Assembly: GCF_000337815.1 (NCBI RefSeq)
Contig: NZ_AOLN01000010.1
Location: 62,001 to 126,000, forward strand
Direction of reading: 5' to 3'
DNA length: 64,000 bases
Origin: Haloferax mucosum ATCC BAA-1512
GTDB lineage: Archaea > Halobacteriota > Halobacteria > Halobacteriales > Haloferacaceae
Part shown: positions 1 through 64,000 of the stretch, piece by piece
Layout of the letters: each line of letters starts with the position of its first letter
Numbering within the stretch: position 1 is the first letter of the stretch
Program-made: the position numbers and the translations under genes
The notes under the pieces: generated by a model
What the model saw: only the letters and a program-made list of their open reading frames with translations
What the model was told of the DNA's origin: nothing
The model's database searches: none

Positions 1-846
1 GAGACCGCCGGTCTTCGGGGCTTCGTGAACGACGGCGGCGCGACCGGTCTTCTTGAACGACTCGACAATCGTGTCGATGTCGAGAGGAGACAACGTGCGC
101 AAGTCCACGACTTCGACATCGACGCCGTGTTCGTCTGCGAGGTTGTCCGCGGCGATAAGCGTCGGGCGCGTCATCGCACCCCACGTATACACCGAAATGT
201 CGCTTCCTTCCCGCCGAACCGAAGCGTCGGAGAGCGGGACCTCGTACTCGCCGGTCGGGACGGCTTGTTTGAACGCGCGGTAGATGAGTTTCGGTTCGAG
301 GAAAATGACCGGGTCTGGGTCTCGAAGGGACGCGATGAGAAGCCCCTTCGCGTCGTACGGCGTGCTCGGCGAGACGACCTTCAGCCCGGGTTCGTGCACG
401 AAAAAGGCCTCTTTCGACTCCGAGTGGTGTTCGGGTGCGTGGATACCACCGCCGTACGGCGCTCGAACGACCATCGGCACCGAATACTGCCCGTGGCTCC
501 GACTCCGTAATCGGGCGGCGTGGCTCACGAGCTGATCGAACGCGGGATAGATGAATCCCATAAACTGCATCTCGGCTACCGGGCGCATCCCGGAGAGGGC
601 GAGACCGATTGCGGACCCGACGATGCCGGCCTCCGCGAGCGGCGTATCGATGACGCGCTCGTCGCCGAACTCCTCGTAGAGACCGGCTGTCGCACGGAAC
701 ACGCCGCCGTTTTTTCCCACGTCTTCGCCCAACACGACGACACTGTCGTCGCGGGACATTTCGGTGTAGAGACCGTCGCAGACCGCCTCAACGAGAGTGA
801 GCTTCTCGATTGGCGTGTCGGCGTCCGGTGCGGTCGCCGAACTCAT
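1..846 (-). CDS. 2-oxoacid dehydrogenase E1 component, beta subunit (partial)
   Basis: Beta subunit of the thiamine-diphosphate E1 enzyme of a pyruvate or branched-chain 2-oxoacid dehydrogenase complex, which decarboxylates the 2-oxoacid and passes the acyl group to E2. The reading frame runs from an ATG at 846 to the window edge (282 codons), so the C-terminus is missing. The N-terminal transketolase-like pyrimidine domain is clear: VVLGEDVGKNGGVFRAT, then DTPLAEAGIVGSAIG, and further on HHSESKEAFFVHEPGLKVV. The ATG overlaps the stop of the E1 alpha gene (ATGA), so the two are translationally coupled. Substrate specificity cannot be read from the sequence. An IclR regulator lies beyond a 1 kb gap. 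Confidence 0.9.
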   Translation of the reverse strand, partial: MSSATAPDADTPIEKLTLVEAVCDGLYTEMSRDDSVVVLGEDVGKNGGVFRATAGLYEEFGDERVIDTPLAEAGIVGSAIGLALSGMRPVAEMQFMGFIYPAFDQLVSHAARLRSRSHGQYSVPMVVRAPYGGGIHAPEHHSESKEAFFVHEPGLKVVSPSTPYDAKGLLIASLRDPDPVIFLEPKLIYRAFKQAVPTGEYEVPLSDASVRREGSDISVYTWGAMTRPTLIAADNLADEHGVDVEVVDLRTLSPLDIDTIVESFKKTGRAAVVHEAPKTGGL

Positions 847-1991
847 TCTAACACCCCGTCGAACGCACCGTCGCCGTACTTTTCGCGGAGCGCGTCGAGT
901 TCGGCCCGCTGTTCTCGAAGCCGGTCGGGCATCTCGTCGTACACGTATTCGAATAGCTGGTTGGGGTCGGATTCCGCCTGTTCGGCCGCCTCGATTGCAT
1001 CGCTAATCGTCGCCTCGATGCGGGCATCCATCTCGGCTTCGAGACGCTCGTCGAGAAGGCCCTGCTTGTACAAGAACTTCCCAAATCGGTCAACTGGGTC
1101 CTTGGCTTTCCATTCGTTCGCTTCGTCCTCGTCTCGGTACGCGGACGGGTCGTCGGCCGTCGTGTGGGCACCGAAGCGATACAGGACCGCCTCGATGAGC
1201 GTCGGACGTCGTTCACCGGCCGCCGGTGCCTTAGCCTTGTTGAGCGCCTCGTTCGTGACCTGATACATCGCAAGCGGGTCGAGTCCGTCCACGCGGACGC
1301 CCTCGATACCATACGACTGGGCTTTCTGTGCGATAGTTTCACTCGCCGTCTGCCGCTCTCGGGGAACGGAAATCGCCCACTGGTTGTTGTTGCAGACGAA
1401 GACCGCTGGCACGTCGAAGACACCGGCGAAGTTCAGTCCCTCGTGGAAGTCACCCTCGGAGGTCGCGCCGTCGCCGAGATGACAGAGGACCGCGTGGTCG
1501 GCCTTCCCCTGTAGTTTGTGCCCCCAAGCCATGCCCATCGCTTGCGGCACCTGCGTTGCGATGGGGATGTACTCGGGCATGACGTTGACACCGTCGGGGA
1601 CTGCATAGCCGTCTCGAATCCCGCGAAGTGGCTTCAGTAGTGACGCCAACTGGACGCCATGCACGTACTTCGCCGCGTGTTCGCGGTACGTCGGAAACAG
1701 CCAGTCCTGTTCGTCCAACGCATAGCTCGTTGCGACCTGTGCACCCTCTTGGCCCGTCATGGGCGCGTAGGTTGCGATTCGGCCCTGACGCTGTAAACTG
1801 ATTGCGCGCTCGTCGAACCGACGGGCGAGTTTGATGTCCTCGTACATCGAGACGAGCGTTTCGTCTGAGAGGTCCGGGAGCGTTGCGTTCGGGCAGACGT
1901 TGCCGTCCGCATCCAATACCTGAACTGGTTGCTCAGCGATCGTCACGGGACTGCTGGTGTCTTGCTGGTCGAGTTCCTTTTGTGCGCTCAT
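843..1991 (-). CDS. 2-oxoacid dehydrogenase E1 component, alpha subunit
   Basis: Alpha subunit (382 aa, normal family length) of the thiamine-diphosphate-dependent E1 enzyme, the partner of the downstream beta subunit. The thiamine-diphosphate/Mg motif is intact: GDGATSEGDFHEGLNF followed about 15 residues later by NNNQW. The family's phosphorylation-loop-like segment (RFGAHTTADDPSAYR) is present in the second half. It is the first gene of a two-gene operon and ends in the ATGA overlap with the beta gene. E2 and E3 are not in view, so pyruvate and branched-chain 2-oxoacids are both possible substrates. Confidence 0.92.
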   Translation of the reverse strand: MSAQKELDQQDTSSPVTIAEQPVQVLDADGNVCPNATLPDLSDETLVSMYEDIKLARRFDERAISLQRQGRIATYAPMTGQEGAQVATSYALDEQDWLFPTYREHAAKYVHGVQLASLLKPLRGIRDGYAVPDGVNVMPEYIPIATQVPQAMGMAWGHKLQGKADHAVLCHLGDGATSEGDFHEGLNFAGVFDVPAVFVCNNNQWAISVPRERQTASETIAQKAQSYGIEGVRVDGLDPLAMYQVTNEALNKAKAPAAGERRPTLIEAVLYRFGAHTTADDPSAYRDEDEANEWKAKDPVDRFGKFLYKQGLLDERLEAEMDARIEATISDAIEAAEQAESDPNQLFEYVYDEMPDRLREQRAELDALREKYGDGAFDGVLE

Positions 1992-2677
1992 TGGTGGTGG
2001 TCGATATACCGGTGGTTAGTTTGCCGTCTGTGCCACGGCCAGTCTGGATACCCACGCGATCTCGCGTTTGGACGTCGTGAGTTAGTTCCAGCAGTTGTGT
2101 CCGATGTGAGAGCGGGTATCGCCTCGCATCGAAGCGACTGTTGTCAGTTTAAATGTAATAAGAGAAATCGCGCTAAAAATGGCTCCCAGGTGCCGAACTG
2201 GCTCGTTCGCCGCGCGAATCTCTGGTTCACTGACTGTCACCATATTTACCTCAATCGACAGGTAATAACTTAATAGTTCTGTGAGAAGTAATCACAATGT
2301 TCGATGATGATAGACTACGAGGCGAAAGTCGTCCTCAACGGAAACAGATAGACAAGATTGTCCACCAATACGGCCGAGTTTCAGGCACAGTTGCGCCGAC
2401 TGATTTCAGTCGGTGGTGACACCACGTATCCAAGCTATCGGGATGGAACAGAATTCAAATATATTTGATAGTGTGCGCCAGAAATGAGAATTCAAGAACC
2501 AATGTGGATATTATTTAAAACTTAATTCAATTGGTTCCGATTTAGTAGCGTTAAGCGTGGACAAACAAGAATTAGTAGAATACGAATATCTTGGGTGGCC
2601 ATGTTCCGAAGGGAGGTCATAACAAACAGGGAGAATCAGCGTTCGAGACGAGGCCCACCAGTGTACGGACGGATGAG

Positions 2678-2779
2678 TTAGAACACGCCGTCAGCAGTTT
2701 CGTACAGATACCGCTTATGAGCCTCATGTAGACCGATTGTAAACTCGACTGACTGGTCGAGGCGCGTTACAGTCGTATG
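2678..2779 (-). pseudogene. Possible C-terminal remnant of a decayed gene
   Basis: On the minus strand, the peptide TRLDQSVEFTIGLHEAHKRY followed by LYETADGVF and a stop reads like a genuine acidic haloarchaeal C-terminus, but it is closed upstream by an in-frame TGA and has no start. The parent family was not identified. Confidence 0.3.
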
Positions 2780-2950
2780 TGTGTAACCTCAATTTTCCAT
2801 AGTTTCGTCCTCGGCGACGCAAGAACTCATGTCCGAGTAACTCGGATATTCGAAACATCCGGTCGGCAACGTTAGAGTAGGCGGACGCAAGTCACGGCAA
2901 GACTCAACGATAAGACGGTTCAACGAGCGAGATTCGTTCCACACTATCAG

Positions 2951-2958
2951 CATAAAAG
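2951..2958 (+). promoter_or_regulatory. TATA box of the IclR-family gene
   Basis: CATAAAAG lies 30 nt before the ATG at 2988, the spacing expected for a leaderless haloarchaeal transcript. Purine-rich sequence precedes it. Confidence 0.45.
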
Positions 2959-2987
2959 CTAAACCAGATAGAACTACATGATAAAGC

Positions 2988-3767
2988 ATGACTGAGCGCC
3001 CCCGGTCGAATCGTCCGGTAACCACGACGGAATCGTCGATTCAAATACTGAGACTGCTCAAGGACAGACCGGGCTGTACGCTCGACGAACTCACCGACGA
3101 ACTCGACTTGGCTCGGAGCACGATTCATCGGCATCTCCTCACCCTCGAAGACAACGACCTTCTCTTTAGAGAAGACGGTGCGTTCTATCTGAGCCTCTGG
3201 CTCTTAGATTTCGGAATCAGCGCCCGCGACCGCGTCTCGTTTTTCGACGTCGCGCGAAGACAGGTTGACCGGTTAGCCGAGGAGACCGGCGAGAAAGTCT
3301 GGCTCGTTGCGAAAGAAGGCGACTACAGCGTGCACCTGTACAAGGCCGAGGGTGCGAGTCCGTTAGCGACTTCCGCACGAGTCGGTCAACGCCGCCACCT
3401 CCACCAACTCGCCGCTGGAAAGGCGATGCTAGCGTATCTTCCCGACGAAGAGCGCGACGGAATCCTCGACCGGCGAGGGCTGGTCGAAGCGACAGATGAG
3501 ACGATTACCGACAGGGAAACACTCCTCGAAGAACTGTCCTCGATTCGAGACCGTGGCTATGCGTTCAACCTCGGCGAGTCGATAGAGGGCTTGAATGCGG
3601 TCGGAGCACCGATTCGTGACGAAACGGGTGCGCCGGTCGGCGGAATCAGCATCTCCGGGCCAGCGAACCGGATAAAAGGAAGCCTGCTACGGGACGAACT
3701 GCCAGACAAACTACTGGCCACGATCGACGAGATACACATCAACATCAAGTACGGAGGAGCCAACTGA
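2988..3767 (+). CDS. IclR-family transcriptional regulator
   Basis: A 259-aa one-component regulator. Residues about 10-70 form the winged helix-turn-helix (ILRLLKDRPGCTLDELTDEL, then LARSTIHRHLLTLEDNDLL). The remaining part is the IclR effector-binding GAF-like domain (LHQLAAGKAMLAYLPDEE, then GEKVWLVAKEGDYSVHLYK, and the conserved C-terminal NAVGAPIRDETGAPVGGISISGP). Haloarchaeal relatives often control carbon catabolism. The divergently placed 2-oxoacid dehydrogenase operon is an obvious but unproven target. The start is supported by a TATA box 30 nt upstream. Its 3' end overlaps a possible convergent small gene by 23 nt. Confidence 0.93.
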   Translation: MTERPRSNRPVTTTESSIQILRLLKDRPGCTLDELTDELDLARSTIHRHLLTLEDNDLLFREDGAFYLSLWLLDFGISARDRVSFFDVARRQVDRLAEETGEKVWLVAKEGDYSVHLYKAEGASPLATSARVGQRRHLHQLAAGKAMLAYLPDEERDGILDRRGLVEATDETITDRETLLEELSSIRDRGYAFNLGESIEGLNAVGAPIRDETGAPVGGISISGPANRIKGSLLRDELPDKLLATIDEIHINIKYGGAN

Positions 3768-4020
3768 GCGTCAGTCGCTCGTACGCGGAGACTCTGCTGA
3801 AGATGACGAGCGTGTGGTCGGCGGCGTCGATAGACGAGAGGAGACGCGGCCAGACGAGGTCACCCGTGGCCGCATCGACGGCGACCATCGTTTGAGCCTT
3901 CGAGGTTGCATAGGCCCGTTCGAGTGTCACAGCGGCCGTAGAATCCAGAGCCGAAACCTCAACCGTCACCGCGTGTGGCCTGTGATTTTGGATTTCGACA
4001 ACGTTCTGCAACCGGTACAT
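3745..4020 (-). CDS. Hypothetical small protein, 91 aa
   Basis: Not recognised. The frame starts at an ATG at 4020 (MYRLQNVVEIQNHRPHAVTV) inside the last 62 nt of the upstream membrane-protein gene and ends 23 nt inside the convergent IclR gene. Composition looks coding: regular alternation of beta-type hydrophobics and polar residues, and a segment TMVAVDAATGDLVWPRLL that reads like a beta-sheet protein. A longer frame opens at 4056, but the internal ATG gives less overlap. It would be co-transcribed with the membrane-protein gene. Confidence 0.45.
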   Translation of the reverse strand: MYRLQNVVEIQNHRPHAVTVEVSALDSTAAVTLERAYATSKAQTMVAVDAATGDLVWPRLLSSIDAADHTLVIFSRVSAYERLTLSWLLRT

Positions 4021-5206
4021 CGGCAGGGTCGAGGTATCGCAGTGCCCGAGTATCACTGTCGTCGCGTTGCTCTAGCGAGACCGAGGAGACACCCGGCAGG
4101 CGTCCGAGCAGTCCGGACCGATCCGTCACGTCCGTGACTCGCTCACGTTCGACACGCCACTGCGGCTCGTCCAGCAGGCAGTCGTGACAGACGATGCTAT
4201 TTACGCACACTCGGTACTCTACGTGCCCCCACCGGAGGTCTCGCTCCACGAGTGTGTGTGCGACGACCACCACCACGACCGCACTCGCACCGACGACTGC
4301 CCACGTCACCCCGGCGACGACGTACCCGAGGAAGGCGATGACGGCCGCCGCGGCGAAGCGTCGGGGGTTCAGCATCCCGAGGATTCCGTCAACGACGGCG
4401 CCGACCCACACCGCGTGGCGGTTCGTGTGGAGCACGTTTGTCGGGTCTCCATCGGGGACGGAGACGGGTGCCCACGTATCGTCGTCTGCGGTCTCGAAAT
4501 CGGCCTCGCTCGGGGCAAGTGGGTCGAACCGCTCGCTCTGACCGACCGCGGTGTACACGTCGAACCCGACGCGAGCGGAGTATACGAGCATGAAGAGGAA
4601 CCCCGTGTTCTCGGTCTGTGACAGGTCGAGTGAGGTTCCCCAGACGACGATTACCACGAACGCAACACTTTCGAGGAGCGACCGCGCTGTGAGAATCGAC
4701 TGTGGGACAAGTTCGCGGTAGTCGCGCGAGCGGACGTGATCCGCGAATGTCGTTCCCTCGCGGGCGAGCGTCGTCACGCCCGCGAGGAGGAGACTCTCGA
4801 CGAACACCCCACTCTCAGCGGTCGCAAACCAGAGCACGGCACCACTGATGAGCGAGAGGCCCATGACCACTCGGCCAAGCCCGAGTACGCGAGGGAACGA
4901 ACGCGGGTAAGCCGGCGGCAGTGCCCGGTGAAGTCGAAAACTCCCACGCTTCTCACGGAGGGAGCGGAACGGTGACCGCCACCCCCACCGTGAGTCAGCG
5001 GCCGCCCAGTTCTCCGGGGCGGCGCGCTGGCCCGCGAACGTCGCCTCCAGCGTCTGCCGGAGCGCGCCAACGGTAATCTCAACCCAGTAGACGACCAGGA
5101 GGTGTGCGAGACCCCAGTCGAACAGGAGGATTCCGACGAGTGGAAGCGCGTTGGCCGCGGCGACGCCAGCCAACGTACGCCGCCACATCTGCAGTCCGTT
5201 CGTCAC
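3959..5206 (-). CDS. Polytopic membrane protein (DUF6498-like) with a cytosolic C-terminal domain
   Basis: A 415-aa membrane protein of unknown function. The first helices (NALPLVGILLFDWGLAHLLV, then VVYWVEITVGALRQTLEATF) match the opening of the haloarchaeal DUF6498 family. Further membrane segments lie near residues 110-130 (GRVVMGLSLISGAVLWF), 170-190 (LLESVAFVVIVVWGTSL) and 285-315 (AAVIAFLGYVVAGVTWAVVG). After the last helix a soluble tail of roughly 90 residues (VEYRVCVNSIVCHDCLLDE and onwards) resembles a bacterial PH-like fold, though this is a guess. It is monocistronic or coupled to the small downstream frame. No ligand can be proposed. Confidence 0.8.
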   Translation of the reverse strand: MTNGLQMWRRTLAGVAAANALPLVGILLFDWGLAHLLVVYWVEITVGALRQTLEATFAGQRAAPENWAAADSRWGWRSPFRSLREKRGSFRLHRALPPAYPRSFPRVLGLGRVVMGLSLISGAVLWFATAESGVFVESLLLAGVTTLAREGTTFADHVRSRDYRELVPQSILTARSLLESVAFVVIVVWGTSLDLSQTENTGFLFMLVYSARVGFDVYTAVGQSERFDPLAPSEADFETADDDTWAPVSVPDGDPTNVLHTNRHAVWVGAVVDGILGMLNPRRFAAAAVIAFLGYVVAGVTWAVVGASAVVVVVVAHTLVERDLRWGHVEYRVCVNSIVCHDCLLDEPQWRVERERVTDVTDRSGLLGRLPGVSSVSLEQRDDSDTRALRYLDPADVPVAERCRNPKSQATRGDG

Positions 5207-5493
5207 AGTGCGTGCAGATTTTCTACTGTCGAACTAACAATTTATGAAACGAAAGTTGCGTTGTGCCGTACAAAGTATGCATCACGGTGCTATGTTTCAT
5301 GAGACGGTTCTCGGGAAGCATCAGACCGATGAGAGAAGGGTCGTGTTCTGTGGGGCCGTTAGCGAGTAGGGTCTGTGGAGGGCCTGCGAGAACCGTTCTA
5401 AACGACGCCCACTTTTCTTCTCAAACTGGCGTAACTAGGTGCTACTCCTCCGATGGACATGGCTGGCTCACCGGTAGTTGATCGATACACTAA

Positions 5494-6342
5494 CTATTCG
5501 TCGCTTAGAACCTCGATATCACAACCGAGTGGTGGTTCTCCGCTTCCCTCCCCGTACTTTGCGATGAACTCCTTCTGTATCGTTTTATCCAGATTTTTCG
5601 TTTCAACCTCCACGGTGAATTTCAGTTCAGTGCCGCAGGTGACGTCCTCGTTTTGTACGTTCCCGAACGGAACATGCTCTGTTCTGATGGCCTTTGTAGA
5701 GTCTGCCCCAATGTTGACTGATTTTCCGCGGCGAATCCCATTCAGCGGCGAATTAGAGTCGGTCGTAGGCGCAGGAACGCCACCACTGAACGAAAGTGAT
5801 CTAATACCTTCCGGTGCGTTCCCGGTGTTGCGAATACGCACAAAGCCGCGGAATTTCCAGCGACTACTCCTTTTATCCCAGTCTAGACTAGGATCACTTG
5901 TTCCAGGACCAGCCTCGATAATCTCAATTTCTGGACGGAGGGTGATTGTCTGAGATTCTACTGGTTTTCTATCTTTAACCGCTGTGATAGTGTGTTCTCC
6001 AGGTACGTGGTCTGCAATGTTGAACCGAGCCGTTGTAGCAACGGTCATATCCGCGTTTCCAGCCAGTTGCCTATTTGGATTAGCTAGGGTAATCCGATCT
6101 ATGGACACCTCTGGGTTGCGCTTGACGACTAAATCTGTGCCTTCTGTTTTAACACTGCTAATAATACTCTGTGACTCTTCTTCTTCCTCTTCGGATGTCG
6201 TCTGTTCTGACGTCTCCTCACGTTCTGTTGGGGTTCCAGTATCTGACTGGTCCATACACCCCGCGAGAGATGCTGATGCACCGATGCTTGCGAGTGCTGT
6301 TTTGAGGGCGGTACGTCGGCTGATAGAATTCTGTTGGTTCAT
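5494..6342 (-). CDS. Tat-exported lipoprotein of unknown function
   Basis: A 282-aa predicted secreted lipoprotein. The N-terminus has a twin-arginine motif (SISRRTALKTALAS) and a lipobox LAGC about residue 29, so the mature protein should be lipid-anchored outside the membrane. A Glu/Thr-rich spacer of about 30 residues (EETSEQTTSEEEEEESQ) follows, then a beta-rich region with two apparent Ig-like or CARDB-like halves (TVATTARFNIADHVPGEHTI and ELKFTVEVETKNLDKTI). No catalytic motif is visible. It stands alone, with AT-rich DNA on both sides. Confidence 0.82.
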   Translation of the reverse strand: MNQQNSISRRTALKTALASIGASASLAGCMDQSDTGTPTEREETSEQTTSEEEEEESQSIISSVKTEGTDLVVKRNPEVSIDRITLANPNRQLAGNADMTVATTARFNIADHVPGEHTITAVKDRKPVESQTITLRPEIEIIEAGPGTSDPSLDWDKRSSRWKFRGFVRIRNTGNAPEGIRSLSFSGGVPAPTTDSNSPLNGIRRGKSVNIGADSTKAIRTEHVPFGNVQNEDVTCGTELKFTVEVETKNLDKTIQKEFIAKYGEGSGEPPLGCDIEVLSDE

Positions 6343-6631
6343 TTTATGTTCTCCAAGGAGACCAAGTTTTACTCTTATCTCAAATCTGATTCTACCCCGG
6401 GACCCTTTATATGTTATTTTTTAACTGATGGTAGTGAAAATGCGTAGACAATATTACAATAGAACGGTCGGGAACGACCCATGCGGAATCGACACCAACC
6501 CGAGTGACAGATAGTTTGAAAATAATGAGCCAATACATGATCAATGCAATATATTTTAAAACACATGGTGAAAAGTGGACCAGATGAACTGTCAACGCGC
6601 TGTATAGAGCAATTTTGGGAGGCTGTTAGCA

Positions 6632-6760
6632 GTGGGTTCGATATACGATTTCAGACTGACAAAAGGACTGCTAAGTGGTGGAGTTGTATTTGGCGTCGTG
6701 GGAGTATCACTTCTGATTATATCCGCACCCAGAATTGTCGGTTTGATAGCAGAAATTTAG
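6632..6760 (+). CDS. Possible small membrane protein, 42 aa
   Basis: A GTG-initiated 42-codon frame encodes GSIYDFRLTKGLLSGGVVFG and then a second hydrophobic stretch (VVGVSLLIISAPRIVGLIAE), a plausible one- or two-helix membrane peptide. A TATA-like ATATTTTAAAA lies about 75 nt upstream. An in-frame stop sits nine codons before the GTG, so this could also be the tail of a broken gene. No family recognised. Confidence 0.35.
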   Translation: MGSIYDFRLTKGLLSGGVVFGVVGVSLLIISAPRIVGLIAEI

Positions 6761-6768
6761 ACTCTGTT

Positions 6769-6800
6769 GGCTCTGTTGAAATCCCCGATGGATAATCGGG
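6769..6800. repeat. Possible insertion-sequence end with hairpin
   Basis: GGCTCTGTTGAAATCC is followed directly by a hairpin (CCCGAT, loop GGATA, ATCGGG). The 12-mer CTGTTGAAATCC recurs at 14858-14869, also followed by a hairpin. This resembles a residual IS terminus, but no transposase lies next to either copy. Confidence 0.3.
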
Positions 6801-6841
6801 TCAAGGCCGTGCAGAGTACAGCGCGAGTTGATCACTTCAAA

Positions 6842-6847
6842 TTTAAA
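6842..6847 (+). promoter_or_regulatory. TATA box for the 57-aa membrane protein
   Basis: TTTAAA lies 30 nt before the ATG at 6872, favouring a leaderless transcript and this start over the upstream in-frame ATG at 6767. Confidence 0.45.
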
Positions 6848-6871
6848 CGTTCTATCAACCAACGTTTCACT

Positions 6872-7045
6872 ATGCCCCGCGACACAATCGTTTCGTGGAA
6901 GACGTTTGCGCTCTTTATCCTCTTTCCACCACTGGCTATCGTCGCAATCATATTCTTCCCGCTGACGCTACTCGTCTTCTTCTGGCTCTACCACCGAGGA
7001 AAACAAGATGCGAGACGCGAAGAATATTCAAAACTGCGTGGCTGA
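6872..7045 (+). CDS. Small membrane protein, 57 aa
   Basis: A short protein (MPRDTIVSWKTFALFIL...) with two closely packed hydrophobic segments, LFILFPPLAIVAIIFF and LTLLVFFWLY, followed by a charged tail (HRGKQDARREEYSKLRG). It probably forms a helical hairpin in the cytoplasmic membrane. The start at 6872 is chosen because a TATA box sits 30 nt upstream and the longer frame has a basic, non-haloarchaeal N-terminus. Function unknown; no operon partner. Confidence 0.6.
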   Translation: MPRDTIVSWKTFALFILFPPLAIVAIIFFPLTLLVFFWLYHRGKQDARREEYSKLRG

Positions 7046-7555
7046 GTACACGCTTTCAACGCTATCTTCGTTTGTATCCTGCTGAACTCATCCACTATAT
7101 TCAGCACACTACATCCATCGAATTGCCTCGGGTTCAGAGCGTCCCCGGCCGTGAGGGAACTCCTCCCTCTCGACGTGATGTGAGGTGTGCAACCGCCTTG
7201 GGATGTGTTCGGCAGGGCTTTCTCAATCACTCAGTCACGCTTCTCTCGACCAACAGTGTCGTCGGCATCGATGTTTTCAGGTTCGACCGCAGTCGCGGCT
7301 CGAAGCACTACACGAAGCGAACGAAACTGACGATTCAGTACTGGTAAGTTGTAGTTTTCGTTGACACGATAGCGAACGCTATCATCGACGAACACGCTGG
7401 AAGTGACACGTAATATATAGTCGGTGTCGCGTCAGTCCAGTCGAGCGACCATGCCATGAATTCTGCGCACGCCTACCAAATGTGTGAATTGTATTAGAGT
7501 TACGGCCACAAAACACATACGACCATTCGGGTTCACGTGTAGCGTAGTTGTCGAT
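7046..7555. other. Intergenic region with a perfect palindrome
   Basis: No gene seen. It contains a short hairpin (GAGGGA-actcc-TCCCTC near 7152-7168), the 16-bp palindrome at 7368-7383 and an AT-rich TAATATATAG at about 7409-7418 that could serve as a TATA box for the M23 gene with a leader of over 100 nt. Confidence 0.5.
7368..7383. repeat. Perfect 7-2-7 palindrome GATAGCGAACGCTATC
   Basis: GATAGCG and CGCTATC are exact inverted copies separated by AA. The site lies about 30 nt before a TATA-like element and 170 nt before the M23-domain gene. A perfect dyad of this size in an AT-leaning intergenic region suggests a regulator-binding site. Confidence 0.4.
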
Positions 7556-9025
7556 ATGTCGGACGTAAGAGATACGACGTCAGTTAGTTCGCGTCTCCGC
7601 GAGCGGGTCAAGTCTATCAGCCCGACTTCCCTGACACTGTTGGGGTTCATCGGATTCCTCGGAGATGCGTTCCCCCAACTAGAGGTACTCACGCTGTTCC
7701 ATCTGTTCTGGCTGTTCGCGCTGTGGCCGTTCGCATCGATGCTGTGTGCCACGGTCAAGCAATCACTCGGCTTCGACGAGGGTGAGAAGGGTCCGCGCGA
7801 CTGGCTCGAAATGAATGACGGATGGCGCGGACAGGTCGCCTTTCTGCTCGGCGTTCCACTTTCGGTGCTCAACCCGTGGATGTTCCGGCAGGACGTGATG
7901 CAGTTGTTCGGGAGTCTCGTGGCTGGAATCAGACACCGTGGGTCACTCCCCGCTCCGGACACATACACGCAGGCAACGCGATATCGGCTTCCTGTCGATG
8001 GAACGTGGACAGTCGTCAACGGGAGCCCGATAAAAGCGTACTCTCATTCGTGGTTTCCGGCGACCCAGCGCTACGCCTACGACTTCGTCATCACCGACGA
8101 ATCGGGGCGGAGCCGTCCCGAGGGGACCGATTCGAGTACCGAGAATTACTACTGCTATGACGAACCCGTTCTCGCACCTGCTAGTGGGGTTGTCGTTGCT
8201 GTGCACGATAGTGACCCGGAACTCAAGCGAGCCGGTGGGCTTTCTCATCCACTCAAGCGTAGTCTCACTGGAAATTGTGTCATGATTCGACACGCGAACA
8301 TGGAGTACAGTTGCCTCGCCCACCTTATCCCGGGAAGCATCGAGGTCGAACCGGGAGATACCGTCGAATGCGGGGAGCAGATCGGCCGATGCGGCCACTC
8401 CGGGAACTCGTCAGAGCCACATCTCCATTTTCAACTGCAAGACCATCCGGCGTTCGAAGTTGCGGCAGGTTTACCAGTCCGGTTCGACGACGTGACTGTA
8501 GACACACCTGGGGTCGATGTCGTGAAGTCCACCGACTGGACCGAACCGGAAGGTGGTCCCGGGTCCCACATCCACGTCGGCCAGCGGGTATCACACGTCC
8601 CCGAGATGAGGTCGGGAGAGAGTGATACAGTCGGTGATTCTCCTGACGCCACCGATACGTCGAAACTAAGTCGCGTCGGGACCCTCAGTCGGGTCGCTAC
8701 CGGCCTCTCTCTCGGCGGCTTCGTCACCGCCGTCGTGGGGGTTGTCGCACCGTCACGACTGACGGTTGTACTCGCGCTCGCGGTCCTCGCTACCCTCGGG
8801 CTTGTATATCAAGTCGTCCGACAGTTCTCGAACGGCGGCCACGTGCGTCTCAAATCGCTCAGCCAGGGGTGTGGAGTAGGTATGGCCGCAATGCTGTTGG
8901 CTGTATCTGTCGCTTCGGGGACGTTCTCTTCGTTCAGTTCGCTCGCAGTCGGTGCAGGTGTGTTTACGATAGGCTTCGTTCTGTACACCGCCGTTTGGGA
9001 GTATGGCCGCTGGAGTCTCGTTTAG
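7556..9025 (+). CDS. Membrane protein with M23-like peptidase domain
   Basis: A 489-aa protein. Hydrophobic segments near residues 30-60 (LTLLGFIGFLGDAFPQLEVL, then FHLFWLFALWPFASMLC) and several in the last 110 residues flank a central domain. That domain has the lysostaphin/LytM-like M23 pattern: a His/Asp site around HSWFPATQRYAYDFVI, the barrel-sandwich segment VLAPASGVVVAVHDS, then CVMIRHANMEYSCLAHL, and the HLHF metal-site motif preceded by GHSGNSSEP. Haloferax lacks peptidoglycan, so the substrate is unlikely to be murein; a protein or peptide is more plausible, and loss of activity is possible. ATG 7556 is preferred to a GTG at 7484 because the extra residues are basic and Cys-rich. 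Confidence 0.82.
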   Translation: MSDVRDTTSVSSRLRERVKSISPTSLTLLGFIGFLGDAFPQLEVLTLFHLFWLFALWPFASMLCATVKQSLGFDEGEKGPRDWLEMNDGWRGQVAFLLGVPLSVLNPWMFRQDVMQLFGSLVAGIRHRGSLPAPDTYTQATRYRLPVDGTWTVVNGSPIKAYSHSWFPATQRYAYDFVITDESGRSRPEGTDSSTENYYCYDEPVLAPASGVVVAVHDSDPELKRAGGLSHPLKRSLTGNCVMIRHANMEYSCLAHLIPGSIEVEPGDTVECGEQIGRCGHSGNSSEPHLHFQLQDHPAFEVAAGLPVRFDDVTVDTPGVDVVKSTDWTEPEGGPGSHIHVGQRVSHVPEMRSGESDTVGDSPDATDTSKLSRVGTLSRVATGLSLGGFVTAVVGVVAPSRLTVVLALAVLATLGLVYQVVRQFSNGGHVRLKSLSQGCGVGMAAMLLAVSVASGTFSSFSSLAVGAGVFTIGFVLYTAVWEYGRWSLV

Positions 9026-9472
9026 GTCTACCTCCGGTAAACAACACCACGCTTCAACATGGATGGACGTGCTCTTTTGCGAGCAAAGTCACAACAGCGG
9101 CTACCTGTGAGACACCAACAGCGATAGTAGAATTTGGAAGTCTTTGCGGGAGTACCCGCCAAAGACTGGTGTACCTCGTTGATTTTTAGATAGCTGGTGA
9201 GAGATGTAAGTAGATACTTTTGGAGAGAACTATCGGTGAGTAAGGTTACTCAAAAACAGGACTCTCTGTGAAGCTGATATCTACGTTGTTTTTGTGTTAT
9301 ACTCATTAATACCTACGAAATTAAACATGAAAATGAAAAACGATTGCGATTAACCTGCTCAAAAGACCAATCACTTCCCAAATTATCAAGGCAACACTAG
9401 TAGAATAATATCAATAATATAAAAGGAAACCATTATCAAACTATAATACAAAATGTATACCAGCTCACAAGT
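9026..9472. other. AT-rich intergenic region, start of the low-GC island
   Basis: No gene visible. A strong hairpin followed by a T-run is annotated separately. The second half is very AT-rich (many AATAAT-type words) and carries likely promoter DNA for the FilR1-type regulator at 9473. Confidence 0.5.
9139..9186 (+). terminator. Hairpin followed by T-run
   Basis: AGTCTTTGCGGG (9139-9150) pairs with CCCGCCAAAGACT (9155-9167) around the loop AGTA with one bulged C, and TTTTT follows at about 9182. It could be a 3'-end or processing signal of the M23 gene, whose stop is 114 nt upstream. Archaeal terminators usually need only the T-run. Confidence 0.4.
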
Positions 9473-10240
9473 ATGGCATCTCATCTGTCCCCGCTGAAAG
9501 TTATCCTTTCTCGGCATCAACTTCTGGAACAAATTGATAACGGTGTTAGCGATAAGAGAGAGTTGTATGGGAGTTTAGATAGCTCTCGAACAACTATTGA
9601 CCGCGCAATTAGGGAACTCGAAGAAGAAAACATTCTTTCTCGTCATGGCCGGCATTGTGAATTCACTCGGTTTGGGAGACTAACTTACAATTATTTTAAT
9701 AGATTGTCTAAAGAATACGAAGCAATTCATTCTGCAAGTGAACTCCTTTCTGTTCTACCAGGGGAGTCTAAGCTTGAACAGGACCTGTTAGATGGCTCAG
9801 ACGTAACGTTGGCAAGCCAACGCGCACCAGCAGCACCATTTAGGGAAATTTCAGGCGTGCCAGATGATGAGCCGATCCAGGCCTTGCTCCCCATTTTATT
9901 TCCACAACAACTCCAATTCATCTGTGAAAGATTAAACCATGGTAGTTCCATCGAACTTGTTATTCATAGGGATCTGATTACAATACTCAAAAATAAATAT
10001 AGGAAAGAATATTCAGCACTTCGTAATAGTGATGTGGAGATTGCTACGGCAGCAAGGCTACCGCAGTTTGGTTTAATCATTATTGGCTCGCAAGAGTTTT
10101 GGTTAAGCGTCCACCGTGAGAGTGGTGGGCTCCTTGGTCTCATCAACAACACAACGCCACACGCAGTAAAAAGGGCACGAAAACTATTCAATAATATTAA
10201 AAAACAAAATAGTGGTTGTGAACCGACTAGTAAAATATAA
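9473..10240 (+). CDS. HTH transcriptional regulator, FilR1-domain family (first copy)
   Basis: A 255-aa regulator. An N-terminal winged HTH (ELYGSLDSSRTTIDRAIREL then EEENILSRHGRHCEFTRFG) is followed by a FilR1/DUF1724-type sensor domain, including IQALLPILFPQQLQFICERL and the C-terminal FGLIIIGSQEFWLSVHRESG. The second copy at 45235 has the same architecture and similar C-terminal wording (GIQGVLMNDSPAAVSWARKV against LLGLINNTTPHAVKRARKLF). Codon usage is clearly AT-richer than the main body of the window, consistent with the low-GC island. It may regulate the adjacent ABC transporter; nothing in the sequence proves it. Confidence 0.8.
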   Translation: MASHLSPLKVILSRHQLLEQIDNGVSDKRELYGSLDSSRTTIDRAIRELEEENILSRHGRHCEFTRFGRLTYNYFNRLSKEYEAIHSASELLSVLPGESKLEQDLLDGSDVTLASQRAPAAPFREISGVPDDEPIQALLPILFPQQLQFICERLNHGSSIELVIHRDLITILKNKYRKEYSALRNSDVEIATAARLPQFGLIIIGSQEFWLSVHRESGGLLGLINNTTPHAVKRARKLFNNIKKQNSGCEPTSKI

Positions 10241-10477
10241 TACTTACTCTGAGTTGTACCGTTACGAGTTTGTAGACGACTCAGCGAATACTGTGCGACG
10301 AATTTGGCAGAATTTTGAGAATAATCTGGTAGTAACGTTCACGATAGTAATACCCTCGTGTATCCCATTAGAACGTGGGGCGTTCTGAACTCGGTGAACA
10401 AAATCTAGTTGAGGAAATCACAAACAGACAGTAGCCGTTGAGCGGTTGTTCAATATTCGGTACAAATACCTGACGAG

Positions 10478-11380
10478 TTACGTGAACTCTCGATAAATGT
10501 CTTCAACAGTGGGAGTTTGAATTGTGGCGTCAGTGATTTTGATTTCATTTTTTTGGAGTTGACGTACGAGGTCTAGGTGGGAACTCTCCGAGTCGTGGTC
10601 AACTACGATCGTACTGCCCGTGTTTGACACATTTTCAACTATTTCCAAACTGTCTAATAAGTCGATTGCGTCGTCTGTCTGATCTTGGATCTTGAATGTC
10701 GTGTGGGTGAGTAATTCTCCCTTTTTTTGCAATCCAGCCATTGAACCCTCCGCAACGAGTGTCCCCTGTGAAATGATTCCAATCTCATCACAGAGTGTCT
10801 CAACTTGGCCGAGGATGTGACTTGAAAAGAGCGTTGTAGTCCCTCGGCTACGTTCTCGCATTACCACGTCTCGCACAAGTTGTGCTCCATCCGGGTCTAG
10901 TCCGGTAAATGGCTCATCCAAGATGAGAATTGGTGGGCGGCCGATGAGCGCCATTGCTAAGCCAAGTCGTTGTGTCATTCCCTTTGAATATGCTGTTGCA
11001 GTACGGTCTTGTGCACGTTCTAAGCCGACCTCTGAAAGGGCAGCTTCGGGATCAATTTCTTCTCCACGAAGACGTGAGATGTATTTAATGTGTTCTCGAC
11101 CCGTTAAAGATGGATACGGTGTGAAGTTCTCGGGGAGAACACCAACCTTAGAACGCACTGAAACAGGTTCTACTTGGGGATCATGCCCCGCAAGACACAT
11201 CGTACCATCAGTTGGGTGAATCAAACCCAACAACATTCCAATTGTTGTAGATTTCCCAGAACCATTCGGTCCAAGGAATCCAAAAACTGTACCACTTTCG
11301 ATCGAGAGGTTCAGACCGTCAACTGCACGAATATCTCCGTAATTCTTCACCAGGTTCGTTGTGGATATTATTTCAGTCAT
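10478..11380 (-). CDS. ABC transporter ATP-binding protein (ABC-2 type)
   Basis: A 300-aa ATPase for the adjacent permease. Walker A is GPNGSGKST, the degenerate signature region is around YSKGMTQRLGLAMALIG, Walker B is ILILDEPFTGLDPDG and the H-loop is SSHILGQVE. The last ~80 residues form the usual variable C-terminal domain of CcmA/NatA-like exporters. It overlaps the permease gene by one nucleotide (TAATG), so the pair is coupled. Such pairs export drugs, lipids or peptides, or give self-immunity. The gene is AT-rich like its neighbours. Confidence 0.93.
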   Translation of the reverse strand: MTEIISTTNLVKNYGDIRAVDGLNLSIESGTVFGFLGPNGSGKSTTIGMLLGLIHPTDGTMCLAGHDPQVEPVSVRSKVGVLPENFTPYPSLTGREHIKYISRLRGEEIDPEAALSEVGLERAQDRTATAYSKGMTQRLGLAMALIGRPPILILDEPFTGLDPDGAQLVRDVVMRERSRGTTTLFSSHILGQVETLCDEIGIISQGTLVAEGSMAGLQKKGELLTHTTFKIQDQTDDAIDLLDSLEIVENVSNTGSTIVVDHDSESSHLDLVRQLQKNEIKITDATIQTPTVEDIYREFT

Positions 11381-12318
11381 TATTGATTAAAGTCGGTGTT
11401 GTTGAATGTGTAATAGCCAAGAACGAAGACAAAAGTTGAGAAAAAAACTAGTACAGCCCCACTCATAAGTGGGTGGAGATAAACCGGGACTGGTTGTGAC
11501 TCAAAAGCGTTCTCAAGTAGAACTACATCAAGTGCTGTAACTTGTGGTGTAAGTTGATAAATTACAAATATTGACAAACTATCCGTATTTGGAAGCCCTA
11601 GTGTCCAATTTGTGAGCGTATAGTACGCGTTCGTAGGGAGGAGACGAGTTAAAAATGCTGAGACTGTTAAAGGAGCACTCGAGTGTACCGAGCTAACAGC
11701 GAAGCTAGTACCAGAGCTAACTTCTTCGACACCATAAATCGATTTCAATAGAATTGGGAGTAGATTATCATAAAAAAGGAACATCCCTCCACCAAGTATA
11801 AAAGCAAGGCCAGAGGGTGCAAGAGCATTTTTAAACGTTGCAGAAAGTCCGACCATCGCGAGCATGAGTGTACCAACATAGAGTACACTCGCAAGCCAAA
11901 ATCCAACTGTTGGAAGTAGTGGGGGCGCATTTGCGCCCACTACGCCATGCAAGTAGCCGAGGAACACTCCTGCGGAAAGTGGCACAATCAAACCACTTGC
12001 GCGGCCCACAACCTTCCCGAGGAGCAGTCCTATTCGAGAGACTGGCTGGATTGCTGTGTATTTGAGGTAACCCTCCCCACGTGCTCCTCCAACAGTTTTT
12101 GCTCCCAAGATAATACAAGCAATTGGGGTGATTATTCCAATGCCGCGTTGAAATGACGCAATATATCGAAGGTTCCCCAGATGTTGTATAGCTGTTTGAC
12201 TTGTTATGACATTCAATAGCCCATCAAGTACGATTGGGATTAGGAGAATCCAAACAAATCGACTCTTGACAGTGGTTCTAAACTCGCGTCTTGCTATTGG
12301 TTGCCAGTTTCCGGGCAT
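11380..12318 (-). CDS. ABC-2 type transporter permease
   Basis: A 312-aa integral membrane partner of the downstream ATPase. Membrane segments are visible at FVWILLIPIVLDGLLNVI, GIITPIACIILGAKTVGGAR, LIVPLSAGVFLGYLHGVVG, VGFWLASVLYVGTLMLAMVG, LAPSGLAFILGGGMFLFY and VLVFFSTFVFVLGYYTF. The opening (IARREFRTTVKSRFVW) and the large extracellular loop match ABC-2 permeases of the NosY/YhaP kind. It is the first gene of the two-gene unit. The substrate is unknown; an unknown Tat-exported protein lies 1.1 kb away on the other strand. Confidence 0.9.
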   Translation of the reverse strand: MPGNWQPIARREFRTTVKSRFVWILLIPIVLDGLLNVITSQTAIQHLGNLRYIASFQRGIGIITPIACIILGAKTVGGARGEGYLKYTAIQPVSRIGLLLGKVVGRASGLIVPLSAGVFLGYLHGVVGANAPPLLPTVGFWLASVLYVGTLMLAMVGLSATFKNALAPSGLAFILGGGMFLFYDNLLPILLKSIYGVEEVSSGTSFAVSSVHSSAPLTVSAFLTRLLPTNAYYTLTNWTLGLPNTDSLSIFVIYQLTPQVTALDVVLLENAFESQPVPVYLHPLMSGAVLVFFSTFVFVLGYYTFNNTDFNQ

Positions 12319-12679
12319 ACTTGTAGGACCTGCATCATGATTACATGTCGTATGGAATAACTGTTCTGGTAGCAGTGAGACCTCTTCTTAGTAATGGTTT
12401 CTATGGTTCAATAAACACATATCTAATAGATTTGCACGTTGACTAGTATAATGCCTCAAATCTATTTTGTTGGATGTTTATGGATAGTAAACACTTCCCG
12501 CCGAATTTATAATATTTCAGACTATTAACATTACTACCCGTGCAAATGTACGCTGTGTCGTGCGTATGTAATATTGTGTCTCCTTGAGAGTTTGGTACAA
12601 AATAGGCCCTGTGGATCACTAGACAGCGTCGGTTTCGGCGTTAGAACTTGGAAGGTAAAGCGGAAAGTCAGCGATGTGT

Positions 12680-13267
12680 ATGTCGAAAATTACTCGCTTT
12701 ACAAACAAAGCGGTCACGTTGTTAAAAACGCTGCCGCGAAGGGGGAACAATCCCTACTCATTGATTATATCTAACTTATTAATATATTTTAGAGAAGGTA
12801 TGGCGAGTGTTGATGCCTCTATTGATGCCACTTTTTCGACCGCGAGAACTAGCAAACGGTACTATTGCACGAATTACACGTTCAGACACCCAAAGCGACG
12901 GCTCTCGTCAATGCTCAAACGCGAGCTGTTCTAGACGTTCATTGTACGGCCGGAAGACCATGACACACAACTCGACTAGGTTACCTGCATTGCAGCAGAC
13001 TCGCCGCTGACAAAGGCTACGGATGGATTCGATTGCGTGAAAACTACAAAAAGAAGGAATGAAACCGTGATTAAACATCGCACCTTCCAGCCCATTGACC
13101 AGCATGTTATGCGCGTGGGCGATTGAGTCTCGATATTCAATGATCGATGTGAGATCGTCTTCACGTTGTACGATCAAGCGAACGCACGGTAGCGCCGAAC
13201 GTAGTACTAGAAATTTCGCACACTCGTCTTAAAATGTGTTCATAACCTCAAACGTGCCGGAACATAG
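12680..13267 (+). pseudogene. Decayed IS5-family transposase
   Basis: Relic of a haloarchaeal IS5-type transposase. In shifting frames one reads an N-terminus MSKITRFTNKAVTLLKT (12680 onwards), then, after an internal deletion, GMASVDASIDATFSTARTSK, then AVLDVHCTAGR, LAADKGYGWIRLRE, VIKHRTFQPIDQHVMRVGD and the C-terminus FRTLVLKCVHNLKRAGT with a stop at 13267. These match, in order, the conserved blocks of the family as I know it (IDATFFDRE-, VLDVHCT-, AADKGYD-, KHREF- and REIVLMC-like blocks). At least two frameshifts, several stops and the deletion make it inactive. No terminal repeats were identified. Confidence 0.8.
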
Positions 13268-13462
13268 TCGAATCCACAGTATAGCGATGACCAGATCCCA
13301 AAAGGAATATATCTAATATAAGAATAAACCAATATTTGATTTATTTTATAAGGGGCTGATTTTGAGATGCAGAAATTTTCCAGAGTATGAAAAATACACA
13401 TAGGCCAATATTTTCGCGTGGGGGGACATTATTCCACCAATTAATGTTAACTATCTGCCACC

Positions 13463-14137
13463 ATGCTGTATAATCGCGACATGGTATCAGAAAAGCCTAA
13501 TCACTCGCAGAGCCGACGACGATTTATTAAAACCGCAGGTGCAGCCACTGCTGCCGCCACATTTGCGGTACCTAGTATCGTTAGTGCAGACAAAAGTAGT
13601 AATGCTTCCTTCGATCCTTCAGATAAGGATGCTGTCGCCGAATACATCGAGTGGGTAGATACCCAAGATAATACGATTGAACAGATCAATAAACTAAGCG
13701 ACGAACAGGTAGACGCTATTGGGGATGTAATGACCAATATCTCGTGGTCTCATGAGGATGTCAAAACTAAACCGGCAGACAAATTTACTATTCAAGGATA
13801 CGAAGGTGAAGACTACGTAGACAAAGTTGTTGGAAGCGTTCAGAATACGACGACTGAATACATCCTCAAGCATCGAATTGATTGGCAATATAATAATGGT
13901 GAAGATTACAAGGAGATAAGTTCAACTATTACTGCGGATCCACACGGTGCTCTCGCAGAATATGTCAATGGTTCAAAGGAGGTTGATGATCGGGTGAGAA
14001 AAGACTCGTACTTCATCAACCGTGCGAAGGCGAAGTTTAGACTCGTCGGGGTTGGTCGTACCGTTACTGCAGAACTTGATTGCAAAGGGAATGTCTACGG
14101 AGACGGAGAGACAGTCAAATCTAAGGCACCACTATAG
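13463..14137 (+). CDS. Tat-exported protein of unknown function
   Basis: Up to 224 aa with a twin-arginine signal (SRRRFIKTAGAATAAATFAV, cleavage near VSA-DK). The mature part is about 180 residues, strongly acidic and Lys-containing, without cysteines except one near the C-terminus (AELDCKGNVYG). No lipobox and no second membrane segment, so it should be released or surface-bound. Start at 13463 or at the second ATG at 13481; both keep the signal. The gene is AT-rich, beside a transposase relic and near an ABC-2 exporter. A halocin-like or other secreted effector is a speculative possibility; no family was recognised. Confidence 0.7.
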   Translation: MLYNRDMVSEKPNHSQSRRRFIKTAGAATAAATFAVPSIVSADKSSNASFDPSDKDAVAEYIEWVDTQDNTIEQINKLSDEQVDAIGDVMTNISWSHEDVKTKPADKFTIQGYEGEDYVDKVVGSVQNTTTEYILKHRIDWQYNNGEDYKEISSTITADPHGALAEYVNGSKEVDDRVRKDSYFINRAKAKFRLVGVGRTVTAELDCKGNVYGDGETVKSKAPL

Positions 14138-14578
14138 GTAACTAGTGGGAATTACAGTGTTACGATACATTTCTTTGTGAGTCCCTGCTAAACAATATTA
14201 AATTCAATTTTAAGTATACAGAGTTCAGTAAATAACACATATCTATTCCTAAATTATATGTGAAATTTAATTGCAATATTACTAACATCATTGAATTCAA
14301 GCCGTTCAATCTAATAGTCAATTGCTGTCAAGTTCCCAACCAGCGTTCGACCGTCCAGCGATTAATGCAGTTGTTGGAAGATATCGCATTGCACAAATTG
14401 TATGAAAAATTTGCGGACGCTCGCATAATACTCACCGCAGATTATAGACCCGACCGACGAGGATTTTGAGGGAGTCATAGCACTTTCGATGCAATTTCAC
14501 TCGACGTAATCAAGCCGATCACTCACCCCTAATTGAGAGAGTGAAGTCTGATATCTATGCTATCAACGAGATACATAG

Positions 14579-14776
14579 CGTATAACAGATTGTGTTCCTC
14601 CAAGAGTTGATGAGACACAGCAGTCGGTTAGGTACCATGACGTCCAACAACTCGACGCTAAGACCCAACTTGGCATGGTGTTTATTGCACTATACAATCA
14701 AGGTTACTCGTCATTGATTTTGACAGCGGTCTCATCGTCCGCAGCCCACCTCGGCGTTGCCTCAATCGGGTTATGA
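14579..14776 (+). pseudogene. Coding-like fragment without a start
   Basis: A frame of 65 codons between two stops reads VQQLDAKTQLGMVFIALYNQ and GYSSLILTAVSSSAAHL, a natural-looking amphipathic sequence. It has no initiation codon before the middle and no family that I can name. Probably the rest of a disrupted gene. Confidence 0.3.
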
Positions 14777-14857
14777 TAGTCATTATATAGTTGACGTACT
14801 CACTAAAACTGCTTGACGAGAGCGTTCGACACCGAGAAAGCAATAATTCGTTGTCCC

Positions 14858-14893
14858 TGTTGAAATCCTCAACCGGGGATCGGTTTCAGAGGA
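14858..14893. repeat. Second copy of the CTGTTGAAATCC motif with hairpin
   Basis: CTGTTGAAATCC at 14858-14869 is followed by AACCG-gggat-CGGTT, enclosed by TGAAA and TTTCA. The motif-plus-hairpin arrangement parallels that at 6769-6800 and may mark remains of the same type of mobile element. Confidence 0.3.
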
Positions 14894-15338
14894 CGTGCTG
14901 CATACAGGGCGTGAATTCCGTAGGGGAGTATTCAGCGAAATCAGAGTCAGTAGTAATTAGAACTCAACTGCGAATTATCATAGCACAAGTTACACAACCG
15001 ATGTGAAGGCTGAAACCAGAATTTAGTCGGTGAACAGTACGTTTCCACGGAGTTCCGTTCTTTGCGAGACTGAATTTCGCAGTTTGCACTATGGACCTCG
15101 TTGGACTCTCAAAGTTGACTCATGCGAACCGTGCCGTAATCACCATACAGGATATCCGTAAGCTGGAAGAGCACTCTACAGGGTACCGGACCGCGAGTGA
15201 TGCAGTCTCAATTGGATAGAACTCCGAGCAGATACCGTATCGACTGAGATGTGACCAATCAATAGATTGTTAGGTGTCACTTCACTGCGTGGAGTACTTG
15301 ATATACACCTAATAGGAATACTACTAAACCGGATCATA

Positions 15339-15437
15339 GTGAGTGAGGAAGGGGCGCTGAAAACCGTTGCCGGGCTGCTCGAAGACGAGACAGCACGAGC
15401 TCTCCTCACGGGACGAGTCAGGAACCCGTGTCAATGA
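15339..15437 (+). pseudogene. Truncated ArsR-like HTH gene fragment
   Basis: A 32-codon frame reads SEEGALKTVAGLLEDETARA then LLTGRVRNPCQ and a stop. This matches the opening helix of haloarchaeal ArsR-type winged HTH proteins (typically LLxDETARAIL...). The recognition helix is missing, so this is a remnant just upstream of the 1410-aa gene. Confidence 0.4.
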
Positions 15438-15589
15438 GCACAATATGAGAGAATTCCCAAAACCAGTGACTCGTCGATGGCCCGTCAACAGTAAACAATT
15501 ATACTCACGAGTAACCCTACTGAACACATACACTCGACGGGGTCTGCCATCCGGACGCAGTCATCGGCGGAGTCGGTCGTGGAGAATAC

Positions 15590-18500
15590 ATGAAAGAGGT
15601 CATTCAAGAAGTCACACCGAGCGAACTGTGCGACGTCGTCGAACCCGGCGAGGTGACACTCGTTCTCGGGGCACCCAGCGTCGGGAAATCACATCACGTG
15701 CGGCGGGTTGGCCCATCGGTCGAACGGCTTGCGGCGGCGAGCGCCGTCGAAGACGACGAACTCGTGATTATCGACGATTTCGTCGCGGCGACGTGTGGCC
15801 GAAGTGACGAAGCGTACTCGGCCGACGGAGAGCAGTCCAACGTGAACGCCCTGTTCGCTCGCCCCGGCGGTGCAGTCCTCGTAACACGGCCACGGAGCCT
15901 CGACTGGCTGTGCCGAAGCGATTTCCCCGTGTCCAGTGACATCGTCGAGCGGGTCGATTCTGTACTCGTTGTTCGGACGCCGCCAGCAGAGAGTAGCGAT
16001 GCGATTGACGAGATCCGCGAGCGAACCAGCCATCGAAGTGTCAGTGGTCTGAGTGACGAGGCGCGTTTGTCGCTCGTCGAACGCATCACCTATCCTAACT
16101 ACGAGTTCGAGGACGAGCGACTCCAAGAACAGGTCGGAACTATCGAGGAGACCGTCACACCCGCGGCCTTCCTCTCGCTCTCGCAGTACGGGTCCGAAAC
16201 GGTGCTCGTCGAACCGGCTGTCAGGGCGGTGGTCGGCGACTGTGACACCACGGTCGAGCCACTCGGTGAAGCGACACTCGAACGAATCTCGTCGCTCCAT
16301 CCACGTGTCGGAAGCGTCGGTCGTGCGCCAGCCGCACTGTCGCCAGCGGTCGCCACCGCACTCGCTCTCGTTGTGAGTTCGCTCGCAGACGACGACACGG
16401 CGTGGTTCGAGCCGCTCGTTCGCCATCGACCGCTGGCGGGGGCGGCCGAGGCGCTCGAAATCGCCTTCGGTCTCCCACCGGGAACGATCGATCACCTTCG
16501 GGTGTTCGCGTCCGAGTCGGTGCGGACGCAGATCGGTCAGCAACTGGCGGCCCACACCGAGACCGAGACGGCTATCGCCGATGCGGGCGCCGCCTTCGCG
16601 GAGGTTCGGGCTGGCATGCGAGCAATCGGGTCGTCACTGGACGAGGTCGCAACGGGACCCGACGAGTACGCTTCCTCTCTCCTCGTCGGTGCCTGGCATT
16701 GGGAGGGACCAGAGGCGTTACACGCGGCTGCAGCGAAGCGGGAGTTTCCGAACACGGGCGACGGTCCCGAAAGGGACGACGGACTGGCGGAGGGCGACAT
16801 CGACAGGGTCGTCGATGCGCTCGATGGCGGAGTCGTCGTCATCTCGGGACCGAAAGCGAGCGGAAAGCGACGGCTCGCGGCGAACGTCGCCACGGAGCTC
16901 ACGACGTGGGGGGCGACAGTCAGGCTCTCCGACCTCAACCGGCTCGACTACATCAGCACGGGCATCGACGCCACGCCGGACGCGGTCGTGGTCGCAACCT
17001 ATGGTGCCGGGCCAGCACGAGTCACGAGCGAGACAGGGATTCGAACGCTGGTCGAGTGGGTCGCTGACGGCACCTGTTCGGGTGCACTACTCATCTGTGA
17101 CGACGAGTTCCGCGAGCAGTTCGACGCCGTCGCCGACCGGACCGGCTGTGCCGACGTCGCCCCTTGGCGTAACCGAACCGAATTCGAACTGGGCGACACT
17201 GAGGCCGCACCTGAACGGTCGTCCCAAGCGGTCGCCGACGACCTCCTTTCGGCGATGGACTGGCCAGACACCCAACGCCCGTCCCGTCTGACGCTCGACG
17301 TGGATCGAATCACGGACCAGAGTACACTGGCGGCAATCGCTGGCATCCCCGACAAGGACCTCGACGCGGCGTTTGTGGGCCGAGTGCTCGCCGATGCCAT
17401 CGCTGTCGTCGCGCGGACTGCGCGGCCGAGTGCCGCAAAACAGTGGCTGGCGCTGTTCGACGACCTCGTCGGGGACGTCGGGCTGAATCGAAGCGACACC
17501 GACGGTGCTATCAGCTACCGAGGAGCGGTCTACGGCACTGCCATGGCAGTAGTGGCAAGCGAGAATCCCACGACTGACGAGTGGGTCGAGGCAATTACTG
17601 ACTGTGCGGTCGCCCTCACGAACGAGACTGCGACGCCGCACGGACGCGACTCCGTCGGCGGCGACCGCGAACCGTTCGTGAGTGCATTTGCGAACGCTCT
17701 GGCACGGCTCGCGTGGCCAACTGACGGGACCGGACCGAATCACGGCGCACTCGCGTGTGTCGATCAGGTCCTCCACAGAACGGTCGATTCGGGGGCGATC
17801 TCCGAGGAACCGGGACTGACGCTCCTCTGTCGCGTCTACGGTGCGGCGGCCGAGCGACTCATCGAGACCGTTGCGGACACCACGGTGGCCGACGACGCGC
17901 TCGCGCCAGTCGCCGCACTCGTCCAACAGGCGGCCGCAACCAACGAGGAAGGATTCGCGGCGTTCGTCATCGGAAACAGTTTCGCGTCCACAATCGGAGC
18001 CGTCGCTGGCGCGGCGTGTTCACTCGCCGACCTCTCGACGTGGGTAGACGTGCTTGGCTCCCAGGTCAGAGACTCGGTCGCGTTCATGCAGCGTCAGGAT
18101 AATCGAGCGGAGTTGCTCCGGCACGCCTACACTGGCGCACTCGGCTTCTGGGTATTCGAACACGAGTGTCCCGACGACCGGATCGAGCCTTGGCTGGTGG
18201 CTGTCGGTGAGAACCTCTGCCGAACTGCGACGACCGCTGACCTCGACGACCCCGTGGCGTTCGTCGTCGAAGTCTACGGGCAGGCCGTCCGGCGCATCGT
18301 CGCAGACCGCAAGTTCGACCGTGCGGAGCGACTGTTCGGTGCGTGCGACCGACTCGTCAACACTGTCGCGTCGTCGGACCTCGATGCCGAGGAGTGGACG
18401 GTTCGTGCTGACCTCCACGCGGCAGGCCTCGCGGCGTTTGCCAGCGTCGAGCAGAACACTGACGGCGTCAACGACGGTCCCTACGAAATCGGCGCGCTTC

Positions 18501-19822
18501 CGTTTTCGGACTCGCCACGATTCGAGGACTGGGTCGAACTGTACGACGAGTCCGTAACCCGGAACGCGGCCACCGAGACGGCCCGTCGAGAGCGATTCCT
18601 GACGGCGGTCTACCGCGAGGCGCTGTCAACCCGCGTGCGCGGACTCGACGACGGTTCGTCGGCCACGGGGTCACGACGGCGGGAACGCGATTCGGCGTCC
18701 GGAATCTCGCCACGGCGGGAGCGTGTCTGGTTCGAAGCGCTCACCGACCGCATCGAGACGGTGGCAACCACGGGAGACTTGGTCACTGACCCAATCTCGT
18801 TCTTAGATGGCGTCTTTGGCGATGCCGCAGTGAACTGGGCGGCCGACGGGGAGGCGAGCGTCTCCCGGGAGTGGGTCACCTCGCTTGTCAGGACCTTCCG
18901 TGAATGCCGCTGGGAGATCGACGGGTCGACGAAGATGGAGTGGTTCGACGCCTTCGCGGAGGTTGACGCGGCGGTCCTCCTAGCAGTAGTGACGCGGGGC
19001 GATATCGGCAACCGGTCGCACGACCGTCTGGTGCAGGCGGTGCTCTCGCAGGTCGAAAGTAGCGCGACGGCGGCGGATAACCCACCACACCCCGTGAACT
19101 ACGTCAGTTCCGTCTGGGGAACCGCACTCGCGCTCACTGTCGAGGCCGAACCGGCCGAAGTCAGGTTCGGCGTTACAGAAGTCCTCGCCGCGGCCGAAGA
19201 GCGGGCCGACTTCGAGTGGGTCGGCATCGAGCGGGCCGGTATCTTCGAACGGCTCTATGCCCGAGCACTCGCTGTTGTCGGTCGCACCAACAGCGGCCAT
19301 ACGAACGTAGAGACGTGGCTGGAGGTCGTCACAGAACGAATCGAGGCGACTGCAACGCGAGCGGTGCCCGGGGACCCGGCCGAATTCGTCGCGTCCGTGT
19401 ATACTCGCGCCTACGTCGATACGGTCGAAGCGGTCGAGGACGACGCGACGGCGTGGCGGCAACGCCTCGACGATGAACTCCGCGCGTTCGCCGCTGGCGC
19501 GAGCGTCGATGACCCTGCAGAGTTCTTGGAGGAAGTGTACGCCGACATCGTCGTAGAAGGAGTGAGAAGTAGCGAACCGTTCGAACAGGTCGAAGCCTAC
19601 GTCACCGCTGTCTGTGCGTCCATCGAAACCGCGGCCGACGCTGGCATCGTTCGGGGCGACGGCACGCTCGAGCGGACGTTCAAACGGTCGGTAAACGAAC
19701 TCTCGACCGCCAATCCACGTGCGAGCGCGGACTACGCCGTTCGACTCGACCACGGGCTTCGGGAAGTCGTGGGCGACGACCTCGCCGCGGCCGCCTTCGA
19801 ATCCGACGAAACAGTCGACTAG
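15590..19822 (+). CDS. Giant two-P-loop, repeat-containing protein (STAND-like, unrecognised)
   Basis: A 1410-aa cytosolic protein. Residues 27-34 are a canonical Walker A (GAPSVGKS) with a Walker-B-like ELVIIDDF at 57-64. A second P-loop (GPKASGKR, 420-427) is followed by a Walker-B-like ALLICDDE about residue 500. From about 640 to the end the sequence is helical and repetitive, with a recurring unit of the form [D/H]P-x-x-F-x-x-x-V-Y-x-x-A at about 640, 741, 887, 1003, 1067, 1167, 1215, 1262 and 1308. Two NTPase modules plus a superhelical sensor-like half recall STAND ATPases or AAA scaffolds, but no effector domain is visible and no named family was recognised. GC content is normal for the replicon, unlike the island just upstream. 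Confidence 0.8.
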   Translation: MKEVIQEVTPSELCDVVEPGEVTLVLGAPSVGKSHHVRRVGPSVERLAAASAVEDDELVIIDDFVAATCGRSDEAYSADGEQSNVNALFARPGGAVLVTRPRSLDWLCRSDFPVSSDIVERVDSVLVVRTPPAESSDAIDEIRERTSHRSVSGLSDEARLSLVERITYPNYEFEDERLQEQVGTIEETVTPAAFLSLSQYGSETVLVEPAVRAVVGDCDTTVEPLGEATLERISSLHPRVGSVGRAPAALSPAVATALALVVSSLADDDTAWFEPLVRHRPLAGAAEALEIAFGLPPGTIDHLRVFASESVRTQIGQQLAAHTETETAIADAGAAFAEVRAGMRAIGSSLDEVATGPDEYASSLLVGAWHWEGPEALHAAAAKREFPNTGDGPERDDGLAEGDIDRVVDALDGGVVVISGPKASGKRRLAANVATELTTWGATVRLSDLNRLDYISTGIDATPDAVVVATYGAGPARVTSETGIRTLVEWVADGTCSGALLICDDEFREQFDAVADRTGCADVAPWRNRTEFELGDTEAAPERSSQAVADDLLSAMDWPDTQRPSRLTLDVDRITDQSTLAAIAGIPDKDLDAAFVGRVLADAIAVVARTARPSAAKQWLALFDDLVGDVGLNRSDTDGAISYRGAVYGTAMAVVASENPTTDEWVEAITDCAVALTNETATPHGRDSVGGDREPFVSAFANALARLAWPTDGTGPNHGALACVDQVLHRTVDSGAISEEPGLTLLCRVYGAAAERLIETVADTTVADDALAPVAALVQQAAATNEEGFAAFVIGNSFASTIGAVAGAACSLADLSTWVDVLGSQVRDSVAFMQRQDNRAELLRHAYTGALGFWVFEHECPDDRIEPWLVAVGENLCRTATTADLDDPVAFVVEVYGQAVRRIVADRKFDRAERLFGACDRLVNTVASSDLDAEEWTVRADLHAAGLAAFASVEQNTDGVNDGPYEIGALPFSDSPRFEDWVELYDESVTRNAATETARRERFLTAVYREALSTRVRGLDDGSSATGSRRRERDSASGISPRRERVWFEALTDRIETVATTGDLVTDPISFLDGVFGDAAVNWAADGEASVSREWVTSLVRTFRECRWEIDGSTKMEWFDAFAEVDAAVLLAVVTRGDIGNRSHDRLVQAVLSQVESSATAADNPPHPVNYVSSVWGTALALTVEAEPAEVRFGVTEVLAAAEERADFEWVGIERAGIFERLYARALAVVGRTNSGHTNVETWLEVVTERIEATATRAVPGDPAEFVASVYTRAYVDTVEAVEDDATAWRQRLDDELRAFAAGASVDDPAEFLEEVYADIVVEGVRSSEPFEQVEAYVTAVCASIETAADAGIVRGDGTLERTFKRSVNELSTANPRASADYAVRLDHGLREVVGDDLAAAAFESDETVD

Positions 19823-19894
19823 ACCGCCTCCACGAACGCTGGGGGCTTCGACACACAGTCTCGAATCGTCCACCAGCGAACGACTCACCCACTC

Positions 19895-20212
19895 ATGGCA
19901 ACCTACTACGTCATCTCCAGCCCGGACCGCGATGCCGACAGTCCCCACAGTTCCGAGTGGCCGAAAGAACTCAGGCTCTCCTTCGAGGACGAAGCGGTCA
20001 ACCTGTTTCAGGGCAAGGGCCACGGTCTCGGTGGTGCCTGCTACGACTTCGAGACGTTCCGGGTCGCGGAGTGGGCCGAATTCATCGAGACCTGTGCCGG
20101 CGAGTGGCTTCTCGCGGAACTCTCCAGCCACGAGTCACTGACTGCAGTCGAGGAAAGAGACTTCGTCCGGTTGCTGAACAAACACACGGCGCTCGAAACG
20201 GAAGAACACTGA
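19895..20212 (+). CDS. Hypothetical acidic protein, 105 aa
   Basis: Not recognised. A compact acidic protein (MATYYVISSPDRDADSPHSS...) with aromatic-rich stretches (GGACYDFETFRVAEWAEFIE). No signal, membrane helix or metal motif. It starts 72 nt after the 1410-aa gene on the same strand and is probably co-transcribed with it, so it may act with it. Confidence 0.65.
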   Translation: MATYYVISSPDRDADSPHSSEWPKELRLSFEDEAVNLFQGKGHGLGGACYDFETFRVAEWAEFIETCAGEWLLAELSSHESLTAVEERDFVRLLNKHTALETEEH

Positions 20213-20228
20213 CGACACGGCTGGCAGG

Positions 20229-20489
20229 TTACGTTCCGGGGGCATCGTCCCTTCCGGGCCAGACCGTCGGTATAACTCGTCTATCTTCGTAGGTCGAACG
20301 GTCGGCACTGAATTTCTCGACCAGATCGGCGGCCGACGAGTCACCGGCTTCGATTGCAGTGACCTCCGCGGATGTCAATCGTACGGAGACGTCGCGCTCT
20401 ATGGGACCGCCGAGTAAGAACGTGAGAATGACCTCCCCGTCGCAGGCCAGCAAGACGTAGGAGTATCGTTTCCGGTCGAGGACTCGCAT
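20229..20489 (-). CDS. Hypothetical protein, 86 aa
   Basis: Not recognised. It begins RVLDRKRYSYVLLACDGEVI and has a likely beta-sheet core (ILTFLLGGPIERDVSVRLT) followed by a helix (SAEVTAIEAGDSSAADLVEK). The ATG at 20489 is chosen because a TATA-like GTTTAT lies about 25 nt upstream on this strand and the upstream extension is basic and Cys/Arg-rich. It converges with the 105-aa gene (16-nt gap) and diverges from the propeller gene at 20614. Confidence 0.6.
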   Translation of the reverse strand: MRVLDRKRYSYVLLACDGEVILTFLLGGPIERDVSVRLTSAEVTAIEAGDSSAADLVEKFSADRSTYEDRRVIPTVWPGRDDAPGT

Positions 20490-20613
20490 TGGTCGGTCGA
20501 GGGGCGGCACGGGATAAACAGTTCCGAGAGAAGCGAAGTCTTTTGGGCTCGCTATGTACTTGTTTCGGCATGTCTTTCCGCCAAGTCGATGGGACAGCAC
20601 GCGACGGTGCGCG

Positions 20614-21822
20614 ATGAGAGACGAGCCGATAGTGCAGTGGTGGACCCGCCTCGGCTCCGAGCGTGAACGGTTCGTAACGGATGCCGTACCGACCGGTGAC
20701 GATGGACTGTACGCAGTCGGATGGTACGACGTGGGAGACCGCACTGGCGACAGATTCGGTGGCTTCCTGCAGCGACTCAGTCCACGTGGAACCGTTGACT
20801 GGGAGTTCTACTGGGACCGGACGCGGCGACCGAGAGCCGTCACGGCGGCCCCAGATGGTCCAATCGTCGCTGGGAAGAGCCTGTCGGCTAACACACAAAA
20901 GTCCGAGGAAGAGCCGCCGGCTTGGCTGGCGTCCGTGACGGGAGCTGGGGTCCGTCGTTGGGAACGAGAGTACCCGTTCGGCTCCGGAGACAGCTTCGAG
21001 ACGGTGGATACGACCCCGGGCGGCGTCGTCGCCGGCGGCCAAACAGGCGGCTACTCCCGACGGTCGCCGGGGTCCTGGGAGCGAGTCTACGGAACCAGAG
21101 AGTGGCTCCTCGCCGCCGACGCCGACGACGGTACCGAGCACTGGCGTGAACGGTACGCCGGCAACGACTGTAAGTCGCTCGTCGCCGACGAAAGGGGCGG
21201 ACTCAGATACGTCGGCGGCTCGTCTGTTACTTGGATTTCATCTGACGGGACCAAAGAACACAGCGAGTACTACTACGCCGATACCGGGAGTTTCGACACG
21301 CTCGACAGCATTGCGCCCCACGAGCAAGACATAGACACCAACGACGCTATGGACAGTGACCAACCCCATGTTGGTGCAAGCGTCATCGCCGGGAAGGCCT
21401 GGGAAGGTTCAGATGCGAACGACGCCAGACTGCTCGTCATCGATTCCGACGGCGAAATCCTGCTCGACCGAGCCACCGGATTCGCGGCGACCAGCAATTT
21501 CGGTCGTGACGCAATCGCACTTGACGACGGATTCTTGCTTTCGGGAACTGCACTCTGCGGTGACGGCTCTCTCCCGTGGCTCGCCTGGTTCGATGCCGAC
21601 GGGGCACTCACGGACTATCGGTTCGTCGTCCGCGCTCCTGATTCGGCACCTGAACTCGTCGCTTCTGTCCCCAGTGGTCCCGCAGGATACCCCATAGCAA
21701 GCCACCACGCCGACGTTGACCGCCTCGTTCCAACACGAAACGGGCTGTTCGTCGTGTACAACGAACGCGACCGCTCGAAAAGCCCGGAACACAGACAATG
21801 CTGGGTCGGCTTTCTCACCTAG
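20614..21822 (+). CDS. Beta-propeller-like protein, cytosolic
   Basis: A 402-aa protein built of repeating blades: DAVPTGDDGLYAVGWYDV, AVTAAPDGPIVAGKSL, TVDTTPGGVVAGGQTGG, LVADERGGLRYVGGSS, IALDDGFLLSGTALCG. This is the usual pattern of PQQ/kelch-type haloarchaeal propellers, with outer-strand W-x-R/W-E-R-E motifs. No signal peptide, so it is intracellular. The ATG at 20614 is preferred over one 60 nt upstream, which adds a basic leader. A binding or scaffold role is likely; the partner is unknown. It follows the two-P-loop protein and may belong to the same locus. Confidence 0.7.
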   Translation: MRDEPIVQWWTRLGSERERFVTDAVPTGDDGLYAVGWYDVGDRTGDRFGGFLQRLSPRGTVDWEFYWDRTRRPRAVTAAPDGPIVAGKSLSANTQKSEEEPPAWLASVTGAGVRRWEREYPFGSGDSFETVDTTPGGVVAGGQTGGYSRRSPGSWERVYGTREWLLAADADDGTEHWRERYAGNDCKSLVADERGGLRYVGGSSVTWISSDGTKEHSEYYYADTGSFDTLDSIAPHEQDIDTNDAMDSDQPHVGASVIAGKAWEGSDANDARLLVIDSDGEILLDRATGFAATSNFGRDAIALDDGFLLSGTALCGDGSLPWLAWFDADGALTDYRFVVRAPDSAPELVASVPSGPAGYPIASHHADVDRLVPTRNGLFVVYNERDRSKSPEHRQCWVGFLT

Positions 21823-21895
21823 TTGCCGGTGGGACGGGCAGAATCGAGTGGTGTTCAGCACCAAATACCGCGAGTGCTGAAACCGCGGACGGTCG

Positions 21896-23575
21896 TTAGT
21901 TGCCGACGCGGTTGTACAGTTCGATGGCGTCCACCACGTCGTCGTTGAGGTCCATGTCGGTCTCTAATTCGACGTGGGCCGTCTCGGCCATCATATCGAC
22001 GATACGCTGGCGTTTTGCCGACGTATCGAACTTGTTCATGAGCGGTTCGCCGACGCTGACCTCCAGCGACCAGTACTGGCCGGGGTAGGCAGTCCGCATG
22101 TTGTACGGCGAGTCGTGGTAGGCGAGTCGGACGGCGTACGCGGAGAGCGTCGAGTCGATATCGGCGTACGCCGCGGGCACGTGTTTGTCCTCCAGCGTGA
22201 TTTCGACGATGTCGCGCTGTGGGTGCCCGTATCCGGGTCTCGGGCGCTGTTCGTTGTTGTACGCACCGGCGGCCATCGTCTTGCCGAAGTTCGCCGGGCC
22301 GAGCCACCAGACGACGGCCCCGTCGAGGTGATACGGTACCGGACTGGTGTTTTTGAACAGCAACACCTGGTACCAGAACCAGTCGCTCCCGTGAATCTCG
22401 GCGCTCGCCTCCATAGGCGCGTTTGCGGTGAAGCGGTCTCCTCCCAGTGGCTCACCCGTAGCCGGATGCGTGTTGTTCTGGAGCGTGTCGAGGAGCGCGC
22501 TGTCGTAGTTGTTCAGATAGTCGAAGTCGTCCGACCACGTGGGGTCGTTTTGCGCCTGGAAGTATACCCGGTCGCGCTCTTTGACCTCCGCATCCTTTTC
22601 GTTTCGAGCGTCGGTGGGCCACTGGTCCTGATAGAAGAGAGCAGGGTCGTTGCTGGCCGGAATCGGACCGGCGGTTTCGTCCCACGCGGCGGACCGGCCG
22701 GCACCTTGGAAGGTCGGGTCTTCGGTCTTGTCGGGCAAGAGCATCAAACGCGGGAGCAGTTGGGCGACGGCGTGGTCCGGCAGTCCCTCGGCACGGAACT
22801 GCTTGGCCCAGTCGAGCGCCTGCGTCCCGAGTGCGCCGAAAGTCAGCGACCCGTCGGAGACGTTGTTTCGAATCGCGTCGAGGTCAACGTCGAACTCGGC
22901 CGCCTTTTCGGCGTCGGTCCAGTTGACGGTGCTCGAACCGCCACCGCCGACACCGCCCCCGGAGTCGTTGCTCCCGGGCATGAAGTCGAGGAAGATGTCC
23001 GGGATATACCGCTCTTGGTAGTTCGGGAAGAACTCCGCAATCGTCGTTTCGGGCGTGAGTTCTCCGGGAGAGCCACCAGCCGATTCGACGGTGATTGTCG
23101 TCTCGGCGGTCGCGGTAGTGCCGTCGGCGGTCGTCACGGTCAGCGTAACCGTATACGACCCGGTGCTGTCGAAGCGTACCGAGGTCTCGACGCCGGTGAC
23201 GGGGTCTCTGCCGCCGACGACCCACTCGTAGGTAGCGATGTCGCCGGTCGATTTCGAGGCGTCGAGCGTCACGGTCTCGCCGACGGAGACGGTCGCGGCG
23301 CTCGTCTCGATAACTGCTTCGGGCGTCGTGCCGCCGCCAGCCTCGCCGATCTGTTTCCATGGACTGCCGCTCGATACGCTCGGTTCTGTGCCTTTCGTCC
23401 ACCACTTCGCCTCCCAGATGTAGCCGTCGTAGACGACGCGGTCGCCGCCCGTGTAGGTGGCGTCGGGGTCCCATTGAGGTGGTGATTCCGCTCCGGATAC
23501 CGCGACACTCACACCGGCGGCCGATGTGAGGAGTGCAGATGCAGTGCGCAGGTAGTCGCGTCGGTTTTGTTTCAT
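21896..23575 (-). CDS. Secreted chitin-binding protein with PKD and novel C-terminal domain
   Basis: 559 aa. Tat signal NRRDYLRTASALLTSAA, then a CBM5/12-type chitin-binding module at about 32-77 (QWDPDATYTGGDRVVYDGYI and WEAKWWTKG), a PKD module at about 83-164 (ATYEWVVGGRDPVTG, then YTVTLTV) and a Gly-rich linker near 205-215. The remaining ~350 residues (from TIAEFFPNYQERYIPDIF to the end) are aromatic-rich and contain no GH18 DxxDxDxE motif. The N-terminal half matches the four chitinases at 57.7-64 kb, so this is probably another chitin-active or chitin-anchored protein. Its C-terminal domain is unknown to me. ATG 23575 gives the standard Tat start. Confidence 0.8.
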   Translation of the reverse strand: MKQNRRDYLRTASALLTSAAGVSVAVSGAESPPQWDPDATYTGGDRVVYDGYIWEAKWWTKGTEPSVSSGSPWKQIGEAGGGTTPEAVIETSAATVSVGETVTLDASKSTGDIATYEWVVGGRDPVTGVETSVRFDSTGSYTVTLTVTTADGTTATAETTITVESAGGSPGELTPETTIAEFFPNYQERYIPDIFLDFMPGSNDSGGGVGGGGSSTVNWTDAEKAAEFDVDLDAIRNNVSDGSLTFGALGTQALDWAKQFRAEGLPDHAVAQLLPRLMLLPDKTEDPTFQGAGRSAAWDETAGPIPASNDPALFYQDQWPTDARNEKDAEVKERDRVYFQAQNDPTWSDDFDYLNNYDSALLDTLQNNTHPATGEPLGGDRFTANAPMEASAEIHGSDWFWYQVLLFKNTSPVPYHLDGAVVWWLGPANFGKTMAAGAYNNEQRPRPGYGHPQRDIVEITLEDKHVPAAYADIDSTLSAYAVRLAYHDSPYNMRTAYPGQYWSLEVSVGEPLMNKFDTSAKRQRIVDMMAETAHVELETDMDLNDDVVDAIELYNRVGN

Positions 23576-23867
23576 CGTTATCTCCGGAATCGCCCGGTAT
23601 TGGTCGTCGTGCGGGCTGATTCCATCACGTACCAACGCCGGATTAGTATAAACTATTATGAAATAACGTATTTAAACCCATACCAAAAATGTTACTACAC
23701 AATTATTTTTAATCGTTCCATCGGGTGGTTTGTGGCCGTGATAAACGAGTTGAGAGGCCGCCGAGCCGATGTCAATCCGCTCAATTTCCACAGACGAGGT
23801 ACTTCGGTATGACGTGTATTCAGCATCCAGAGTATCGGGCCACGGCAATTCAGCTAGTGGTTCTGAA

Positions 23868-24581
23868 TTAGTTATTTCGAGCAGAATCGAACTGCCGCAG
23901 ACCGTAGTTCCGTGCGGGAATCTCGTCGAACGACGACGTTCGGTGTGCAATCCGCCCGTCGTCGAGGAGCGAAAACGAATCGCCGACGGCGACGGCGAAA
24001 TCCGGATAGTGTGTCGAGACGACGACCGAGATACCCTCGTTCGTGAGTTCGCGGAGTAACTCTACGAGCGCGCGGGTGCCGTCGCCGTCGAGACCCGCGG
24101 TCGGTTCGTCGAGAATGATGGTAGACGGCTTCATCGCAAGGACGCCGGCCAGCGCGACGCGCTTTTTCTCGCCGCCGCTCAGGCGACTACAGAGGCGGTC
24201 TTCGTAGCCGTCGAGACCGACGCGAGAGAGCGCCCATTCGACGGCCTCGGTCGAATCGATACCGAGGTTCGTCGGTCCGAAGGCGACGTCCTGTCCGACG
24301 GTCGGTGCGACGAGTTGGTCGTCGGGGTCCTGAAACACGAATCCGACCGTCTGGCGAAGGACCGCGATGCTATCGGCGTCGTACTGAATCGTCTCGCCAT
24401 CGACCACGACGCGGCCGTCGTCGGGTTCTAACAACCCGTTGAACTGCTTGAGAAGCGTCGATTTTCCGGCACCGTTGCGTCCGAGCAAGACAGTAACGTC
24501 GCCCGATTCGGCACGGAAATCGACGCCCCGGAGTACGGGTCTGTCGTCGTAGCCGAACCGAAGGCCGTCAGTACGAATCAC
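23868..24581 (-). CDS. cbiO: Cobalt ECF transporter ATPase CbiO
   Basis: 237-aa ATP-binding subunit of the CbiMNQO energy-coupling-factor transporter that imports Co2+. Walker A LLGRNGAGKST, Q-loop VGFVFQDPDDQLVAPTVGQD, signature RLSGGEKKRVALAG, Walker B TIILDEPTAGLDGDG, H-loop STHYPD. The start is a GTG at 24581 that overlaps the cbiQ stop (GTGA); a longer frame upstream is Arg-rich and lies inside cbiQ. It is the last gene of cbiM-N-Q-O. Homologues transport nickel or biotin, but the cbiN neighbour and corrin genes point to cobalt. Confidence 0.93.
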   Translation of the reverse strand: MIRTDGLRFGYDDRPVLRGVDFRAESGDVTVLLGRNGAGKSTLLKQFNGLLEPDDGRVVVDGETIQYDADSIAVLRQTVGFVFQDPDDQLVAPTVGQDVAFGPTNLGIDSTEAVEWALSRVGLDGYEDRLCSRLSGGEKKRVALAGVLAMKPSTIILDEPTAGLDGDGTRALVELLRELTNEGISVVVSTHYPDFAVAVGDSFSLLDDGRIAHRTSSFDEIPARNYGLRQFDSARNN

Positions 24582-25342
24582 GGGAGACCCCCGAATTGAG
24601 CGGTGACGGCCGAAAGATTTCCAAATCGTGCGAACAACAGAACGGCGAGCGAGCAGAGCGCATAGGCGTGGCCGCGACTGTCGTAGTCCCGAACGGGAAA
24701 AGCGCCGTCGTAGCACCGCGAGCGCATGGATACATCGAGTTGCTCTGCGCGGTCGATTGAACTCAACAGTAACGACGCGGCGACGTGCTTCGTCGTTCGA
24801 AATGTCGCACGTCGGGAGGAGAAGCCGCCGCGTAGCTTCGCGGCGGTGTACAGCCGAATCGACTCGTCTACGAGCACCTGAATCCCGCGGTAGACCAACA
24901 GCAGTAACTCGACGATCGAGTCGGGAAGACCCAGTGCCCGCAACGCCGACACGAGTTGCGGAACCGTCGTCGTGAGCGCCAGAAACGAGAGCACCGACAG
25001 CGACGCTATCGACCGGAGTCCGGTTTTCACCGCGAGCTGAACGCCCGCCTCAGAGACATCGAAAATCCAGTACTGGAAAGCGGACGTGGGTCCCGGCGTG
25101 ACGAGCGCGACGAGCGCGAGACTGGGAACCAGAAACCAAATCGGATACCGAAGGAAGGTGACGTAGGACCGACCGACGGCGTGAAACGTCAGTGTCGAGA
25201 ACACGATGATTGCGGTCACATACGACGAAATCCGGCCGCTCGTCGCAGTCAAAAACAGCGAGAGGAGGACAAAGTACACCGTTAGCGGACCGTCAACGAG
25301 CGGGGTTGCATCGGCTTGAACGCGCTCAAGCGTCTGTTGCAT
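24578..25342 (-). CDS. cbiQ: Cobalt ECF transporter transmembrane subunit CbiQ
   Basis: 254-aa membrane coupling subunit. Several membrane helices (VYFVLLSLFLTATSGRISSY, YPIWFLVPSLALVALV, LSVLSFLALTTTVPQL) and the family's cytoplasmic ATPase-contacting region: ALRALGLPDSIVELLLLVYR, then the AAKLRGGFSS segment. It overlaps cbiN by 17 nt at its start and cbiO by 4 nt at its end. Confidence 0.92.
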   Translation of the reverse strand: MQQTLERVQADATPLVDGPLTVYFVLLSLFLTATSGRISSYVTAIIVFSTLTFHAVGRSYVTFLRYPIWFLVPSLALVALVTPGPTSAFQYWIFDVSEAGVQLAVKTGLRSIASLSVLSFLALTTTVPQLVSALRALGLPDSIVELLLLVYRGIQVLVDESIRLYTAAKLRGGFSSRRATFRTTKHVAASLLLSSIDRAEQLDVSMRSRCYDGAFPVRDYDSRGHAYALCSLAVLLFARFGNLSAVTAQFGGLP

Positions 25343-25598
25343 GTGTCCCGGCTCGGAGACGTTCGACGTAGTACGTCAGGACGAACGCCGCGACACCGCC
25401 TTGGAGGGCGAAAAACGCCAGTTCGCCGTGGCTTCCCGGTGGTTCCCAGACGGCACTCGCCCACGGACTGTAGTTCGGTGCTTTGGTTTCGATGGTTGCG
25501 ACCGCCTGCTCGTCCGTCGCACCCAATCCTGAGACGACCATCGTACTGAGAATGACGGCAAAGACGACGACAACGCCCACTGCGAGCGGTCGTTTCAT
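25326..25598 (-). CDS. cbiN: Cobalt transporter accessory subunit CbiN
   Basis: 90-aa small membrane protein with two helices (LAVGVVVVFAVILSTMVVSG and ELAFFALQGGVAAFVLTYYV) around an extracytoplasmic loop (AVATIETKAPNYSPWASAVW), the typical CbiN layout. CbiN is found only with cobalt-specific CbiM-type transporters, which argues against a nickel role. The start overlaps the cbiM stop (ATGA). Confidence 0.9.
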   Translation of the reverse strand: MKRPLAVGVVVVFAVILSTMVVSGLGATDEQAVATIETKAPNYSPWASAVWEPPGSHGELAFFALQGGVAAFVLTYYVERLRAGTHATDA

Positions 25599-26248
25599 GC
25601 CGTCACCCCCAGTCGCTCCTTCGTGACCGACCCGACGCGGACGAGATAGCCGACCATCGCCGCCGCGATGAGTCCCTCGAAAATCCCGATTGGGAGTTGC
25701 GTGACGGCGAACACCGCGGCGAAGTCGGCCGCAGACGAGAGGGCACCGGCGTCACTGGGGAACGCCAACCCGAGTTGAATCGACGTTGTGAGATACGTCA
25801 CCCAGTCGGTGAGAACGGCGGCGACGAACGTCGCCTGTTCGAGCGAGAGACGCGTCCGAACGAGTCGGTAGGCGGCCCACCCGACGAACGGGCCGACGAT
25901 TCCCATCGCCGTGACGTTCGCACCGAGCGTCGTCAATCCGCCGTGGGCGAGGAGCAACGACTGGTAGAGGAGGACGATAGTCGCGGCGAAGGCGGTCACC
26001 GCCGGGCCGAACAGGACGACCATGACGCCGGTCCCAGTCGGATGGGAACTACTCCCGACCACCGACGGAAGTTTGAGGGCCGAGAGGACGAACACGAACG
26101 CCGTCCCGACCGCGATGAGGGCTTTCGTTCTCGTGTCTGTCTTGACAGCCGTGAGGGTTCGCTTCGCGCCGTAGGCGACGACCGGGAGGGCAACCACGGT
26201 CCAGAAAATCGCCCAAAACGGCGGCAAGAACCCTTCCATGATGTGCAT
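25595..26248 (-). CDS. cbiM: Cobalt ECF transporter substrate-binding subunit CbiM
   Basis: 217-aa membrane protein that binds the metal. The protein begins MHIMEGFLPPFWAIFW; in CbiM/NikM the N-terminal Met-His pair is part of the metal site, so ATG 26248 must be the functional start. An in-frame ATG at 26290 would bury it and lies on top of the likely TATA box (CCATAAATC, 26288-26296). Later motifs SSSHPTGTGVMVVLFGP and LLLAHGGLTTLGAN carry the other conserved His residues. First gene of the transporter operon, divergent from cbiT. Confidence 0.93.
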   Translation of the reverse strand: MHIMEGFLPPFWAIFWTVVALPVVAYGAKRTLTAVKTDTRTKALIAVGTAFVFVLSALKLPSVVGSSSHPTGTGVMVVLFGPAVTAFAATIVLLYQSLLLAHGGLTTLGANVTAMGIVGPFVGWAAYRLVRTRLSLEQATFVAAVLTDWVTYLTTSIQLGLAFPSDAGALSSAADFAAVFAVTQLPIGIFEGLIAAAMVGYLVRVGSVTKERLGVTA

Positions 26249-26287
26249 GAGTGATGTCGCTCCGTGTTCATAGGACGAAAACGAACC

Positions 26288-26296
26288 CATAAATCA
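26288..26296 (-). promoter_or_regulatory. TATA box of the cbiMNQO operon
   Basis: On the minus strand GATTTATGG lies about 40 nt before the cbiM ATG at 26248, giving a short leader. The candidate operator at 26307-26323 is immediately upstream. Confidence 0.4.
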
Positions 26297-26306
26297 ATTA
26301 TGATTG

Positions 26307-26323
26307 CCTTACAGCAAGTGAGG
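26307..26323. promoter_or_regulatory. Candidate cobalamin-cluster operator, copy 1
   Basis: CCTTACA-GCA-AGTGAGG is a near-palindrome (ideal CCTTACT-N3-AGTAAGG). It lies between the divergent cbiM and cbiT promoters. A close copy at 37304-37320 sits in the other divergent cobalamin promoter; 11 of 17 positions are identical, including CCTTAC and the AGT..GG part. A metal- or corrinoid-responsive repressor site is inferred. Confidence 0.5.
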
Positions 26324-26413
26324 TTTAATAATCTCGTCAGCGATGTTGCGAAAACTCGATTGGAGTACTACAAGCATAATTGTTTTCAGAACCCGGTAGA
26401 ATGATTGACTCGA

Positions 26414-26971
26414 ATGCCACGCGTAACGCTCCCTCACGACGCCAAAGCAGGACCCACCAAAACGGAGGTGAGAGCCGTCACGCTCGAAAAGCTCGATTTG
26501 CGTCCGACGGACCACTTCGTCGATGTTGGGTCGTGTACCGGCTCAGTGAGCATCGAAGCGGCACAGCGAGTCAGTCGAGTGACAGCTGTCGAACGAAAGA
26601 AAAAGCGACTGGACGTGACCCGCAAGAATCTCGCGGCGAACGACTACGGCGCAGACGTGACGCTCCGCGAAGCCGAAGCTCCCGAAGGTCTCCCCGAAGA
26701 CGCGGACGCGATGTTCGTCGGCGGAAGCCGGAACTTCGAAGCCGTGCTCGACCACGCCGTCGAGACCGACGTGGACCGTATCGTCATGAACGTCTCACGG
26801 GTCGAACCGACCGGTGCGGCCATCGAAGCCTTCCGCGAGCGCGACCTCCTCGACGAGGTCGTCCAGATGCAGGTGAGCCACGGCTACGAACTCGCCGGCG
26901 CGACGAGTTTCCGGTCGAACAACCCGGTTTACATCATCGTCGGCCGACGCGACGCCGGAGGGCTGGACTGA
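26414..26971 (+). CDS. cbiT: Cobalt-precorrin-6B C15-methyltransferase (decarboxylating) CbiT
   Basis: 185-aa SAM-dependent enzyme that methylates C15 and decarboxylates the C12 acetate in corrin synthesis. It has the class I methyltransferase glycine motif (HFVDVGSCTGSVSIEAA), the acidic end of strand 2 (RVTAVERKKKRLDVTRKN) and the CbiT opening PRVTLPHDAKAGPTKTEVRA. ATG 26414 is preferred to a TTG at 26405; a TATA-like GCATAATTGT lies about 30-40 nt upstream. First gene of the long corrin operon; its TGA overlaps the cbiL ATG (TGATG). Confidence 0.92.
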   Translation: MPRVTLPHDAKAGPTKTEVRAVTLEKLDLRPTDHFVDVGSCTGSVSIEAAQRVSRVTAVERKKKRLDVTRKNLAANDYGADVTLREAEAPEGLPEDADAMFVGGSRNFEAVLDHAVETDVDRIVMNVSRVEPTGAAIEAFRERDLLDEVVQMQVSHGYELAGATSFRSNNPVYIIVGRRDAGGLD

Positions 26972-27678
26972 TGACCGTCTACGGTGTCGGACTTGGTCCC
27001 GGCGACGCCGACCTCGTGACCGTCAAAGGCAAGCGAATCCTCGAATCGGTCGATATCGTCTACTCGCCGGGACGTCTCTCGCGGACGGTCGCACTGAATC
27101 ACGTCCCCGAAGACCGAATCGGCGACCTCGACTTCCCGATGACGCGCGACCCGGACGAACTCCGACGCGCGTGGAAGGAGGCCGCCGCCGAAGTAGCGAC
27201 GCGCGCTCACGACGGCGACATCGCGTTCGTGACGCTCGGCGACCCGAACGTCTACTCCACGTTCGGACATCTCCGCCGGACGCTCGACGCGTTCCACCCC
27301 AACGTGGACCTCGAAGTCGTGCCCGGTGTGAGCGCGATGACCGCGTTCGCAACCGCGCTGGGCGTCGAAATCGAGTCGGGAACCGGACTCGCACTCCGCG
27401 AAGCCGCTAAGGGAGCGGTCCCGACCGGTCCCGACCGGATGATTCTGTTCAAGGTCACCGATGCCCCCGCGACCTACGAGGGACTAACTGACGCCGGATA
27501 CGACGTGAAATTCGGTCGCCGGCTCTTCATGGAACAGGGCGAGACACTCGTCACGACCGACCCAGAAGAACTCGAAGAGCGCGATTACTACACGCTGGCC
27601 TACGCCGAGCGGGAAGGTATCGAACGCGACGTTGCGACCGCGAAGTTCGACGGCGTGGACTCGGAGGGGTCGGCGTGA
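26971..27678 (+). CDS. cbiL: Cobalt-precorrin-2 C20-methyltransferase CbiL
   Basis: 235-aa tetrapyrrole methylase adding the C20 methyl group. Starts MTVYGVGLGPGDADLVTVKG, the family's SAM-binding loop. GDIAFVTLGDPNVYSTFGHL is the second methylase motif and VVPGVSAMTAFATALGVEI the third; the last is typical of CbiL/CobI. It is coupled on both sides (TGATG before, GTGA after). Confidence 0.93.
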   Translation: MTVYGVGLGPGDADLVTVKGKRILESVDIVYSPGRLSRTVALNHVPEDRIGDLDFPMTRDPDELRRAWKEAAAEVATRAHDGDIAFVTLGDPNVYSTFGHLRRTLDAFHPNVDLEVVPGVSAMTAFATALGVEIESGTGLALREAAKGAVPTGPDRMILFKVTDAPATYEGLTDAGYDVKFGRRLFMEQGETLVTTDPEELEERDYYTLAYAEREGIERDVATAKFDGVDSEGSA

Positions 27679-28520
27679 CGGTCGACGGAGACGCAGACAC
27701 CGGCTTCACCGACGAGGAGGGGATTCCCTTCGTCGGTGCTGGACCGGGGGACCCGGAACTCCTCACCGTCGCCGGGCGGCGACTCGTCGAGAAAGCGGAC
27801 CTCGTCGTTCACGCCGGGTCGCTCGTCAACAGCGAACTCTTAGACGAGTACTGCGACCACGCCGAACAGGTCAACAGCGTCGGCAAGGACCTCGAAGAGC
27901 TGATTCCGCTGATGGCCGACGCCTACGAGTCCGGCGAGACGGTCGTCCGACTCCACAGCGGCGACCCGGCGATATACGGGGCCGCACTCGAACAGATGGA
28001 CGCACTGGCGAAGGAAGGGGTTCCGACCTACCTCGTTCCGGGCGTCACCTCCGCGTTCGCCGCGAGCGCGACGCTCCGAACGCAGTTGACGCTGAACGAA
28101 GTCGCCAACCACGTCGTCTTCACCCGACCGCAGGGTCGGACGCTCACGGCCGAAGAAGACCACATCAGCGACTTCGTCGGCTTCGGCGACACCACGGTCT
28201 GTATCTACCTCGGCACCCACGCCGTCGCGGAGACGATGGACCGTCTCCTCGGCGAGGGTCACGACCCCGACACGTCGGTCGCGGTCGTCTATCACGCCTC
28301 GTGGCCGGACGAGGACGTTATCGAAGGCACCATCGAAACCATCGGCGAGAAGGTCGAAGACGCGGGCTACCGTGCCTCGGCACTCGTCATGATTGGCGAC
28401 GCTGTCACTGGCTCGGACTACGAGCGGTCGTTCCTCTACGGCGACTGGGCCCGCGGCGGCGACGCGCCGAACGACGACCCCGACCCCGATTCTGAAACAC
28501 AGGAGCGTGATGTACAATGA
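27675..28520 (+). CDS. cbiF: Cobalt-precorrin-4 C11-methyltransferase CbiF
   Basis: 281-aa tetrapyrrole methylase. GTG start overlapping the cbiL stop. Motifs: FVGAGPGDPELLTVAGRRLV, VVHAGSLVNSELLDEY, VVRLHSGDPAIYGAALEQMD and VPGVTSAFAASATLRTQLTL. The GAGPGDPELLT and AGSLVN wording is specific for CbiF/CobM. The C-terminus ends in an acidic tail. ATGA overlap with cbiG. Confidence 0.93.
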   Translation: MTVDGDADTGFTDEEGIPFVGAGPGDPELLTVAGRRLVEKADLVVHAGSLVNSELLDEYCDHAEQVNSVGKDLEELIPLMADAYESGETVVRLHSGDPAIYGAALEQMDALAKEGVPTYLVPGVTSAFAASATLRTQLTLNEVANHVVFTRPQGRTLTAEEDHISDFVGFGDTTVCIYLGTHAVAETMDRLLGEGHDPDTSVAVVYHASWPDEDVIEGTIETIGEKVEDAGYRASALVMIGDAVTGSDYERSFLYGDWARGGDAPNDDPDPDSETQERDVQ

Positions 28521-29479
28521 GTGATTCTGATTCCGGAAGTGGACACTGTGAAACACCAGACAGCGACGGAGAGGTCGCACGCGAGATTGGCATCGTCAGT
28601 TTCGAGCGAAAGCTGGAGACGGCCGAGAAAATCAAACGTGACCTCGCCGACGACTACGACCGCATCGACATCCTGACCTACCATGGCGACGTGTTCGCCG
28701 AGCACTGGGGCGAATACGACTGTTTCGTCGGCCTCATGGCGAGCGGCATCGCCATGCGAAAGACCGCTGGCCTCCTCGACGACAAGTGGGACGACCCCGC
28801 GGTCGTCGTCGTGGACGAAGAATTGACGTGGGCGATTCCGCTCACCGGCGGGCACCACGGCGCGAATCAGGTCGCCTACGACCTCTCGAAGCTCGGTGCC
28901 GTCCCAGCGATGACGACCGCCTCCGAGGCGGCCGGAAAACAGGGCGTCGAGAGCAAGGCGAAGGCACTCGATACGCACGTCGTCAACGGCGATTCGACCG
29001 TTGCGACGAACCTCGCCGTCCTCAACGACGAACTCGGGCCGGTCGCTCGACTCGACGGCCCGAAAGCCGTCCTCGTCGACGACGACGTGACCGTCCTCAA
29101 GCGAAACGGCGACGACGGCGTCGTCCTCGGGACCGGAAGTGTCTCCGGCGCGAAAAAAGAACAGTTCCTGACCGCGTGGGAACGCGCTCTCGACGACGCC
29201 GACTGCGACTGGGACGACGTTGACTTCGTCGCAACCGGCACGCGAAAGGCTGACGAACCCGGCATGCTCGACGCCGCCCAAGAAATCGGCTCGGGTGTCG
29301 TCTACTTCGAGAAAGAGACGCTGACCGAGTTCGAAGGCCCGACGCCGTCGCGGTCGAAGGAACTCATCGGCTGGCCGGGCATCGCCGAAGCGAGCGCGAT
29401 TGCTGGCGGCCGTGACCACGAACTGGTCGTGGAAAAACAGCGCTACGACGACGCGGTGACCGTGGCGGTGGGACGATGA
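28517..29479 (+). CDS. cbiG: Cobalt-precorrin-5A hydrolase CbiG
   Basis: 320-aa enzyme that opens the delta-lactone ring and releases acetaldehyde during ring contraction. The N-terminal domain has YDCFVGLMASGIAMRKTAGL and AIPLTGGHHGANQVAYDLS, the hallmark of CbiG. The C-terminal domain (VDFVATGTRKADEPGMLDAA) is the CobE/GbiG part. Coupled to cbiF and cbiH by ATGA overlaps. Confidence 0.92.
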   Translation: MSDSDSGSGHCETPDSDGEVAREIGIVSFERKLETAEKIKRDLADDYDRIDILTYHGDVFAEHWGEYDCFVGLMASGIAMRKTAGLLDDKWDDPAVVVVDEELTWAIPLTGGHHGANQVAYDLSKLGAVPAMTTASEAAGKQGVESKAKALDTHVVNGDSTVATNLAVLNDELGPVARLDGPKAVLVDDDVTVLKRNGDDGVVLGTGSVSGAKKEQFLTAWERALDDADCDWDDVDFVATGTRKADEPGMLDAAQEIGSGVVYFEKETLTEFEGPTPSRSKELIGWPGIAEASAIAGGRDHELVVEKQRYDDAVTVAVGR

Positions 29480-30327
29480 GCGAAGGCGCAGAGACGACGA
29501 CAGACAGCCCCGAGGAAGCCCCCGACGATTACGGCACCCTCTACGTCGTCGGCATCGGTCCCGGTCTCCCGGCGCACATGACCCAACGCGCCAAGGAAGT
29601 CATCCAGACAGCAGACTGCGTGGTCGCGTCGAACCTCTATCAGGAGTTCCTCCGCGACGACGACACACTCCCGCCAGAAGACAGCGACGACGGTCCGGAG
29701 GTCGTCCGGTCGTCGATGGGTCAGCAGGTCGAACTGACCCGCGAGGCCTTCGAGCGAGTTCGCGCGGGAGAAGACGTGGCGCACGTCTCCGGCGGCGACC
29801 CGAACGTCTACGGCAAGTCCGACCTCGTGTTCACGATGGCCGACGCCGACGACGCGACGGACGTGCCAATCGAAATCGTCCCCGGCGTGACCGCGGCCCT
29901 CGGCGGCGCGGCGATGATGGGCGCGCCGCTGTCGAACGACTTCTGTACCATCTCGTTGTCCGACAAGTGGCGCGGGTGGGACGAAATCGAGGAGAAACTG
30001 CGCGCGGCCGCCATCAGCAACTTCGTCATCGTCCTGTACAACTGCTGGCGAAACTACACCCGCGCCATCGACATCGTCCGTGAGGAACGCGCCGACGACG
30101 TTCCGGTCGGTATCTTCAACGACGCCGGCCGGGGCGAAGCCGGGCGGAATCTGGACGACGAAGCCTTCTCGATTACGACCCTCGGCGACGCGAAATCCCA
30201 CGACGAAGACGTCGGCGGGATGGGCACGTCGATTCTCATCGGCACCCACGAGACAGAACCGTGGAGCAACGACTACGAAACGTACCTCGTCACGCCCCGC
30301 GGCGGGCGCGACGTTGACGACTTCTAA
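29476..30327 (+). CDS. cbiH: Cobalt-precorrin-3B C17-methyltransferase CbiH, first copy
   Basis: 283-aa tetrapyrrole methylase performing C17 methylation with ring contraction. Motifs: YVVGIGPGLPAHMTQRAKEV, DVAHVSGGDPNVYGKSDLVF, IVPGVTAALGGAAMMGAPLS, then NDFCTISLSDKW, and VLYNCWRN near the C-terminal third. The NDF.TISLSD block is characteristic of CbiH/CobJ. The operon carries a second CbiH gene directly downstream. Confidence 0.9.
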   Translation: MSEGAETTTDSPEEAPDDYGTLYVVGIGPGLPAHMTQRAKEVIQTADCVVASNLYQEFLRDDDTLPPEDSDDGPEVVRSSMGQQVELTREAFERVRAGEDVAHVSGGDPNVYGKSDLVFTMADADDATDVPIEIVPGVTAALGGAAMMGAPLSNDFCTISLSDKWRGWDEIEEKLRAAAISNFVIVLYNCWRNYTRAIDIVREERADDVPVGIFNDAGRGEAGRNLDDEAFSITTLGDAKSHDEDVGGMGTSILIGTHETEPWSNDYETYLVTPRGGRDVDDF

Positions 30328-30329
30328 CC

Positions 30330-31370
30330 ATGAGCGACAGCAACACAGCATCCGAATCGAAGTGCGGCGGAACGACGACGGAATCGAAGACGACCGACTC
30401 GGCCGAGGCGTCGGCCTCGAAGTGCGGCGGCAAGTCGGCTGAGAAATCGACGGACTCGTCCGAATCCTCGTCTTCAAAGTGTGGCGGGTCCTCGGAATCG
30501 ACGGACTCCACGTCGAGTTCGAGTTCCAAATGCGGCGGGTCGAAAAAGAAACAGACCGACGAGAAGGTCGAAGCGACAATCGACGACTTCGACGGCGAAC
30601 CCGGCCAACTCGTCGCGGTCGGTCTCGGTCCCGGCCGTGCGAGTGAGATGACGACGCTGGCGAAAGAGACGCTCCGAGACGCAGAACACATCGTCGGCTA
30701 CACCACCTACATCGAACTCCTCCCCGACGACATCGTCGAAGGCGCGGAGGACATCTACTCGACGCCGATGTGCGGCGAAGTCTCCCGAACGGAAGAAGCA
30801 ATCGACCGAACGCTCGCCGGCAACGACGTGGCAATCGTCGGGAGCGGCGACCCGAACGTCTACGCGCTGGCCGGTCTCGCACTCGAAATCCTCGAATCGA
30901 AGGGCGCGACCGCGAGCATGGTCGATTTCGACGTTGTCGCCGGCGTCCCCGCCGCACAGTCCTGTGCGGCCCGGCTGGGTGCGCCGCTCGTGAACGACAC
31001 GGTTACCATCAGCCTCTCTGACCACCTGACCTCGATGCCGACCATCGAGTCGCGTCTGCACTCGGCCGCGAAAGAGGGCTTCACCATCGTCATCTACAAC
31101 CCGTGGAGTCGCAAGCGGCGGTCGAACTACGAGAAGTGTTGCGAGATTCTGCTCGAACACCGCGACCCCGAGACGCCGGTCGGAATCGTCCACGGCGCGG
31201 GCCGCGACGACGAGGAAGTCGAAATCGTCGAACTGCAAGACCTCCCCGAACTCGGCGAGACCGACCTCGTGGACATGACGACGACGCTACTCGTCGGCAA
31301 CGAGGAGACGTACGTCTGGGACGACCGGATGGTGACGCCCCGCGGCTACGAGCAGAAATACGAGTACTGA
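30330..31370 (+). CDS. cbiH: CbiH-type C17-methyltransferase, second copy, with Cys-Gly-Gly repeat extension
   Basis: 346 aa. The methylase begins about residue 92 (QLVAVGLGPGRASEMTTLAK) and has IVGSGDPNVYALAGLALEIL, VAGVPAAQSCAARLGAPLVN and TISLSDHLTS, all CbiH-like. The first ~80 residues are a low-complexity Ser/Thr/Glu/Lys segment with four S/S-K-C-G-G units (Cys at 12, 32, 51 and 68). Evenly spaced single cysteines in a flexible tail suggest a metal-binding or tethering function. Whether both CbiH copies have the same reaction is unknown; one could supply a missing step of the pathway. Confidence 0.88.
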   Translation: MSDSNTASESKCGGTTTESKTTDSAEASASKCGGKSAEKSTDSSESSSSKCGGSSESTDSTSSSSSKCGGSKKKQTDEKVEATIDDFDGEPGQLVAVGLGPGRASEMTTLAKETLRDAEHIVGYTTYIELLPDDIVEGAEDIYSTPMCGEVSRTEEAIDRTLAGNDVAIVGSGDPNVYALAGLALEILESKGATASMVDFDVVAGVPAAQSCAARLGAPLVNDTVTISLSDHLTSMPTIESRLHSAAKEGFTIVIYNPWSRKRRSNYEKCCEILLEHRDPETPVGIVHGAGRDDEEVEIVELQDLPELGETDLVDMTTTLLVGNEETYVWDDRMVTPRGYEQKYEY

Positions 31371-31371
31371 G

Positions 31372-31623
31372 ATGTTCGAAATCGAAATCGACCGAACGGC
31401 CTGCGACGGCATCTTCGCGTGTCTCACCCGCGATAGCCGATTCGTCGAAGACGACGCGGGACTCGCCACAATCGACGTGGACGCAGAGGGCGTAGTCGAA
31501 GTCGTCCGCGACGACGAGCGAAACAGCGTCGTTGCGACCGTCGAAGGCGACATCGAAGACGCGACCCTCGCGGCGCGAGCGTGCCCACCAGACGCGATTA
31601 CCGTCCGGGAGGTGGACGCGTGA
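31372..31623 (+). CDS. Small ferredoxin-like protein
   Basis: 83 aa. Starts FEIEIDRTACDGIFACLTRD and ends AARACPPDAITVREV; three cysteines (about 11, 17 and 70) in the spacing of a monocluster, probably [3Fe-4S], ferredoxin. The last Cys is followed by PP, as is usual in the family. It lies within the corrin operon, one nt after cbiH and overlapping the next gene by GTGA. It may supply electrons for ring contraction or cobalt reduction; this is inference. Confidence 0.75.
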   Translation: MFEIEIDRTACDGIFACLTRDSRFVEDDAGLATIDVDAEGVVEVVRDDERNSVVATVEGDIEDATLAARACPPDAITVREVDA

Positions 31624-32288
31624 GCACTCCCGACCTCGGGCCTGCTGACGACCTCCTGAAGAGTACGCCCGAGACGGCCTATCTGTGGGGCCACGTCGCC
31701 GGAAGCGACGACATCGAATCCGACGTGGCGACGGTCCACACGAGCGACGAAACCTGTGCCGACCGAATCGCAACAATCGCGGGCGGCGGCGATATCGACC
31801 AGCAGGTGACAGAACGCCCTTACGCGCACAACACCTCAGTCACCCGGACGAAAGACGAGTACCTCGTGACAATCGAAGGCGACGTGGTCGCAAGCGCGAC
31901 CGGCGCGTTCGGTCTCCCAGTCGGCGACGACGCCGGTGGCTACCGATTCGACGTGTTCGACGACTCCCGGAAGCAACTCCTTCGGGGCCTGCTCGAAAGT
32001 TGCGGGACGGTCTGTTTCAAATCCGCCAGCGGGACAGTCGGTATCTCGTTCGTCCACGACGACCGGGCGTTGCTGGAGCGAATCGACCGCCTACTCGACA
32101 CCTGTCCAGTAGACGCGCCGACCGGCGACGTTCAAGAGACCTCCTCGGGCGGCTACTGGTTCGGCATCGACGACGCCGCCGCGGCCCCGTTCGGGCGGTG
32201 GGTCTACGACGGAAGCGACGAGACCCACCTGTTCGCGCCGACGCGGCGTCGAAAACTGACCCGAAGCCTCGAACAGGTAGAACACTGA
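31620..32288 (+). CDS. Cobalamin-operon protein resembling a catalytically dead LAGLIDADG domain
   Basis: 222 aa, GTG start. It contains two halves that look like LAGLIDADG motifs: LWGHVAGSDDI (22-32) followed by TVHTSDETCADRIATIAGG, and LRGLLESCGTV (121-131) followed by GISFVHDDRALLERIDRLL. In each half the position of the metal-binding acid is replaced (Ser and Cys), so nuclease activity is unlikely. I infer a domesticated homing-endonuclease fold working in corrin synthesis or its regulation. It is coupled to the ferredoxin gene upstream and to cbiX downstream (TGATG). Confidence 0.7.
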   Translation: MSTPDLGPADDLLKSTPETAYLWGHVAGSDDIESDVATVHTSDETCADRIATIAGGGDIDQQVTERPYAHNTSVTRTKDEYLVTIEGDVVASATGAFGLPVGDDAGGYRFDVFDDSRKQLLRGLLESCGTVCFKSASGTVGISFVHDDRALLERIDRLLDTCPVDAPTGDVQETSSGGYWFGIDDAAAAPFGRWVYDGSDETHLFAPTRRRKLTRSLEQVEH

Positions 32289-33502
32289 TGCACACCGAGC
32301 AGACATCACTCGACGACGACGCGGTACTCCTCGTGGGACACGGGTCCCGCAGAGAGAAATCGAACGAACAGGTTCGGACGCTCGCCTCCAAACTCGAACG
32401 CCACCTTTCGCTCCCCGTTGACGCGGCGTACATCGAACTCGCCGAACCGTCGATAGCGGATGCCATCGAGACGCTGGCACCGACCTGTCGGAGTCTGACC
32501 GTCGTTCCGTTGTCGCTTTTCGCCGCCAGCCACGTCAAAAACGACGTGCCGATGGCGGTCCAAGTCGCCCGAACGAAACACGACGACATGACGTTCCACT
32601 TCGGGTCGCACCTCGGCATCCATCCGTCGATTGTTGACCTGCTCGACGAACGCGTTCGCGGTGTCGAAGCCGACCTCGGTGTCGAACGAGGCGACGACGA
32701 CGTTGCGGTCGTGCTCTGTGCGCGCGGGTCGAGCGACCCGGATTCGAACGGCGACGTGCACAAACTCGCGCGCCTGTTGTACGAGGGCCGCGAGTTCACG
32801 CGCGTCGAATCGACGTTCATCGGCGTGACCTCGCCCCGCCTCGAAGAGACGCTTCACACCGTCGCAAAAGACCGTCCCGACGCGGTCGTCGTCCTCCCGT
32901 ACATGCTCGGCGACGGCGTGTTGACCCAGCGAATCATCGACAAGACGGAGACCTTCGGTGGCGAGTACCCGTACGTCACTGCCGGCGCGTCCGGGCCGCT
33001 CGGCACCGACGACCGACTCGTTGACGTGCTCGCGGACCGCTGTCGGGAAGCGCGCTCCGGAAGCGTCGAAATGTCGTGTGACACCTGCAAGTACAAAGTC
33101 GAACTGTCGGGCTACGAAGACGACCACGGCGGGGCGCGTGCGATGCTTCGCTCGCTGGTCCATCAGGCCGAACACGCCGACCGAAGCGACGTCGGCGACG
33201 ACCCGCACGTCCACGACGCACCCGGCAAGCACGTCGCCGTCTGTACGAACCAGACGTGCGCCGCGAGCGGCGCGGCGACGGTTCTCGAACAACTCAGACA
33301 ACAGGCGCGGAAGTCGGACGACTGCGACGTCCACGTCTCGCGTAGTTCCTGTCTCGGGCAGTGTGGCGACGGGCCAATCGTCGCCGTCTACCCGGATAGC
33401 ATCTGGTACGGCGGCGTGACGCCCGACGACACGGAACGCATCGTTTCGTCCCATCTCGAACGGGACCGCATCGTCTCCGACCTCGTACACCAATCACTCT
33501 AA
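32288..33502 (+). CDS. cbiX: Sirohydrochlorin cobaltochelatase CbiX fused to a [2Fe-2S] thioredoxin-like domain
   Basis: 404 aa. The N-terminal ~260 residues are two CbiX halves: VLLVGHGSRREKSNEQ with VVPLSLFAASHVKND in the first (both catalytic His present), and VVLCARGSSDPDSNG with VVVLPYMLGDGVLT in the second (no His). It inserts Co2+ into sirohydrochlorin at the start of the anaerobic-type route. The C-terminal ~90 residues carry four Cys (C319, C324, C355, C359; CTNQTC and CLGQC), the pattern of a thioredoxin-like 2Fe-2S ferredoxin. A further pair CDTCKYK lies between. The long, Fe-S-bearing form is known in haloarchaea. Confidence 0.9.
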   Translation: MHTEQTSLDDDAVLLVGHGSRREKSNEQVRTLASKLERHLSLPVDAAYIELAEPSIADAIETLAPTCRSLTVVPLSLFAASHVKNDVPMAVQVARTKHDDMTFHFGSHLGIHPSIVDLLDERVRGVEADLGVERGDDDVAVVLCARGSSDPDSNGDVHKLARLLYEGREFTRVESTFIGVTSPRLEETLHTVAKDRPDAVVVLPYMLGDGVLTQRIIDKTETFGGEYPYVTAGASGPLGTDDRLVDVLADRCREARSGSVEMSCDTCKYKVELSGYEDDHGGARAMLRSLVHQAEHADRSDVGDDPHVHDAPGKHVAVCTNQTCAASGAATVLEQLRQQARKSDDCDVHVSRSSCLGQCGDGPIVAVYPDSIWYGGVTPDDTERIVSSHLERDRIVSDLVHQSL

Positions 33503-33504
33503 CA

Positions 33505-33882
33505 ATGGCATGCGCTGAACTCGAAGCACTCCGACTCGCACTGATGAACATCACCGGCACCACAGACGAGAGCGTCAAACGACACGCCGAAGCCGAACTC
33601 GAAGGCTATCTCGACGAACCCGGCCCGATTCAGGCGCTCGCAAACGCCGCGACCCTCGACGAAGCCCAACGACACCTCGACGCCGCGCTCGTCGACCTCG
33701 AAAAAGAGGCGATGGAGACGCCCAGAGACGACCCGCAGTCGGGCTACCTCCGCGGTCGCGTCGTCGCCGTTCGAGACGCCGAGCGGTCGCTTCGTCGACT
33801 CCGCGACCAGACTGACTCGTTCCTCGACGACCTCGGTGAGGCTCACCACGACCTCCACGACACCTTCCCAGTCGAGGAGTAA
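33505..33882 (+). CDS. DUF3209 protein of the cobalamin operon
   Basis: 125-aa helical, acidic protein (MACAELEALRLALMNITGTT...). It belongs to DUF3209, a family found beside corrin genes in haloarchaea; no activity is known. Helices with repeated Glu/Asp-Arg pairs (VAVRDAERSLRRLRDQTDSF) suggest a helical bundle. The His-rich end (GEAHHDLHDTF) could bind metal. It sits 2 nt after cbiX. Confidence 0.75.
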   Translation: MACAELEALRLALMNITGTTDESVKRHAEAELEGYLDEPGPIQALANAATLDEAQRHLDAALVDLEKEAMETPRDDPQSGYLRGRVVAVRDAERSLRRLRDQTDSFLDDLGEAHHDLHDTFPVEE

Positions 33883-33888
33883 CCCGCG

Positions 33889-35118
33889 ATGGACGCCTTC
33901 ACGAACCGACGCGACTTGGGTTCTCTCGACCCCGCCGCGAGCAGACACAACTGGGCGCGGTCGGCAGTTGCCGTCTCGGGCGAACAGGTGTTCGTCGGAA
34001 CGGCCGACGGGCGAATTTCGGGATTCGATTCGTCCCTCGAAGACGGCGAGCGCTGGTCGGTGCGCGGCGAGCACCGAATCGTCTCGATGGCCGCGGGCGA
34101 CGACTGTCTCGTCGTCGGCGAGCGCGGCGGCGACGGACGCCTCCGCGTGCTGGACCCGGAAACCGGCACCCTACGCTGGGAGTACGCGACGACGGACGAC
34201 ATCGGCACCGCGACGAGAGAGTCGTTGTTCTTCCTGCCGTACCTCGTCGACGTCGCGGTTACGGACGACCGCGTCGTCGCCATCGCCAGACGCTACGAAC
34301 GAGACAGCGACGAGCGGGTTTGGACGAGCGTCGTCTACGGCTTCGACCACGATGGTGAAGTCCGGTGGCGCTACCGAACCGCCGCCTCACCAATCGCGTT
34401 GGACGCCGAACGGGATCGCGTCGCGGTCGCGTACAATCGCTGTCCCGAGGCGGACCAACACGGACTCGTCGTACTCGACGGCGAAACCGGCGCGTCGCGC
34501 GCGACGTGGGACCCCGAAATCGACGCCGAACGCCGCGTCGGCGACGTCGCGTTCGCAGGCGACGACATCGCCGTCGCCTGTCACGGCGACAAGCGCGGCT
34601 ATCTACTCGACGGCGACGGCCGCGAGCGATGGTCGGTCGCCCTTGCGACGAAACAGTCACTCGGCGACGAGACGGTGTACGCCTACCCGAATCACGTCTG
34701 CGTCGCAGACGGGACCGTCGTCTTCGTGACCGGCAACACGTTCGCGGAATCGACCCGCGACCCGGACGCCCGACACCCGAATGAACACACCGTCTTCGCA
34801 GTCGAAGACGGCGACCCGAAGTGGACGTACGACTCCGGCGGGTTCGCTCGCGGCGTCGAATCGGTCGGCGAGCGCGTCGTCGTCCCGTCGGCGCAGAACT
34901 TCCGGCTCCGAAGCGCCGACACCCACTGCGTCCGCGTCTTCGACGCCGCTGACGGCCACGTCGAGACAACCGAGTGTTCGGGTATTCCGACTGCAATCGC
35001 CGTCGGTGACGACGTACTGGCGATGGTCGAAGAGCCGGTCGAATACCACGACGAAGGCGTCACGCACGGGGCGTATAGGCTCCACGTGCAACCGGCGGCG
35101 GAATCCCGTCGAAACTAG
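33889..35118 (+). CDS. PQQ-repeat beta-propeller protein in the cobalamin operon
   Basis: 409-aa cytosolic propeller. Blades are visible as repeated V.G...G.....D...G...W units: VFVGTADGRISGFDSS, RLRVLDPETGTLRWEYAT, VVYGFDHDGEVRWRYRT, GLVVLDGETGASRATWD, YLLDGDGRERWSVAL, VFAVEDGDPKWTYDS. No signal peptide and no dehydrogenase active-site motif. Last gene of the corrin operon. Its TAG and that of the convergent chlID gene overlap by 3 nt. A scaffold or sensor function for the pathway is inferred from position only. Confidence 0.78.
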   Translation: MDAFTNRRDLGSLDPAASRHNWARSAVAVSGEQVFVGTADGRISGFDSSLEDGERWSVRGEHRIVSMAAGDDCLVVGERGGDGRLRVLDPETGTLRWEYATTDDIGTATRESLFFLPYLVDVAVTDDRVVAIARRYERDSDERVWTSVVYGFDHDGEVRWRYRTAASPIALDAERDRVAVAYNRCPEADQHGLVVLDGETGASRATWDPEIDAERRVGDVAFAGDDIAVACHGDKRGYLLDGDGRERWSVALATKQSLGDETVYAYPNHVCVADGTVVFVTGNTFAESTRDPDARHPNEHTVFAVEDGDPKWTYDSGGFARGVESVGERVVVPSAQNFRLRSADTHCVRVFDAADGHVETTECSGIPTAIAVGDDVLAMVEEPVEYHDEGVTHGAYRLHVQPAAESRRN

Positions 35119-37292
35119 GATTCGTCGGCCGACCTCGCCGCGTCGGCAACTCGTTTTGCTGAAAGTTCGGATAGCGGAATTCGACGCCCGCCGGTCTCGG
35201 AGACGAGAATATCGGTCACGCCGACGCCATCATCGCCGGCATCGACGACGACGACCGACGCGTCGGTCGTTGCGAGTTGCCGCGCCGCCGACCGCGTCTC
35301 ACCGGTCGGGCTTCCGTCGGCGACGTTCGCCCGGCCGTCCGTCACGACGACGACGAGACACGAATCCGTCTCGGCACCCGTGACCAGTCGGTGTGCGGCG
35401 TCCAAGCCGTCTGGAAGCGGGGTTCGGTCGCCGGACGGGAGTTCCTTGAGGTGGCGGGCCGCGAGCGTGACGCTGTTGGTCGGCGGGAGCAACACCTCGG
35501 CCGAATCGCCAGCGACGGCGACGAACGCGACTTCGTCGCGCTGTTGATAGGCGTCTTCGAGAAGCGTCATGACCGTTCCTTTCGTCGCTCGCATGGCAGA
35601 ACGCATCGACGCGCTCGCGTCCACGACGAAGACGACGAGTGACCGGGCTGACCCTCGCTTGACGGCCGTCTTGAGGTCCGCGTCGGTGACGCGAGTGCGA
35701 CCATTCGACGCCGCCGTGCGGACCGACGCCGGAACGTCAATGTCGTCGGCGGCAGTCGCCGGCTCGGTCCGGACGCGCGACCCGCGGCCCTGCCGCGATT
35801 CGCCGACTGTCGCTCGCGTGCCCCCGCCGGGCGTGTCCGACTGGAGTTCCACGTCGTCGAGAGACGGGTCGTCAACCTCGCCGACTGCCGCCCGTTTCTG
35901 GCCGGGGAGAAGCGGTGTCGCCTCGGGCGCGCCGCCGTCGCTGTCGCCGTCGGCGTCTGATTTCGGCTCCGAATCGGAGTCACCGCCCGACGAGTTTCCG
36001 CGGCCGTCGCTTTCACGGTCCCCGTCCCGCGTCGTTTCGACCCCGCCCGAGTCGGTCGCGTTCTCGGCGTTGGACGAAGGTCCGCTGTCGGGGTGGCCCC
36101 GGTCGTCGCGGTCGGAATCAGTGTCGCCAGCGCCGCGTTCGGGACCTCCCGATTCGTCTTCGTCGCCAGCCTCATGGCTTCCGTCACCGTCTTCGTGATC
36201 CCCGTCGCCGTCTTCGTGGTCCCCGTCGTCATCAGTGTCGTTCTCGGTGTCTGCGTCGTCCAACTCAGTTCCCGCGTCCGAGTCGTCGCTGTCGAAGTGG
36301 TCGTCGAGGATGTCGTCGGCGTCGGCCGAGTCGTCGAACGGCCGGTTTTGGAGTCGGTGCGGGAGCGCGAGCGCGGCGGCCTCACGAACGTCGCCGGTGA
36401 TGACCTTCGTGCGGCCGTCGAGCGCCGCGAGGGTTCGGGCAGTGCGGGCGATAGCGATGTCAGCGCGGTGGCCCTCGACGCCCGCGTCGAGGCAGAGTTC
36501 GGCGATATCGGACTTGAACTCCGACGGGAGAGAGACGGCGGGCAGTCGGTCGCGGGCCGCCCGGACGTCGCGTTCGAGTGCCGCAACCTCGTCGTGGTGG
36601 GAATCAAACGAGTCGGCCGCGTCGCGGCCGCGTTCGAGCGCCCGGTCGATAATCGTGACACGCTCTTCGACGGAGCGACTGCCGACGACGCTCGCTTGGA
36701 GGGCAAAGCGGTCTCTGAGTTGCGGGCGCAGGTCACCTTCCTCGGGGTTCATCGTCCCGACGAGCGTGAACTCGGCGGGGTGTTCGACGCTCACGCCGTC
36801 GCGCTCGACGCGGTTGACGCCACTGGCGGCCGCGTCCAACAGCAGGTCTACGAGGTGGTCGTCCAGCAGATTCACTTCGTCAACGTAGAGGATACCGCGG
36901 TTCGCGCGAGCGAGCAGTCCGGGGTCGAACGACGCGTTTCCGTCGAGCGCGTCGGCGACAGAGAGCGTTCCGGCGACCCGGTCGCGGGTCGCACCGAGCG
37001 GGAGCGTCACGAGGGGAACTGGACGCGTCTCGACGTCGAACTCGTCGCGCTCGCGGCACGACTCACACTGACTCGCCGAGTCGTCCGGCGGACAACCGTA
37101 GGGACAGCCGACCACGACTTCTTGTTCGGGAAGCAACTCCGCGAGCGCCCGAACAGTCGTCGATTTCGCCGTTCCCTTCTCACCGCGAACGAGTACACCG
37201 TCGAGTTCGTCGTTGACCCCGGCCGCCAAGAGCGCCCGTTTGAGCGTCTCTTGACCGACGATAGCGGGAAACGGGAGCGTCTGCGCAGACAT
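35115..37292 (-). CDS. Mg-chelatase-like ChlID fusion, ATPase of the cobalt chelatase
   Basis: 725 aa. An AAA+ module (Walker A GEKGTAKST at 37-45, Walker B GILYVDEVNLLDDH near 133-146) is followed by an extremely acidic, low-complexity linker (about 320-460) and a von Willebrand A domain with the MIDAS motif VVDASASM (D558, S560, S562). Four Cys (63, 67, 76, 79) in the AAA+ part may bind zinc or Fe-S. ChlI and ChlD fused in this way are thought to energise CobN, encoded divergently 48 nt away. An in-frame extension to 37556 is rejected because it lies inside cobN. Confidence 0.9.
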   Translation of the reverse strand: MSAQTLPFPAIVGQETLKRALLAAGVNDELDGVLVRGEKGTAKSTTVRALAELLPEQEVVVGCPYGCPPDDSASQCESCRERDEFDVETRPVPLVTLPLGATRDRVAGTLSVADALDGNASFDPGLLARANRGILYVDEVNLLDDHLVDLLLDAAASGVNRVERDGVSVEHPAEFTLVGTMNPEEGDLRPQLRDRFALQASVVGSRSVEERVTIIDRALERGRDAADSFDSHHDEVAALERDVRAARDRLPAVSLPSEFKSDIAELCLDAGVEGHRADIAIARTARTLAALDGRTKVITGDVREAAALALPHRLQNRPFDDSADADDILDDHFDSDDSDAGTELDDADTENDTDDDGDHEDGDGDHEDGDGSHEAGDEDESGGPERGAGDTDSDRDDRGHPDSGPSSNAENATDSGGVETTRDGDRESDGRGNSSGGDSDSEPKSDADGDSDGGAPEATPLLPGQKRAAVGEVDDPSLDDVELQSDTPGGGTRATVGESRQGRGSRVRTEPATAADDIDVPASVRTAASNGRTRVTDADLKTAVKRGSARSLVVFVVDASASMRSAMRATKGTVMTLLEDAYQQRDEVAFVAVAGDSAEVLLPPTNSVTLAARHLKELPSGDRTPLPDGLDAAHRLVTGAETDSCLVVVVTDGRANVADGSPTGETRSAARQLATTDASVVVVDAGDDGVGVTDILVSETGGRRIPLSELSAKRVADAARSADES

Positions 37293-37303
37293 GAGATATG
37301 AAA

Positions 37304-37320
37304 CCTTACTTGTAGTAGGG
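37304..37320. promoter_or_regulatory. Candidate cobalamin-cluster operator, copy 2
   Basis: CCTTACT-TGT-AGTAGGG, a palindrome with a single mismatch, lies in the 48-nt gap between the divergent chlID and cobN starts, where it would block both promoters. On the minus strand an ATTATT at 37322-37327 could be the chlID TATA box. It matches the site at 26307-26323. Confidence 0.55.
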
Positions 37321-37340
37321 CAATAATGCTTTATCAAAAG

Positions 37341-40300
37341 ATGCCAACAATTGGCCTGTACACGGCGACCGAAAACGAGTTGGGGGCGGTACAGCAGGCC
37401 GCCAAACGACTCGACGGAATCGACCTCGTCGTCCGGTCTTCGAGCGACCTCGACGACGCCACCGACGTCGATGCGTTCGTCGATGCGGTGGAGTCGGCGA
37501 CGGCGGTCGTGCTCTGGCTCCACGGTGCCGAAGACAGCATGCCCGGCTACGACCACGCCGTCGAGCGACTATCCAAGGCTGGCGTCCCGCTCGTCGTCAA
37601 AGCCACCGGCGACGCCTTCGCACTCCGGGACACGACCGTCGCGGAGGAAGACCGCGACAGAGCCTACGACTACCTCGAACGCGGCGGCGTCGTGAACATC
37701 GAGAACCTCTGTCGGTATCTCGCGGCCGAGTACGACGATTTCGACACGACCGTCGATGAACCGGTCGAACTGCCGACCGAGGGCGTCTACCACCCAAATT
37801 ACCCCGGCATCGAGTACGAGGAGTTACTCGATACGTTCGACGACGACAAGCCGACGATTGGGCTCTGGTTCTACGAGTCGCACTGGACGCACGCGAATAC
37901 CCGGTACGTCGATGCGATGGTCGAACGACTGGAGTCACTCGGCTCGAACGTCCTGCCGGCGTTCTGTAATCCCGCGACCGACGAGGAAGGACAGGAAAAC
38001 GCCGAGTGGGTCGCCCGAAATTGGTTCTCCGACGACGGCGGACCGCTCGTCGATGCCGTGATCAGTTCGTTCATGTTCTCGCTGTCGATGAGCGAACGCG
38101 GCCGCGACGCGGCCGACGAAGGAGCGAACGCAGAAGACGTGTTCCTCACCGAACTCGGCGTCCCCGTGCTTCAGGGAATCACGACGATGCGGTCTCGCTC
38201 TCGGTACGAAAGCAGTGACACCGGCGTGATGGGCTTCGAACTCGCGCTTTCCGTCTCGCTTCCCGAGTTCGACGGCAACGTCATCACCCACCCCATCAGC
38301 GGAAAAGAGCGAATGGAAGACGAGGCGGGTGTCGGCAGTGCGCCGAAACAGCACTTTCCTATCGAGGACCGCGTGGACCACATCTCCCGCCTCGCGGTCA
38401 ACTGGGCGACCCTCCAGTACCTGCCGAACGACGAGAAGAACGTCGCCGTCGTCCTCCACAACTACCCGCCGAGCGACGACGGTATCGGCACGGCGTTCGG
38501 ACTCGATAGCCCGGCGAGTACGGTCAACCTGCTTTCCGAACTGCAGGAACGAGGCTATGCTGTGGGCGACGTTCCAAGCGATGGACAGGCGCTCATCGAC
38601 ACGCTCACGTCGCAACTCACTCTCGACGACCGCTGGGTCGCACCCGAGGACGTTCGGGACCTGAGCGTCGACGTCGTCTCAGCCGACCAGTACGGCGAGT
38701 GGTTCGAGGAGACCGACGAGCGCTTCCAAGACAATCTCGTCGAAGAGTGGGGCGAACCGCCAGAGCGACCCTTCGCCATTCCGGGCGTCGAGTTCGAAAA
38801 CGTCCTCGTGACGGTCCAGCCGCCGCGCGGCTTCGGAATGGACCCCTCGAAGGTCTACCACGACTCGGACCTCCAACCTCCCCACGACTACCTCGCGTTC
38901 TACGGCTGGCTTCGAAACGAGTTCGAGGCCGACGCCGTCGTCCACCTCGGCACCCACGGGAGTCTCGAATGGCTCCCCGGCAAGACGGTCGGCCTGAACG
39001 CCGAGAGCGCGCCGGACCAGTTAGTCGGCGACCTGCCGAACGTCTACCCGTACATCATCAACAACCCCGGCGAGGGAACGCAGGCCAAGCGCCGTTCGTA
39101 CGCGGCCATCGTCGATTACCTGACGCCCGTCATGCGAACCGCGGGAACCTACGACGACCTCGCGGACCTCGAAGAACTCGCCCGTGAGTACCGCGAGGCG
39201 GGGATGGACGAGGCGCGCCCCGACCGCGGCGATCACCTCCGAGAACTCGTCGTGGAGGCTGTCGAAGAACTGGACCTCGCGGTCGAACTCGGCTTCGAGG
39301 ACGCCGCCGATATCGGCGCAGAAGCCGAGTTCGACGACCTCGTCGAGCGCATCCACGAATACCTGACCGACGTGAAGACGACGCAGATCCGGATGGGACT
39401 CCACACGATGAGCGAACCACCGGAAAGCGACCGACTCGTGGAGTACCTCGTCGCCCTCACACGACTGCCGAACGCCGACACGCCGAGCCTCAGAGCGAGC
39501 GTCGCGGGCGTCATGGGCGTCGAGTACGACCTGATGCGAGACGAACCCGGAACCTACGACGAGGACCTCGGGATGTACCTCTCGGAGGCGGCAGACCGCG
39601 TCTACGACCAGTGTGTCGAACTGGTCGAAACCCTCGCGGAACACGACTTCGACGTGCCCGAATCGGAGGTCGAAGCCGACCCCGACGACGAGGTGAACAT
39701 GAATTTGCTCGTCGTCGATATCGACCAACTCGGCGACGCGCGAGCGAAGCGCGGCGCGCACGACGACCTCCGCGAGGTGCTGGCGTTCATCTGCGACGAG
39801 GCCGCCCCGCGAATCGCCGCCGCAGAAGACGAGATTCCGCAGACTGCGGACGCGCTCGACGGCGAATACGTCCAACCGGGCGGGAGCGGCGCACCGACTC
39901 GCGGCGGCGTGGACCTGCTCCCGACGGGCCGGAACTTCTACACGCTCGACCCTCGGAAGGTGCCCGCCAAACCGGCGTGGGACGTGGGCAAGCGCGTCGC
40001 TGACGGTGTGCTCGAACGCCATCACGACGACCACGAGGAGTATCCAGAGGAGTTCGGCGTCGTCGCGTGGGGGACGCCGACGATTCGAACCCGCGGTGAG
40101 ACCATCGCACAGGTCCTCGCGTTCATGGGCGTCGAACCGGTCTGGACCGACGCGGGCCGCATCGACGACGTGGAACCGATTTCGCTCGACGAACTCGGTC
40201 GGCCTCGCGTTGACGTGACGACGCGTGTGTCCGGACTCTTCCGCGACGCCTTCCCGCAGGCCGCGAGCGTCATCAACGACGCCGTTGACGCGGTCGTCGA

Positions 40301-41156
40301 ACTCGACGAACCGCACGAGATGAACTACGTGAAAAAGCACGTCGAGGAGGAAGCCGAGGAGTTGGAAGCCGACGGCTTCGACGCGGCCGAGGCCGAGAAA
40401 CTGGCCACGCACCGCGTCTTCACGACCACGCCCGGCGGGTACGGCGCGGGGACGAACAAGGCGGTAGACGAAGGCAACTGGGACGACCGAAGCGACCTCG
40501 CAGACGTGTACGTCCAGTGGGGTGGCTACGCCCTCGGGAGTCGTGGCCGCGTGACCGAAGCCCACGAAGCGTTCGAACGACGCCTGAGCGGGGTCGAGGC
40601 GACGGTGAAAATCGAAGACACCGCCGAACAAGACGAGTTCGACTCGTCGGACTGGTACGCCTTCCACGGCGGGTTTATCTCCGCTGTCGGCGAAATTTCC
40701 GGGTCTGACCCGGCCTCGTACGTCGGCGACTCCAGCGACCCCGACAATCCGCAAATCTACACCAACGAGGAGAAGGTCCGCAAGACGATGCGGGCGCGTG
40801 TCCTCAATCCTGATTGGCTCGACAGCATGGAGGAACACGGCTACAAAGGCGCGGGCGACCTCTCGACGACGGTCGATGTCGCACTCGGCTGGGACGCGAC
40901 GACCGGCGTCGTCAGCGACACCCTCTGGGAGAGTCTCGCCGAAGCCTACGCCTTCGACGAGGACCGACAGGCGTGGATGCGCGACGTGAACCCGTGGGCG
41001 CTCGAAAGCATCACCGAGACGCTCCTCGAAGCTATCGACCGCGGTCTCTGGGACGCCGACGCCGACGTGAAAGAACGGTTGCAGGACATCAACCTCTCGG
41101 TCGAAGGAGACCTCGAAGCGAACACGACCAACGCGGTGACGCAGACCAATGACTGA
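37341..41156 (+). CDS. cobN: Cobaltochelatase large subunit CobN
   Basis: 1271 aa, the normal CobN length. It inserts cobalt into hydrogenobyrinate a,c-diamide in the aerobic route, together with an AAA+ partner. Recognisable blocks: IGLWFYESHWTHANTRYVDA, LGVPVLQGITTMRSRSRYE, HLGTHGSLEWLPGKTVGLNA (metal-site His), YVKKHVEEEAEELE and DVALGWDATTGVV. ATG 37341 gives the standard opening MPTIGLYTATENE; ATG 37326 is an in-frame alternative. Its stop lies 8 nt inside cbiC. In view of the ChlID partner this is the archaeal CobN-ChlID variant. Confidence 0.93.
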   Translation: MPTIGLYTATENELGAVQQAAKRLDGIDLVVRSSSDLDDATDVDAFVDAVESATAVVLWLHGAEDSMPGYDHAVERLSKAGVPLVVKATGDAFALRDTTVAEEDRDRAYDYLERGGVVNIENLCRYLAAEYDDFDTTVDEPVELPTEGVYHPNYPGIEYEELLDTFDDDKPTIGLWFYESHWTHANTRYVDAMVERLESLGSNVLPAFCNPATDEEGQENAEWVARNWFSDDGGPLVDAVISSFMFSLSMSERGRDAADEGANAEDVFLTELGVPVLQGITTMRSRSRYESSDTGVMGFELALSVSLPEFDGNVITHPISGKERMEDEAGVGSAPKQHFPIEDRVDHISRLAVNWATLQYLPNDEKNVAVVLHNYPPSDDGIGTAFGLDSPASTVNLLSELQERGYAVGDVPSDGQALIDTLTSQLTLDDRWVAPEDVRDLSVDVVSADQYGEWFEETDERFQDNLVEEWGEPPERPFAIPGVEFENVLVTVQPPRGFGMDPSKVYHDSDLQPPHDYLAFYGWLRNEFEADAVVHLGTHGSLEWLPGKTVGLNAESAPDQLVGDLPNVYPYIINNPGEGTQAKRRSYAAIVDYLTPVMRTAGTYDDLADLEELAREYREAGMDEARPDRGDHLRELVVEAVEELDLAVELGFEDAADIGAEAEFDDLVERIHEYLTDVKTTQIRMGLHTMSEPPESDRLVEYLVALTRLPNADTPSLRASVAGVMGVEYDLMRDEPGTYDEDLGMYLSEAADRVYDQCVELVETLAEHDFDVPESEVEADPDDEVNMNLLVVDIDQLGDARAKRGAHDDLREVLAFICDEAAPRIAAAEDEIPQTADALDGEYVQPGGSGAPTRGGVDLLPTGRNFYTLDPRKVPAKPAWDVGKRVADGVLERHHDDHEEYPEEFGVVAWGTPTIRTRGETIAQVLAFMGVEPVWTDAGRIDDVEPISLDELGRPRVDVTTRVSGLFRDAFPQAASVINDAVDAVVELDEPHEMNYVKKHVEEEAEELEADGFDAAEAEKLATHRVFTTTPGGYGAGTNKAVDEGNWDDRSDLADVYVQWGGYALGSRGRVTEAHEAFERRLSGVEATVKIEDTAEQDEFDSSDWYAFHGGFISAVGEISGSDPASYVGDSSDPDNPQIYTNEEKVRKTMRARVLNPDWLDSMEEHGYKGAGDLSTTVDVALGWDATTGVVSDTLWESLAEAYAFDEDRQAWMRDVNPWALESITETLLEAIDRGLWDADADVKERLQDINLSVEGDLEANTTNAVTQTND

Positions 41157-41829
41157 AAACGAAGCCTACGCGGACCTCGGTGCAACGACGCAGGAAGCGA
41201 TGGATATCGCGGAGACGAGCATGGACATCGTCCGGACGTTCGTCCCCGACGAGACGCTCAACGACCGACTCCGACAGAAGGCGGTGCACGCGACCGGTGA
41301 CGCCGAATTCCAACACCTCATCCGCTGTCAGAACGACCCGGCCGTCGCCGGAGCGCGCGCCGTCCTCGACGAGCGACCAATCGTGACGGACATCACGATG
41401 GCGAAAGCCGGAATCACCGGGCGCGGTCACGATTGCCCAGTGCAGAAGGCCATCGGCAACGGGGCCGGACTCGCCGCCGAGACCGGGATGACACGCACCG
41501 CCGCCTCGGTTCTCGAACTCGACAAACGGGATGTCTACGAGGGCGCAATCGCCGTCGTCGGCAACGCCCCGACCGGTGCGTTGGCGCTCGCCGACTGCAT
41601 CGAAAACGGCACTCGTCCGGCGGTCGTCGTCGCAACTCCAGTCGGGTTCGTCAAGGCCGCCGAAAGCCGAAAGCGAATCCGCGACGTCGCGGCGGAGTAC
41701 GGTGTCCCCGCCGTGACGAACGTCGGAACGCGCGGCGGAAGCGGTCTCGCGGCCGCCCTCACGAACGAGTTGATTCACGTCGCAAGCGACGTACGCGACG
41801 GCGACGTAGACCTGACCGCGCATGAGTGA
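41149..41829 (+). CDS. cbiC: Precorrin-8X / cobalt-precorrin-8 methylmutase CbiC
   Basis: 226-aa enzyme that moves the methyl group from C11 to C12. It has the catalytic His within RQKAVHATGDAEFQHLIRC, then PIVTDITMAKAGI and AVVGNAPTGALALADCIENG, all hallmarks of CbiC/CobH, followed by TPVGFVKAAESRKRI. It overlaps cobN (8 nt) and cbiE (8 nt). Confidence 0.94.
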   Translation: MTENEAYADLGATTQEAMDIAETSMDIVRTFVPDETLNDRLRQKAVHATGDAEFQHLIRCQNDPAVAGARAVLDERPIVTDITMAKAGITGRGHDCPVQKAIGNGAGLAAETGMTRTAASVLELDKRDVYEGAIAVVGNAPTGALALADCIENGTRPAVVVATPVGFVKAAESRKRIRDVAAEYGVPAVTNVGTRGGSGLAAALTNELIHVASDVRDGDVDLTAHE

Positions 41830-42625
41830 GGACGACCCATACGACCTCGACAGCGGGCCGGACCCGGCAAGTGTCGCGGCCGCGACGCCCGAACCAGATA
41901 TCGAAGACGCCGACAATCCGGTCTACGGCGTCGGCATCGGTCCCGGGAATCTGGAGTATCTGACGCCGCGCGGCCTGCGAGCCATCCAAGAGGCCGACGT
42001 GGTCGTCGGCTTTCAGACGGTCGTCGATTTCGTCGCCGACGAGACCGATGCCGACTTACTCACCTGCGGCTACGACGACGAGGCCGAGGCCCTGAGCGAG
42101 TTCACCGAGCGCGTCGCGGTTGGCGAGCGCGGCACAGCGGTGCTGATGGGCGACCCGAACCACTCGGGCTACCAGTTCCTCGGGAAAGTTCAGCGGGCGG
42201 TTCGGCGAGTGTCCGAGCGGCCGGTCAAAGCAATTCCGGGGATTTCGTCGCTCCAAATCGCCGCGAGTCGCGCGCGGACGCCGATGGAAGACACGCGATT
42301 CGTCACGCTCCACAAGAGCGGGTCACTCGATTTCGACCTCGACCGGCTGGCCGAAGTTGTCGGCGAGCGACACCTGCTGGTCCTCCCGCGCCCGTTTGAC
42401 CTGATGCCCGGCGACATCGCCGAGTTCCTGCTGGACTCCGGCGCTGACGAGTCGCTGGAGGCGCTCGTCTTAGAGCGACTGACTCACGACGACGAACACA
42501 TCACGCGAACGACGCTCGGCGAACTCAGCGAGTCCGCAGGCGGGAGCGGTCGGGAATCGACACCGTACTCCGACCTTTCGGTACTCGCCGTTCGTGCGCC
42601 CGCCGCACCGGAGGGCGGTCGATGA
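41822..42625 (+). CDS. cbiE: Cobalt-precorrin-7 C5-methyltransferase CbiE
   Basis: 267-aa tetrapyrrole methylase. After an acidic leader of ~30 residues: YGVGIGPGNLEYLTPRGLRA, EADVVVGFQTVVDF, VLMGDPNHSGYQFLGKVQRA, and the CbiE-type segment PGISSLQIAASRARTPMEDT with FVTLHKSG. CbiE adds the C5 methyl; CbiT, encoded separately at 26414, does C15. Overlaps cbiC (8 nt) and cbiA (4 nt). Confidence 0.9.
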   Translation: MSEDDPYDLDSGPDPASVAAATPEPDIEDADNPVYGVGIGPGNLEYLTPRGLRAIQEADVVVGFQTVVDFVADETDADLLTCGYDDEAEALSEFTERVAVGERGTAVLMGDPNHSGYQFLGKVQRAVRRVSERPVKAIPGISSLQIAASRARTPMEDTRFVTLHKSGSLDFDLDRLAEVVGERHLLVLPRPFDLMPGDIAEFLLDSGADESLEALVLERLTHDDEHITRTTLGELSESAGGSGRESTPYSDLSVLAVRAPAAPEGGR

Positions 42626-43929
42626 GAGGATTCGTCCTCGGTGGGACGAGTTCCGGCGTCGGGAAGACGGTCGCAACGCTGGCACTCATTCGCGCGCTTC
42701 GAGACGACGGCCACAGCGTCCAGCCCGCGAAAGCCGGACCAGACTTCATCGACCCAAGCCACCACGAACAGGTTGCGGGGCGGCCGTCTCGGACGCTCGA
42801 CCTGTGGCTCGAAGGCGACGACGGCATCCGGCACAACTACTATCACGGCGACGGCGACATCTGCGTCGTCGAGGGCGTGATGGGACTGTACGACGGTGAC
42901 TGCTCCAGTACGGCCATGGTTGCCGAGGCGCTCGACGTGCCGGTCGTGTTAGTCGTGGATGCGAAAGCCGGAATGGAGAGCGTCGCCGCGACGGCCCACG
43001 GCTTCCGCGAGTACGCCGACCACGCCGGACGCGACATCGACGTGGCCGGAATCATCGCCCAGCGGGCGCACGGCGGCCGCCACGAAGACGGTATCAAAGA
43101 CGCACTTCCGGACGAGATGACGTACTTCGGTCGCATTCCGCCGCGGTCGAACCTCGAAATTCCAGACCGCCACCTCGGGCTTCACATGGGCGACGAGTCG
43201 CCGCTTTCCGACGACGACCTCGCGGAGGCGGCGGCGGAGATTCGAACTGAGCGACTCACCGAGGTCGCGCGGGAGCCGCCACGACCGCCGGCGCGGTCGC
43301 CAGCCGAGCAGTCTGGGTCTCGGGTCGCAGTCGCTCGGGATTCGGCGTTCTGTTTCGCCTATCCGGCGACTATCGAGAAACTCGAAGCGCGGGCGGACGT
43401 AGTGACGTTCTCGCCGGTCGCGGGCGACGGGTTACCCGAGTGTGACGGCGTCTACCTCCCCGGCGGTTATCCAGAACTGCACGGTCCCGAACTGGATGGC
43501 TGTCCCGCGCTCGGCGACATCGCAAGAAAAGCCGCCGATGGACTGCCCGTATTCGGCGAGTGCGGGGGTCTGATGGCGCTTACCGAGTCGCTGACGACGG
43601 ACGAAGGGACGTACGAGATGGCCGGCGTCCTCCCAGCGGACGTGCAGATGTGTGACCGGTATCAGGCGCTCGACCACGTCGAACTCCAGGCGACGACGGA
43701 CACGCTCACGGCCGGACGAGGTGGTCGGCTCCGAGGCCACGAGTTCCACTACTCCCGCACCGACGTCGATTCCGATGCGCGATTCGCCTTCGACGTAACG
43801 CGCGGAAGCGGAATCGAAGACGAGTCTGACGGTCTCTTCGAGTACCGAACGCTCGGAACCTACTGCCACGTCCACGCAGAAAGCGGCGCATTCGAGACGT
43901 TCGTTCGGAACGTGACGGCCACGCGCTGA
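42622..43929 (+). CDS. cbiA: Cobyrinate a,c-diamide synthase CbiA
   Basis: 435 aa. Glutamine- and ATP-dependent amidation of the a and c side chains. P-loop VLGGTSSGVGKTVATLALIR, then PAKAGPDFIDPSHHEQVAGR and VVEGVMGLYDGD in the synthetase part; the C-terminal class I amidotransferase has GVYLPGGYPELHGPEL, the nucleophile in FGECGGLMALTESL and the terminal EFHYSRTD ... GTYCHVHAES block. Last enzyme of the cobN operon; a short coupled frame follows. Confidence 0.94.
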   Translation: MRGFVLGGTSSGVGKTVATLALIRALRDDGHSVQPAKAGPDFIDPSHHEQVAGRPSRTLDLWLEGDDGIRHNYYHGDGDICVVEGVMGLYDGDCSSTAMVAEALDVPVVLVVDAKAGMESVAATAHGFREYADHAGRDIDVAGIIAQRAHGGRHEDGIKDALPDEMTYFGRIPPRSNLEIPDRHLGLHMGDESPLSDDDLAEAAAEIRTERLTEVAREPPRPPARSPAEQSGSRVAVARDSAFCFAYPATIEKLEARADVVTFSPVAGDGLPECDGVYLPGGYPELHGPELDGCPALGDIARKAADGLPVFGECGGLMALTESLTTDEGTYEMAGVLPADVQMCDRYQALDHVELQATTDTLTAGRGGRLRGHEFHYSRTDVDSDARFAFDVTRGSGIEDESDGLFEYRTLGTYCHVHAESGAFETFVRNVTATR

Positions 43930-44027
43930 TGTCGAGCGAACCGCGGCACGTATCTGCGCTTCGGGACGACTTCGACAGCCACGCCGGTTCCACCTCAGCG
44001 ATGCTCTCAAAATACATTTTTAACTGA
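43929..44027 (+). pseudogene. Short coupled frame after cbiA, possible truncated gene
   Basis: ATG 43929 overlaps the cbiA stop (TGATG), exactly like other joins in this operon, and opens SSEPRHVSALRDDFDSHAGS before ending after 32 codons in a T-rich region (ACATTTTTAAC). The N-terminus looks coding, the last residues (SKYIFN) do not. It may be the start of a former next gene cut by deletion, or a real micropeptide. Confidence 0.4.
44015..44020 (+). terminator. T-run at the end of the cobN operon
   Basis: CATTTTTAA about 90 nt after the cbiA stop, suitable as an archaeal oligo-T terminator. Confidence 0.35.
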
Positions 44028-44225
44028 GTAAATAGTGGCGACGCTGTCAGCGAGAAACGACCGTGTCCGTACAGCTATCGTTCATGTTTTTCGAAATACC
44101 AATATAGTCACGCGGCGGCCATCGTAGGTCGAGTACGAACTGCGAGGCAGTGGACAAACCGAGTTCCGAACACGAGCCGAAAATGTCTGCGACAACCAAT
44201 TATTTGAATTCAATGACAGTTAGAG

Positions 44226-44233
44226 GTATATAC
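44226..44233 (+). promoter_or_regulatory. TATA box of the UbiA-type gene
   Basis: GTATATAC lies 30 nt before the ATG at 44263; a leaderless or nearly leaderless transcript is expected. The preceding ~200 nt hold no gene. Confidence 0.5.
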
Positions 44234-44262
44234 TTCTGGTATTAGCGGGAATAAAGTACGTA

Positions 44263-45192
44263 ATGAGGTTAAATTACTCATTTGGGGGGAGTTCACTCGC
44301 GGGGTTTCGGAGTTATTTCACTGATTTGGCCCGCGTCAACCGCCTTCCAGAAACGGTCGGCTACAACCTCGTCTACTTCGCTATCGGAATCGGTCTTGTG
44401 GAAAAGTCACCTATCCAACTATTCGGTGACGCAAATCACCAACTCGGAATCGTCTTCCTCGCCGTGATGCTCACGAAGACGCAGGCGTCTATCGCCGACG
44501 TCATCCACGACTACACGATCGACAAAGCGAATCCCGAGAAGTCGCATCTCGCCTCAGCGGTCGATACAATCGGTGTCGAAACCCTCTGGACGATGCTCAC
44601 TGTCGAACTAATCGGGGGACTCGCGTTCTGGGCGTGGCTCAGCATCGAAAGCGGAATGCCGTTTTTCGTCTTCGTGGGGGCAGTGAGTTCGATACTCGGA
44701 TTCACCTACTCGTACCCGCCGCGACTGAAAGAACGCGGCGTGTTCAATCACCTCGTGACGACCGGGGTCGATGTCGTCGGCGTTATCCTCCCCGTCGTGA
44801 TTGTCGCTGGCGGAGCGGCCGACGGGCGGGTCGTGACCCCGCTCGGTATCGTCTTCTTGTACGCGTTCGGGTACCACGTGGTCCACCAAGCCGCGGATAC
44901 GGCTTACGACCGGAAAAGCGGCATCGAGACGTTCACCCAGTCACTCGGTGTGACACCGAGTATGTGGCTCGCCGGGTGCGTGACTGTTCTAGCCGCGGTG
45001 CTCGCAGTCGGGCAAGGATACCTGATTGCCGCCGCAGGGTTAGTCATCGGCGGCCTCGGATACGTCACCCTCGCAGTGGCAGTCCGAGACGGTCCGGAAG
45101 CGGCCCAATGTCACAAAATTGCACAGTGGTTTCGAATTGATGTGTGGGCAACTGCACTAAACGGTGCGTTCGCGGTGAGTTTATTCGCGTAG
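44263..45192 (+). CDS. UbiA-family prenyltransferase
   Basis: 309-aa polytopic membrane protein. The first Asp-rich motif is ASIADVIHDYTIDKANPEKS (NDxxD-like, slightly divergent), the second HQAADTAYDRKSGIETF (DxxxD). These bind prenyl diphosphate through Mg2+. About eight hydrophobic helices, e.g. LWTMLTVELIGGLAFWAWL and FFVFVGAVSSILGFTYSYPP. UbiA enzymes in haloarchaea make archaeal lipids, menaquinone or bacterioruberin. Here the neighbours are a regulator and a P450, so a specialised terpenoid is possible. Acceptor unknown. Confidence 0.82.
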   Translation: MRLNYSFGGSSLAGFRSYFTDLARVNRLPETVGYNLVYFAIGIGLVEKSPIQLFGDANHQLGIVFLAVMLTKTQASIADVIHDYTIDKANPEKSHLASAVDTIGVETLWTMLTVELIGGLAFWAWLSIESGMPFFVFVGAVSSILGFTYSYPPRLKERGVFNHLVTTGVDVVGVILPVVIVAGGAADGRVVTPLGIVFLYAFGYHVVHQAADTAYDRKSGIETFTQSLGVTPSMWLAGCVTVLAAVLAVGQGYLIAAAGLVIGGLGYVTLAVAVRDGPEAAQCHKIAQWFRIDVWATALNGAFAVSLFA

Positions 45193-45204
45193 ATCTCTGC
45201 AATA

Positions 45205-45212
45205 ACTATATA
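45205..45212 (+). promoter_or_regulatory. TATA box of the second FilR1-type regulator
   Basis: ACTATATA lies 27-30 nt before the ATG at 45235, so the gene has its own promoter though it begins only 42 nt after the UbiA stop. Confidence 0.5.
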
Positions 45213-45234
45213 TCAGTAATCCGAATTCTCGTGT

Positions 45235-46032
45235 ATGAGTAGCCTGACGCAGAACGGCGAACTTCGAGATGTCCTCCACAAACGAAGTGTGATTCTCGAA
45301 GCCGTATCCGACCAACCGTACACGAAACCGGAACTCACCGAAATCCTCGGGACATCGCGTTCCACAATCGACAGAGGCATCGACGACCTCGAATCGATAG
45401 ATTGTGTCGAGCGACACAACAGCAGATACGCTCCGACGACGAAAGGCGAACTCGCGTTGGCGGAATATACGAAGTACACGAATATCATGGATAGTCTCAG
45501 TCGCGCTGGAGATATCCTAAATTATCTTCCTTCTGATAGTTCGGTCAGCCTCGCGTTTCTCGACGGTGTTTCGGTCTATCCGTCCGACCCGAACGTCCCC
45601 GACTCGGCGCTCAAAGCCAGCGACGACTTGTTAGCAATCTCGACTCGAATGAACGGTCTCGCACCGACCGCGCTATCGACCTACCCTGATACGATAGAAG
45701 GCGGCGTACAAGGACACGGTCTGAGCGTCGAAATCGTCGTCGAAAGCAATGTCCTCGACTCGATTATCGAAGTTCGCAGTGAAGCGATGGCGAGACTCGC
45801 GGGCTACGAAGACGTCGAGTTCTACCGGACCGACGTCGAACTGCCGTACGCGCTGTGGATAATGGAGCAAGAAGACGGCGAGACGGCGGGGATGACGGTC
45901 TATAACAACGGTGGCATTCAAGGAGTACTCATGAACGATAGCCCTGCCGCAGTTTCGTGGGCGCGGAAGGTCTACCAGGGGTACCGCGATAATGCGGTCA
46001 ACGTGACGGAGTCTGTCGCACAAACCGAGTAG
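45235..46032 (+). CDS. HTH transcriptional regulator, FilR1-domain family (second copy)
   Basis: 265 aa. Winged HTH at about 20-75 (PYTKPELTEILGTSRSTIDR, then GIDDLESIDCVERHNS) and a FilR1/DUF1724-type C-terminal domain (HGLSVEIVVESNVLDSIIEV, then LPYALWIMEQEDGE and VYNNGGIQGVLMND). Such regulators often act on neighbouring genes; the UbiA-type gene upstream and P450 gene downstream are candidate targets. It is GC-rich, unlike its homologue at 9473. Confidence 0.85.
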   Translation: MSSLTQNGELRDVLHKRSVILEAVSDQPYTKPELTEILGTSRSTIDRGIDDLESIDCVERHNSRYAPTTKGELALAEYTKYTNIMDSLSRAGDILNYLPSDSSVSLAFLDGVSVYPSDPNVPDSALKASDDLLAISTRMNGLAPTALSTYPDTIEGGVQGHGLSVEIVVESNVLDSIIEVRSEAMARLAGYEDVEFYRTDVELPYALWIMEQEDGETAGMTVYNNGGIQGVLMNDSPAAVSWARKVYQGYRDNAVNVTESVAQTE

Positions 46033-46110
46033 AAAATAATATCTGTTATATTTTTGAATAGACAAGCGTTTGTGTTGAAACTATATCACGAATGCGGTGT
46101 TATACTGTGG

Positions 46111-46118
46111 ATTTAATG
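46111..46118 (+). promoter_or_regulatory. TATA box of the cytochrome P450 gene
   Basis: ATTTAATG lies about 28 nt before the ATG at 46143, consistent with a leaderless transcript. Confidence 0.45.
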
Positions 46119-46142
46119 TACTGATTGATCGAATAACAGGTG

Positions 46143-47507
46143 ATGACAGATGACACGGTATTAGGTGACCCACCCGGTCCGGGGGGAATACCGTTCCTTG
46201 GGAATACCCATCAGTTGTTGCGACACGATTTACTCGATTGGATGTCGGATTTGGTCGAGACGCACGGCGATATCGTGCGATTGACCGTCGCAGGAAAGCG
46301 ACTGACAATCGTCGCCGACCCGACTGCTGTGGAAACTATTCTCATCGACGAAAACGAACACTTCGAAAAAGGGGGGTTCCAAAAGCGAGTAACGGCATCG
46401 CTCCTCGGGCAAGGACTCGTTCTTGCGGAAGGCGAACAATGGCGCGAACACAGACACGCGCTCGAACCCGCGTTTCATCCGCGACAAACTGAGCGGTTTG
46501 CCGACGTGATTCAGGGCCAGGCCGCCCGCCAGTTCGAGAGATGGACCGACGGGGACGTTCTGGACTTCGATAGCGAGATGCAGGAGTTGACGTTAGCGAT
46601 AATCTCGGAGGCCCTATTCGACGTCGATACGCGGTCAGCGTCGTTGAATCTCGAAGAGTCGTTCGCACAGGTACTCGCGCACTACGAGCAGGTCGGAGAG
46701 ACGTATATCTACGTCCCGGAGTGGATTCCGACGCCCGGAAACCGGCGGTACAAGCGAGCGCTCGACGAACTGAATTCGGTAGTCGAGAGAATTATCCAGT
46801 CACACGCTCGCGGCGACGGAAACAAAGAGACTGTCGTGTCCAAACTACTCACTCACGGCGGGTCGGATGCGGCGTTCGGACGCGACGAGATACGGGACGA
46901 GATTGTGACGATGCTCGTGGCTGGTCACGAGACGACGGCGCTGGCGCTGACGTTCACGATACACCTTCTCGGAACGACACCATCGGTGTTACAGCGGACA
47001 CGAGCCGAAGTCGATTCGTTCGACGACGACCAGTTTCTCGAACAGGTGCGGAACTCGCAGTGGTTAGAACGCGTCATCGACGAATCACTACGGCTGTATC
47101 CGCCGGCGTACAGCATCTTCCGCGAACCGACGACAGACGTAACGCTCGGAGGCTACAGAATCCCCGAAGGGACGATTGTCGTACTGCCGCAGTGGGTGGT
47201 CCACCGAGACGAGACGGTGTTCGATTCGCCGTCGGAGTTCCGGCCGTCACGGTGGACAGACGAGTTTCGGTCGTCGCTGTCTCCGGGGTCTTACTTCCCG
47301 TTTGCGGCCGGACCGCGTCGGTGCATCGGAGAGCGGTTTGCGAAGTTGGAACTGAAAATCGTTCTCGGGATGTTTCTGCGTGAGTTCGACTTCGAAATCG
47401 TCTCCGAGGCACCGCTCGACGTCACCCCGTCGCTTTCGACGCGACCCGCCGACACGGTCACCGTGAGCGTGCAAAAGCGCTCGGCTAGAGAAGGTACCGA
47501 GCGCTAG
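46143..47507 (+). CDS. Cytochrome P450
   Basis: 454-aa heme monooxygenase of normal length. I-helix oxygen motif LVAGHETTALALTFTIHLLG, K-helix ExxR in ERVIDESLRLYPPAY, the PERF-like region EFRPSRW, and the heme-Cys loop FAAGPRRCIGERFAKLE. N-terminal proline-rich DPPGPGGIPFLGNTHQLL, with no membrane anchor, so soluble. ATG 46143 follows an in-frame GTG at 46140. Redox partner and substrate are unknown; a hydroxylated prenyl product with the neighbouring UbiA enzyme is inference. Confidence 0.93.
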   Translation: MTDDTVLGDPPGPGGIPFLGNTHQLLRHDLLDWMSDLVETHGDIVRLTVAGKRLTIVADPTAVETILIDENEHFEKGGFQKRVTASLLGQGLVLAEGEQWREHRHALEPAFHPRQTERFADVIQGQAARQFERWTDGDVLDFDSEMQELTLAIISEALFDVDTRSASLNLEESFAQVLAHYEQVGETYIYVPEWIPTPGNRRYKRALDELNSVVERIIQSHARGDGNKETVVSKLLTHGGSDAAFGRDEIRDEIVTMLVAGHETTALALTFTIHLLGTTPSVLQRTRAEVDSFDDDQFLEQVRNSQWLERVIDESLRLYPPAYSIFREPTTDVTLGGYRIPEGTIVVLPQWVVHRDETVFDSPSEFRPSRWTDEFRSSLSPGSYFPFAAGPRRCIGERFAKLELKIVLGMFLREFDFEIVSEAPLDVTPSLSTRPADTVTVSVQKRSAREGTER

Positions 47508-47741
47508 GTTCGGACTCGACGCTGGATTGTCGAGTGAGTGGTACAACGACGCTACCCCTATTTCTTCGGATACCAACCCCGAAAGAGAGCGTTGAGTTAC
47601 TGAGCGTGTCGTGGGTGTAAAGCGCTCGAAATGACCGTGTAGGCGGAGAACAAAGATGGAAAGATAGGGAAGACAACAGTTCGTTTTCTACCGTTGCTAT
47701 ATGGTGTGCCCGCGTGCGAGTCTGACAGGAGTTCGAAACCT

Positions 47742-47749
47742 CTTTAATA
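47742..47749 (+). promoter_or_regulatory. TATA box of the distal iron-regulated promoter
   Basis: CTTTAATA lies immediately before the first iron box. A start about 25 nt downstream (~47770) would coincide with the beginning of the structured region at 47769. Confidence 0.45.
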
Positions 47750-47750
47750 C

Positions 47751-47766
47751 TTTAGGCGAGCCTAAA
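47751..47766. promoter_or_regulatory. DtxR-type iron box, distal
   Basis: TTTAGGC-GA-GCCTAAA, a perfect 7-2-7 palindrome. TTAGG-type dyads are the usual sites of iron-dependent DtxR-family repressors (Idr/SirR in haloarchaea). It lies between a TATA box and the presumed transcription start, so Fe2+-bound repressor should block transcription. Confidence 0.75.
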
Positions 47767-47768
47767 AA

Positions 47769-47883
47769 CACGGTTCGGGCTGACGCCTCGACAGCAAATC
47801 GGTGTCGAAGTCGGCGGGACCGTGTAAGCAAACCCAAGGCCCCCGATGGCTTGCGCACAGAGTCGGCACCGACGTGCCGACTC
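47769..47883 (+). ncRNA. Candidate iron-regulated structured RNA
   Basis: No open frame of note, but three nested or successive helices: CACGGTTC (47769-47776) with GGACCGTG (47817-47824); inside it TCGACA (47788-47793) with TGTCGA (47803-47808); then a perfect 10-bp stem GAGTCGGCAC (47860-47869) with GTGCCGACTC (47874-47883) around a 4-nt loop. It starts where transcription from the TATA/iron-box promoter should begin. Either a small RNA made under iron limitation, or a structured leader of the siderophore operon, whose ATG is 140 nt further on. Confidence 0.4.
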
Positions 47884-47946
47884 ACAGGGGGATAGAGGCA
47901 TCTGAATAATATGAATTTTGGTGAATTTTCAATCGGCAGAAAGAAT

Positions 47947-47972
47947 TTTATTGTTTTAGGCCGACCTAAAAC
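47947..47972 (+). promoter_or_regulatory. Proximal promoter and iron box of the siderophore operon
   Basis: TATA-like TTTTATT (47947-47953) is followed by TTTTAGG-CCGA-CCTAAAA (47955-47972), a perfect 7-4-7 dyad with the same TTTAGG-N4-CCTAAA core as the distal box. It is 51 nt before the ATG of dat. Repression by an Fe2+-loaded DtxR-family protein is expected. Confidence 0.75.
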
Positions 47973-48022
47973 TGTATGGCGGACTGCGACACTCAAGCGA
48001 CTAACCGACGGGGGACAAGGCG

Positions 48023-49390
48023 ATGACCGACAACGAAACGCTACTCACCAAGCAGGCCGCGCGTGAGTCGAACGCGCGAAGCTACCCGCGGAACCTTCCG
48101 CACGCCATCAAGGAGGCCAAAGGGGTAACCGTCACCGACATGGACGGTACTGAGTACTACGACTGTCTTGCCGGGGCCGGAACGCTCGCGCTCGGCCACA
48201 ATCATCCAAAAGTGGTCGAAGCGATGGAGACGGTTCTCGCGGAAGACCGGCCGCTCCACACGCTGGACATCACGACGCCGGTCAAAGAGCGATTCGTGGA
48301 CACGCTATTTGGGACGCTTCCCGACGAGTTCTCGGACAACGCGCGGATCCAGTTCTGTAGTCCCGCCGGGACCGACGCTATCGAAGCGGCGATCAAACTG
48401 GTCAAGACCGCCACGGGGAACCGCTCGATGCTCGGCTTTCAGGGCGGCTACCACGGCATGACGAACGGTGCGCTGAGTCTGATGGGCAACACGGACCCGA
48501 AAGCTGACGTTGCCGGACTCATGCCGAACGTCCACCACCTGCCGTATCCCTACGAGTACCGCTGTCCGTTCGGCGTCGGTGGCGACCGGTGCCACAAACT
48601 CGCCAGCCAGTACGTCGAAAACACGCTCGACGACCCCGAAAGCGGCATCACGGACCCCGCCGGAATGGTCGTCGAACTCGTCCAAGGAGAAGGCGGAGCG
48701 ATTCCCGCGGCCGACGAGTGGACCCGCGAGATTCGACGAATGACCCGCGAGCGAGACATCCCGCTCATCGTGGACGAAATCCAGACCGGATTGGGCCGGA
48801 CAGGAGCGCTATACGCGTTCGAACACGCCGATATCGTTCCGGATGCGATTACGCTCTCGAAGGCCGTCGGCGGGTCGCTTCCCCTCTCAGTCGTCGTCTA
48901 CGACGACTCGCTCGACGAGTGGGAACCGGGTGCGCACGCCGGAACGTTCCGTGGGAACCAACTTGCGATGGCCGCCGGTATCGCAACCATCGAACACGTC
49001 GTGGAAAATAATCTCCACGAGCACGCCGAACGCGTCGGCGAACGCCTGCGCGGACACCTCGAATCGACAGCAAACGCTCACGACGCCGTCGGCGACGTTC
49101 GCGGTCGCGGATTGATGCTCGGCGTCGAGATGGTCGACCCGTCCGGAGAACCCGATGCGTGCGGCCACTACCCGGTGCATTCGGACCTCGCGGATGCCGT
49201 TCGGGCGGCCTGCTTCGAGCGCGGTCTCATCGTGGAACTGGGCGGGCGGCACAGTAGCGTCGTCCGGTTCCTCCCGCCGCTTATCGTCTCGCAGAACGAC
49301 GTTGACGAAATCGGTCGCATCTTCGACGACGCCGTCGAAGCCGCGGTCGAATCGGTGCGTCACGGACGGTCACAGGAGGTGCTCGCGTGA
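48023..49390 (+). CDS. dat: Diaminobutyrate--2-oxoglutarate aminotransferase
   Basis: 455-aa class III PLP aminotransferase that makes L-2,4-diaminobutyrate from aspartate semialdehyde. Blocks: YYDCLAGAGTLALGHNHP, FCSPAGTDAIEAAIKLVKTA, FQGGYHGMTNGALSLMGN, LIVDEIQTGLGRTGALYAFE, and the PLP-lysine loop ITLSKAVGGSLPLSVVVYD. First gene of the siderophore operon and the RhbA equivalent. It ends in a GTGA overlap with the decarboxylase gene. Confidence 0.93.
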   Translation: MTDNETLLTKQAARESNARSYPRNLPHAIKEAKGVTVTDMDGTEYYDCLAGAGTLALGHNHPKVVEAMETVLAEDRPLHTLDITTPVKERFVDTLFGTLPDEFSDNARIQFCSPAGTDAIEAAIKLVKTATGNRSMLGFQGGYHGMTNGALSLMGNTDPKADVAGLMPNVHHLPYPYEYRCPFGVGGDRCHKLASQYVENTLDDPESGITDPAGMVVELVQGEGGAIPAADEWTREIRRMTRERDIPLIVDEIQTGLGRTGALYAFEHADIVPDAITLSKAVGGSLPLSVVVYDDSLDEWEPGAHAGTFRGNQLAMAAGIATIEHVVENNLHEHAERVGERLRGHLESTANAHDAVGDVRGRGLMLGVEMVDPSGEPDACGHYPVHSDLADAVRAACFERGLIVELGGRHSSVVRFLPPLIVSQNDVDEIGRIFDDAVEAAVESVRHGRSQEVLA

Positions 49391-50928
49391 GCAACGCAGA
49401 ACAGCTCTGGGAGGAACAACCGGACATGGAAGGGCTGTTCCTCGGAGACGACGAGGCGGACCGAGAGACCTATCGAGCGGCAATCGAACAGGCGTGCGAC
49501 ATCGTTCTCGGGGAGTTCCTCGAAAACGCCACGCCGTACTCCGGTGCGGCTCCCGAAGAACTGGCGGACACACTCGCCGAATTCGAAATGCTTCCCGCCG
49601 AGGGCGACGGATTGGAGGCGGCGCTCGACCGGGCCAGCCCGGTTCTTCGCAACTCCGTCGGTGTCTCCGACCCGCACTGCATCGCGCATCTACAGTGTCC
49701 GCCGATGGTGCCGGCACTCGCCGCGGAAGTGCTTTTGACCGCGGCGAACCAGTCGATGGACTCGTGGGACCAAAGCCCCGCGGCGACCCACCTCGAACAG
49801 CAGTTCATCTCGGAACTGTGTGCTCTGTTCGGCTACGACGAAACAAAAAGCGACGGCGTCTTCACGAGCGGTGGCACGCAGTCGAACTTCGTCGGCCTGT
49901 TACTCGCTCGAAACCGGATCTTAATCGAAGAGTACGGCGTCGATGCACAGAAAAACGGACTGCCTCCGGAGGCCCGAGACCTCCGCATCCTCTGTTCGGA
50001 GGCGGCTCACTTCACCGCGAAGCAGGCCGCGGCGCAACTCGGATTAGGTGAAAGCGCGGTCGTTACCGTCCCGACGGACACCGAGTACCGTCTGTCGGTC
50101 GAGGCGTTCGACGAGGCAATCGTCGATATTCGCGCGAACGGAAACCGGCCGTTCGCAATCTTCGCCACCGCCGGAACGACCGATTTCGGCAGTATCGACC
50201 CGATAGAACCGCTGGCCGACCGCGCGCGAAAGTACGACTGTTGGTTCCACGTCGATGCCGCGTGGGGCGGCGCGCTCGCGTTGAGTGACGCGCACGCCGA
50301 CAAACTCGCCGGCATCGAATCCGCGGACTCCATCTCGGTCGATTTCCACAAGATGTTCTATCAGCCCATCAGCTGTGGGGCGATTCTCGTCCGCGACGAG
50401 TCGTCTTACGACCTCATCGACCGGAACGCGGCGTATCTGAACCCCGAACGCGACGACGACGCCGGCGTACCGAACCTCGTGTCGAAATCGGTGCAGACAA
50501 CCCGACGGTTCGACGCGCTCAAGCCGTTCGTCACGATGCAGGCGGTCGGCCGCGAGGGTCTCGCCTCGCTGATGGAGTACACCATCGACCTCGCCGCCGA
50601 AGCGGTCGAACTTATCGACCGTGACCCCGACTTACACGTCATTCACGACTCGCCGTTGAACGTCGTTCTCTTCCGGTACGTCCCCGAGTCGGTTCCGGCG
50701 GACGCGACGCGCGAAGCGTGGACCGGGCGCGTGAACGAGGCGATTCGTGATTCGCTTCTCGAAGACGGTGAGGCGGTTATCGCGCGAACGACCGTCGATG
50801 GCATCAACTGTCTGAAGTTGACGCTTCTGAATCCTCGGACGACACGCGAGGATATCCGTTCGCTTCTGCAATCGGTCGTCGCTCGCGGTACCGAATTCGA
50901 AACCAACCCCGACGAACTCTACTCATGA
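49387..50928 (+). CDS. bdb: L-2,4-diaminobutyrate decarboxylase
   Basis: 513-aa group II PLP decarboxylase producing 1,3-diaminopropane. GTG start overlapping dat. FTSGGTQSNFVGLLLARNRI, AHFTAKQAAAQLGLGESAVV, WFHVDAAWGGALALSDAH, and the PLP-lysine in SISVDFHKMFYQPISCGAIL. RhbB equivalent. The product is the backbone of schizokinen/rhizobactin-type hydroxamates. ATGA overlap with iucA. Confidence 0.93.
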   Translation: MSNAEQLWEEQPDMEGLFLGDDEADRETYRAAIEQACDIVLGEFLENATPYSGAAPEELADTLAEFEMLPAEGDGLEAALDRASPVLRNSVGVSDPHCIAHLQCPPMVPALAAEVLLTAANQSMDSWDQSPAATHLEQQFISELCALFGYDETKSDGVFTSGGTQSNFVGLLLARNRILIEEYGVDAQKNGLPPEARDLRILCSEAAHFTAKQAAAQLGLGESAVVTVPTDTEYRLSVEAFDEAIVDIRANGNRPFAIFATAGTTDFGSIDPIEPLADRARKYDCWFHVDAAWGGALALSDAHADKLAGIESADSISVDFHKMFYQPISCGAILVRDESSYDLIDRNAAYLNPERDDDAGVPNLVSKSVQTTRRFDALKPFVTMQAVGREGLASLMEYTIDLAAEAVELIDRDPDLHVIHDSPLNVVLFRYVPESVPADATREAWTGRVNEAIRDSLLEDGEAVIARTTVDGINCLKLTLLNPRTTREDIRSLLQSVVARGTEFETNPDELYS

Positions 50929-52724
50929 ACGAAACAGACATCGACGACTCCGTAGCGCCCGCAGAATCTGCGACACTCCACAGTTTCCTCAACTGTTATC
51001 TCCGAGAAACCGGTGATTACGACGTTATTTCCGAGCGTGACGCGCCGCTCGATGCCGACACCGACGACGTCATCCGCGCGTCGCTTCCGGAGCAGGGAGT
51101 AACCATCTACGTCCCGCTTCAGTACGAGTCGCTGACCGGCCGACACCAGTTCGACCTCCCCGCAGTCTATCGGATTGCGAACGGTGAGACGCTGAAACTC
51201 GACTACCCGACGCTCGTGAATCTCGTCACGACGGAGCTGAAACGAACACGTGACGATACGGGCGCGGGTGACGAACTACTCTTGCGAGTTATCAAGAGCC
51301 ACAAGAACATCGAGCGCTTCGTCGAAGCACGAACGGACGACTCGGAGCGGCTCTACGGCTTCGACACCTCGTTCCGAGACGCCGAGCAGTCGCTCGTGTT
51401 TGGCCACCAGTTGCATCCGACGCCGAAGAGCCGACAGGGAATCCCACCACACAAAGAACAGACGTACGCGCCGGAACTTCGAGGCGCGTTCCCGCTGGCG
51501 TATTTCAAGGCGGACCCGTCGCTGGTCAAAGAGAAATCGGTGCGCACACAAGCCGCGTCCGAGTGGGTCAAAGAGACGCTCCGCGAAGACGAGAACGTCC
51601 CCGAATCGTTCGTCTCCGAGCACGTCGATTCGGACGACGTACTGCTTCCGGTCCATCCGTGGCAGGCTGGCTATCTGCGCGAACAACCGCACGTCCAAGA
51701 ACATCTCGGCGACGGACTCGAATATGTGGGCCAAGTCGGCCGGGAGTTCCATCCCACATCGTCGGTGCGAACGCTGTACGCTCCCGACTCGCCGTTTATG
51801 GTCAAGGCGTCGCTGAACGTCAAAATCACCAACTCCGAACGAACCAACAAACTCGACGAGTTGGAGCGAGGCGTCGCCGTCACCGAACTACTGGAGACCG
51901 AACTCGGCGACGAACTCGCCGAGCGATTCCCCTCGTTCGACATCGTCTCCGACCCCGGCTACTTGACGCTCGACCTCGGTGACGGCGAATCCGGATTCGA
52001 GACGGTCCTCCGAGAGAACCCGTTCCGTGGCGCGGACGCGATGAACGCGACGCCCGTCGTTGGTCTGTGTCAAGAACACGTCGGCGACGGCGATTCGCGG
52101 CTCGCAACCATAATCAAAACGCTCGCGGAACGCGAGGGGCGCTCGACGGACGCGGTGAGCGAAGACTGGTTCGAGCAGTACCTCGAACGGTCGGTTCGAC
52201 CGATTCTGTGGCTCTATCTGGAGCGCGGACTGGGCGTCGAAGCCCACCAACAAAACAGCGTGCTGTCGCTCGAAGACGGCTATCCGGACACGTTCTACTA
52301 CCGCGACAATCAGGGCTACTACCTGCCAGAGTCGATTCACGACAGGGTTGACGAACACCTCCCGGGAATCGGCGACCGCGCGGAGTCGGTCTGTCCCGAT
52401 TGGATTGCCGACGAACGGCTCCGGTACTACATCATCCTCAACAACGCCTTCGGTCTCATCAACGCCTTCGGGACCGCGGGCCTCGCCGACGAAACGCGAC
52501 TCCTCAAACTACTGCGTGCGGAACTCGAATCACTTCGAGAGTTCGACCGCGCGTCGTCGTCGTTCCTCGACGAACTCCTCACGGAGCCGACGGTGCCGTG
52601 CAAGGCGAACCTGCTGACGCGATTCCACGATATGGACGAACTCGTCGGGTCGCTAGCGAACCAGTCGGTGTACGTTGACATCGACAACCCGCTCGTCAGC
52701 GAACTGGAGGTGGTCTCACCGTGA
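50925..52724 (+). CDS. iucA: NRPS-independent siderophore synthetase, IucA/IucC family (first)
   Basis: 599 aa. ATP-dependent condensation of an N-hydroxylated, acylated diamine with citrate. Family blocks: GHQLHPTPKSRQGI (nucleotide-site HPxxK-like), LLPVHPWQAGYLREQPHVQE, GREFHPTSSVRTLYAPDSPF, VKASLNVKITNSERTNKL and the LYLERGLGVEAHQQNSVLSL motif. FhuF-like C-terminal part is present. By position it equals RhbC; which of the two synthetases acts first is not shown by the sequence. Confidence 0.92.
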   Translation: MNETDIDDSVAPAESATLHSFLNCYLRETGDYDVISERDAPLDADTDDVIRASLPEQGVTIYVPLQYESLTGRHQFDLPAVYRIANGETLKLDYPTLVNLVTTELKRTRDDTGAGDELLLRVIKSHKNIERFVEARTDDSERLYGFDTSFRDAEQSLVFGHQLHPTPKSRQGIPPHKEQTYAPELRGAFPLAYFKADPSLVKEKSVRTQAASEWVKETLREDENVPESFVSEHVDSDDVLLPVHPWQAGYLREQPHVQEHLGDGLEYVGQVGREFHPTSSVRTLYAPDSPFMVKASLNVKITNSERTNKLDELERGVAVTELLETELGDELAERFPSFDIVSDPGYLTLDLGDGESGFETVLRENPFRGADAMNATPVVGLCQEHVGDGDSRLATIIKTLAEREGRSTDAVSEDWFEQYLERSVRPILWLYLERGLGVEAHQQNSVLSLEDGYPDTFYYRDNQGYYLPESIHDRVDEHLPGIGDRAESVCPDWIADERLRYYIILNNAFGLINAFGTAGLADETRLLKLLRAELESLREFDRASSSFLDELLTEPTVPCKANLLTRFHDMDELVGSLANQSVYVDIDNPLVSELEVVSP

Positions 52725-53320
52725 CGGCCGCGACGGTGGAGACCGAGCGCCAAGAGTACGCCTACGAGGTGTACGACGAAACAATCGACCGGACCATCGG
52801 CTTCGCCGAACTCGAACTGGAGCGGGACTTCGACCGCCTCCACACGTGGTTCGGCTACGACCACGTGAAACCGGACTGGCAACTCGACCTGCCCCGGTCC
52901 GAGTTCCGGTTAGAACTCGACGCGAAGGTGAGCGACGACCACCTCACGCTGTACATCGGCTACATCGACCACGTGCCGATGAGCTACTGGGAGACGTACG
53001 ACGCGAAAGACGACGTCCTCAGTGAGTGCTACGACGTACACCCCGACGACAGAGGTATTCACGTGCTTCTCGGTCCGCCGGAGTACGTCGCCCGTGGCTA
53101 CGGAACGGCCATGATTCAGGCAATTACGGCGTTTCAGTTCGAGACGACCGACGCAAAGCGTATCGTCGGCGAACCGGACATCCGAAGCGAGCGCACACAC
53201 CACGTCTTGGATAAATGTCACTTCGACCGAAAAGGGGAGATTTCGCTTCCGGACAAAGATGCCATGCTCGTACACTGTGAGCGTGACCGATTCTACGAGG
53301 AGAGTGCGTACGATGAGTGA
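52721..53320 (+). CDS. iucB: Hydroxylamine N-acyltransferase IucB (GNAT)
   Basis: 199-aa acetyltransferase that acylates the N-hydroxy-diamine. GTG start overlapping iucA. The acyl-CoA binding region is HVLLGPPEYVARGYGTAMIQ and the C-terminal half has RIVGEPDIRSERTHHVLDKC, both as in RhbD/IucB proteins. It overlaps iucD by 8 nt. Confidence 0.9.
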   Translation: MTAATVETERQEYAYEVYDETIDRTIGFAELELERDFDRLHTWFGYDHVKPDWQLDLPRSEFRLELDAKVSDDHLTLYIGYIDHVPMSYWETYDAKDDVLSECYDVHPDDRGIHVLLGPPEYVARGYGTAMIQAITAFQFETTDAKRIVGEPDIRSERTHHVLDKCHFDRKGEISLPDKDAMLVHCERDRFYEESAYDE

Positions 53321-54872
53321 CCGAAGTGAGCGCGAGCCGAAAAACGGGGGTGAGAGTGGAAGGAAAGATGGCTCCGAGAGTAAGGAGAGTGAGACACCCG
53401 TTCACGACGTACTCGGCGTCGGTCTCGGCCCATTCAATCTCGGTCTCGCGGCGCTTCTCGACAGCGCCGACGACGAGGTCGATGCCGTCTTCCTCGAACA
53501 GGACGCCGAGTTCGCGTGGCACGAGGGGATGCTCATCGAGGGGACGACACTCGAAGTGCCGTTCCTCGCCGACCTCGTGACGCTGGCTGACCCGACGAGT
53601 CAGCACAGCTATCTGAACTACCTCCGCGAGACCGGCCGCATCTACGAGTTTTACTTCTACGAGCGGTTCCAAATTCCTCGCCGAGAGTACAACGACTACC
53701 TCCAGTGGGTGAGTGAACGACTCGGGTCGTGTCGGTTCGAGCGACGCGTGACCGATATCCGATGGTGTGAGGGCAACGACAGCGTAAGCGACACTGGCGG
53801 CGCAGACGGTTCCGGCGATTCTGGCAGTGGCGACGACGCCAGCGACGGTGGCGATGCGGCCGACGCCGGCGGCGGCTATTTCGAGGTCATCGCCCGCCAT
53901 CCCGACCACGGCGAAGAGCACTATTATCGCGCGGAGGACATCATCTTCGGCGTTGGCAGTCGCCCGCACGTTCCGGACGCCCTCGGCGGCCACCCAGAGC
54001 GTGACGTGTTCCACACCGCCGCCTACCGAAATCGCAAGGCCCGCTGTCTCGACGCGGATTCGATTACCGTCATCGGGTCGGGACAGAGCGCGGCGGAGGT
54101 CTTTTTGGACCTGCTCAACGCGCAGGCCGACGCGGACTACCGCCTCGATTGGCTCACTCGGTCGGCGGGCTTTTTCCCGATGGAGTACTCGAAACTCGGG
54201 CTACAGCACTTCACGCCGGAGTACACGCAGTACTTCAACGACCTCCCACAGGAGACCCGCGACGAGTTGTACCCCGAGCAAGGATTGCTGTACAAAGGCA
54301 TCGACGTAAACACCAGCGCCGAGATTTACGACATGCTCTACCGGCGGTCCATCGGCGACCGTGACCCCGACGTGGGGCTGTTTGCGATGACGGAAGTCAC
54401 CGATATCGACCGTATCGGAGGCGACCGCACCGAAGAGACTGACCCGCGATATCTCCTCGTTTGCGAGCAGTGGCAGTCCGAAACGCGGTTTACCCACGAC
54501 AGCGAGGTCGTGATTCTCGGGACCGGCTATCACCGACCGACACCCGGCTTTCTGTCGCCGCTCGAATCCGCTATCGAGTGGGACGACCAGGGCCGATACT
54601 GCGTCACAGAAGATTACCGCCTCCGGACGGACGACGACGTGACGGGCCGCATCTTCGTCCAGAACGCGGAACTGCACACCCACGGGGTCGGCGCGCCTGA
54701 CCTCGGGCTAGGATGCTACCGAAACGCGCATATCGTGAACCAACTCTGCGACCGCACCGTCTACCCGGAAGACGAAGATACGGTCTTCCAAGACTTCGCG
54801 GTCGAGGAGTTCCTCGAAACAGTTGACGGACGAGACACACAGATAACATCCTCGATGGAGAGACAAAGATGA
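53313..54872 (+). CDS. iucD: Diamine N-monooxygenase IucD (flavin-dependent)
   Basis: 519-aa FAD/NADPH enzyme that hydroxylates the primary amine of 1,3-diaminopropane. FAD motif VLGVGLGPFNLGLAALLD, substrate region DLVTLADPTSQHSYLNYLRE, NADPH motif ITVIGSGQSAAEVFLDLL, and the ATGYH-like VVILGTGYHRPTPGFL. Two halophile-type insertions: a charged N-terminal tail of ~28 residues and a Gly/Asp/Ser low-complexity stretch at about 155-188. ATG 53313 matches the family start and overlaps iucB; an upstream ATG at 53259 is within iucB. RhbE equivalent. Confidence 0.92.
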   Translation: MSDRSEREPKNGGESGRKDGSESKESETPVHDVLGVGLGPFNLGLAALLDSADDEVDAVFLEQDAEFAWHEGMLIEGTTLEVPFLADLVTLADPTSQHSYLNYLRETGRIYEFYFYERFQIPRREYNDYLQWVSERLGSCRFERRVTDIRWCEGNDSVSDTGGADGSGDSGSGDDASDGGDAADAGGGYFEVIARHPDHGEEHYYRAEDIIFGVGSRPHVPDALGGHPERDVFHTAAYRNRKARCLDADSITVIGSGQSAAEVFLDLLNAQADADYRLDWLTRSAGFFPMEYSKLGLQHFTPEYTQYFNDLPQETRDELYPEQGLLYKGIDVNTSAEIYDMLYRRSIGDRDPDVGLFAMTEVTDIDRIGGDRTEETDPRYLLVCEQWQSETRFTHDSEVVILGTGYHRPTPGFLSPLESAIEWDDQGRYCVTEDYRLRTDDDVTGRIFVQNAELHTHGVGAPDLGLGCYRNAHIVNQLCDRTVYPEDEDTVFQDFAVEEFLETVDGRDTQITSSMERQR

Positions 54873-56713
54873 ACGGACGAGACACACTTACGACGGCGCT
54901 CGAAACGGGGCGGTGGACCGGTGTCAACCGCGAACTGCTCGCCAAGATGATCGAGGAGTTCCTCTACGAGGAGTTGCTCGAACCGACCGAACGGGAGAGC
55001 GACGGTGACCGCGAGGACGGCGAGTGGACGCAGTATCGACTCGATTACGACGACGTCGCCTATCGATTCGAGGCGATGTCGCGGCCGTTCGATAGCTACC
55101 GTGTCGAGTTGGAGAGCATCGAGCGCAAGGAAGACAGCGAGTGGACCGACGCGACCGACGCCGTACAGTTCCTCCTCGATGCCCGCGAATCACTCGGCGT
55201 CGCGCCCGAAACGGCGAGCCACCTCGTTCGAGAGTACAACAACACGCTCCTCGCCGACGCGCACATCGACGCTCGAAAGTCTGGTGTCGAAAAGAGCATC
55301 CTCGACATGGACTACCCCGAGATAGAAGGGGAGATGGAGGGTCACCCGTGGTTCACTATCAACAAAGGTCGAATCGGGTTCGGCTACGACGATTACCGGT
55401 CGTACGCGCCCGAATTGAAAAACCCACAGTCGCTCGTGTGGGTCGCCGTTCATCGAGCGGTCGCCGACTTCCGAAGCGTGGACGGTCTCGATTACGAGTC
55501 GCTCCTGGACCAACAACTCGGGGACACGACCGCGGAGTTCGCCGACAGACTCCGCAATCAGGGTCACGACCCGGCTTCGTACTACTACCTCCCTGTCCAC
55601 GAGTGGCAGTGGAACAACACCGTCAGCCAGTTGTTCGCCGATGAGATTGCGACCGATGCAATCGTCCCGCTCGGAACCGGGCCGAACACGTATCTCCCAC
55701 AGCAGTCGGTGCGGACGCTCACGAACGTTTCAGACCCCGAAAAGCCGCACGTCAAAGTCCCCATTCGAGTACTAAACACCATCGTCTACCGGGGTCTGCC
55801 GGGGACGCAGGCGCTCGAAGCACCGCGGGTCACGGAGTACGTGAAGTCGATTCGAGACGGCGATTCGTTCCTCAGAGACGACTGTAATCTCGTGTTACCG
55901 GGGGAGATTGCGAGCATCAACTACGACCACCCGAAGTTCTCACAACTCGAAGACGCGCCGTACCAGTACCACGAGTTATTGGGCGCGGTCTGGCGCGAGA
56001 GCGTCGAATCACTCGTCGAAGACGACGAGCAGGTACTCCCGCTGTCGGCGCTTATGCACGAAGACACGGACGGGAGACCAATCGTCTCGAAACTCGCCGA
56101 GCGCGCCGGGTGCTCCGTAGACGAGTGGTTGTCGGAGTGTTTCGACGTGTTGCTCCCGCCGCTCCTGCAGTATCTCTACAAGTACGGACTCGTCTTCATG
56201 CCCCACGGGACGAACACGATGCTCATCCTGCGAGATGGAGTGCCGACGCGGCTCGCCATCAAAGACTACGTGGACGAAATCGCAGTCAGCGAAGTCTGGC
56301 TTCCCGAACTCGACCGACTGCCGGACGGCTTGTACGAACACGACGAGATTATCCATCAGCGTCCCCCCGAGGGGATGTGCCAGCACATCGTCGGCACGCT
56401 GTTCGTCTGCGTGCTCCGCTACGTCGCGGACCTGCTCAATCGCCGGGAGGGGTACGAAGAGCGCAAGCTCTGGCGGCACGTTCGAGCGACTATCGAGGAG
56501 TACCAATCGAAGTTCCCGGAACTCGAAGCGCGATTCGACCTGTTCGACCTGTTCAAACCAGAGTACGAAAAACTCTGTCTGAACCGGAACCGACTGGTCG
56601 AATACGGCTACAGCGACGACCACGCGCCACCCGAAGTCGAGTCCTACGGCACCGTCTCGAACGCGCTTGCGGATATCGAACCGACGATTCAGACGGGACC
56701 GACAAACGAGTAG
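54869..56713 (+). CDS. iucC: NRPS-independent siderophore synthetase, IucA/IucC family (second)
   Basis: 614 aa. Second condensing enzyme, completing the citrate bis-hydroxamate. Blocks: EGHPWFTINKGRIGFGYDDY, YYYLPVHEWQWNNTVSQLF, QQSVRTLTNVSDPEKPHVKV, and FMPHGTNTMLILRDGVPTRL, which corresponds to the E/H-x-H-x-QN motif with Thr-Asn instead of Gln-Asn. ATGA overlap with iucD. RhbF equivalent and last gene of the operon; a T-run follows. Confidence 0.92.
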   Translation: MNGRDTLTTALETGRWTGVNRELLAKMIEEFLYEELLEPTERESDGDREDGEWTQYRLDYDDVAYRFEAMSRPFDSYRVELESIERKEDSEWTDATDAVQFLLDARESLGVAPETASHLVREYNNTLLADAHIDARKSGVEKSILDMDYPEIEGEMEGHPWFTINKGRIGFGYDDYRSYAPELKNPQSLVWVAVHRAVADFRSVDGLDYESLLDQQLGDTTAEFADRLRNQGHDPASYYYLPVHEWQWNNTVSQLFADEIATDAIVPLGTGPNTYLPQQSVRTLTNVSDPEKPHVKVPIRVLNTIVYRGLPGTQALEAPRVTEYVKSIRDGDSFLRDDCNLVLPGEIASINYDHPKFSQLEDAPYQYHELLGAVWRESVESLVEDDEQVLPLSALMHEDTDGRPIVSKLAERAGCSVDEWLSECFDVLLPPLLQYLYKYGLVFMPHGTNTMLILRDGVPTRLAIKDYVDEIAVSEVWLPELDRLPDGLYEHDEIIHQRPPEGMCQHIVGTLFVCVLRYVADLLNRREGYEERKLWRHVRATIEEYQSKFPELEARFDLFDLFKPEYEKLCLNRNRLVEYGYSDDHAPPEVESYGTVSNALADIEPTIQTGPTNE

Positions 56714-56756
56714 CGGAGCGTTCGAACGTATAGTTCGCTGGAGACACCGAGAACCC

Positions 56757-56764
56757 TTATTTTT
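56757..56764 (+). terminator. T-run terminator of the siderophore operon
   Basis: TTATTTTT about 45 nt after the iucC stop, followed by an AT-rich stretch. Fits archaeal oligo-T termination. Confidence 0.5.
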
Positions 56765-57088
56765 AAAACTTACATAATAATACCCAGATATTCGAAAACA
56801 ATATAGGACCAATTGAACCAATATGCCAACGGATGAGACAAGCAGGCACATTAATAGCACTAAGCACACTATTTTGATTCGAGGGTAGAATACGCAGTGA
56901 TTGGTCTACGGATGGCCATTTTCGAGTAGCCGCGTAGCTGTTTTTCACGCTGATGTAGATTCTAACTCGGTAGTGAAAATAGCCAATGGAAATCGAACAG
57001 AACTGCGTACGGACTGGGGAACCAGAGACGAGTGGCCAAAAGCGTATGACAATCAAATCACGGGAGAGAATTCCAGTTCAGGTGGCTA

Positions 57089-57110
57089 ATTACACGCGTA
57101 TGGTTGTAAT
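57089..57110. repeat. Dyad element ATTAC-N12-GTAAT, copy 1
   Basis: ATTACACGCGTATGGTTGTA followed by AT. It shares ATTACACG, GTATG and GTAAT, at identical spacing, with copy 2 112 nt downstream. Candidate regulator-binding site for the chitinase locus. Confidence 0.4.
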
Positions 57111-57200
57111 AGAGATGTTCGGATACCGAATAACGCTCGTCTCAAACCAACGGGTCCAGCCGCCGAACTCAAGAAGGAACCACCAACGGACACGATTCCC

Positions 57201-57222
57201 ATTACACGAGTATGCCCGTAAT
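57201..57222. repeat. Dyad element ATTAC-N12-GTAAT, copy 2
   Basis: ATTACACGAGTATGCCCGTA followed by AT. Same layout as copy 1 with 18 of 22 positions identical; the differences fall in the middle. Confidence 0.4.
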
Positions 57223-57673
57223 GGAGTGGTCGGTCGGCTTCGCTGGGTGCTCGATAATCGCAAGACACGATAGAATCCGAACGGGCGTTCGCATTACGAA
57301 ACAGAATGTCGAGGAGCGGGGAGATACGGGATGAAGCCACACGATAAGCTCGTGGAAAAACAAAGCACCAAAAATAGGTAATTCGGAGGTTTAACGACCA
57401 GTAGACTGCTTTTGGAGTAAAATGGAACCGGAAGCCGAGGAGAATGAGTTGTTACTATTACGAAATCATTGACGACGCAAGTGCGAATACGACCACCCGA
57501 ATCGGCACGCAGTCGGTCGAATACTGGCGGTATATGAGCTTCAAACATTGAGCCTATGTCGGATAAAATATCATTGGCCGTAGAATTATTATAGTGTGTC
57601 AGACAATCACTGTACAGGATACGTTCGGCAATACTGCACACATGAGTGCGCAGTCGGACGGTCCGCCCGAATC

Positions 57674-59296
57674 ATGAAACAGAGCAGACGAAGCTACCTA
57701 CGGAACACGTCAGCCCTGCTCGCGCTCCTCGGTGGCGCGGGTACGGCCGCAGCAGCAGAGAACCCCCCAAAGTGGGACCCCGAAGCGACCTATACCGGCG
57801 GGGACCGAGTCACTCACAACGGCTATATCTGGGAGGCGAAGTGGTGGACGAAAGGCGACGAGCCGACCACCGACGCCAACATGTGGAAACAGATCGGCGA
57901 GGCCGGTGGTGGCGGCGACGGCCCGAAGGCGTCGTTTACCGCGAGCGACCTCGTCATCAATCCCGGTGAAACCGTCCAGTTCGACGCGAGCGGGTCCGGC
58001 GACACAGCCACCCAGTACGACTGGGACTTCGGCGATGGCACGACAGGTACCGGGAAAACCACGTCGCACACCTACGGTTCGGTCGGCGAGTACACGGTGA
58101 CGCTGACCGTAACCGACGACTCCGGCGCGAGCGGTTCGACGACGAAGGTCATCACCGCGAGCGACGGCGGCATGCCGACAGACAAGCGCGTCGTCGGCTA
58201 CTACATGCAGTGGGCGCAGTGGGACCGCGAGTACAACCCCGGCGACATCCCGCTGGACAAGGTTACACACGTCAACTACGCCTTCCTGACGGTGAAACAG
58301 GACGGGACCGTCGATTACATCAGCGAGAACGCGGCGATGCGAGTCCTCGAACCCGAATCGTGGCACGACCACACCGGATTCGACGAACTCGTTGACGACC
58401 CGACGACCAAGTTCCTGTTTTCCATCGGCGGCTGGAACGACTCGAAGTACTTCTCGGACGCCGCGAAGAACGAAGCGAACCGACAGCGGTTCGCAAAGAC
58501 CGCCGTCGAAATCATGCGCAAGCACAACTTCGACGGTCTCGACATCGACTGGGAGTATCCCGGCGGTGGCGGAAAGTCCGGGAACAACGTCCGCGACGGC
58601 GACAAAAAGCGGTACTCCGACCTGCTCGATGCGGTCAGAACCGAACTCGACGCCGCAGAAAAAGAAGACGGCCAAGAGTACCTGCTGACGACCGCGCTGT
58701 CCGCGGACCCGAAGAAAAACGAAGGGCTTGACCACCAGCAGAACACCGGTCTGCTCGACTTCGTGAACGTCATGACGTACGACTTCCACGGAGCCTTCGA
58801 CGAATACACGAACCACCAGAGTCCGCTGTACTTCAAGGAGAACGACCCATCCCCGCGTGCGGCCGACTTCAACGTCGATGCCGCGATGAGCTATTGGGCG
58901 AACACCGCGTTCGATAGCTCACAACTCTCGATGGGACTGCCGTTCTACGGCCGAAGCTTCGGAAACGTCGCAAGTAGCGACAACGGTGGTCTCTACCAGT
59001 CCTTCGATGGGTCGCCCGACGGGACGTGGGGACAGGACAACGGTATCATGGAGTTCTGGGACATCAACAAGAACCTCAAACCTAGCTCCGAATACGAGTA
59101 CTACTGGGACGACACGGCCAAGGTCCCGTGGATTTACTCGAAGAGTTCGGACGTGCTCGTCAGCTACGACAATCCGAAGTCGGTCGGCATCAAGACGGAC
59201 TACGCCGTCAACAACGATATCGGCGGGCTGATGTTCTGGGCCTTCTCGGGCGACAAAAACGAAGTGCTACTCGACACGGTTCTCGAACACCTCTAA
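57674..59296 (+). CDS. Secreted GH18 chitinase 1
   Basis: 540 aa. Tat signal SRRSYLRNTSALLALLGGAG, chitin-binding module at about 31-75 (KWDPEATYTGGDRVTHNGYI, WEAKWWTKGDEP), PKD module at about 84-163 (YDWDFGDGTTGTGKTTSHTY), then a GH18 barrel from about 171 (KRVVGYYMQWAQWDREYNPG). The catalytic motif DGLDIDWE is complete (D287, D290, D292, E294). SIGGWND and VMTYDFHGAFD are the other conserved strands. It hydrolyses chitin outside the cell with retention. ATG 57674 gives the proper Tat start; a longer frame upstream is not typical. First of four chitinase genes. Confidence 0.94.
   Translation: MKQSRRSYLRNTSALLALLGGAGTAAAAENPPKWDPEATYTGGDRVTHNGYIWEAKWWTKGDEPTTDANMWKQIGEAGGGGDGPKASFTASDLVINPGETVQFDASGSGDTATQYDWDFGDGTTGTGKTTSHTYGSVGEYTVTLTVTDDSGASGSTTKVITASDGGMPTDKRVVGYYMQWAQWDREYNPGDIPLDKVTHVNYAFLTVKQDGTVDYISENAAMRVLEPESWHDHTGFDELVDDPTTKFLFSIGGWNDSKYFSDAAKNEANRQRFAKTAVEIMRKHNFDGLDIDWEYPGGGGKSGNNVRDGDKKRYSDLLDAVRTELDAAEKEDGQEYLLTTALSADPKKNEGLDHQQNTGLLDFVNVMTYDFHGAFDEYTNHQSPLYFKENDPSPRAADFNVDAAMSYWANTAFDSSQLSMGLPFYGRSFGNVASSDNGGLYQSFDGSPDGTWGQDNGIMEFWDINKNLKPSSEYEYYWDDTAKVPWIYSKSSDVLVSYDNPKSVGIKTDYAVNNDIGGLMFWAFSGDKNEVLLDTVLEHL
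57830..57906. repeat. 77-bp exact repeat in chitinase 1 (copy A)
   Basis: Identical over 77 bp to 59741-59817 in chitinase 2, covering the end of the chitin-binding module (WEAKWWTKGDEPTTDANMWK and QIGEAG). The flanks differ at synonymous sites, so identity is limited to this block. Confidence 0.85.
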
Positions 59297-59584
59297 AACG
59301 GAAGCACACGACACTCGCGGAACCCGACTCACGAGCAGTACAGACGCCGACTGCGACGCGTCCCGGACGGCGGGAGGCGTCGAATAGCGGCCGCAAAATC
59401 CAATTATAGTATGCTAAAATTTATTTTTCATAAATATTTAATAATTGCTACTCGGTACGGTACCCGTCGCCAGCGAGTCGGTGCGGTCGTGTAAATCGGC
59501 AGACGCCGTTGGGGCGCCGGATACCGCCCCGGAAGTGGTGGCCTCTGCTGGGATACGACCCGCTGACGAGGGCGACGTTCAACC

Positions 59585-61288
59585 ATGAAACAGAGCAGAC
59601 GGAACTACCTACGGAATACGTCAGGCCTCCTCGCACTCCTCTCGGGCGCGAGCGCAACCGCATCGGCAGAGACGCCGCCAGCGTGGCAACCAGACGTCGC
59701 GTACGAAGGCGGCGACCGCGTCACCCACAACGACTACGTGTGGGAGGCGAAGTGGTGGACGAAAGGCGACGAGCCGACCACCGACGCCAACATGTGGAAA
59801 CAGATCGGCGAGGCCGGCGGTGGCGGCGGCCTGAAGGCATCGTTCACTGCGAGCGACGGCTACGTCGAACCCGGGTCGGAGGTCGTCTTCGACGCGAGCG
59901 GGTCGAGCGGAAGCCCCACGAGTTACGAGTGGGACTTCGGTGACGGCACGACCGGCACCGGAAAGACCGCGTCCCACACCTACGACTCCGAAAGCGAATA
60001 CACAATCACGCTGACCATCAGCAACGCGGACGGAACCGATTCGACGACGAGAACGGTCACGGTCTCGCAGAACGCCCCGTCCGATGAGTTCAGTATCGTC
60101 GGCTACTACCCGAGTTGGAAGGGCAACGAGGAGTACCAGTACTACCCCGAGGACATCCCCTTCGACAAGGTAACCGACGTTCTGTACGCGTTCCTCAACG
60201 TGAAGGCGGACGGCAGTGTCGTCATCCCGGACAGCGAAGTAGACCACGAAAGTCTGCTCCAGTCGTTCTCTGACCTCAAGCAAGGACCGGCCGCCGACAC
60301 GACGCTCAAACTCTCTATCGGTGGGTGGGCGCTCTCACCCGGCTTCGAAGACGCCGCAAAAAACGAGACGAACCGAACCCGGTTCGCGGAGACTGCCGTC
60401 TCACTCATGCGGAAGTACGATTTCGACGGCATCGACATCGACTGGGAACACCCCGGTCCGAACCGTGGCGTCTGCGAGTGCGGCAGTGCCGAAGGGCCGG
60501 CGAATCACGTCAAACTGCTCCAGGCAGTGCGTGACAAACTCGACGCCGTGGAGAAAGAAGACGGACGGACGTACTACCTCTCTGTCGCAAACGGCGGGTC
60601 GGACTGGAACGCCTCGCTCATCAAGCACCGCGAAGTCGAACGCGTCGTTGACGAAATCTACATGATGGCGTACGACTTCACCGGCGTCTGGCACGAGACC
60701 GCGGGGCTGAACGCGCCGATATACGGCACGCCGAACGACTACCCGCCGTCGGGCGACGCCCAACAGTACAGCGTCGAGACGACGCTCGAAATCTGGAAGA
60801 ACAAGGGCTACTGGGTCGATTGGATGCAGTGGGAAGATTACGGCGAACCGGTCGAAGACCCCGCGAGCCTCGTTCTCGGCCTGCCGTTCTACGGCCGCGG
60901 TTGTAAGGTCGAAAACGGTATCTGGGACACCTTCTCGCTTGCCGACTGGCAACAGGGCGACCCGAAGCACCAAAACGAGGTTATCCCACCGGGCACGTGG
61001 AACGACCTCCTCGGACCCGACCAGGCGAACACCGGCGCGTTCGACTACGGCGACCTCGAAAACAACTACGAAGGTGCCGACGGCTGGCAGAAGAATGTCA
61101 ACGAACAGGGACAGGTGCCGTGGCTCTGGAACGAAGAGAAGGGCATCTTCATCAGCTACGATGACCCGGCATCCATCGAGGAGAAGGTCAAACTCGCAAA
61201 GTCCCGCGGACTCGGCGGCGTGATGTTCTGGGAACTGTCGCAGGACTACAACGGTACCCTCCTCGACACCATCAACGCCAACAAATGA
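59585..61288 (+). CDS. Secreted GH18 chitinase 2
   Basis: 567 aa. Tat signal SRRNYLRNTSGLLALLSGAS, chitin-binding module 31-75, PKD module about 84-161 (YEWDFGDGTTGTGKTASHTY), GH18 from about 168 (FSIVGYYPSWKGNEEYQYYP). Catalytic DGIDIDWE complete (D281, D284, D286, E288). LSIGGWALSPGFEDAA and MMAYDFTGVWHE match GH18 strands; a longer insertion with CECG after the active site distinguishes it from chitinase 1. The 288-nt gap upstream is AT-rich with a T-run and TTTAATAA near 59438, so it may have its own promoter. ATGA overlap with chitinase 3. Confidence 0.93.
   Translation: MKQSRRNYLRNTSGLLALLSGASATASAETPPAWQPDVAYEGGDRVTHNDYVWEAKWWTKGDEPTTDANMWKQIGEAGGGGGLKASFTASDGYVEPGSEVVFDASGSSGSPTSYEWDFGDGTTGTGKTASHTYDSESEYTITLTISNADGTDSTTRTVTVSQNAPSDEFSIVGYYPSWKGNEEYQYYPEDIPFDKVTDVLYAFLNVKADGSVVIPDSEVDHESLLQSFSDLKQGPAADTTLKLSIGGWALSPGFEDAAKNETNRTRFAETAVSLMRKYDFDGIDIDWEHPGPNRGVCECGSAEGPANHVKLLQAVRDKLDAVEKEDGRTYYLSVANGGSDWNASLIKHREVERVVDEIYMMAYDFTGVWHETAGLNAPIYGTPNDYPPSGDAQQYSVETTLEIWKNKGYWVDWMQWEDYGEPVEDPASLVLGLPFYGRGCKVENGIWDTFSLADWQQGDPKHQNEVIPPGTWNDLLGPDQANTGAFDYGDLENNYEGADGWQKNVNEQGQVPWLWNEEKGIFISYDDPASIEEKVKLAKSRGLGGVMFWELSQDYNGTLLDTINANK
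59741..59817. repeat. 77-bp exact repeat in chitinase 2 (copy B)
   Basis: Exact partner of 57830-57906. Confidence 0.85.
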
Positions 61289-62727
61289 AACAGAATCGAC
61301 GTTCGATACTCCGGTCTGTCGCGGGGCTGGCGGGTGTTACCGGACTGTCCACTGTCGGTGTCTCGTCGGCGACGGCGGCCACCGACCACCCACAGTGGGA
61401 CCCGAATACGGTCTACACCGACGGCGACCGCGTCGTCCACGACGCCTACGTCTGGGAGGCGGAGTGGTGGACGAAAGGCGACGTACCGGCCACAGACGCC
61501 AACGTGTGGACGGGAATCGAACCCGCCGAGAACGCGGGCGACCCGCCGACGGCCGCGTTCGACGTGAGTGCGACGTTCGTCCAACCCGGAGCGAAACTCA
61601 CGTGCGACGCCAGCGCATCGACCGGCGACATCGACAGTTACGAGTGGGACTTCGGCGACGGAACTACGAAAACCGGACTGACCACAGCACACGCCTACGA
61701 CGCAACCGGCGACTACACCATCTCACTCACCGTCACTGACGCCGACGGCACCACCACAGCATCGACACGGCAACTCACGGTCGATGCCGACGGCGTTCCC
61801 GCCGCGAATCCGATTCCGGACAGCATCTTCGCGCCGTACGTCGATATGATGCTGGAAGACCAACTCTCGCTTGCGGACAACGTCGAAGCGGCCGGAACGA
61901 AGTACTTCACGCTCGCGTTCGTCCTCGCAGACGACAACGGCGAGCCGGCGTGGGCCGGGAGTCAGACGGTTGGCGAACCGAGCAACTGGCTCGACGTCGG
62001 CACGCAACTGACCGAACTCCGGAACCAACACGGCGGCGAGGTTATCGTCTCGTTCGGCGGTCTCAACGGCACGTATCTCGCCGAGTCGCTGTCGAGCGCC
62101 AGCGAGTTGAAAGACGCCTACGCGACGGTCGTCGATACCTACGACCTGACGTTCATCGACTTCGACGAGGAGTCGCGCATCAGCCGCGACGAGGAGTCGA
62201 TTCAGCGACGGAACGAGGCGCTCGTCATGTTGCAAGAAGAGTACCCAGACCTGCGCGTCTCGTACACGCTCCCGGTGATGCCGTCCGGACTCCCGAGCCA
62301 CGGCTCCAACGACGTGCTGTTCGTGCTCGAAGACGCCGTGTCCAAGGGCGTCGAACTGGAGGCGGTCAACCTCATGGCCATGGATTACGGCGCGGACATC
62401 GCGCCGAACGCCGAAAACGCCATCAGCGCGGCAGAGAACGTCCACGCACAACTCGGCGACCTCTATCCCGACAAGTCGGCCGCCGAGCGCTGGGGTATGC
62501 TCGGACTCACGCCGATGATCGGTGTCAACGACATCGGCGGGACGTTCTACCAAGAAGATGCACAACAGGTGCTCGACTTCGCACAGAACAACGGCCTTCC
62601 GTGGCTCTCGTTTTGGGAACTCGTCCGCGACAACGGCGAGGGCGACAAACTCTACGAGAGCACTCTCATCGAACAGGAACCGTTCGAGTTCTCGTCCCTC
62701 CTCAATCCGTTTACGACCCAACAATGA
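61285..62727 (+). CDS. Secreted GH18-like chitinase 3
   Basis: 480 aa. Tat signal NRRSILRSVAGLAGVTGLST, chitin-binding module about 36-78 (QWDPNTVYTDGDRVVHDAYV), PKD module about 88-167 (YEWDFGDGTTKTGLTTAHAY), and a GH18 barrel from about 180 (IFAPYVDMMLEDQLSLADNV). The active-site strand is TFIDFDEE: D292, D294 and E296 remain but the first Asp of DxxDxDxE is Thr289. LMAMDYGADIAP and the GLTPMIGVND segment resemble bacterial ChiC-type GH18. It is coupled to both neighbours by ATGA overlaps. Confidence 0.88.
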   Translation: MKQNRRSILRSVAGLAGVTGLSTVGVSSATAATDHPQWDPNTVYTDGDRVVHDAYVWEAEWWTKGDVPATDANVWTGIEPAENAGDPPTAAFDVSATFVQPGAKLTCDASASTGDIDSYEWDFGDGTTKTGLTTAHAYDATGDYTISLTVTDADGTTTASTRQLTVDADGVPAANPIPDSIFAPYVDMMLEDQLSLADNVEAAGTKYFTLAFVLADDNGEPAWAGSQTVGEPSNWLDVGTQLTELRNQHGGEVIVSFGGLNGTYLAESLSSASELKDAYATVVDTYDLTFIDFDEESRISRDEESIQRRNEALVMLQEEYPDLRVSYTLPVMPSGLPSHGSNDVLFVLEDAVSKGVELEAVNLMAMDYGADIAPNAENAISAAENVHAQLGDLYPDKSAAERWGMLGLTPMIGVNDIGGTFYQEDAQQVLDFAQNNGLPWLSFWELVRDNGEGDKLYESTLIEQEPFEFSSLLNPFTTQQ

Positions 62728-64000
62728 CACAACATCGTCGAACGTATCTTCGGAACGTATCGGCACTCGTCACGTCAGTCGCTGGCGTGAGCGCAGTATC
62801 GACCGCGGCGGCCGCACCGCCGGCGTGGGACGAATCGACCCTGTATCAGGAAGGTGACCGCGTCACCTACGACGGGTACATCTGGGAGGCCGACCTCTCC
62901 TCGCGGAACGCCCAGCCGTCCGACGGTTCGGCGTACTGGACTAAAATCGGTCCCGTCGATGGCGGCGGTGGCGGTGACGGAGACCTGACGGCGGCGTTTA
63001 CCGTCAGCGACGCGACCGTCACGCCGGGAACGTCAGTCTCGTTCGACGCGAGCGACTCCACCGGTTCGATAGCGAGCTACAACTGGTCGTTCAGTGACGG
63101 CGGAAGCGCGACCGGGAAAACCATCTCCCACGCGTTCGACTCGACCGGCTCGTACGCGGTCAAACTCACCGTCACGGGGGCAGACGGTGCGACCAACACG
63201 ACAGAACAGACCGTCACGGTCGAATCAGCCGATGGCGGCGGTGGCGGGACGCCGACAGACGGCCTGCCGTCGAGCGTCTTCGCGCCCTACGACCACGTTT
63301 CCACGAACTCGGGGACGGAACCGATAGACCACGCGTCGGAGGCGGGAACGAACTACTTCCACCTCGCGTTCGTACTCGCGGGTCCGAACGGAGAACCGGC
63401 GTGGGACGGCGACGCGAACCAACTCGTCGGCGAGTCGCCCGTCGGCGGCTACATCGACGACCTCCACGCGGCCGGCGGCGAGGTCATCATCGCCTTCGGC
63501 GGCGCGGCAGGTCCGTATCTCGCAGACGGCACCGACGACCCGGCGGTTCTCGCAGACCGCTTCGAGGCGGTCGTCGATGCGTACGGCGCGACGCACCTCG
63601 ACATCGACGAGGAGGCGTTCGCCATGGACACGGTCAAGCGCCGAAACGAGGCGCTTGCGACGCTCCAAGAGCGCCGCCCCGAGGTCAGCATCTCCTTTAC
63701 GCTTCCCACGTCAACGAAGGGACTGACCGCACAGGGCAAAGACGTGCTCCAAGACGCCATCGACAAGGGAGTCACCATCGATACGGTGAACATCATGACG
63801 ATGAACTACGGGTGGGTCGAACCGACCGGAGACATCGTGACCCAGTCGGCGAGCAACCTCCACGACGACCTCGGGAGCCTCTTCCCCAACAAGTCGGCCA
63901 CAGAGCGCTGGAGCATGGTCGGTATCACGCCGATGATCGGTGTGAATAACGTCGGCGGGAAGTTCACGCAGTCGGACGCCAAACAGGTGGTCGCGTTCGC
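62724..64000 (+). CDS. Secreted GH18-like chitinase 4 (partial)
   Basis: 425 residues visible; the C-terminus is beyond the window. Tat signal HRRTYLRNVSALVTSVAGVS, chitin-binding module about 32-77 (AWDESTLYQEGDRVTYDGYI, shorter and with the WW pair replaced), PKD module about 89-167, Gly-rich linker, GH18 barrel from about 183. The active-site strand is THLDIDEE (D293, D295, E297; Thr290 at the first Asp position), as in chitinase 3, with which it shares GITPMIGVNNVGG. ATGA overlap with chitinase 3, so these two are probably tandem duplicates. Confidence 0.88.
   Translation, partial: MTQHRRTYLRNVSALVTSVAGVSAVSTAAAAPPAWDESTLYQEGDRVTYDGYIWEADLSSRNAQPSDGSAYWTKIGPVDGGGGGDGDLTAAFTVSDATVTPGTSVSFDASDSTGSIASYNWSFSDGGSATGKTISHAFDSTGSYAVKLTVTGADGATNTTEQTVTVESADGGGGGTPTDGLPSSVFAPYDHVSTNSGTEPIDHASEAGTNYFHLAFVLAGPNGEPAWDGDANQLVGESPVGGYIDDLHAAGGEVIIAFGGAAGPYLADGTDDPAVLADRFEAVVDAYGATHLDIDEEAFAMDTVKRRNEALATLQERRPEVSISFTLPTSTKGLTAQGKDVLQDAIDKGVTIDTVNIMTMNYGWVEPTGDIVTQSASNLHDDLGSLFPNKSATERWSMVGITPMIGVNNVGGKFTQSDAKQVVAF

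Follow-up and report, generated by a model that had tools for sequence, protein, structure and literature searches.

The gene that lies between a ferredoxin gene and the gene for the cobaltochelatase CbiX in the B12 operon of Haloferax mucosum encodes a domesticated LAGLIDADG protein without the standard catalytic acid pair. The protein, here termed LAG, has 222 residues and is encoded in the middle of the analysed window, a stretch of 64,000 nucleotides (Table 1). We tentatively suggest that this former LAGLIDADG nuclease may have turned into a cobalt-handling accessory of CbiX. The haloarchaeal B12 cluster includes four unassigned genes, and one of them can now be given a fold, a set of invariant residues and a testable role.

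Table 1. Positions in the window of LAG, its motif helices, neighbouring genes and the promoter element.
Feature	Position	Strand	Remarks
Promoter element, weaker copy of ACAANCANAATTGTTTT	26291-26307	-	before cbiM
Promoter element ACAANCANAATTGTTTT	26370-26386	+	cbi operon head; conserved across many genera
Ferredoxin, single-cluster (Fer4_15)	31372-31623	+	translationally coupled to LAG
LAG, 222-aa LAGLIDADG-fold protein	31620-32288	+	GTG start, TGA stop; from reading frame, model and fold search
First LAGLIDADG helix, residues 17-29	31668-31706	+	helix in the model, ending at the first acid position (residue 29, Ser here)
Second LAGLIDADG helix, residues 110-128, with strand to 132	31947-32015	+	invariant E126, C128, C132
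CbiX cobaltochelatase	32288-33502	+	MXCXXC motif, C-terminal thioredoxin-like [2Fe-2S] domain; ATG overlaps LAG stop
DUF3209 and PQQ-like beta-propeller protein	33505-35118		after CbiX

The original prediction described two LAGLIDADG-like helices with matching strand and helix patterns, and this is borne out by an AlphaFold2 model of LAG (pLDDT 91.7, pTM 0.89). In the model each motif stretch forms the end of a helix and is followed by strands and a helix, and the whole has the two-fold alpha-beta-beta-alpha-beta-beta-alpha architecture of LAGLIDADG homing endonucleases. The fold comparison that had been proposed as a check led to LAGLIDADG nucleases and not to an unrelated fold. The top Foldseek match was I-Tsp061I (E 1.1e-6), which VIA-align superimposed on the model with a Z score of 15.6 and an rmsd of 3.4 over 182 residues. 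I-DmoI, like I-Tsp061I an archaeal monomeric homing endonuclease, also resembles LAG over most of its length (Z 15.0). LAG differs from both in having Cys at the second acid position in all relatives and in residing in a metabolic operon instead of an intron or intein, and it is only 14-17% identical to them. PDB sequence searches with the protein and with the LAG alignment as queries gave chance matches only, and the Pfam scores of the window protein were below the cut-offs (Hom_end 0.018, LAGLIDADG_3 0.083). LAGLIDADG_3 was matched at E<=1 by 40 of 56 aligned members (best E 3.4e-5), the 56 being the window protein and 55 relatives picked from 80 loci that had been kept from 166 candidates.

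By motif alignment with I-DmoI, we take position 29 of LAG to be that of the first catalytic acid. Among the 56 aligned members it is occupied by Asp in 28, Ser in 22, Asn in four and Gly in two, and the second acid site, position 128, is Cys in every one of them; C132 and H70 are likewise invariant. The claim that both catalytic acids are replaced, by Ser and Cys, is therefore correct for the second site, but Ser at the first site is not a fixed feature. An acidic residue ending both motif helices, as in LAGLIDADG homing endonucleases, is not found in LAG. In a set of 15 sequences selected so as to cover divergent members as well (35-60% identical to the window protein), the residues H70, R122, E126, C128, C132, S175, S176, W180, R209 and K212 do not vary. 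Entropy is low in strands 129-134, 139-146 and 179-183, in loops 68-74 and 173-178, and in helix 17-29. In comparisons with five relatives, LAG had a dN/dS of 0.16-0.33 and the ferredoxin one of 0.19-0.33; the values of cbiX and cbiG were 0.13-0.18 and 0.06-0.16. In one genome (G019, locus L021), LAG carries a long SNAT-repeat insertion and is not preceded by a ferredoxin.

The operon in the window has the order cbiT, cbiL, cbiF, cbiG, cbiH1, cbiH2, ferredoxin, LAG, cbiX, DUF3209 and PQQ-like protein, where the names cbiF, cbiH1, cbiH2 and cbiL were taken from the published H. volcanii gene order. The translational coupling of LAG on both sides, noticed originally, is real: the GTG (31620-31622) overlaps the ferredoxin stop codon (31621-31623) with a 4-nt overlap of the genes, and the LAG stop codon (32286-32288) overlaps the ATG of CbiX (32288-32290). 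In all 80 loci LAG is flanked by the ferredoxin and CbiX on the same strand. In 70/80 loci the nearest potential LAG start is at -4 relative to the ferredoxin stop, and CbiX starts at -4 from the LAG stop in 45/80 and at -1 in 7/80. The ferredoxin has just three conserved Cys residues (11, 17 and 71, in 81/81 sequences), which leaves room for an open iron site or for a 3Fe-4S cluster. The N-terminal tail of CbiH2 (30330-30560) looks disordered and carries four SKCGG repeats; at least two CGx repeats are present in 73 of the 79 LAG-containing loci scored, and in none of four operons of the type without LAG that were checked.

Conservation and gene neighbourhood thus confirm the near-fixed membership of LAG in the haloarchaeal B12 operon. 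Profile searches of 342 genomes of the order found LAG in 181 and CbiG in 186. Both were present in 180 genomes, only CbiG in six (G043, G045, G068, G131, G269, G307), only LAG in one and neither in 155 (Fisher p ~4e-89, relatedness ignored), so that LAG is found in 180/186 CbiG-bearing genomes and in 1/156 others. The single exception, a weak match in G296 (E 2.1e-5), was not reproduced with alignment A2. Other weak matches (G052, G036 and G019:C3:864323) lie in frames that by eye are aminotransferase-like or acyl-CoA-synthetase-like, and were attributed to chance. A search of 294 genomes of the phylum gave 24 LAG matches, all from the same order or closer.

Five operons (L138, L139, L141, L142, L189) are of a second type. 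They have the order cbiT-L-F-G-H1-H2-X with cobN nearby, and LAG, the ferredoxin, DUF3209 and the PQQ-like gene found no match in any of them. In L138, L139, L141 and L142, CbiH2 is without the Cys-Gly repeats and CbiX has a His-rich tail instead of the [2Fe-2S] tail; the CbiX of L189 is also His-rich and has no [2Fe-2S] motif. In a tree of joined CbiT/L/F/G/H1/H2 alignments (midpoint root, no outgroup), the same four split from 67 other operons with support 0.976. Probably, five of the six operons without LAG represent one lineage.

A His-rich CbiX, with 12-16 His within 40 residues, is found in 6/6 operons without LAG, compared with 1/80 LAG-containing loci (L062) and 0/7 further ones. In G131, a 313-aa His-rich CbiX begins on the ferredoxin stop, in the slot usually taken by LAG, and is followed by the usual CbiX (L140:12902-13840). 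G044 has a LAG homologue (35% identical) outside the cbi operon (L180:8447-11369). It is placed between two cation-efflux proteins, matched by Pfam at E 5e-38 and 3e-46, and a rhodanese-like protein; the genes share a strand and are separated by short gaps. According to a review (PMC7689651), storage and delivery of metal may be the function of the His-rich tail of CbiX-L. It is because of the near mutual exclusion of LAG and His-rich CbiX, the slot in G131, the neighbourhood in G044 and this review that we consider cobalt handling for CbiX. Among the roles originally offered for LAG (regulator, chaperone or a missing pathway step), that of a chaperone has, in its metal-handling form, the most indirect support, from the first three of these observations.

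LAG could bind Co(II), or keep it usable, with the soft-metal ligands Cys128, Cys132 and perhaps His70, which are candidates surrounding the old active site and would have to be close to each other. In the cobalt-early route to B12 in haloarchaea, it would then hand Co(II) over to CbiX, and would do the job of the His-rich CbiX tail in the other type of operon. The invariance of the three residues and the position of CbiX next to LAG in all 80 loci would fit this idea. The more specific scenario, in which the old DNA-cutting metal site was rebuilt with cysteine and LAG carries Co(II) to CbiX in place of the His-rich tail, is more doubtful. A cobalt role also has to be reconciled with contrary points. 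Since five of the six operons without LAG are probably one lineage, there may have been only about two independent replacements between LAG and His-rich CbiX. L062 has both together, G044 is the only neighbourhood outside cbi operons, and LAG is coupled to the ferredoxin no less tightly than to CbiX. Should the metal role be true, the LAGLIDADG fold would have a function beyond nucleic acids, and a candidate cobalt-delivery protein would be at hand for the cobalt-early pathway. CbiX-L with its His-rich tail, and CobW, the cobalt chaperone of the cobalt-late route, would be the closest parallels in storing cobalt or supplying it to a B12 chelatase (PMC7689651), the role proposed here for LAG. 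LAG is structurally unrelated to either, and its own role is deduced.

The main competing explanation, which we regard as rather unlikely, is that LAG is a DNA- or RNA-binding regulator of B12 or metal genes in the manner of WhiA, maybe sensing metal or redox state with Cys128 and Cys132. The fold is one that binds nucleic acids, with WhiA among the matches (Z 14.3), the best conserved parts of LAG are the strands and loops that bear the DNA contacts in this fold, and the metal-transporter neighbourhood in G044 would suit a sensor as well. However, WhiA carries a C-terminal helix-turn-helix domain, and none was found in LAG: there was no Pfam match to a helix-turn-helix family, the LAGLIDADG fold fills the 222 residues (aligned 2-222), no extra domain was detected outside the core and the model has few additional helices. 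The median net charge of LAG is -18, which also argues against a regulator, although haloarchaeal proteins are generally acidic. DUF199/WhiA is nevertheless like LAG a LAGLIDADG-fold protein of a cellular gene that is no longer a nuclease, and its history from nuclease to cellular gene is described in the available part of PMC7282813.

A conserved promoter element was found. The 9-mer AATTGTTTT is present upstream of cbiT in 65/67 regions, within ACAANCANAATTGTTTT and about 34 nt ahead of the first potential start codon. With at most one mismatch, CAANCANAATTGTTTT occurs in 40/40 genomes with LAG, in 4/6 CbiG genomes without LAG and in 5/27 genomes that are without LAG and not listed with CbiG. 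By eye, and with up to three mismatches, the element can be recognized at the head of cbiT in all six CbiG genomes without LAG. Because it is kept without LAG, the element goes with the operon rather than with LAG, and it was ruled out as a LAG-dependent site. LAG could still act on another site. The CBL-box, a proposed archaeal B12 site, was not found in the literature searched. The ACAANCANAATTGTTTT element recurs before cbiH1 in split operons (e.g. L058, L061, L076), and a looser form is seen before cobN in Haloarcula loci.

It is less probable still that LAG works with the neighbouring ferredoxin as a redox partner, so that cobalt or corrin intermediates stay reduced while the cobalt-early pathway operates in air. 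Consistent with such a partnership, the two genes are coupled at -4 in 70/80 loci and are jointly missing from five operons, and LAG has two invariant Cys residues. COX1 is present in 15/15 LAG-containing genomes tested and absent from three (G043, G045, G068) of the five genomes missing both proteins. However, it is present in the other two (G269, G307), as well as in G131, and the proteins are separable, since G131 has the ferredoxin without LAG and G019 has LAG without the ferredoxin.

Catalysis by LAG of one of the two missing steps, the CbiD methylation or the CbiJ reduction, appears very improbable. The gaps themselves show in the profile searches, with CbiD in 0/342 genomes of the order and CbiJ over the cut-off in 0/342 (one match was below it, and none was in the genome of the window). 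The four unassigned genes were put forward as candidates for the missing steps in the available part of PMC8305020. However, five genomes whose cbi operon contains none of the four genes have no CbiD or CbiJ match above the cut-off either, hence the four genes are no general answer to the two gaps. The second operon type weakens the published idea, and a missing pathway step is disfavoured as the general role of LAG. Moreover, LAG did not match the CbiD (PF01888) and CbiJ (PF02571) profiles at E<=5, and a Pfam search found no SAM- or NAD(P)H-binding family in it.

It is hardly credible that LAG has remained a nuclease or mobile element, in spite of the LAGLIDADG fold and the Asp retained at the first site in 28/56 relatives, given Cys at the second acid position in 56/56, a constant location in 80/80 loci, where the gene is free-standing within the cbi operon and not part of an intron, intein or mobile element, a dN/dS of 0.16-0.33, and the absence of a match in 50,697 phage records.

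By gene order, LAG is likely the orthologue of HVO_B0055 of Haloferax volcanii, which occupies the same place between cbiX1 (B0054) and B0056/cbiH2 (B0057). HVO_B0055 is listed as having no assigned function in the available part of PMC8305020. The literature searched, partly judged by title and the start of the abstract, yielded nothing that ties LAGLIDADG to this gene. Eight plasmid records contain a copy of LAG, which is annotated as 'cobalamin biosynthesis protein' in five, as 'hypothetical protein' in two and is left unannotated in one.

Follow-up and report, generated by a model that had tools for sequence, protein, structure and literature searches.

Two perfect DtxR-type iron boxes stand ahead of the siderophore operon of Haloferax mucosum ATCC BAA-1512, and the question they raise is what the distal one is for, given that the first gene of the operon has an iron promoter of its own. 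Both lie in the gap between a cytochrome P450 gene and dat, within the 64,000-nucleotide stretch of DNA analysed here (the window, whose numbering is used throughout). The operon begins with dat and continues with genes for a PLP decarboxylase, two IucA/IucC-type synthetases, an acetyltransferase and a lysine/ornithine monooxygenase. The genome holds 36 sites with at most one mismatch vs 3 for a reversed control pattern, and within the window these two are the only DtxR-type boxes even at two mismatches allowed (0.6 such sites expected by chance). The landmarks of the locus are as follows.

46140-47507, cytochrome P450 gene, left flank of the studied gap
47728-47750, plus strand, span of the distal promoter, with the BRE CGAAAC at 47733-47738 and the TATA box TTTAATA at 47743-47749, from sequence and a position weight matrix (PWM)
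47751-47766, strandless, distal DtxR-type iron box, a perfect palindrome (TTTAGGCGAGCCTAAA), from a pattern search
47767-47773, plus strand, predicted start region of the distal transcript, placed from leaderless iron genes
47955-47970, strandless, proximal DtxR-type iron box, serving dat and conserved among haloarchaea
48023-49390, plus strand, dat, diaminobutyrate aminotransferase (Pfam Aminotran_3; orthologues annotated as diaminobutyrate--2-oxoglutarate transaminase)

The initial annotation of this DNA had assigned dat a TATA element and iron box of its own, and these are indeed present, the box at 47955-47970, and conserved: more than 30 haloarchaeal records show an iron box some 70-120 nt ahead of dat. 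It had also described a TATA element followed by a perfect palindrome at 47751-47766, which holds, with the TATA box at 47743-47749. The sequence upstream of the distal box, GAGTTCGAAACCTCTTTAATAC, contains the BRE CGAAAC, and both BRE and TATA box sit at the usual spacing ahead of the box; the published haloarchaeal motifs are 'CGAAA' for the BRE and 'TTWT' for the TATA element (PMC4983044). We built a matrix of iron promoters (PWM) from 54 other iron promoters, and it scored the distal promoter at 6.6 bits on the plus strand vs -13.6 bits when reversed, and the dat promoter at 15.4 bits. Divergent use of the distal box for the minus strand was rejected because there is no TATA element on that side. 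Judged by its sequence, the distal element is a well-formed iron promoter pointing right toward dat. Comparison with relatives further indicates that it is an extra promoter beside the conserved one, since the proximal promoter already serves dat and the upstream DNA is unalignable in relatives. Alignability begins at about 47946, at the proximal promoter, and everything from there back to the P450 gene cannot be aligned, with Dat itself 83-85% identical to Dat of the H. massiliensis/gibbonsii group (nearest, 85%). A former product of the distal promoter was sought by way of the neighbouring P450 gene, without success: the best relatives of that gene are 53-54% identical, and none of the three examined has an iron box downstream.

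Start codons of the leaderless iron genes of this genome fall mostly 2-7 nt past their box, and the distal transcript is therefore predicted to start at about 47768-47770. The TTTAGGNNNNCCTAAA palindrome sits between the TATA box and this predicted start, 254 nt from the dat start and 204 bp from the proximal box. A tally compiled by hand from tables set the distal box apart. Among the 21 perfect boxes of the genome, 17 are within 27 nt of a start codon on one of the strands and three are members of pairs spaced 36 bp apart in which the mate has the start codon, which leaves the distal box alone without a near start codon and without a 36-bp partner. An automatic version of the test in five Haloferax genomes found two orphans among 87 perfect boxes, and no other orphan iron promoter was found near dat in the named haloarchaeal records examined. 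Paired iron boxes as such are frequent; they lie 34-36 bp apart with a TATA element between them (loci L165, L167, L168 and L075-L101) and occur before dat in most genera and also before substrate-binding-protein genes. The second box at dat is missing in volcanii-group Haloferax and in H. mucosum.

The distal promoter also lacks a coding gene of its own. The absence of a credible open frame, claimed at the outset, was borne out on both strands by lengths and GC3: the longest plus-strand ATG frame downstream of the distal box has 19 codons (47847-47906), and a 99-aa frame on the minus strand was rejected as a gene on its GC3 (0.48 vs 0.77 for dat).

Folding of the predicted transcript gave two domains joined by an unpaired linker.

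47767-47825, plus strand, 5' domain, one irregular 58-nt hairpin of 9 + 6 + 6 bp, by folding
47768-47776/47817-47825, plus strand, outer stem of 9 bp including one G-U, by folding
47826-47839, plus strand, unpaired linker (AAGCAAACCCAAGG), by folding
47840-47892, plus strand, 3' domain, a CCCCC/GGGGG stem around a small hairpin and a 10-bp stem, by folding
47860-47869/47874-47883, plus strand, perfect terminal stem of 10 bp, enclosed by the CCCCC/GGGGG stem, by folding

Much of the architecture first proposed for this region reappeared. The perfect 10-bp terminal stem was found and the outer stem opens where the transcript is predicted to start; the outer stem itself, proposed at 8 bp, came out at 9 bp with its G-U pair, and the 6-bp inner stem was joined by another of 6 bp. 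The 5' domain (47767-47825) had z=-5.1 and the span 47768-47897 z=-4.65, with 0 of 1000 dinucleotide shuffles as extreme in either case, and linker plus 3' domain (47826-47897) had z=-3.3. As a control, 640 windows of 131 nt across the 64 kb had a mean of -0.31, a standard deviation of 1.11 and a minimum of -4.13. The excess is biased to the plus strand (z up to -4.6 vs about -2 on the minus strand). When 19 iron promoters of this genome were compared, the distal region stood at -4.6 (131 nt) and -5.3 (60 nt), and the remaining 18 ranged from -1.4 to +2.4 and from -1.9 to +1.9, respectively; these ranks are to be read with the caveat that the region was chosen beforehand because it looked structured. 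Across five Haloferax genomes, 174 box-orientations yielded one similar z, for a segment spanning a second box and coding sequence. Equally extreme hairpins number about six per 64 kb on both strands, and one of them starts at the predicted start here. The 10-bp hairpin alone was discarded as evidence (0.8 expected by chance in 64 kb). The strongest short hairpin of the window is elsewhere, at 2085-2144 on the plus strand (z=-6.3). As modelled, the distal transcript has exceptionally strong predicted structure, beginning with its very first nucleotide.

Our best reading is that the distal promoter drives a structured non-coding RNA, about 130-180 nt long, that is repressed by iron and specific to this lineage, a view that sequence and folding suggest and that we hold tentatively, with slightly less than even confidence. 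When iron is present, a DtxR-family repressor (Idr/SirR type) would sit on 47751-47766, between TATA box and start, and block initiation, as the box implies. When iron is scarce, transcription would begin at about 47768-47770, and the RNA is predicted to close on itself from its first nucleotide into the 58-nt hairpin, followed by the second stem-loop domain. Its 3' end would probably fall within the T-rich DNA that precedes the dat box.

47907-47954, plus strand, AT-rich stretch with TTTT runs, also the promoter of dat, possible weak termination zone

GC content drops to 28% over 47898-47954, and T stretches terminate transcription in H. volcanii (PMC7237163). Between the distal promoter and dat there is no strong T5 terminator; only T4 runs occur, the first of them more than 30 nt past the last stem. 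Speculatively, the RNA might then regulate the iron response, either by using its linker and loops to act in trans or by acting on the dat mRNA next to it.

This reading is favoured by the orphan well-formed promoter, the outlier fold, its plus-strand bias, the lack of a credible frame and the 254-nt distance to dat. In H. volcanii, 395 intergenic start sites were reported as sRNA candidates (PMC4983044). Weighing against it are the absence of homologues, the missing T5 terminator, a linker complement that is not enriched, the turnover of such promoters within the genus, and the pre-selection of the spot. The original proposal that the distal promoter has a product of its own is therefore upheld in part: the promoter is of the iron type, has no start codon to serve and precedes structured sequence, but the corresponding sequences in three other Haloferax are unrelated and unstructured and no target emerged. 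A more specific version, in which the RNA is an archaeal DtxR-type-repressed, iron-sparing sRNA that evolved recently from a promoter unit driving leaderless micro-ORFs elsewhere in the genus, seems rather unlikely to us, and a function like that of Fur-repressed RyhB is no more than an analogy.

Searches for relatives of the element returned little. BLAST against 171 genomes of the family gave short chance matches only, a covariance model built from the single sequence found only itself in 169 genomes, and Rfam had no match at gathering or relaxed thresholds. An origin from a mobile element or phage was rejected, with no copy elsewhere in the genome or in plasmids, phages and viral contigs. 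That no homologues were found counts only weakly against a function because non-coding DNA is already unalignable at 85% Dat identity, and the element is best read, from these comparisons, as specific to one Haloferax lineage. A search for an antisense seed in the linker found its complement at nine genome sites vs 28 for the control, and no sRNA target was found by way of the linker complement.

Given this lack of homologues, the distal iron promoters of other Haloferax are the closest comparison. A distal perfect iron box with a TATA-like element is present in H. massiliensis, H. sulfurifontis and H. denitrificans, on the same strand and 290-310 nt upstream of the box at dat. All three boxes have a leaderless ATG at box+3, opening a frame of about 36 codons in two genomes and 24 in one. 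No structure shared with these units was found; their sequences are unrelated and show no excess structure (z after the distal box of +0.9, +0.7 and -1.3). No distal iron box was found before dat in H. prahovense, H. gibbonsii, Haloferax sp. Q22, H. elongans or H. larsenii. H. sulfurifontis and H. denitrificans are identical over the latter half of the distal micro-ORF and the next bases, with flanks that have diverged (L070 4622, L071 4629 and L074 4623). Distal iron promoters of a second family are found in four genomes (G002, G007, G008 and G012), some 250 nt upstream of a gene for a substrate-binding protein. This unit (L228 621-876; L248 603-849) has a leaderless ATG in G002; G012 carries ATC in its place, and G004 has a shortened version. 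By sequence comparison, distal iron promoters recur in Haloferax and are readily gained, lost or shortened, with a dispensable start codon, which makes them compatible both with fast turnover of small RNAs and with decay of micro-genes.

The latter process gives the strongest alternative, namely that the distal promoter once drove a leaderless micro-gene or iron gene whose ATG has become ACG at 47770, and that its present transcript is functionless. The triplet 47770-47772 is ACG at box+3, where leaderless iron genes here commonly have ATG, and the frame from it stays open for 41 codons; the leaderless ATG at the equivalent place in the three relatives, and the ATG, ATC and shortened forms of the substrate-binding-protein unit (G002, G012 and G004), fit such a history. 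However, a decayed gene would not be expected to top 19 iron promoter regions in structure, triplets one change away from ATG often arise by chance, and the GC3 of the frame is 0.60 vs 0.77 for dat. The 41-aa product initiated at ACG had chance-level matches only and was rejected. We consider this explanation doubtful.

Alternatively, the distal element could be a second dat promoter, whose structured 254-nt leader lowers or tunes dat translation and possibly acts as a switch. Two features at the dat start bear on this.

47976-48026, plus strand, leaderless micro-ORF of 16 codons (MADCDTQATNRRGTRR), whose TGA overlaps the dat ATG
48009-48014, plus strand, CGGGGG, Shine-Dalgarno-like element of dat, complementary to CCCCCG at 47840-47845

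The distal promoter is on the same strand as dat, with no strong terminator in between, and the CCCCCG of the 3' domain can pair either with its own GGGGG or with the CGGGGG of dat, hence the possible switch. In a transcript of 47768-48080, CCCCCG at 47840-47845 is predicted to pair with 48009-48014 at a probability of about 0.97 and with the local GGGGG at 0.02, and in RNA initiated at the proximal promoter the Shine-Dalgarno-like element is predicted to be about half open. Nevertheless, complementarity over 6 nt is weak evidence in sequence so rich in G+C, and the local stem forms earlier in transcription. A leader of 254 nt would exceed the longest one measured in haloarchaea, given as 145 nt (PMC4983044), and dat is served by the proximal promoter alone in nearly all other haloarchaea examined. 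Because of this length and the conserved promoter of dat, an independent RNA is favoured over a leader, which we regard as unlikely. It is very improbable that the distal box is an operator only, one that yields no product and acts from afar to strengthen the repression of dat by iron: two boxes do precede one iron operon, and pairs are common at haloarchaeal dat and substrate-binding genes, but their usual spacing is 34-36 bp vs 204 bp here, and the distal box has its own correctly placed BRE and TATA box.

If the distal transcript is a non-coding RNA, its closest likeness is MrsI (ncRv11846) of Mycobacterium tuberculosis, an iron-starvation sRNA of about 100 nt whose promoter has a site for IdeR, a DtxR-family repressor (PMC8628891). 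The likeness lies in the DtxR-family site in the promoter; MrsI differs in being bacterial and in having an established seed and targets, whereas the H. mucosum candidate is a prediction from sequence and folding. With sRNAs of the RyhB and IsrR type, a distal transcript would share an iron-repressed promoter and a short structured RNA, but those are bacterial and have mRNA targets that were shown or predicted. RyhB is repressed by Fur. The intergenic sRNAs of H. volcanii start between genes, some 250 nt from the next one, behind a BRE and a TATA box, as the candidate is predicted to do; none is tied to an iron box in the literature searched, and the H. mucosum sequence is absent from the other Haloferax searched. 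The distal promoters of H. massiliensis, H. sulfurifontis and H. denitrificans have the same layout of box, TATA element and strand, and differ by their leaderless ATG and the unrelated, unstructured sequence after it. Full-text literature searches, of incomplete coverage and with matches judged by title or abstract, found no archaeal sRNA with an iron box. Iron-repressed sRNAs are known from several bacteria, and a defined archaeal candidate with a predicted start, a predicted fold and an iron box makes the question testable. The extra iron promoters that recur 200-310 nt ahead of Haloferax iron genes may be a source of new regulatory RNAs and micro-proteins.

The short frame before dat recurs as well. 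Most haloarchaea examined (L070-L101) have a leaderless ORF of 16-26 codons whose ATG lies 2-8 nt past the dat iron box. Its stop is at or overlaps the dat start (ATGA, GTGA or TGATG), and a Shine-Dalgarno-like element lies inside it. Judged by its sequence, the frame seems to be a conserved, leaderless micro-cistron that is coupled to the translation of dat. The ATG after the dat box shares the reading frame of dat in Haloarcula, Halobaculum and Halegenticoccus.
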